33,709 nt of DNA from Saccoglossus kowalevskii. Its lineage: Eukaryota > Hemichordata > Enteropneusta > Harrimaniidae. This document shows positions 1 to 33,709 of the stretch, piece by piece. The stretch spans positions 113,206 through 146,914 of the forward strand of contig NW_003146289.1 of assembly GCF_000003605.2 (NCBI RefSeq), read 5' to 3'. The notes below the pieces were generated by a model. It saw only the letters and a list, made by a program, of their open reading frames with translations, did not search any database and was not told where the DNA came from. Each line of letters starts with the position of its first letter. Within the stretch, counting starts at the first letter, position 1. A program made the position numbers and the translations under genes.

Positions 1-3000
1 ACTGCAAATCATGCATGATAGACGAACCACACTTAAAATGTTTAGCATAATATCGTATATTATTATACATCTGTCACGTATCGCCGTAAGTTACAGCGTG
101 CCGTAATTTTGAGGTATTTTACCGGGTATTTTCATCCAACCATCAACTTCAGTGCTTGAAACTCGGTGTATAGATTCTGTACTCAAATTATTTCAAATAT
201 GACTTATACAGCACAGATCGCTGGGCATATGGCAATGTATTATTGGGAATAAGTCATAGGAAACTATTTGGAAGATATTTTGCTGAGTATTAAAACATTA
301 GTATTCGTTCATATCAATTAACAATGTCATTCGCTTGCACCTCACATCATGAGTGGAGATGTAGAAATACCGCAGATAACTGACAAATTCACTAAAGGGA
401 AACCAACATAGCATGGTATTTTCTTTAATAATGATTTAATATTATTGACATTTAATTTCATTTCGGTGTATATGCCTTTTTTAATTTAATGAAATAAAAT
501 ACAATTTGTGATATGTTGTTGATCTTTGATATAAGAACATTTCTTTCACACTTTATTTCCAAATTGTATCAAGGCGTGATATCACAGATTATTTGTTAAG
601 CAGACTAAAACCTAGAATCTACAAGTATATTTAATATTTATATGGAAATTGTTGAATTCACGCATTCTAAATATGAAAAAATGTAAAAATGAACAGTTTG
701 TTGTGAAAATAAAAAGTTACCACATATCACAATGACAGTTATACTTCTTATGTTTTATTCTACATTTTCAAAAAACAAAACAATGTTGTATTCCCTTCAT
801 TTTCCTAACAGTACTCATTTGAATCAAACACGGATTTATGTACTTAGCGGTCACCTGAGCAAACGAAGATTGCATCTAACGTAATATCGATATTTAATTG
901 ATTACCCGAATTGTGAGCTTGCATACAATATACAGTTTGATATGCTTTAAAATAATTTGTCTTTGAAAATAATTAGTGAATTTTCCTTTTTGAAACCTAT
1001 ACTACACCCTTAAGTGTATTTGTTAGTACACATTCACCGATTTCGACGTTTTAACATTGCATCAACGTGACCGAGTTAATATGCTTGACTATTTATCTTG
1101 TTGATGTAGTAATACGAAGTGTATCACGATGACTTCAATTCATGGCATTCACTTTGATTATATCTGAAATATTTATAGCCATACATTGATCCTGTGTATA
1201 TCGAATTATGTATTAGTTAATGAATCACATTAGACAGAACATTAATAAGCAAACTACCCGAGCCTGTTTTCCATTATATCTTTACGAGTAGAGGCGAGTC
1301 GTGTCAGCAGATATAAACCATTGTTACATTGTAAGTTGTAGCTATTACGAAAACAGAAACAAGAGTAAATGAGCTTGTGGCGTATCCACAGCATAGTGTA
1401 TGGCAGCTGTGAAACAAATCATCTCATAATCATGGGAAATAGTTATGTGATAGTTCTAGCGACAATAATTCGCTGTTGAAATTACAAACACGCTGAAAGC
1501 ATCATTTCAAATACAACTACTGGGCAAATGGTACTCATATAAAGTATAGATTACGAAACATTCACCAGACCGTGAAATCACGACATTTTTAGGCACTTCA
1601 CAAGCAATATAAGTAATTTACGAGACAATTCGCTCAGTTTTGATCTGGCTATTTTTTTTATTTAACTGTATAAGACAAGGATTGATAATCATTCCACAAG
1701 TTACACTTAATATGCCCATATTAATGCTTCAAATACTCAAGCCAACTGTTTTGCAAAGCCATATTTCTGTTTTAGTATGTTGCCCATCGTAGTAAATATA
1801 TCAAACGTGATTATCCTTAAAAGGATTTCCCTGAAGCATGATTATTATTGCAATATATTGTCATTTCAAAATAAACTGCCACTGTCCCAGATTAGCTTAA
1901 GTATGCAGATAATAAATACCTACCGCCGTGTTGGACGGGAAATCCGCTTTATGAGCGATGGTGTGTGTTGACAGTGATTAAACGTTACTAGTTAAATTGT
2001 AAATTATGTATCTAAATAAAAGTGTCACTGTGGGAATTATGTGCCATTAGAACAGTCATATACTTTCGATGTTAAACTCACATGGTTACTACACTTAATA
2101 TAAGCAGTTCCAGCAAAATAAAAGCACGCCAACGGCATTCAACGTTAATGTGCTGTACATTTGTCGTTTTGTATTGATATTATTGTTATTTTCCAAGCAT
2201 CACACTACCAGCACTGTACTATTTCAACGAGCTGTGTAGTTCCCGGTTTGAGATTGCCACAAGAGGGCGTTTTATGTATTCAAGTCAAAATAATAATATT
2301 GCTAAACGCTTCTGCTATTGATGCCATGTCTTTATGTTCACCTTGTTTTACTTAAAATATTTCAACATTCCTAATGAAATTCAGTAATAAATCATAAAAA
2401 AATACGTTGAAATAGTTCAATTCAATTCTATTAGATTGCTAGGCTTTCACATAGTAATCATGTAGCTGGCCTACACGCAAGCATCGTTTAAATGCCATGC
2501 TCACTTACAGTCATATAGTTTATTATCATATACACTATGAATAATAGAGTTTGATGATGCTGATATTTCACATTGTGTATTTCACCTATTCCATGCACTT
2601 TGCTAACTAGTATGCATCGCACAACATTAAACTTAATTACAGCCATTCAGTCATTCATCATGAACACATATAATTTGCCACACGTTGATTGAGGTGGGTT
2701 GTTGTTTATTACAATACGCTAAAGACCATTCGATCATTTCTTTTTTTAATTAACCTTGGTATGAATCGCACATGTTTGTCACAGTCAATTAAAAGGCAAC
2801 GGAGTGTGACTATTGTCAACTAATCGCTCACATAACAGGAGACGAGCACAAGTATTTATTGTATTCTATAACACTATATAATATTTAAATAACAGTCTAA
2901 TTGAAAAAGATATACTGTTACCTTTGATAAAGACGTACGTACTCTTGTCACGTAACTGAACTAATTACCAGCTAGTGCCTTTCAGCAGCGTCACAATTTA

Positions 3001-4672
3001 TCCACGTCCTAAATTACATTTCTTTCATCTATGTATCCTATTACCTTTTCTTAAAGCCCCCATTCCAATTCACCCGCATCACTATTCACTAGTGGTGTAT
3101 AACTAATAATAAATGGCGACAGCTTGGCGAAGGCTAACCCGCCGTGAAATGATTTCTTTTGCACGTCTCGTTAATACGCAATTAGTACAAATGTGTACAA
3201 TGGAACAACTTTGTCCACAACAGATAGAACACAACACGCAATATACTACTGTTATAGGGTGTGACGAACATCTTACATTAACAATACCAAACAAAATATA
3301 ATTAGTCATTTTCCTGTGTTCAAACACAGCAATTCAATTGATAAGTCGATTAAACATTCGTTGGGTAATATATTCTTGTAATTGTTCGGGACGTTTCATG
3401 CATTGAATCAAAAGCCACAGCTGAGAACTTCTATTGAGCATGAACACTAATGCGGCGAAATGTACTTTTCCAAATTAAGTGTATATTTGAAAACCATGCA
3501 TTAAGGTTTAATATATGCACTATTATTGAGAAAGTAACATCGAAATAATATGTGGGTCATATTGACATCCTCTAAAAATTCTAACTGTGTTTCATATTTC
3601 ACAATAGAACATTTGACCTTAAATGCATTGGACACTTTGTTTAAAAGTTTGTTCCACCCAACTTATCACGTTATGTCTCACATACAGTATATAATCATTT
3701 TTAATGTCCCTCATTACTTAGTATTCGCAAACTTCAGTGCTGAAAATGTTACCGCAAACATTTTTCATTACGTTTTCAAATAACATAAATGATGAATACA
3801 TATATAGTCAGGATGGTACACAGTGCTTTTAGTCAAATCTGAATGATTGACCGTCAAATGATATATTATAGTTTTCGTATAGCTTTGGTCTCTCCCAGTT
3901 TGGATGGTCTTCCTTCAATTACTGCCATAATTTGTAATGTTGAGTGATGGCCAGGCAGACCAAAGTGCATATTGAAATTACCAATCACTAATTACATCGC
4001 ATGATGCATAACGTATTATTTAATTCATTACATTACTGAAGATGAATATTTGTTTTTGTATCTATTCTAAGTCTTAAATGGACCGTATGTTGTGCAAGTG
4101 AAACAGAGATTGCCATGAATCGTGCACATCCAATTCAAGTATTGCTGGCTATAAATGCAGTTCCATGTTTTCTTGATTGTGATTTAGCTTTCTATAAAAT
4201 ATCTGTAGCACGTGTTGACCTATACACCGCCACGATGACAAGTTGATTAGAAATAATCTCTGCCTCGACCTTTTGCCCATGCACGTGTATACCATTTAGA
4301 TAAATGACATGTAATGTTGAATACCTGTATTAGTGAAGTGCATATAATCAAGAGTATTCAACCAGTTATAACAAGACCTGTCTTATCATTAAAAAAACTT
4401 GGTTCTTGTGCACACCGATTCATCGGGATTATATAATAATGTAAAGATTCTTCATCTGAAGTAACGCGATAATCTATCTGGGGATAACAACGCAAATGAG
4501 TGATTCTGTGAAGAAGCTAGAGTTCATCCCCAGTGGTCGTTTCTTTTGTGATGTCCTTGCGTATTTGCGAAGCTTGTGTTAGTTGTTTTGCCTTTTCGAA
4601 TAAAAAGAGAAGTCCGATCATTTCTGATTACATTGTATTTTCGGGTACGAATAGTCGGTTCTTGCAAACCAC
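1..4672. other. Gene-poor AT-rich stretch, nothing assignable
   Basis: I read both strands and found only short ORFs of up to 77 codons with no recognisable motif, no clear splice-bounded exon series, no tRNA-like or rRNA-like sequence and no tandem array. A 9-bp inverted repeat at 3883-3891/3957-3965 is within chance expectation. The stretch is best described as intergenic or intronic DNA. Confidence 0.6.
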
Positions 4673-4698
4673 TGTGCACGCGCGCACACACACGCACA
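4673..4698. repeat. Alternating pyrimidine-purine tract (Z-DNA-prone)
   Basis: Twenty-six bases alternate strictly between pyrimidine and purine, as thirteen TG, CA or CG dinucleotides with a CGCGCG core. Such tracts are known to adopt Z-form DNA under negative supercoiling. It lies about 110 bases upstream of an isolated consensus splice donor (CAG|GTAAGT, 4805-4813), but no gene is demonstrable here. Confidence 0.6.
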
Positions 4699-6087
4699 AC
4701 TTAAACAAGTACGACGGAGTATATCTTATAAATCTTTTCCAAATTATGTATCACATATAAACAGTGATTATGCCACTAAACACCATTCTCCGTGCAGAAC
4801 TAGTCAGGTAAGTTATTGTTTATCATTTCATATGCTAACGATGGCTACATGTTGGAAATATTGCACCGACAAAGACACCCGGAGTGCGGAAAAACACAAT
4901 CATTGGTATCTATTCATTGCAACCACTGCTATTATATGAATGTGTGATATACCCGTATTCGGATAATATCATTGATTTACTTGTTCAAGAAATATGGTGA
5001 GAGCTTTTAAGAACATTTTACCGATATTTTACCAAAAAACATCACTTCGGATATCAATTTCGCCGTAGATATCAGTAAACAGCGCCACCATATTTCACGC
5101 ATACAAAATTGCATTGGTGCTGACTGTACAACTGCGACCCCGTAGATAGTTTCCGTACAGAGGGGTCAATGAAAGTTACCTGACAATGGGGTTAGACATG
5201 ATAATAGCATTGCAAATATTGCAATACGGTATATGCGGAATTTGTACTATAAAGTTGTATCGATTGTTACCACACAAAAGGTATATAAGTGACTCAACTA
5301 TTTATATATATCGTAATTCTATATGTGTTGAGGTGAATCTAATTCATGAATTTGTTAATCTTATTAACTTTTCAAGTAAACGATTAGCATAGGAAATTAA
5401 AAGGTAACCATTGCATTTATTCGTCAATGTTTTAATTACATTGTCTTTGTTTGGAGTGATATTGTTATCACTGTATTGGTGCCACTACACTTAGCTATCT
5501 TAGAATATATTAGATGCAAACACAACGGTGTTATGTAAATCACTCAGAAACACAAAAGCAACGTTTCTGATGTACACTACTTGTTTTTAACATGCATTAT
5601 CTGACTATGACTCAGAATTTATGGCAAGTAGATTTGCGCACTTAGTAATTTCTTACGTCGCTTCCCGTTTGTAACCCCCAGGTGTTCTTCTGTCTAAATT
5701 CCCCTCACTGATTTAACCAAGTAGTAGTGTGTGTATCAGTGGTTTTTTGTCGTGAAAAATATTGTTTTGACTTTCTGTATAATTGTCAACATCTTTTTCA
5801 CACGTATACCTTCTTTCACTTTACAGTACTTCAGCAATAGCATACCGCACTTCAGAAACAATATTTTACATCAAGTCTTAGTTGTTTTAATGGCTTATAT
5901 ACATTTGTGAATGTTTCAGTAAAACATTTGCACATCGTATATTTACAGTTGTTTTACACACCACAAATATCGTGGTTTTGTCAGTTGTTTAATACTTATA
6001 TCTAATTATTTAAAACCTTTCTCTGTCTTAGTAAGTATGTTCTAATTATGTATTATTATTCATTTATACAACTTACATTCAATAAAG
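4699..6087. other. Gene-poor stretch with an isolated consensus splice donor
   Basis: No gene can be recognised. A perfect donor consensus CAG|GTAAGT falls at 4805-4813. An ATG at 4770 opens a short frame (MPLNTILRAELV) running into it, so a tiny first coding exon is formally possible but unsupported by any homology. A 10-bp inverted repeat at 4990-4999/5086-5095 is not beyond chance. Confidence 0.4.
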
Positions 6088-6107
6088 TATATATATATAT
6101 ATATATA
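6088..6107. repeat. (TA)10 microsatellite
   Basis: An uninterrupted run of ten TA dinucleotides. It is a simple-sequence repeat with no adjacent gene. Confidence 0.9.
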
Positions 6108-9100
6108 GTATAACACATTGTGTTCTAACCATATGTAAATTACAATAATTGTTTTTGCTCAGTGAAGTATGTGAATTGCAATTCTGGTGAAATTGATTTC
6201 AATAAAATGAGATATGACGCAATGGCGCACGTTTGGCTGGGAGATAAGATTTCTGATTCAGAATGTTTTCGTATGAGATGTCAGGCTTAACGATGTCAAA
6301 AGACAGATACATGTGTTGCATCAATAAAATCGGCTTTACATTATTTATATCATATGGCCGTAAGGGTGAGCATAGCCTTGAAATGCCCACACCTACGCGA
6401 TAGTTAGGCGAGAGTTAGACTATCGCTCACTTTACGTTAAAATAAATTGATATTGCGATCAAGTACAATCTTATCACGGTATTCGTCCGTACAATAAACG
6501 CACTGTACTATTAGCAAGGCATGTAATACTCAGTGTTGTACAAATTAGGTAAATATCACACCGACATAATTTCCTAACAAACAAGTGACACTAGATCCGA
6601 AATAACCTGTTATTACAAGAGTGGATGTGACACCATCGCCATTATTTCTTATTCGTCGCGTGATACCAATTTTAGAATCAGTTTATCTCGGTTTGTCCTA
6701 GCCTGACAGATTGAATGCATGCAGCGTGCATTAGCAATGCATTTGGCGTCAAGTTTTAGTCTAGGAAGTTGTAGGACGTTGAGTGTCTTAGGTTTTACGG
6801 AAAATGATTTGCATATATGTTAAAATGCCACATTTATAATCGAGTATAAAATAAAGGTAATATATAGGAGTAGGTGATATAAACTACAATATTGGTTTAA
6901 TTACAAAACGTATCTGTAACTTTGTATATTTATTTGCCATTACATTGCTCAAATTTACGTTACGTGGATTAGTATGTCTAAACTGCCTTTCATTTATTTC
7001 CACTGATTATGTCTGATCACTCAATAGTTTACCCCGCTATTCACCTATAACCGACATCAGATGGCGTACAGCAAATCGTTAATGATTCTGCAAATTAGCA
7101 TGAAAATGAAATAGCAGGCAAGCTATTTTTGACCGATGTGCCTTCGACCATTTCGCGCATGCTCGTGAATTCTCCAAAACCCTTATCTGATATTAAAAAT
7201 ATAAACTATTAAAATGTTCTTATTAAACATAATGAGATCAACTGATGTTATCTCTCCACGATATACACGCATCATACTTGCTATGCAATCAGTTCGTTTC
7301 TGCTTATATCTATTCAGCTATATAATACTGGGTAAAGAAGGTAATATTGTTCCTTACATATCATTATGTTATAGCTTTGCGCTTCAAACTAACAGTAAAC
7401 GAATTCAAGTACCTGCTGATATCATTGTAGTCGATTACTTCGAGTATGTTTCGCGGTTATGCAGCTTATTTTTTTTCGTAATTTCTAGGATGAAAACAAA
7501 GTCCTTCTGATTGAGCGTTCTTAGAAATCACGATAATCACTAATTATGGAAAACGTCATGTATGTAGAAATTATTCTTTCTTTATGAAGAGTAAATATTT
7601 GTGTATGTAATGAAATGAATATGTCCATGTGTGCGTGTGAATTCTCAAACATGTAAGCGTATTGCTTTCTGAAATAAATTACATATTTTGTATACAGCTG
7701 GTATAGCCAAGCATATATATATACATATATAACGACTATGTACATCGTCACCTGTGGCCCAGTGTGCTTATTGCATAATTGGCCAGCATACGATTCATGT
7801 TTATTTGAAAAAAAATAATTAGCATGAATCTACTTTCTTTAAAACGCTTGTTGGCGCACTTACTCACATGTAAAACAGTAAAAAAAGTGTGTTACAGAAA
7901 ACACCGTTTACGCAATATCGTTGCAATAATTTGGGATAGGTAGAAGACCACCTCAAAAAGGAAAGGAAACTTAATCTTGGTGCTCAGTAAATTTAAATGT
8001 TAAGTCATAAGGAGACATGGCTAATATTCACCGACATTTCAAATTGCGTCAAGTATTATAATAATGAATACATGGATGATGAACAATCGTAATGTACATA
8101 TGTCATACATGAGAGAAAAAAAAAACAATTAGCTTTTATTGAATGGTTCCATGTGAAAACACAATAGTGAATATTAGTACTTTATGGAATGATTACTTGT
8201 GGCAATCCTTCATTTAAATGCCAGTGCCAAATAATAAGTTGTATGAACGTGCCCCGTGACGATCAATTTCTAATTGCATCATATACAGTGACACACAGCT
8301 GCAGCTACATGCAGAATACACTGTAAGAATAATGACGCCAAATACAGAAGTTGTGATAGGGCAATTTGATTATTAAAAAATAGATTACATTCACACAAAC
8401 TGACATTTTTGTAATGTTCATTTCCCCACCCCAAGACATCTACGGATTTAATAATAAATGGGTCGATATTAATAATGCAATAAGTATGTGATGGCATATT
8501 GACAACATATCAAATCTAACAGTTACTGTTAGTGACTGTTCGTATGCATTAAATAAACCCACTGGAAGGAAGCAACAAATTGTCCGCCAGGTGGCATGGA
8601 ATCAACTCATCAGACATCTACGAAATATCAATCAATATATTACTTTGTTGTAAGTTATTCAATTTGGAGATTTCTAAAAATGGAATGCAGTTCATCGTGT
8701 AATATTGGCAGTAACATATATTGTGATCAAATTAAGATGTTTTGAGAGTGTACAGTAATCCGACACGTTTTTACCTTTCATCGAAACAATAATGCTTCGT
8801 CTGTGCGTCTGACATCTGATGCTCCAATCTCGTGCGTCTACAAAGGTCACTATAGTGTAGATGTAAATACTGTTTGAACCTTTGTACATTGAGCAAAAAA
8901 TTGACCCTCCAACGGTTTTTGCTTTCGACCCCAGTAACATGCTAATTGTGGAACACTCCAAGGCAACTTTTAGTATTAATTAGTTTAACTTCATTCATCA
9001 AATATTTCGACATTTGAAAAACGCCGTTGATTTACTCGCACTCACATCGCTGTTCGTGTCCTATCATAATCTACAAATAGAAAGGATAATTTCGTTTCCA

Positions 9101-9382
9101 CTCAATTCAGTTTTGTAATTTCCCAACTGGAGCACATAGTGTAAAAATCGTCATCTAAAGTCAATCTTACTGACCCGCCTGTCAGACAAAGATTTGCCAC
9201 GTATCCCAGCAGTAAATAGCAAGGGAATACGTGTCAGCAGCAAATGCAACAAGCGGAAAGAGGTTTGACAGATTCTGTACCGACTTTTAGGGGAAAAAAT
9301 ATACGCTCGTATTGTCAGGCACGTTATATATAACACTTTGTAAAAACGTCATTATATATTATCTTTGATTTCTTGTGTGTAT
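6108..9382. other. Gene-poor AT-rich stretch, nothing assignable
   Basis: The longest open frame is 98 codons at 7214-7510. It is hydrophobic and AT-driven and has no family motif. There are short A-runs and T-runs and an AT-rich patch near 7710-7730. I see no transposon protein remnant, RNA gene or convincing exon on either strand. Confidence 0.55.
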
Positions 9383-9393
9383 GGGGGGGGGGG
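9383..9393. repeat. G11 homopolymer
   Basis: Eleven consecutive G residues stand out in this AT-rich context. Such runs slip easily and are prone to sequencing or assembly error, so their length should not be trusted. A second G run of nine lies at 23816-23824 inside the tandem array. Confidence 0.9.
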
Positions 9394-9553
9394 TCGGATG
9401 CATCTATTGTGTTATCCACCTGAACTAGAGAAAGACCGCCTTTCTATTGACAATGCAAGGAACATGGTGTGGATGCATAATGATTTGTTAGAAATCAGCA
9501 TCATCCCAAGAGTACTCAACACTACCGCTCAAGGTGCAAAGGAATAATCTCTC

Positions 9554-9890
9554 CGACCATCTTTCCATTAACCATATCATTACAGTAACCCAGCTGTTGA
9601 TTTGCATTGAGTTTGGTCATTGCAGGTGCCAATCATAGATGTCGTTATAAAGTAAAAAATCAATACCAGTTGATTTGAGTCTCTGTGGACCAAACCTAAA
9701 CAGAGAAGGTAGTACTTATTCCTTTCTTTTTACGTTGACATAAAAGGGTTCATTACGACCTTTTCATTAACTGTGTCATTAAAATAGCCCCTATTTTTGT
9801 TATCTTCATTAATCGCCAATCATGAATGTCTGTTTCAAGTAAAATCCAACACTAGTTGAATCTCGCCCTTGGACAAAAACTTCAAAGGAA
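9554..9890. repeat. Old two-copy tandem duplication, ~190-200 bp unit
   Basis: Two directly oriented, diverged copies share ordered words. Each begins with CGACC (9554 and 9756), followed by a CCATTAAC/TCATTAAC word, a CAGTAACCC/AATAGCCC word, then GCCAATCAT (9628 and 9815), an AAGTAAAA word, AGTTGA, and a GGACCAAA/GGACAAAA word. The spacing between copies is 202 bases at the start and 187 at the middle anchor, so small indels have accumulated. No coding potential is visible. It may be a dimeric short element or a simple local duplication. Confidence 0.65.
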
Positions 9891-12280
9891 AGTGACTATT
9901 CAATAATGTTTGGTCTGTACATGTACAATCTAATGTGTACGTATTTACGTGATTTTTGACTGATTCCATCTCTTATTAGATTAAGGACGCCTCAAAAGAA
10001 ATATTTGTAAGACGGTTTCCCGTCTCAACTCTGGCCATGTACTTCTAATGGGAACTCAATGTTGGCTTGTCACGAATTACACAAACTAATTGACATGAAA
10101 GCCATACGCACTCTTACAGTTTTTCATCAAAAGAATCATCGACGGTTGTATAATTCCGATCGAACCAAGCACGTATGACCACGACGCGAATCGTGCAGAC
10201 TGTTTTTTTGTTTGTGATTAAACCCGGTACTAGCATTGCAAACCGATCAACTCTCAAGTACATCGCATTGTGTGACAGTAGTGAGCACTTTTACAATAAC
10301 GATTGGTGAGGTTAAGGTAATTCAGGGAGAAAAAATCATCGGATTAAAGAAGTAATGTAAATGACTTCAAATACTTAGGTATTTAGTAAGTATATAAGTA
10401 TATCCATGCGAAAAATACAAATTAATTAATTGAAATTAATATTGTCCCTCACTTTCACAGAACGGTAATTCAAACACGCTGCAGTTTGGGGATGGCGAAT
10501 GCAAACGACATTTTTAAACGTCTCCTTGTTTAGACAGTGGCTGCAGAATTGAGTTTTTACGATTGTCATGTTTATTTGATAAGTTGGTTAGGAGTGAGTA
10601 TGGGCTGTATTCGCAAAATGTAGATTAGTGTCTTAAAATTGAGACCGTCTGAAATTTGGCATAACAGGTAGATGTGTGTCATTGTATGTATGTTCATGTA
10701 GTTAACTAGATGATTTCTGTTTTAAAAATATTTGAAATATGTTCCATGCTACGTGTACAACGGGTGGAAAATGAATTATCGCATCACACTACGCTGGCGG
10801 TGGTTCAACGTGAAGATTGGTTGTCAGATAACCTGGTATCGTTATAAATCAGTTTGCTGATATATCACTATATCACCTGACTAAAGAATAAATGACATAG
10901 CATATTCAAAGTTGTCCCATATTTGCCCAAATAATTCAATCAACTAACACATATTTTTACCATTTTGCGGAATTCAGTTTATTTTCACCGGAAAATTTTT
11001 CCACGACCGTGTTTTGTCATTGTCATACTAGGGTATTATAATTTAAATGAAATGCTATGTACTGCCCGTTTTAAGTGATAACTTGGCCTGGACGGGAATG
11101 TTGCTTGAACTTTGAGCTTCATATGAGAGTCGAATTTATTCACTAATTAGTTACACCTGACCACGAGATTTGAATGTTGAGTGTATATCAACAATTCGTT
11201 TCAACTAATCGACATCGGGTCGTTCCAATGGTGTGCTATTGAGGTATGACTGACAGCGCCACAGCATATCGATACGAGTAAAACAAGGAATCTTGGATTG
11301 TACAATCTACGTCGCCGAAATTCGTTTGGCTCGACAACCCACGTACTAATCCAATTAACAGTGGCTGGATAACGCAATATTATACATCCAACAGGAAGTA
11401 TTTATTCCCATTTTAATGAGCAAATTATTAACATGTCTTGTACTTATTTCCATTCATAATTTAATATGTTACACTTGAACATAATAAAACAGGGCATGGT
11501 CAAAACCCGACCTACTTAACAGCAATCACATTCTCATTTCAATCTAAGACATTCCTTTCCTTAGGATATGGTAATTCTGTAACCTAATATGCACACATGC
11601 AGATGGTTTATGCTTGCAGATTTGCAGAAGATTAAACAGTCTATAGCACGAATTGCATTTACAGTACTTTCGAGTACTAATACAACTTCAGTCGTGATGT
11701 GCTATTTATGGCTCTGCCCTTTCGAAATAAGTTCATTTATATTTCGAACTACGTATACGCCAATAAACTCTTAATTACTAGTTAATTCACGCATTATCAC
11801 CCTGATGTTACTTAACTGGTTAATTAGTTATTTAGAACTCACATGAACGCTCTAATTCTCCCTTGACATTTTCTACATTTTTACTATGTATGACATAACT
11901 GATCATGGGAGATGAGCGATGTGCCTGTACAATAGGCAACGATTATTGTACGAGAAAACATTTATTTTGTAAGAACAAGTGATATTGAATAGATTAGTTT
12001 AAACATAAATGTGGCACAATGAGGAATATTCCTTTAGTAGTATCTCCACAATTGACATTATTCTGCAGTATAACGGTTAGTATACGGAGATGTAAACAGT
12101 TATGCTTTGATTACATTACCGGAATTTAACATAGTTAGCGTTTAATACAGTTCGGACGAATTACGTAACATTTGTTGCTTTAATTGAGCATATTCGACTA
12201 GGTGTGATATCACTGAGAGTTGCAAAATAGGTATGATGCTGATAGAGTTTTGAACCTTTTTTTTATGGGTTTGGCAATAG
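9891..12280. other. Gene-poor AT-rich stretch, nothing assignable
   Basis: No ORF above about 60 codons, no repeat array and no RNA gene are visible. Short direct duplications near 10374-10410 are low-complexity TA-rich sequence. I see nothing supportable as a gene. Confidence 0.55.
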
Positions 12281-12333
12281 TTACTACAGATACGTACGCC
12301 CGTTTGCAAACACTACTAGTACGTATCTAGTAA
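12281..12333. repeat. Bulged stem-loop with palindromic loop
   Basis: The left arm TTACTAcaGATACGTAC (12281-12297) pairs with GTACGTATCTAGTAA (12319-12333). This gives fifteen base pairs interrupted only by a two-base bulge. The 21-base loop itself contains the perfect palindrome GTTTGCAAAC (12302-12311). No flanking target-site duplication or gene was found. It could be the relic of a small foldback element or a structured transcript segment. Confidence 0.55.
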
Positions 12334-12831
12334 AGACACAATTGCTTTAGATCTATGGCATTTATATATGTACATATTTGATGAAGTCACATGACCTACT
12401 AATAAATATTCAAATTCAAGGCGACAGTTTCGAACATTGGATGACACCACTGACACTGTCAAATCACCCTACTATACCAAACACAATGGAAAAATTCTGA
12501 CATCTGTTATGTATAACTGTGCACTGTAAAAAAGAATGACCCTCTCACACGTCGTCAAACTCAGTCTAATAGGTTGTATAGTTCTCGAGATATAAGTATT
12601 TAAACAAGACATAGATCGCGTGTATTTATATATATAAATATATATGCATATTTGATGAGGTAAAATGACAAGCTTATTATTACTTAAATCACCGTGACAA
12701 AGGGGGAATTATTTTACTAAAATTGGCGGGGAAAACATAGAACATCAATAGATTTACAACACACACAAATGTGTCAATCAATAAATAATAATTCGAATTC
12801 ACTGGCTAACTAGTTGCCTATGTTAATTACC

Positions 12832-12834
<3 letters not shown>
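12334..12834. other. AT-rich stretch with a weak repeated motif pair
   Basis: Two places about 275 bases apart share an AGATC/TTTATATAT word followed by CATATTTGATGA/GATGAGG (near 12350-12385 and 12612-12662). This may be a very old duplication or AT-rich coincidence. There are no coding motifs. Confidence 0.3.

Positions 12835-12873
<39 letters not shown>
12835..12873. repeat. (TA)19 microsatellite
   Basis: A pure TA dinucleotide run of 39 bases, the longest simple-sequence repeat in the window. It is likely to be polymorphic and prone to assembly error. Confidence 0.93.
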
Positions 12874-12876
<3 letters not shown>

Positions 12877-13194
12877 GTTCATCTGTCACGTGGTTTCACT
12901 AAAAGTCTGCTAAATTCCACGTGTACATAAATGTTTTATATGACATTAATACTTCACGAGGAAATGAAACTCGGCTTATATTACCGATGTTACCCATAGG
13001 GTGCAGTTTTCAATAATTAATATATGTCCAGGACTGATATTCCAATTGCGGGATTAATGCACTCGTGGCACTATTTAAATTTTGAAATCAAATCGTTGTC
13101 AATGCCACCGCCCCTAATTAGGCCTCATATCTTTAAAAGCATTTATTAATATTATTGATTTAACAGCAGTTAGCATGACATGTACACTTTTCAC

Positions 13195-13251
13195 GGTACT
13201 TTAAGCAAAGTCACTAGAAAATATTTTCTGGTGTCTTTGCTTTAAGCAGCC
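13195..13251. repeat. 57-bp near-perfect palindrome
   Basis: The block reads almost identically on both strands around its centre. The central 14 bases AGAAAATATTTTCT (13216-13229) are perfectly self-complementary. The arms CTTTAAGCAAAG (left) and CTTTGCTTTAAG (right) pair outside it, with only scattered mismatches. It can extrude as a cruciform or fold into a long hairpin with almost no loop. A loop this small does not suit a canonical microRNA precursor, so the relic of a foldback or MITE-type element is more likely. No gene touches it. Confidence 0.75.
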
Positions 13252-16200
13252 AATAACAACTTTCGGCAATCTCAATATATTATTCAGCACTTGATAACTG
13301 TTTGACAAATTGTGTGAAAATGATTTCAATGGTTCTTGACTTGTATATCATCGTTGTCGTATTTCAATCGCCTGAAAACCAAAGAAGATTCTTATTTGAA
13401 GTCAAATTCATTCCTTATTCAGAAGCAAGAATAGTCTCCACGTCATTTCAAATATTTTCGTGCCAGATTCACCGAATCGGCCATGGGGACACCCTCAGCT
13501 GTCTCTGTAAATGCAATCTCCCTCCGCCAAAATCGGATTTCTTTAAACAGGGAGAGCACCGAGTATTTCACCTAACGACAACAACGACATTTCTAAACCA
13601 TTTGAAGGACCGTTAATTATATGTATTTGGGCTTCGACGGAATCTTGCCTAATTTCGGCATAACCATAGACATTGTAAGTTGACACAGTTTCCATGAAAT
13701 CTAATGTCTATTCTACGTTTCGGTCGGACTTGATTCTGGATCGACACTTCTGGTGGTGTCTTTCTGTGTAATGGCCTACTATATAGTCTCAATGCTTGGA
13801 ACTGTGTACTTTAAACACTATGTGAAGCCACATGTTTCAGCTTCTGACAAATTGTATACTCTGTAGATTTTGAAACACCTACTGCATTTGAAATGTATAC
13901 GATTATTTTGTTGTTACACAATTTTCTAGCGTTTATATAGTCGGCACGTAATTAGTGGAAATCACAATCACACGCAGTGATGACAATTATAGACAGATCA
14001 AAACACATATACGTAAACATGAAACACGGTATTCGAAATCAATACTTCAAATGGGCATCACAATTGAAAGCAGACGCGCACTCCGTTACACCACACTAAG
14101 CACAAAAACAAACGAAAAAAAGTTAGACACCATTTTGGTATATAGAGGTTACAAGTAACTTGCATGCGTCGACAAATCAGTAGCAGCACTAGCATAATCA
14201 AGCTGTAAAAAACGTAGACTTATTCAATTATTGTCGAAAACGTTACATTTGTTACACAAAAAGAACATCATATCATTTTGATTAACATGAACAATAAAAA
14301 CATGTCACATACAAACCAATTTCAATTTCAAATCAATCATCAATTTTGTCGGCATTTTATAACTTTTTTGGTAGGTTATCTCTTCACATCGCGTGAACAA
14401 CTATCGAATAGATATAATGTGAACTCTGGTTACCATGAACATTCGTGAAAATCTGCAAATAATACATTTTTACGTAATTGAATAGAATGAAGTGTCTGGT
14501 GTTCAGATAATATACCTTGTGATCAAAATAAGTTACCAAGAATTGTATATGAGTCGTCCGAACTATATTACACTACTGTAACATATATGTGATGGAAACA
14601 AGACATGGTTAAATTGTTACATTGTCTAGTATATAGTAGTCTATTTTATACTGCGATACATATATTCTAATACGGGAACTAATTCCGTAATTTACTAGTA
14701 TTTATTGGTTATAATAGTGTAGAGAAACGAAGTGCTACTTGATAACTCCATACAACACATTTCAAACACATACAGATATTAATGTAGTGTACCAATCCTA
14801 CGTGCCGTAATTTCGTGCCTAAACAGTATTTATTTATTCAGTTTCGCCCCCGGTATACTGGAAGTAGTTACACGTATTTAAAAACATGTCGGAAAAGTTA
14901 AAATGTGGTTATTATATTTAGGATTTCGTTATCGATGCCATTCATTAATATTTACGAGCGTTATTAATCAAAGATGGTTTAGAATTGAATCATTGTTTAA
15001 ATACACAAGTATGATTCATACATTCACATTTTCAATAGTCCTTATATGCGAGTGATTTCCGAATCGTTACGTTCCTCACTCGTTGTAATAGAGGCAGGCT
15101 GGTTGATTTATTTATATACTATAATGATATTATTTTGATATAGATACAATTATTACAGATGGTTCAATAACAACAGATACAGATGTCGATACCCCGTCTT
15201 CAACCAGGCTCTGTTAAACATAATCAAAGTGAACGCACGTTTTCACAATTTAATCGGACAAATCTTTGCCACTCCTCAATCGATTTTATGTCACCAATCA
15301 AGTGTGTTGATAACAGTATTACATAACTTTGACTAATTTTGCTCAAATTTAACGTTTCCATGAATACAAAAATATATACAGTGGGCACTATACTATACCA
15401 TAAATTTATTATTTTTTGATTCCACTCAAATTCAATAAGTGTTGATTTGTTAGTGTTTTTTTATTAACGGCTGTAGCAATCGGGGTGATATTCCTTTCAT
15501 GCTTATTGATACATTGAAAAGCAAGACCAGCCGTCAACGAGCGAGCGCAAAATTATATATTTGTAATCAGTGATAAGCAATACTTTCAACACTCCGCCGT
15601 TTCACGTTTCATACGATATTTCTTCTGAGGTTGTTGTAAGCTGATAATCATGATTACCGCAAAAATAGTACACTGAGGCTTGGATTGATACCAAACTATA
15701 GCGGTAATCACACGTGTCTGCTTACGTCAAATTAAGAGAAAATATCTTTGGATTATTTTCTGGTGTGTGTGCGTTCATAAGTTTTTGAAGATACCTTGAC
15801 TGACTATTTTGCATTATGCTGTATGTTGGACATGCATATGACATTATATATTTGGTCCGATTCATGTTGGTTCTAGGAAAGGCTAATCAATATAGTTTAA
15901 GCAAACTTTGAAAAAACAATAGATCATTGTTATACTTGGTCATACATGAGATAATAAGATACGAACTACATTGGCGGGGAAAAAGAGTTAATATTTTATC
16001 CTGTTCGCAGCGTTAATACAGAGGAAGCTATGAAGACACTTTAATTTATGATAAATATTATTGAACAGTGGCAACAGTGACGCTAGTTCTTAGTGGAAAA
16101 CGTACATCTCCAAAAGTACTCGCAAAACACATTGACAGCGGTGGAGAGCTGCCTTCAATTTTCGGAGAAAGGAGTTTTCTCGTATTTCAGTCATCTCTTT

Positions 16201-16379
16201 TCAAATATCGTTGTACCAAAGTGGAGAGTGTCTTTCGCTCGTCAAGAATTGAGAAATGAAGCTGTGAAAGAAATTTGGCTTGCCGGAAAATCCATTATTA
16301 CGTGAAGCAAAGCAGCAGACGTTTAGAGGCGATGTGCCATAACAAACCAAACAAATATATTCAGTAAATACGCTCTTCA
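13252..16379. other. Gene-poor stretch, nothing assignable
   Basis: The longest open frame (13302-13616, about 104 codons from a TTG or 98 from the first ATG at 13320) has no recognisable domain and is within chance for this composition. Two overlapping short frames at 16068-16305 lie in slightly GC-richer sequence but match nothing I know. No repeats above chance were seen. Confidence 0.5.
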
Positions 16380-16620
16380 CGAGTCGATAATCAGTTTTAA
16401 TGAATCAACGATGAAATTATCGACCGAGGCAAAGCCGAGGTCAACCATACCTGGGAGGATCATTGAAATTATTAGTCAATACTGAGGTATCTATTTGGTT
16501 TTTTATATTGAATAAAATTACATAAATCAACGAAATCACTGAATTCTTATTATTGATTCCGAGTCAATAATGAGTTTTATTGACCGCTGATTCTGACGAA
16601 TCAACGCGACGATTTTTGAC
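16380..16620. mobile_element. MITE-like short repeat block
   Basis: Two directly oriented, diverged segments begin near 16381 and 16561. Both contain GAGTC(G/A)ATAATNAG, then a TTTTA(A/T)TGA word, then GAATCAACG. The right segment holds a perfect 8-bp inverted pair GTCAATAA/TTATTGAC (16563-16584), and TTATTGA/TCAATAA pairs lie just before it. Between the segments, near 16421-16441, is GACCGAGGCaaaGCCGAGGTC, which folds on its GGC/GCC core. I recall similar CGAGGC...GCCGAGG modules as recurrent non-autonomous repeats in marine invertebrate genomes, but I have not checked this. The boundaries are approximate and no target-site duplication was identified. Confidence 0.4.
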
Positions 16621-17476
16621 ATGAGATATAATAATATGAGGTTATTACGTCGACAGTATGCAGCTGGTATTGCAGTCTATTCCATTTATTGTTAAATGTT
16701 ATTAAATTAATGCTGTTATTATACTCTATGTTGGTATTACATTTAGTATGGGATGGATAGACGGATAGATGAACGAGCCTTGATCTTGGACTATAACGCG
16801 TAGTTAGGTAGGTAATTACATTACCAACGGCCTCAAAGTATGAACATATAACAATTCAATATACGTATTTCACATTGTGGATAGCCATTCATTTGTGACG
16901 TTTATAATCCTCTTTTCTTTCTTTTTTATTTATTTCTACTTTTAAATTGATGAAAAGAATTGTGAAATATGTTACCAACACCTTTTAGGTAAGGTATGTG
17001 GGCTCATACAACAGAGACACTTAAGTTACTCGTGTTTAAGATGGAGCTAGCGTTTGGGTACAGTTGAATATGCTGTAATAATATAGATAAGATGTGCGAA
17101 AGCAAAAAGCTGGCGTAATCAGGCATTTGATAGGTTATTCTATTTCCAGCTTTTTTGCATACATAATACTATTTTTTCCGTACTGTAAAAATGTTTTAGG
17201 ATGTTTTCGATAGTTCCATTTTTTTTTCAGTATTTCATAAAATGTATTGCAATCAGGTAATTTTAATTTCCCGTCAAAAATTTACAATTATTTTGTCCCA
17301 AACGCCTATAAGACTATACAATGCTCGGATGATTGGTAAATAAAGTCCGAATATTTAAGGAAAAGGTATTTAATAATATCACTATTTTTCGTAAAGAGCT
17401 CTATATGGCACAAAAGTTATCTGTCTAATTGCATTTTAATATAGTAGGTATCTCTACATACGACTATTACATTAAA
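16621..17476. other. Gene-poor stretch up to assembly gap
   Basis: AT-rich sequence with T-runs and no ORF of note. A GGATGGATAGACGGATAGATGAACG stretch near 16751-16775 is a degenerate short tandem (a GATGGATAGAC-type unit, about two copies). Nothing else is supportable. Confidence 0.5.
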
Positions 17477-17816
17477 NNNNNNNNNNNNNNNNNNNNNNNN
17501 NNNNNNNNNNNNNNNNNNNNNNNNNNNNNNNNNNNNNNNNNNNNNNNNNNNNNNNNNNNNNNNNNNNNNNNNNNNNNNNNNNNNNNNNNNNNNNNNNNNN
17601 NNNNNNNNNNNNNNNNNNNNNNNNNNNNNNNNNNNNNNNNNNNNNNNNNNNNNNNNNNNNNNNNNNNNNNNNNNNNNNNNNNNNNNNNNNNNNNNNNNNN
17701 NNNNNNNNNNNNNNNNNNNNNNNNNNNNNNNNNNNNNNNNNNNNNNNNNNNNNNNNNNNNNNNNNNNNNNNNNNNNNNNNNNNNNNNNNNNNNNNNNNNN
17801 NNNNNNNNNNNNNNNN
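17477..17816. other. Assembly gap (340 N)
   Basis: The 340 unresolved bases mark a scaffold join. The true gap length may differ. Any reading frame that appears to cross it is an artefact. Confidence 1.
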
Positions 17817-18804
17817 ACTTTGCAGGACAAAGTTCCATGTTACAAAACGTCAGTTCCACCGTAAGTCAAAATATTTTACTTATGGACTATGTGTGTATAA
17901 CACAAGTTATTTTCTTAAAACAATTAATAATGGAAAAGATGCCAGTTTGCAATCGAACATGTGTATATGCATACAAAGCTGCAACATTGATGATTATGTA
18001 CATTGCATGACATTTGTATAATTGTATTATTCATGAAATGTGGCTAGGTTCCGTCGGTCTTTGCGTATAGTGTAATCAAATTAAAACTGCATAGGTAATA
18101 AGACACCCATAATGTTATGCATGGACTACGTAATCAATTTAAATTGAACCCCGCTATTGTCAATCGAGTAACCTTATAATGCAAATCAAACAATTTTCTT
18201 ATCGACCAAATATATCATTTATGCTAATGCATAATAGGATCTGTGAGTTTTGACAGTCACTGTCACAGTCACTACAGTCGCTTATTAGTCCAGTGGATTT
18301 AGCCCTGAAACAGGCCGAACCGGGAAGTAAATAGTACATTAACAAGTTTGGTATCAAAAGATAGGGATTTTTTGTACATTTACCCCAAAAAAATCCCAAG
18401 AACTGATAACATGGGCATTATTTTTACACGGGTACAAGTAAGGGGTAGTGGTTTTCGTACATTTTAGATTTTTCTTACATTTATATTTTGTAATTAATAT
18501 TACTTATAGCCTACACATTATTTCATATAGATATTGCTAGTGTTTTCTATACACTTTTTATTTAGATGAACTGAAGAAACTATCCGCCAGTTAAAGAACA
18601 CAAATTTGCTGATGTCAGCATTTTTTTACAATTATTTTAACTCTGTCAAGTAGTCAACCCATCAACCCAAGATTATGTCGCAATTGTGTTTGCTTGAACA
18701 CTTTCAGACTTTCTGAATGCAAACACTGACAACTTTTACCAAGATTTGAAGGCTTTTGTGCGTACTAAACGCGTCTTGTTTATAAATGCTTGTGATAAAG
18801 TTAG
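17817..18804. other. Gene-poor stretch upstream of the decayed large-protein locus
   Basis: Near 18251-18276 there is a short GACAGTCACTGTCACAGTCACT-like simple repeat containing the palindrome GACAGTcACTGTC. A pyrimidine-rich acceptor-like sequence ending TTTATTTAG at about 18565 precedes the first region with coding flavour. A frame around 18735-18815 (YQDLKAFVRTKRVLF) may be the N-terminal continuation of the decayed protein downstream, but I cannot align it confidently. Confidence 0.4.
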
Positions 18805-21445
18805 ATTCGTGCGTCCCTGAATTGCAGCATTGCAACAACAAAACTCAAGATCCACGAAGATGAGTGGGTGCAACAGGTACAAGCCAGAATTCTCAGCATC
18901 AGCAATTTTACATGATTTCCACTATCATGCAAAAATGAAGACCCTGAATCCAAAACAAATCGGCTCATTAAAACGAATGCAGAACTCATAAAAAATGATA
19001 TAAAATCGTCCAGCACAACTAGTTATTTCTACCCAAACACTGAAGGAATACAGTGCACTGAGAAAGCCATTGAGTACCTTCCATTCACCCTGAAAGTTTT
19101 ACTTCAAGATATGTTTGTTGTAAATGACACTGATGTTAAGGTCGCATCCATAGGACAGGCCATCATGCAGTCAGTTCGCCCCCGAGTTATAGTGACTCCA
19201 CTACAAGACTTGTTGTTCGAATGCATCGCCAGTTTGGCTCATGATTTCTCATTGATTCTTTCCATAGTCATGGGTTTTGTTCATCATATGCAGAGGTACA
19301 GATGTTTGAACGTAGTGCCACCTTGCACAAAGGAACTGACATTCCTGGTTTCACACCCGGACATTTTATGCAACATGTACCTGATAATGTTGACCATAAT
19401 GTCCGGACTATTGACGGGCTGAATACGTTTCATCAGGGATATTGTGGAACAACACCATACCTAAAGTTCATGTCACATCCGAGGATATAGTTTCTGTTGC
19501 AAAAGTCAATATTTAATATTATAAGCAGTTATCAAAGGGCATGGCCAAATTAAAGTATGCCCAGTTACCCATTTTGATAGCAGGTGGCTCTTTTGTGGAA
19601 AATCTATTGGTTCTTACAACCAACTAGACTATCTTGTAATGGCTTTATGCAAATGGTATATCAAGGTCCTCATACTGAAATCAACTGATGAACCATGTAT
19701 CTTCTCAACTGTGCTTCATCAGTGAACAAACCAGGAAGCATGATGTAACACTAGTGCTCACCTTCGATCAACCAGCCTTTGTGGTGTAAATCACTGGAAA
19801 TCCAACAGAATGAGCCCACAAGTAGCAGTGAGAGAAATATTGTTCTCAGACTGGGTGGTCTGCATGTGCAAATGAGTTTACTGGGTTGCATTGGATCTGG
19901 ACTTAAGGAACTATTAGAGACAATTTATGCTGAGTGGCAAGGCCATTTCCAGGGCTATTAGGAGTTCTACTAGAAGCAGCATTATATACATTGCTTTTGT
20001 CAATGATGTATGACCTTCCAATACCAAGAAAAGAGTCAGACATTATACCAGTGCTAGTGAATTAACAGATATACCCGAACATGGCGATTCCAGTAATGCA
20101 AATCAGTCACAAACAGAAAATACAACAAATGTTCGAAAGAAGCAGGGACCATCCTAGAGAGGCTTGCACACGAGACAGAAATAGAATCAGTTTGTTCGGA
20201 GGAAGTACTGACTCTAATACAGGAAAAAATCAACCAATTCAAGGAAACACTCAATTCCCTTAGAACATCCAAGTTATGGTTAAAGTACATAGGGATGAAT
20301 GAAATGCTCCAGCAGTTCATTAAAACCGAAAGAACTGGTAACTGGTATCTCCATCTAAAAGTTTTTTTTAGACATGCTTCCATACTTTGCTGCATCTGGC
20401 CATAATCTTTATGCAAAGTCAGTGTACATATATCTTCAGATTCTGTCAAAACTACCAGAAAGTAAGGCTAATGTATTTAGATCATTCCTGAAGGGATACC
20501 ATGTGGTTAAACAGGTACTGGGTAGGTATATCGACGGATCTTGCAATTGAACAAGTGTTGATGAGGAGTGTCAAAACAAATGCTGGGCTGAAAAGCGGTA
20601 GTTGTATGTCAGAAATACAATGTATCATTTGTCTACTCTCAACATTTGTATGTGCAGAAGTCAACGGTGCAATGCAAGAGTTCACTGGTGTTTCTTACAT
20701 CACAAGTGAGCAACACAAAGAGAGTACAAAGACCAGGCGAATTAGAGATCATATTGACCTAATGGAGTTGATGCAGTTTCTTCGTGCAATAAATCCATTC
20801 ACGAACAACTCGTCTCTATGAAGTATAGCTACTGGAGTTGTTGCTGATGACACAGTAAATGTATATAATGCTAGGTCTATTGGTGCTGAAATAATAAAGT
20901 CTATGATTGGAAAAAGCACAAGTGATTTTTCATTCACTAAAAATGAACAGGCTAAAACATTAAGTGTGAAAACGTGAAAACATCATTAAAGCTTGATGCA
21001 TATGAAGTACAAGTTGTCCCCAGTTGTTATTTCAAAGACTTTTTTATTGCAAAGGGAATTGTATCAACAGACGAGTTATCAAGGCTTTTCACCTATGAGC
21101 TGTGTACTCATCTACCAGCATTGTTTGCCTCTGATGGACTGATGCGGGAAGCAAACAAGCCAGCTTTAGCTTTTGGAAATGTGTTGGTCCCATTACTAGT
21201 GACATGTCCATTGAAGGTAAGTACGTTATTGATGGCGGTTCACTTTTACACAGAATTCCATGGCCACGAGGACTAACATATATGGGCATCTGCAAAATTT
21301 ACCTTGATTACATTGACCGCAAATATGGTAAAGAATCAACAGTTGTTTTTGATGGCTATCCAGATAGACCATTAACAAAAGACACAACTCATCTTAGGCG
21401 TTCAATAGGGAAAATGTCTACTTGTGTTAACTTTGATATATTGAC
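18805..21445 (+). pseudogene. Decayed copy of a large multicopy invertebrate protein with a truncated PIN/FEN-like C-terminus
   Basis: This is the only long stretch with sustained coding character. Read through its breaks, it gives ordered blocks: HEDEW (18853-18867); PFTLKVLLQDMFV then KVASIGQAIMQ (19138-19170); FERSATLHKGTDIPG and VDHNVRTIDG (19302-19425); PKVHVTSEDI (from 19460); NIVLRLGGLHVQMS (19836-19877); TERTGNWYLHL (about 20325-20357); LPYFAASGHNLYAKS; WVGISTDLAIEQVLMRS (about 20519-20569); ITSEQHKES; VVADDTVNV; YELCTHLPALF; VIDGGSLLHRIPWPRG (from 21225); VVFDGY (aspartate codon at 21351); TKDTTHLRR. From memory, unchecked, the order matches a family of roughly 1000+ residue unnamed proteins that is abundant in invertebrates. 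Breaks: TGA at 18913, shift near 19210, TGA at 19242, shift near 19450, shift at the T8 run 20362-20369, shift near 20500, TGA at 20819, TGA plus shift at 20975, shift near 21190. Reading order is kept over 2.6 kb without visible introns. The 3' end is lost after the second aspartate motif; an AATAAA follows at 21481. The nuclease role is inference. Confidence 0.8.
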
Positions 21446-22530
21446 CATTAGTATCCCTTACGCATTTGTATATGTACGCCAATAAAATGGCTTAATATTT
21501 CTTTTATATAGGCAATTTCACTACCTGAAAAATCAATTTTCCCTTTGTCCGATTTTGGTAGACTTTTGATATGTTGTTTGTAGATGTCTATTGTTGCTAA
21601 ATCTGCAAAGAAACTTTCTGTTGCAATTTTGTTCGGGTTGATCTAAAAATCCAATTAGATTGACTGGCCTACTAGCTTTTAAAAGACATCGACTTCACAA
21701 GGTCGACGGACTTTTGATGTCAGCAATGACGTCATCATGTATATTACGTCATTATTCATGTTGCAGTGATCTGTTACAGATGCAGATTTATATTTCATTC
21801 ATTGTTTTTAAAATATTGTTGCTATACAGTAATAAATTTCAATGGTAATTATAGGTTATTGCATGGTTGGATATCTGCGGTAGGTAAAATCAGTGCTAAA
21901 AACAATAAATCTTCAACATGCTCTAAAAAACATTGCCCAACGGTTTGGGTCTTGGGGTTTTTTTTGGTCATTCTCAATGACCTTAGCCAATGTTTGAAAT
22001 AAAATTCGCTAATGTACTATTATATTCCGGGTCAAACCCTAAATCCACTGGACTATATACAGTTCTTGTAAGATCAATAATATTCCAGGTAAGCGAATAT
22101 AAATATTTCACAATAAAACACACTTCGTCAGTAATACTACTGTCTTTTATATTTCAAATGCATTTCAACTATATATGGTCACAAATCATAGCGTTATTCA
22201 GGGTATCTTCTATACTCAGTATCTGTCAACTTACAAGGGCAGTATAAATAAATTCGGTCAAGACGATATATTAGTTTTATCGTATGACGATTGTGGTAAT
22301 TACACGCAGTACAATTTATCATTCCTTGACCGATATGCAAAGCATGTGACATTCTGATTCATTATCAATTCTGATGATGAATATGCACTCATTCATCAAA
22401 CAAGAAACTACTCGCTACAAAGCTACTGTGAAACGCCAACGGATTCTGTGTCTATGTGGCGTGCTTTCGAAGTAGATATCTCGGATATATACAGGTAAAA
22501 ATTACACATTGTTACACAAAAATCGATACG
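21446..22530. other. Non-coding stretch between pseudogene and tandem array
   Basis: An AATAAA lies at 21481-21486. A GTCGAC-containing segment with ATGACGTCAT (a CRE-like palindrome, about 21726-21735) and a second CGTCAT follow. The downstream part of the large-protein family (the expected further acidic nuclease motifs) was looked for and not seen, so the pseudogene is truncated here. The remaining short ORFs have no motifs. Confidence 0.5.
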
Positions 22531-23600
22531 ATTTAAACACGTATTTCAATACACTGTCAAGTTATAACGACCTGAACTCCTGATGCCACGATGTTGTAAA
22601 AAGTGTGAGCACATCCATATTTGACACTGCCATATATCAATCAGATATAAAGTCTTCTCCTTGTTAGTTAGATCTAAATAAGACGAATAAGGCAGTTCGT
22701 TGTCATTTTTGTAATAGAATGACAAGCTCATGCTATCTGACAAACATTCTCGGGTACGCTAAGGCAACTCTTTCGCTCGAATATTAAACACAAGAGCTAG
22801 TACAAACATTATCTGAGTTGTTATCTGTCTGACAGAAAGCAGTGTGACTTGTTAGTCTCAATTTCATTAGTTATTCATGGATACATCTTACTGCTATATA
22901 ACAAATAATGATAAGCCAATAAAAGATTTATATTGCAGAAGTGTATTTTACACCACATTTATTTTAACTTGCAAAAAGCAATGTGATAGGTACCCCAGGG
23001 TACGTACGAATCATTCGAGTCGATTGATGACGATTAATTTGCTTTATAGTAAATCTAATCTAAATCAGCAATCTTATCGCCGTGCCTAAGTAGCGACCTG
23101 TAACATTATATATCATTCGACACAGTTACATAATGGGTGATAGAATATACAATTAATTTCCCGAAGTCAAGTAAAGTGATTGACATTATGAATAGTATTT
23201 AATCCGTCGAGTAGTGTATTATATTGTATATCTATACATGTTTGCGGTATGTTTAATCTTATTTGTCACATCCATGCATTGTGTACAAATCTATGGATGA
23301 ACTCCATTATCTATTATAATTCAGTGAAGGCTTTGTAATCAAATATTAATTACCTATTCACATTTGTCGGCGCCCTTTTTGAGATGCTGCATATCCAAGA
23401 TAACGTTTCGAGAACCACAACAAAATAAATATTCAGTAGGGAGATTAGTCATTCAGTAGTCAATAAAGTCGATATGCTCGGAACATCCATAATTAATACA
23501 TGCAAGATTTCCAATTATGTCGATTGTGGAACTCAAGCCACATCCTAATTGTATACATTGTGTTGCCGACTAAATATTGATTACGTGATGATCGATATGG
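22531..23600 (+). repeat. Tandem ~1.4-kb unit, copy A (lacks its last ~0.4 kb)
   Basis: First of three directly repeated, diverged non-coding copies. Shared anchors in order: TATTTCAATACAC at the head; GATGCC (22582); CAAGCTCATGCTATCTGACAAAC (about 22720); CGACACAGTTACATAAT (about 23120); GAAGTCAAGTAAAGTGATTGACATTATG (about 23163); GGAACATCCATAATTAAT (about 23480); AATATTGATTACGTGATGAT (from 23573). Straight after the last anchor the sequence enters the head of copy B. The unit's final segment, present in copies B and C, is therefore missing here. No conserved reading frame is evident. The orientation label is arbitrary. Confidence 0.8.
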
Positions 23601-25005
23601 TAACTCTAAGGACCCAAACACACGATGCCAAGACGTTTTAAAAGGAGCAAACGAGTGAGGACATTCATACCTGACACCGCCATATATCATATATCTTCAA
23701 AAAGTCCGAAAGTCGTCTTGTTAGAAATTTGTGTTGTGAATAATATGAATAAAGTTGACGTTGACCGTCTGTTGCAATTTGTTGTAATAGTTGTCCACAA
23801 GCTCATGATATTTGCGGGGGGGGGTAGGGCAATTCATTCATGTGTATATATACCCAATGGGCTATCACATCCAACTGATTTTTCACAATTCTGGTAGAAA
23901 ACGGACAATAAAAAAGGTATAGATTAGCTCACGCCTACGCTAACAATTTGGTGTATTATTTCGTCTCAAAATCACTTAATAAATAGTTATTTATGGGGAA
24001 CATTTATTTTACCATTGTTCTCTTGTTTCAATTTTTCTGAAGTGATTCATTCGAATAAAGATGATGTTACAATAAATGTATTTATATTATTTGTAACAGA
24101 ATTGTATTTTTGCACCACACATATTCTAACCTATTGTGATGTCAGGTTTGAAGCAGGATATATTGATGAAGATTAATTTCCTTTCATAATGTATCTAATC
24201 AAACTCCGTGTTCTTTATATATGTGCAGCGACCTGTTAAGTTAGATAGCACTTGACACAGTTGCATATTGTATGAGGAATATAATGCAGAACGAATGTCT
24301 CGAAATCAAGTAAATTTTTTGACATCATGAAAATAATATTTAATTTCCAGAGATGCGTAAGCCATAATATATCTATATTTTTCAGGATTATTTTCTTTTT
24401 TATCACATGACAAAAGTAACAATCAGTGGGGAAATTGGTCATCCGGTATCAAATAAGCCGAAATGCTCTGAACATAGTTAATACAGGCAGATTTCTCAAT
24501 TATATCGATTGCCGAATTCAAGCCACAATTAATTGTGTAATTAATTGTTTTGCCGAGTTAATATTGATCACATGTTGATTGATGTCCTTAATAAAAATGA
24601 GTTTCAAAAATTATGAAGACAAATGTTCTGAATAGGTTATCATGGTGACGTACATGGTATCTATAAAATTAAATTACATATTCCATGCACAACCTATTTA
24701 CAATCTGCCGGTGTTCACAATGTGTAAGTGAAATGTTTAGATAAATGTTGTTTTACTCGCAATATTTCAAGTATATCTTTATGTGTATGAACAACACTAT
24801 TGTATGTAGCCGTATTTACGCAGCCATGTCGTGCCATACAGCTGCTGACAACGAAGACGTACTAGAATAACGCGAAATAATAGTTAAGATGGTTCACATA
24901 GCTACATGTAGTAAATGCTTAGTTTATCAAAATATATAGAAAACGATTAACAAATGAATTGATATGTACAGACCCAAGAAGACAAAACAATACATTATAA
25001 ACATG
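23601..25005 (+). repeat. Tandem ~1.4-kb unit, copy B (full length)
   Basis: Aligns by ordered anchors with copies A and C: GATGCCAAGA (23624); CACAAGCTCATGATAT (about 23796); CTGAAGTGATTCATTCGAAT (about 24038); GACATCATGA (24321); CATGACAAAAGTAA (about 24406); AATATTGATCACATG (24560); GGTTATCATGGTGACGTACATGG (about 24635); CATACAGCTGCTGACAACGAAGACGTAC (about 24835); CTACATGTAGTAAATGCTTAG (about 24902). It contains a G9 run (23816-23824) absent from the other copies. The 90-codon frame over its head is not preserved in the sister copies, so it is not regarded as a gene. Confidence 0.82.
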
Positions 25006-26490
25006 TATTTCAATACACGGTCAAGGTATAAGGACCCGAATGCATGATGCCAAGAAGTTGTAAAGGAGTAGACGAAGTCCGATATTCTTAGTTTTAGACT
25101 GTTATGATCTGATTAATATGAATGACATGAAATCCCGTTGTATTTTAAAATATATATTTGTTCACAAGCTCATGCTATCCGACAAACACTTCCGGGAACG
25201 TTAAAGCAACTCGTTCGTTGCATATTAAAGTATACAACGCGTGTAAAATACACTATTTATTTACATGAAATTCGAACACGCGCTGCGCGACGACCACCGA
25301 CCTTTAACCCAATATGCTACAACCATCACCATTAGATTTGTAATCGTCATGGTAGAAAGCAGACCATTTCTGCCAAGCTGATTGTTTATTAAATCTTAAA
25401 TTCACTAAATATTTACAGAGAAAATGTCATCGATATATCTGAATGCGACAATGAATATTTTGTGTTCATTTGTTCTATTTCCTTGTTTCTGAAGTAATTC
25501 ATTCGAATGAAGATGATGTTCCATTAAATTAAAGATTTATATTCTTGTCACAAAATTTTATTTTTGTACCGAATTTATTTTAACGTATTACGACAAACAT
25601 GTGGGACCTTGAGTGCATGTGAGCCATACAGAGTAGGATAGATTGTATCTAATCAAACTCAGTAATCTGTTACCGTATTCTTATATATACATAGCGAGAT
25701 GTAACGTTAGGTATCAATCGACACAGTTACATAATAAATGAGCAAATACAACGCAGTAGGAATGTCCCGAAGTCAAGTAAAGTGGTTGACATTATGAATA
25801 GTATTTAATCTCCGCAGCTGTGTATCCCAGTGTAAATCTATACATGTTTGCAGTATGTCAAATCCTACTTATCCCATGACAAAAGAAATAATCAGCGGGG
25901 AAATTCATCTTCCAGTATTCAATAAAGCCGACATGCTTGGAACATCCATAATTAATATGGGTAGGTTTTCAATTTATGTCGATTGGCTAATTCAAGCCAT
26001 TTACTAATTGTTTACATTGTTTTGCAAACTTAATATTGATCACAGGATGATCCATATAATATCCAATAAATATTAGTTTGTGTCGACTAATGACCTGAGA
26101 ATTGGTTATCATGATGACTTACATGTTATGTATAGAATTAAATTAAATGTACAATCTATTTAGGATCTGGTGGTACACAATGTACACGCAAGTTACATGT
26201 TGTTGAAATTGAATGTATTCTTACTCACAAGAGTACAATTATATCTTCTCGAGCATAAACGAAATGCGTAACACGCTATATGCAATGTATGTATAAATAC
26301 TGGATATAGAGGTAATTTTATGATTTGGACTGTGTTCACAATTAGGTGACACTGTTTTATACAGCCTTATTGACGCCTTCACATGCCATACAACTGATGA
26401 CAACGAGGACGTACAAGGATAATTAACGCAGCTAACGTAGCTGCATGTAGTGGATGCTTAGTTACATCTAACTACATAGAAAAGCAGGTA
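25006..26490 (+). repeat. Tandem ~1.4-kb unit, copy C (full length)
   Basis: Third copy, matching copy B throughout. Anchors: GATGCCAAGA (25046); CACAAGCTCATGCTATCCGACAAAC (about 25157); CTGAAGTAATTCATTCGAAT (about 25489); CGACACAGTTACATAAT (about 25719); GTTGACATTATGAATAGTATTTAAT (about 25785); CATGACAAAAGAAATAATCAG (about 25876); AATATTGATCACAGG (26032); GGTTATCATGATGACTTACATG (about 26104); CATACAACTGATGACAACGAGGACGTAC (about 26386); CTGCATGTAGTGGATGCTTAG (about 26441). Divergence from copy B is substantial, with many substitutions and indels, so the duplication is old. The end is approximate. Confidence 0.82.
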
Positions 26491-26944
26491 CTCATTTAAT
26501 AACCATTTAATAGCAAAGGTTATAAACTGTACGTTTGTAGTGTGGGTTCAAAGATGAACAAGACAGAACTCGGGGCAAAATGTGATTGGCTTACAATCTG
26601 CATCATCGAAGTTTAGACTGTATTTGTAACATGCATGTTACTGATTAAGCCAGATTATTTGCAGTTTATCTAGCTTGCTGCGTTAATAAACGAAGTATGG
26701 CCAATATACTTGAATTTACAGAGATCGGAATGACGTACACACTCGGCTGTACGCCATAGTACATTGTCAAAAGCTATAATATACGTACAGTTGCAATATG
26801 GTAAAATAATTAGGCAATATGTTTGATGATAACATTTGAAAAGATCAAAAAATGCAATTACATTCATAAATAAAATATGCACGGATGTAGCAGCCAGGCA
26901 AATAATTAGTAGTAGGCAGTAGTAGTTGGTAGTAGCAAAATATG
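26491..26944. other. Stretch after the tandem array, nothing assignable
   Basis: AT-rich sequence with a short trinucleotide-like AGTAGTAGGCAGTAGTAGTTGGTAGTAG patch (about 26908-26935). No coding motif or further copy of the 1.4-kb unit was found. Confidence 0.45.
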
Positions 26945-26980
26945 GTACGCGCACACGTGCTCGCACGTGCGTACGCACAC
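26945..26980. repeat. GC-rich alternating purine-pyrimidine palindromic tract
   Basis: Positions 26945-26960 and 26963-26980 alternate strictly between purine and pyrimidine, broken only by TC at 26961-26962. GTACGC...ACGTGC on the left pairs with GCACGTGCGTAC on the right, with a four-base bulge. It is thus both Z-DNA-prone and hairpin-prone. It sits just upstream of the retrotransposon relic. Confidence 0.6.
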
Positions 26981-27029
26981 GACACTGTGTGTTCTACTTA
27001 TGATTGTGATGATCTCGGACCCAGAGAAC

Positions 27030-27930
27030 GTTGTAATCACTTGCACGATACACTTAGCTTGCCATGTCATACGTGTTGATTTACAGTTTCGTGCAATCAA
27101 ATCATTTGATTTGGAAAGCATAGATCTTATTTCACAATTTGATGTTCCTTTGCTGAAAAACAAGCTAAGACGAGACTCCCATAACAGTTAGTTTTCCCTC
27201 TACTGAATTGTTATACTAACGTAGAATGTTCAATTGAATATTGTTGGCGAATAAAAGAAATAAAGTCATGTTTAATGTGTGACTGCAATCAGTAAAAGCA
27301 TGTCAGAGAATTTGGTTTTGGATCAGTACAAGTACATTTTGAACTAATCTGGAAAAACAAACGACTTCCCTCAACATGGTACCGAGTTTGAACAAAATCC
27401 AGCCTACTCGTACGACCGGCCCAGGAATGCCCTGACCTACAACCTGCCGGTTTTTTGCAAGGATCGAGGCTAGACCCATTCTTTTTTTATTTATATTAAT
27501 GATAGCCAATTCTACACATTCATTTCATTTTTGAATCTTTGCAGATGATACAAACCTATTTAAATTCATTCAAAACAACAAATTCAATCTCTCGTAATAT
27601 GATAACGACCTTCAAAGTGTCCATGAGCGGGGCAATGCTAACGAACTTACTATTAATCATGAAAAAAAAATACATGAAAATTGCTGCTGCTCTTTTGTTT
27701 TAAAAACTAAAAATACTAGTCATTATTTCACTCTTCGAATTACAACGATTTATACACATCATCACATTGAAAATTATAAAACCTGCTTAGCCTGTAACAA
27801 GCGTACAACATAACATTAAACTCATTGCCTGATGCATTTAAAACCAGCACTTACAGACATATATTCCAGGCAAAGTTAAAACCCTATTTCTTCAATTTTT
27901 TATTTCTTTATTTGACGATTTTTTGTTTAA
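27030..27930 (+). pseudogene. Non-LTR retrotransposon relic (endonuclease/RT linker, RT core, RT C-terminus)
   Basis: Three separated pieces of a LINE-type ORF2 lie in the right order. First, at about 27070-27190, LQFRAIKSFDLESIDL resembles the segment joining the endonuclease to the reverse transcriptase in CR1/L2/Jockey-like elements. Second, at about 27457-27690, come QGSRLDPFF (compare the RT motif PQGS.LGP), IYIND at 27489-27503 after a one-base shift at a T7 run, then FADDTNLFK at 27538-27564 (the FADD catalytic-site motif) after a second shift, followed by NDLQSVHE and ELTINHEK. Third, at about 27805-27900, YNITLNSLPDAFK and a following FQAKLKPYF match the usual LNSLPD..K..F...LK..L C-terminal signature. 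Large internal deletions, stops and frameshifts make it dead. Clade assignment beyond CR1/L2/Jockey-like is not possible by eye. Confidence 0.82.
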
Positions 27931-29680
27931 ACTATAAATTATATATACATAGGTTACGGACCCAACTAGTTCTATATCATTATGTAATCTCCACCAAAAC
28001 AGAAAAGTATTATGGGTAGCAATTATTAATTATTCACGTGCGTAATATGTATGGTTCAAGTGGGAAGTTTGAAATTGATCACCTAAGGCTTGTCCAATAT
28101 ACAGGTGGTGACGCACGAATGGATACTTATGTATGTATAACCTGAATGCCTTTATTCCTGAATCTTTTATTTTACGAATATATCTTTGATGGCACATAAC
28201 AGTTGTCGAGCCGGAGTAAGTTAAGTGTATATAACAGATATCCTCATTAATTATACTTATTTTCAGTATGGATTACAACAATTATGCCACTGTTGCTGAT
28301 TACACGGGTTTAAACACTCGTTGCCTGGAGGAAGTTAATCCGACTCAGCAAATCCTTAGCAAAGTGTACATATTCCCATAGACATCTTGGTGCCATTTTC
28401 CAACTGAAGTACTTTTTAGTACTCGAAATTGTTAATCTTGTAAGCGAGTATGGCAATTAAAGCAATATTACTATATAAATATATAATTTGTTTTTTGAAA
28501 CAGCATGGAATTCATATATCGCTATATAAATACACTTTGAAGTATTCGAGTTTGTATGCAACAGGTCGTATTCGACCAGTTAAAAAATGTATAAAAAATT
28601 AATTATGCTTATATATGAAATTTCATTTATTATACCTGTAGTAGAAAATAACCACATATTGCAATGCCATATGTGCAGTGACAGTGTGCATGGAGCTGAA
28701 CAAGTTTTTGTATATTATGGTAAACATTTCTGTTGTTCACAGTTGAGCCTCAGGTTTTATCACTCCCTATCACTAACTGTAGTTCAGTGGAGTTTACCAC
28801 CAAGTTACCTAATTCTAACCGCACAACAACACTAAAACACCTTCTGGCATGATCCTCGTCACGTGATAGCGTTACACAACATAGTATACTCAAGTTCTAA
28901 CCTAGCTATGTCATATCTAGATCCATATGATCATCTAGTAAACTAGATTCAGACTTGTCAGAGACAACGTCACCGTGTACGTATGCATGAAGCTACAGCT
29001 TGGTGTGACCTAAACTATGTTAGTGTTTCTGCCTTATGTCTCAGTGGTAAACACATCCATCTTTGCTATGTAGTAACACTTTTTATCTCCACAATCGATT
29101 TACTACAATAAACACCATTTCATTGCCAGTACATTCTGCATGTCAATTTGAGGTGAGTAAACAAAGCAAAGTACATAAATATTTGCTATATCATTCATGA
29201 CATTCATTGACAAAACATGAATGAAATGAAATCAGCCAACTGCAATGTATCCACTGTGACATTAACTATGAATCATGATTACTACTACATAGTAATGACT
29301 CACACAACACAGTTCAACAGTTCAGTGATAACAAGCAATCGAATGTAACTTCACAAATATCACTGTATAACATATCAGCCAGCCCTAAACCCAAACTTCA
29401 AACAAATCCCCATATTACAATAGTCTTAATGACGTCACAATATTTACTAATCGTAATAACACATACAATAGCACGACTCGCACAGAAAGGTAACAATTCA
29501 TAAGCTCGACAAATGTGAAAGCACACACTAATCATGACATAATTTCTGTTCAACTTGAGCAATGTGTCAAGAATTGGCGCCCTGGCGAACAATAATTCAA
29601 CGGCAGATAAACCATGCATCGAAACAATAATGTTTGCACTCAAGATCCGAAAAGAACAATACCTTAACAGAACAGCTTTA
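27931..29680. other. Gene-poor stretch with one weak exon candidate
   Basis: At 28268-28381 a 37-codon frame beginning MDYNNYATVADYTG follows an acceptor-like TTATTTTCAG. It matches no family I know and no donor is clear. The 82-codon frame at 28587-28835 also has no motif. The remainder is AT-rich with no repeats above chance. Confidence 0.35.
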
Positions 29681-30360
29681 AAACACGGATTAACCCCGTG
29701 AAACCGGAACAGGAGCGGTGGTCAAATCACCACAAGGGTAGAGGGATTTCGGGTTGCTAATAAACGATCATTACCACATGTCCAACTCGTCATCGGCCTG
29801 AGTATTATGACAGTTTATTATCACGATGGGTGTGACACCCGGTTATGGCAAAGTCGGCCAATCACACATAAAGCATACCGTATATCTAGAGATTCTTTTT
29901 TGCTTACTCGCTCGGTGCTTCAACGTCAGCCTCCTGAGGTTTTCCAATTATGAAAATAAGTTCGTGTCACAGGATTCAGGGCTCCCCGAGGTTCATGGCT
30001 GACCACACCGGTAACTCAAATTATCCTTCTCTCTGCCATAAGTGTTCATTAGGAATTAGCTCAGTGACTCGGCCGATTTAGATGTAAGTTCAGATTTTCT
30101 AGCACCTTATTTTTTCACCAATCCTGGTCAGAGGTCGGTCACTATAAATAAACATCTCGCTCCTGTACTAATCTGACACACCCCAGCCGCAAACGCATTC
30201 ACGTCCTTGGAATGCAAGTAAATAGCCAAGTTCACAGCCCTGCCTTCCAAGTGGGCGGTAATCAATTACCATGACGACTGCCAATAATCATCCAATGAAT
30301 CTTCTCATGTGATTTATCATGCACTCCCGACTCTAAATACACTTGCTTATGTGGCACATG
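29681..30360. repeat. GC-richer hairpin-bearing block, possible LTR or old repeat
   Basis: Base composition rises towards about 45% G+C over this block. Several small hairpins occur in succession: CACGG/CCGTG near 29684, GTGGT/ACCAC near 29718, and GGGTGT/ACACCC near 29828. Read on the minus strand, TGTGTCAG (30180 backwards) to GGTGTCACA (ending at 29831) would bound a 350-base segment with TG...CA ends, as in an LTR, preceded by a G-rich run. On the plus strand an ACTATAAATA box lies at 30141-30150, and TTAGCTCAGTGACTCGG near 30056 vaguely resembles a tRNA-type A box. No target-site duplication or primer-binding site was found. It could be an LTR, a SINE or an unrelated GC-rich patch. Confidence 0.3.
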
Positions 30361-30861
30361 CTGATCATATATGAAGTCTTTCACCCCTTACTGCAGTTGT
30401 AGATTCCTATAGCAGAGATGCATAACTCAGTATAATTTATAAGGGGAATAAGGGTACATTTAGACAAAAATTCCCTCTCCCTATCATGTAGTAGAGAATT
30501 ATGGAAAAAGAAGATACTACACAAACGTGAGTGTATACCACACATTCACACCAAGCCGGGTACACACACTATCAGCAATCACATCTCATGTCAGACACAA
30601 ATGACAATTTTACAACACAAAAATCTTACCTTTAATTACCTTCTCGACCTCTGACAGAAAAGACAGAAAAGACGCTTGTGTCCACATGTTACCAATCCAC
30701 CTGTCAATCGACCAAAACACCCACCATCTAGAATACCCGTCCCTAAGCTATGCTACAGGAAGGGATCGCTCAAATATCTATGCACAGCAGACATGCAACC
30801 AAATGAGGGACGCCAAATTGAACAAAATTAAATAATATACCAAGAAATGTTACACAAAAGT
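30361..30861. other. Stretch between GC-rich block and minus-strand coding debris
   Basis: Nothing assignable except two 9-base GACAGAAAA copies at 30653-30670. If the flanking features belong to one retroelement, this would be its 3' non-coding region. Confidence 0.35.
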
Positions 30862-31552
30862 CTAGCATTGTTTGTACATGTGAGATGCACATAGAGATCT
30901 AGTACTCACACGAGCCAAGTAGAAACAATTATTATCGCCCCTAAATTCCATATCAAAGCTGTTATCAAGGACTGTATCATTTTGTCTCATAGGTGTAAAA
31001 GCTGGTGTTCTAGGATTGATTTTGGACTTGACTAGTGTATGCGAACAGTCAATCCCATATCGCAAGAAAAGTCTCCAGTTTCTTAATGGGTATTGACTGG
31101 TCTAGTTGCCATGACAACAGAGTCAGTCTCAGATACAACAGCTCCATCATTAGACATTGTTGCTGTCTCTACTTTACTGTATCATCTGGCACCGCATCTG
31201 CCTTCACTTCTGATTCAGAATCCAATTCCATCTCTGGGGGATACAGTGAACATGGTCTTCATGCAACAGCAGTTATGGTCCCTGTCTACTGATTCCCACT
31301 CACGACCATTACTCCCCATTGACATTAGTTCAGGGGTTGCATTAGCAACTTCATGAGGTAAGCACTCTCACTCTTCAGCACTTGTTCTTGCAAATAATCT
31401 TTGTATGGTGCATTGAGATGCTCTGGCTCTTTGTCTCCCCACTCTTTTGACTGGTTTGTCAAGTTCTCATATTGTTGGACGTGTTTCTGCGGGCCTCGAT
31501 GCTGCATGAAAAGACAACCAGAAGTTACGATGCAAGTTCGACATTTTGCCAC
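30862..31552 (-). pseudogene. Possible decayed coding sequence, unidentified
   Basis: On the minus strand, adjacent frames each read as plausible protein and switch at short intervals. They run from 31552 to 31325 (a KEWGDKEPEHLNAPYKDYL segment); then about 31238-31173 (PEMELDSESEVKADAVPDD, acidic); then about 31172-31086 (SNDGAVVSETDSVVMATRPV, followed after a stop by TGDFSCDMGLTV); then 31065-30862 (KSKINPRTPAFTPMRQND). The acidic Ser/Thr-rich text followed by a basic/aromatic stretch is reminiscent of the tail of some Ty3/gypsy polyproteins. There is no protease, RT or integrase motif to prove it. The case rests on codon-like texture only. Confidence 0.25.
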
Positions 31553-33709
31553 CCTTCTAAGGTTTCACATGTCTTATGTGGATCCTTTTCCTACTGATCA
31601 GCAAGCAACATGGATAACCAGGTTTGATGTGTTGATGTGTTGGCAAAGTTTTGATGGTATACATAATATAGATGAAACTCCAAGTTGAAATGGCTATTTA
31701 AGTATGCTCCGATAATATGAAGGGGCAACTTTTAAGTCAAATATAAAGAAGTTTTACTATACCAACGAGTTTAGTGAGGTTTAGTTTTTGGTGAGGCTTT
31801 GCAAGCTCACTTGGGATTCCCCCATTCCAACAGTGAGAGGTCGAGTGACCATCTTGTAAAAGCTAAGGACAAAACAGACCACCAATCCTGAAATTAAGAG
31901 TACATGTGGAAATGTCATTTGCCTACATATACAAAATCGATTGGAGTACACATGTAAAGTGGTTCAGATAAAACTGGGCAAATCCATCAATCGGCATCGA
32001 GTCCGACAAACGTACAAGCTTTGATCTTTTACCATGGGAGATATGGTACTTGTTTTCTTGCTATGATCCAGGATAAGCTCTGGAGCAATGGCAAGGAACA
32101 TATCATGTGAATGAATGAATCAGGCAAAATGACTATCCTATACAAGAAGATGGTACAGATAAAGTCCAATCTGATAAAGGAGTACGAGGTAAGAAACTAT
32201 AGTGATGACAATGCAGTATATATTGTCACTTGTATGGAATGCTCATATCTTAGAATGGGGGGAGGGTATGGCACGTTGTTTCGTATAATAGGAAATTAAT
32301 TACGTGTTGAACACAAGATGTGTAAATTATGTATTTATTATTGCGATGGATAATTAAATTTCGATTCACGAGCAAGACAAACACACTGTAATCAAACAAG
32401 CACCTCTGTACGCCACAGTCATGCGAATCTGTATCCTTTCAGACAACGACATACACAAAGCCAGATATTCAAGTACTAAGATAAGTTGCGTCAGGGGAAA
32501 CATCGTACAGGCAGTTTTCGAATATATATGAGATTCGAACTTGAGACCACGGAAAACCGAGTTTAAATAAATTAAACTAGTAGTAATTTAAATATTATAC
32601 CCATCCAATTTGACTAACCTCTAGTCATAATGCCAAACAGATTGTGCCCATCGAATTGCGTATCTAAATAAAATTAAACATCATGATACTTTCAACATAA
32701 ACTGCAGTTGCACAGGTATGTAGATTTGTGGATGCAGTACAAGACTTCTGAAACGTTTGTAATTCAGTTGAAAAAGATAGAATATCTATTATTACGCTCC
32801 TCTGACCTCTGAAAGATTGTATCATGTATTTGTTATGCGACACATCTACCCATTTAGTAACCGATTAATTAAAATTGCTACTGTGTGGCATGGAGAATGA
32901 AGACATTTGAATTCATCCTTAACTGTTAAGTGTGATAGCGAAGTTTATACCTGGAACTGATGTAAATCGATGTCACGTTGCTGTGTGCAGCAAGTCGAGG
33001 AATAGGAATACGTGAATATGATTACCGACACATTGTGCCATACTAATGATTGGGGATGTTTTATGTATCAAGTGTATTCTAACAGACGCGATAGGGAAAA
33101 CACAGTTGGTAATGCTCTGACATTATTGTGTTGGAGGCGAGCTTACAATTTTTATGTTTTATCCCATAGTCTTTTATTATCGTGATGTGATCTAATTTTA
33201 TTTTGATATTTTCTCATATACTGATGCTACACTGCTACACTGCTTTTCTTTGCATTTCAACGCCACAATACCAACAGTCAATGTATTTAGTCGTACCTTC
33301 TCTTGCACTAACCAATTCAACTGCCACTGTGCAACTAGTGGATTAATAATATTTAATCCATGTTTATGTAGCTTTGGGTTGTAGATTATCATCCTCTTAC
33401 CCTTCATTAATCCTAAGCTACACATTAAGTAACAATTTGTATAACAATTTGTTTACTACTTTAATTTAATCCAATTAAACTCAATTAAAACCCTATGAAT
33501 ATAATTGAGTTTAAAAAAATAGCATTCTTATATGGCACAATTCAATTTAAAATGGCAAATCCCGGTCTAATGGTGGCTTCTATAGTGCATACCACATTAT
33601 TATCCAGCTTCATCTCAAACTCATTGTATATGGACGAGTGTGTGCATACTGGAACTATATAGTTCAATTTGTCATTAGCACTTTGCGTCGCTAATATGCT
33701 TATGAGTCA
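31553..33709. other. Gene-poor stretch to window end
   Basis: A frame near 32000-32189 (FYHGRYGTCFLAMIQDKLW, then after a stop MNESGKMTILYKKM) runs to a consensus donor GAG|GTAAGA at about 32187-32195, hinting at an old exon but matching nothing I recognise. From 32300 to the end the DNA is AT-rich, with no RNA gene, repeat array or convincing ORF. Confidence 0.4.

Follow-up and report, generated by a model that had tools for sequence, protein, structure and literature searches.

The AcademX lineage of the Academ superfamily of DNA transposons encodes a nuclease of the XPG type. Within this superfamily, PMC10045372, in which Kojima 2020 is cited as the source for AcademX, describes target-site duplications of 3 or 4 bp for AcademX and a helicase and a nuclease encoded by two Academ lineages; AcademH is the lineage that encodes the helicase, and it makes 9- or 10-bp duplications. 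Academ elements have been amplified in bivalves, where the curated ones average 5,565 bp (PMC10294476, in excerpt), and a repeat table counts 2,833 and 3,377 Academ-1 entries in two of its column groups (PMC8905726). The Kolobok lineages KolobokE, KolobokD and KolobokP likewise combine a transposase with an accessory nuclease, although of different types (lambda exonuclease-like, DEDDh and His-Me finger; PMC9587614, in excerpt).

The element analyzed here lies in a 33,709-nucleotide stretch of the Saccoglossus kowalevskii genome (the window). In described features its family resembles AcademX: the ends are inverted, 3 bp are duplicated at the target site, a nuclease is encoded and the length is close to 5 kb. 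A difference is that the window copy is dead and half of its nuclease is missing.

Ends and target-site duplications

A decayed DNA transposon occupies 18286-22055 of the window (3,770 bp; Table 1); its ends are inverted, and the 3 bp TAT is duplicated on either side of it. Its termini form an exact 17-bp inverted repeat (18286-18302 and 22039-22055), and the two ends align over approximately 140 bases with a score of 102, compared with 64 for the runner-up among 295 sampled pairs (the true pair included). The conserved blocks reported in the earlier note were recovered, but the extent that it assigned to the relic was too short: DNA homology to near copies runs from 18285/18286 to 22053-22055. 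The right-hand break is seen in three copies (c205, c3846 and c4442) and the left-hand break, at 18285-18286, in one (c3846), as c205 and c4442 were seen at the right end only.

Each end has 26 matches in the genome, the window's own included, and the 25 other left ends are at 24 other places. A true pair of ends was recognised in 13 copies, and duplications were counted in 12 of these. Left out were C4453, in which both ends were found and the left match begins 9 bases in, C4610, whose left and right matches are one and the same repeat, and copies for which a single end was found. A perfect 3-bp direct duplication flanks 11 of the 12, and a random match of this length has a chance of about 0.020 per copy. 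The 11 duplications are all different (TAT, ATT, TAA, GTT, TGA, TTG, TAC, TTA, AAA, ATA and CAA). The copy that has no such pair, C2224, has a decayed right tip, and a 4-bp duplication was found in none of the 12. A 500-bp copy with both ends and the duplication GTT (G000:C3947:256824-257323) is a short non-autonomous derivative.

PIF-Harbinger elements make 3-bp duplications of the form TWA, and the ends of EnSpm/CACTA elements start with CACTA-like letters. The former identity was rejected because the duplications include GTT, TGA, TTG, TAC, AAA and CAA, and the latter because the element letters, in the copies examined at both ends, start with TAGTCCAGTGG.

A 340-base run of N (17477-17816) lies to the left of the element. 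The sole tandem array that TRF reports in the window is a TA repeat of 19.5 copies at 12835-12873.

Table 1. Features of the decayed element, in window coordinates.
Feature	Position	Strand	Evidence
Left target-site duplication, TAT	18283..18285		matching 3-bp pair in 11/12 copies
Left terminal inverted repeat	18286..18425	+	outer 17 bp TAGTCCAGTGGATTTAG exact, 17/17 inverted match
Protein body relic, N-terminal part	18878..19208	+	frames; open frame with similar text in relative L056; DNA homology to c3846 (18668-19433)
Protein body relic, broken frames	19209..21204	+	ordered tblastn matches
FEN/XPG-type nuclease (predicted), first half	21205..21437	+	55% identity, E 7e-16
Internal deletion junction	21437..21438		longer DNA at the same point in c205, c3846 and c4442
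3' part of element, taken as non-coding	21438..21925	+	DNA homology to c205, c3846 and c4442
Right terminal inverted repeat	21926..22055	-	final letters CTAAATCCACTGGACTA; inverted match to left end, DNA homology, genomic matches
Right target-site duplication, TAT	22056..22058		comparison of copy ends

The coding relic

An unbroken 760-residue piece of a relative, L014, matched the window by tblastn over 19209-21263, in order, on the plus strand and across all three frames (best E 1e-52), and a relative's nuclease (P0001) matched 21222-21401 with 55% identity. Reversed-protein controls for both queries gave nine matches, none of them below E 0.28. The ordered blocks of the earlier note are therefore real, and the window frames are, as it said, interrupted many times by stops and frameshifts. 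Pfam searches with ten other open reading frames of the window returned no match over the cut-off (one was weak, E 0.045).

The body relic retains the motifs TIDG (D at 19413-19415), FDQP (D at 19766-19768) and LAIEQ (E at 20549-20551), the acids of which are candidate catalytic residues, and the nuclease half retains D 21231-21233 (VIDGG) and D 21351-21353 (VFDGY). The last block had been read further than the protein extends: the reading holds to about 21437, but the residues beyond, to about 21485, are 3' sequence joined on by an internal deletion, because three copies are longer at this point. The extra DNA measures approximately 1.57 kb in c205 (4200 to 5774), 1.61 kb in c3846 (4222 to 5836) and 1.39 kb in c4442 (4277 to 5672); in c205 and c3846 it encodes the remainder of the nuclease plus a Cys-rich tail, in frames that are themselves broken. 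The window copy is thus without some 1.4-1.6 kb comprising the rest of the nuclease, the Cys-rich tail and some 3' sequence and, with its frames broken and half of the nuclease lost, can no longer make the protein.

The window was also compared with five near copies. In the largest piece (20492-20818) the changes are spread about evenly over the three codon positions, as would be expected after the death of the copy. Two smaller pieces are uneven: the second codon position is unchanged in four of five comparisons at 20822-20974, and the third changes most in three of five at 21135-21437. Between families, third codon positions change most and second positions least in all nine pairs, so selection acted on the protein as the families diverged.

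Relatives in the genome

The relatives used all come from the window's own genome. At least 84 matches to the nuclease half were obtained (137 scored candidates, 572-Mb genome); they lie on 55 contigs and, once neighbours less than 5 kb apart are merged, at 58 places. A body piece gave 37 matches, which fall at 33 places including the window. These numbers, together with the shared ends and the duplications, agree with the earlier proposal of a mobile, multicopy gene. In the relatives the C-terminal nuclease follows a body that is longer than 700 residues (L014), and a single open frame spans the join without an intron in L010, L015 and L058, in line with the lack of introns proposed in the earlier note. 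None of the loci read held a fully intact copy.

The members of this nuclease-bearing family at five loci (L068, L072, L073, L074 and L075) have diverged much further, so several old family lineages seem to be present in the genome. A more distant copy, on the reverse strand at L022:2242, has an end-like terminal sequence (within 3 mismatches) near a conserved block and is perhaps a deleted subfamily member. Beside the copy at L059, reverse-complement frames (2868-3559) appear to resemble a DIRS-like retroelement in its RNase H and tyrosine-recombinase regions. Scans for close relatives confirmed none among viral contigs (two window pieces) or prokaryote contigs (nuclease half).

The C-terminal nuclease

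The C-terminus of the relatives is predicted to fold like EXO1/FEN1, with a PIN-like alpha/beta fold that leads into a helical part. Seven acids are kept in the order in which they stand in FEN1, and the acids of VIDGG and VFDGY are each present in 14 of 15 relatives. Foldseek comparisons with 5'-nucleases gave middling TM-scores (0.35-0.49, normalised by query length), and identity in these FEN1, EXO1, XPG and XRN rows is 11-18%. Foldseek also returned XRN/FEN-type nucleases from its viral library, which is uninformative on origin.

Sequence searches were less productive. For nine window pieces and six relative pieces, all Pfam matches were weak and fell below the curated cut-offs, and no XPG or XRN model was among the matches at E up to 1; sequence searches of the PDB gave nothing useful, and the nuclease profile found no PDB chain. 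Three XPG_N matches in the same genome were considered as family members and rejected, as no window piece matches those loci at E up to 1. The predicted structures suggest that the nuclease is a fold relative of the FEN/XPG/EXO1/XRN 5'-nucleases; by sequence, membership is not claimed. Unlike those enzymes, it is missed by Pfam, has a Cys-rich tail and forms part of a fused transposon protein. The FEN/XRN-like end proposed in the earlier note is thus supported by models of relatives that keep the remaining acids; the homologs are multicopy, the acids that it looked for are present and a PIN-like fold is predicted.

The protein body

From conserved acids, we infer that the body is a DDE/D transposase, with D72 (TIDG), D221 (FDQP) and E514 (SDLVIEQ) of L014 as candidate catalytic residues. 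In alignment A2, D72 (14/14), D142 (11/11), D510 (15/15), E514 (16/16), D583 (13/13) and E692 (12/12) are invariant, counts that are open to doubt because pieces from two regions are misaligned in A2. Ten pieces carry the FDQP aspartate, and the eight other pieces in that column of A2 were misaligned from another region. A body model predicted from A2 had a mean pLDDT of 50.3, and Foldseek found no match to it below E 4.8; given the misalignment, this failed model says little about the fold.

Assignment and alternatives

The best explanation is that the window element is a dead cut-and-paste DNA transposon, most likely (a probability of roughly 0.78) a member of AcademX within the Academ superfamily. 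The assignment is based on the 3- or 4-bp duplications of AcademX and the helicase and nuclease of the Academ lineages, as given in PMC10045372. The putative DDE/D body would bind the element ends, excise the element and join it to target DNA with a 3-bp stagger. During excision or gap filling, the fused nuclease would cut or trim one strand where there is a flap or a free 5' end; it might, for example, free the non-transferred strand at the element ends. That transposition in an animal transposon group includes such a built-in FEN/EXO1-like nuclease, with strand processing done by the element itself, is advanced tentatively, at slightly less than even odds. The earlier note held the mechanism to be undescribed: the element does fit a named lineage, but no account of the role of its nuclease was found in a literature search limited to listings and passages. 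Academ and XPG were not found together in those listings, which does not imply absence from print.

The likeness to AcademX is one of described features, and neither the body nor the nuclease is recognised by any Pfam model. The element might therefore represent an unnamed superfamily of its own, equipped with a FEN-type nuclease and similar to AcademX only in duplication length and in carrying a nuclease. This is unlikely, since 3-bp duplications together with a nuclease are what the passages of PMC10045372 describe for AcademX, and the bivalve Academ mean (PMC10294476, in excerpt) is close to the length of c3846, approximately 5.3 kb.

It is far less probable that the nuclease itself cuts for transposition without a DDE transposase, the body being a DNA-binding and assembly part. 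The nuclease is the sole part with a confidently predicted catalytic fold, but the body has invariant acids (D72, D510, E514) as well as FDQP, even if the A2 counts are in doubt, and inverted ends with short duplications are as in DDE elements. FEN-type enzymes are known for single-strand cuts at flaps or ends and are not known for strand transfer. A host multigene family spread by segmental duplication would account for related open frames on many contigs; it was rejected as hardly credible, because homology breaks off at the inverted ends and because varied 3-bp duplications flank 11 of 12 copies.

Implications

With assignment to AcademX as the preferred reading, a family of unnamed multicopy proteins is now tied to a transposon whose ends and duplications are exact, and the C-terminus of these proteins is identified by predicted fold. 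Annotators could use this to mask such 'uncharacterized' genes. A testable question is also raised, namely why a transposon has its own flap-type nuclease. If the proposed role is correct, strand processing that is usually left to host repair would be done by the element, and many unnamed multicopy proteins of invertebrates would belong to a nuclease-bearing transposon group.
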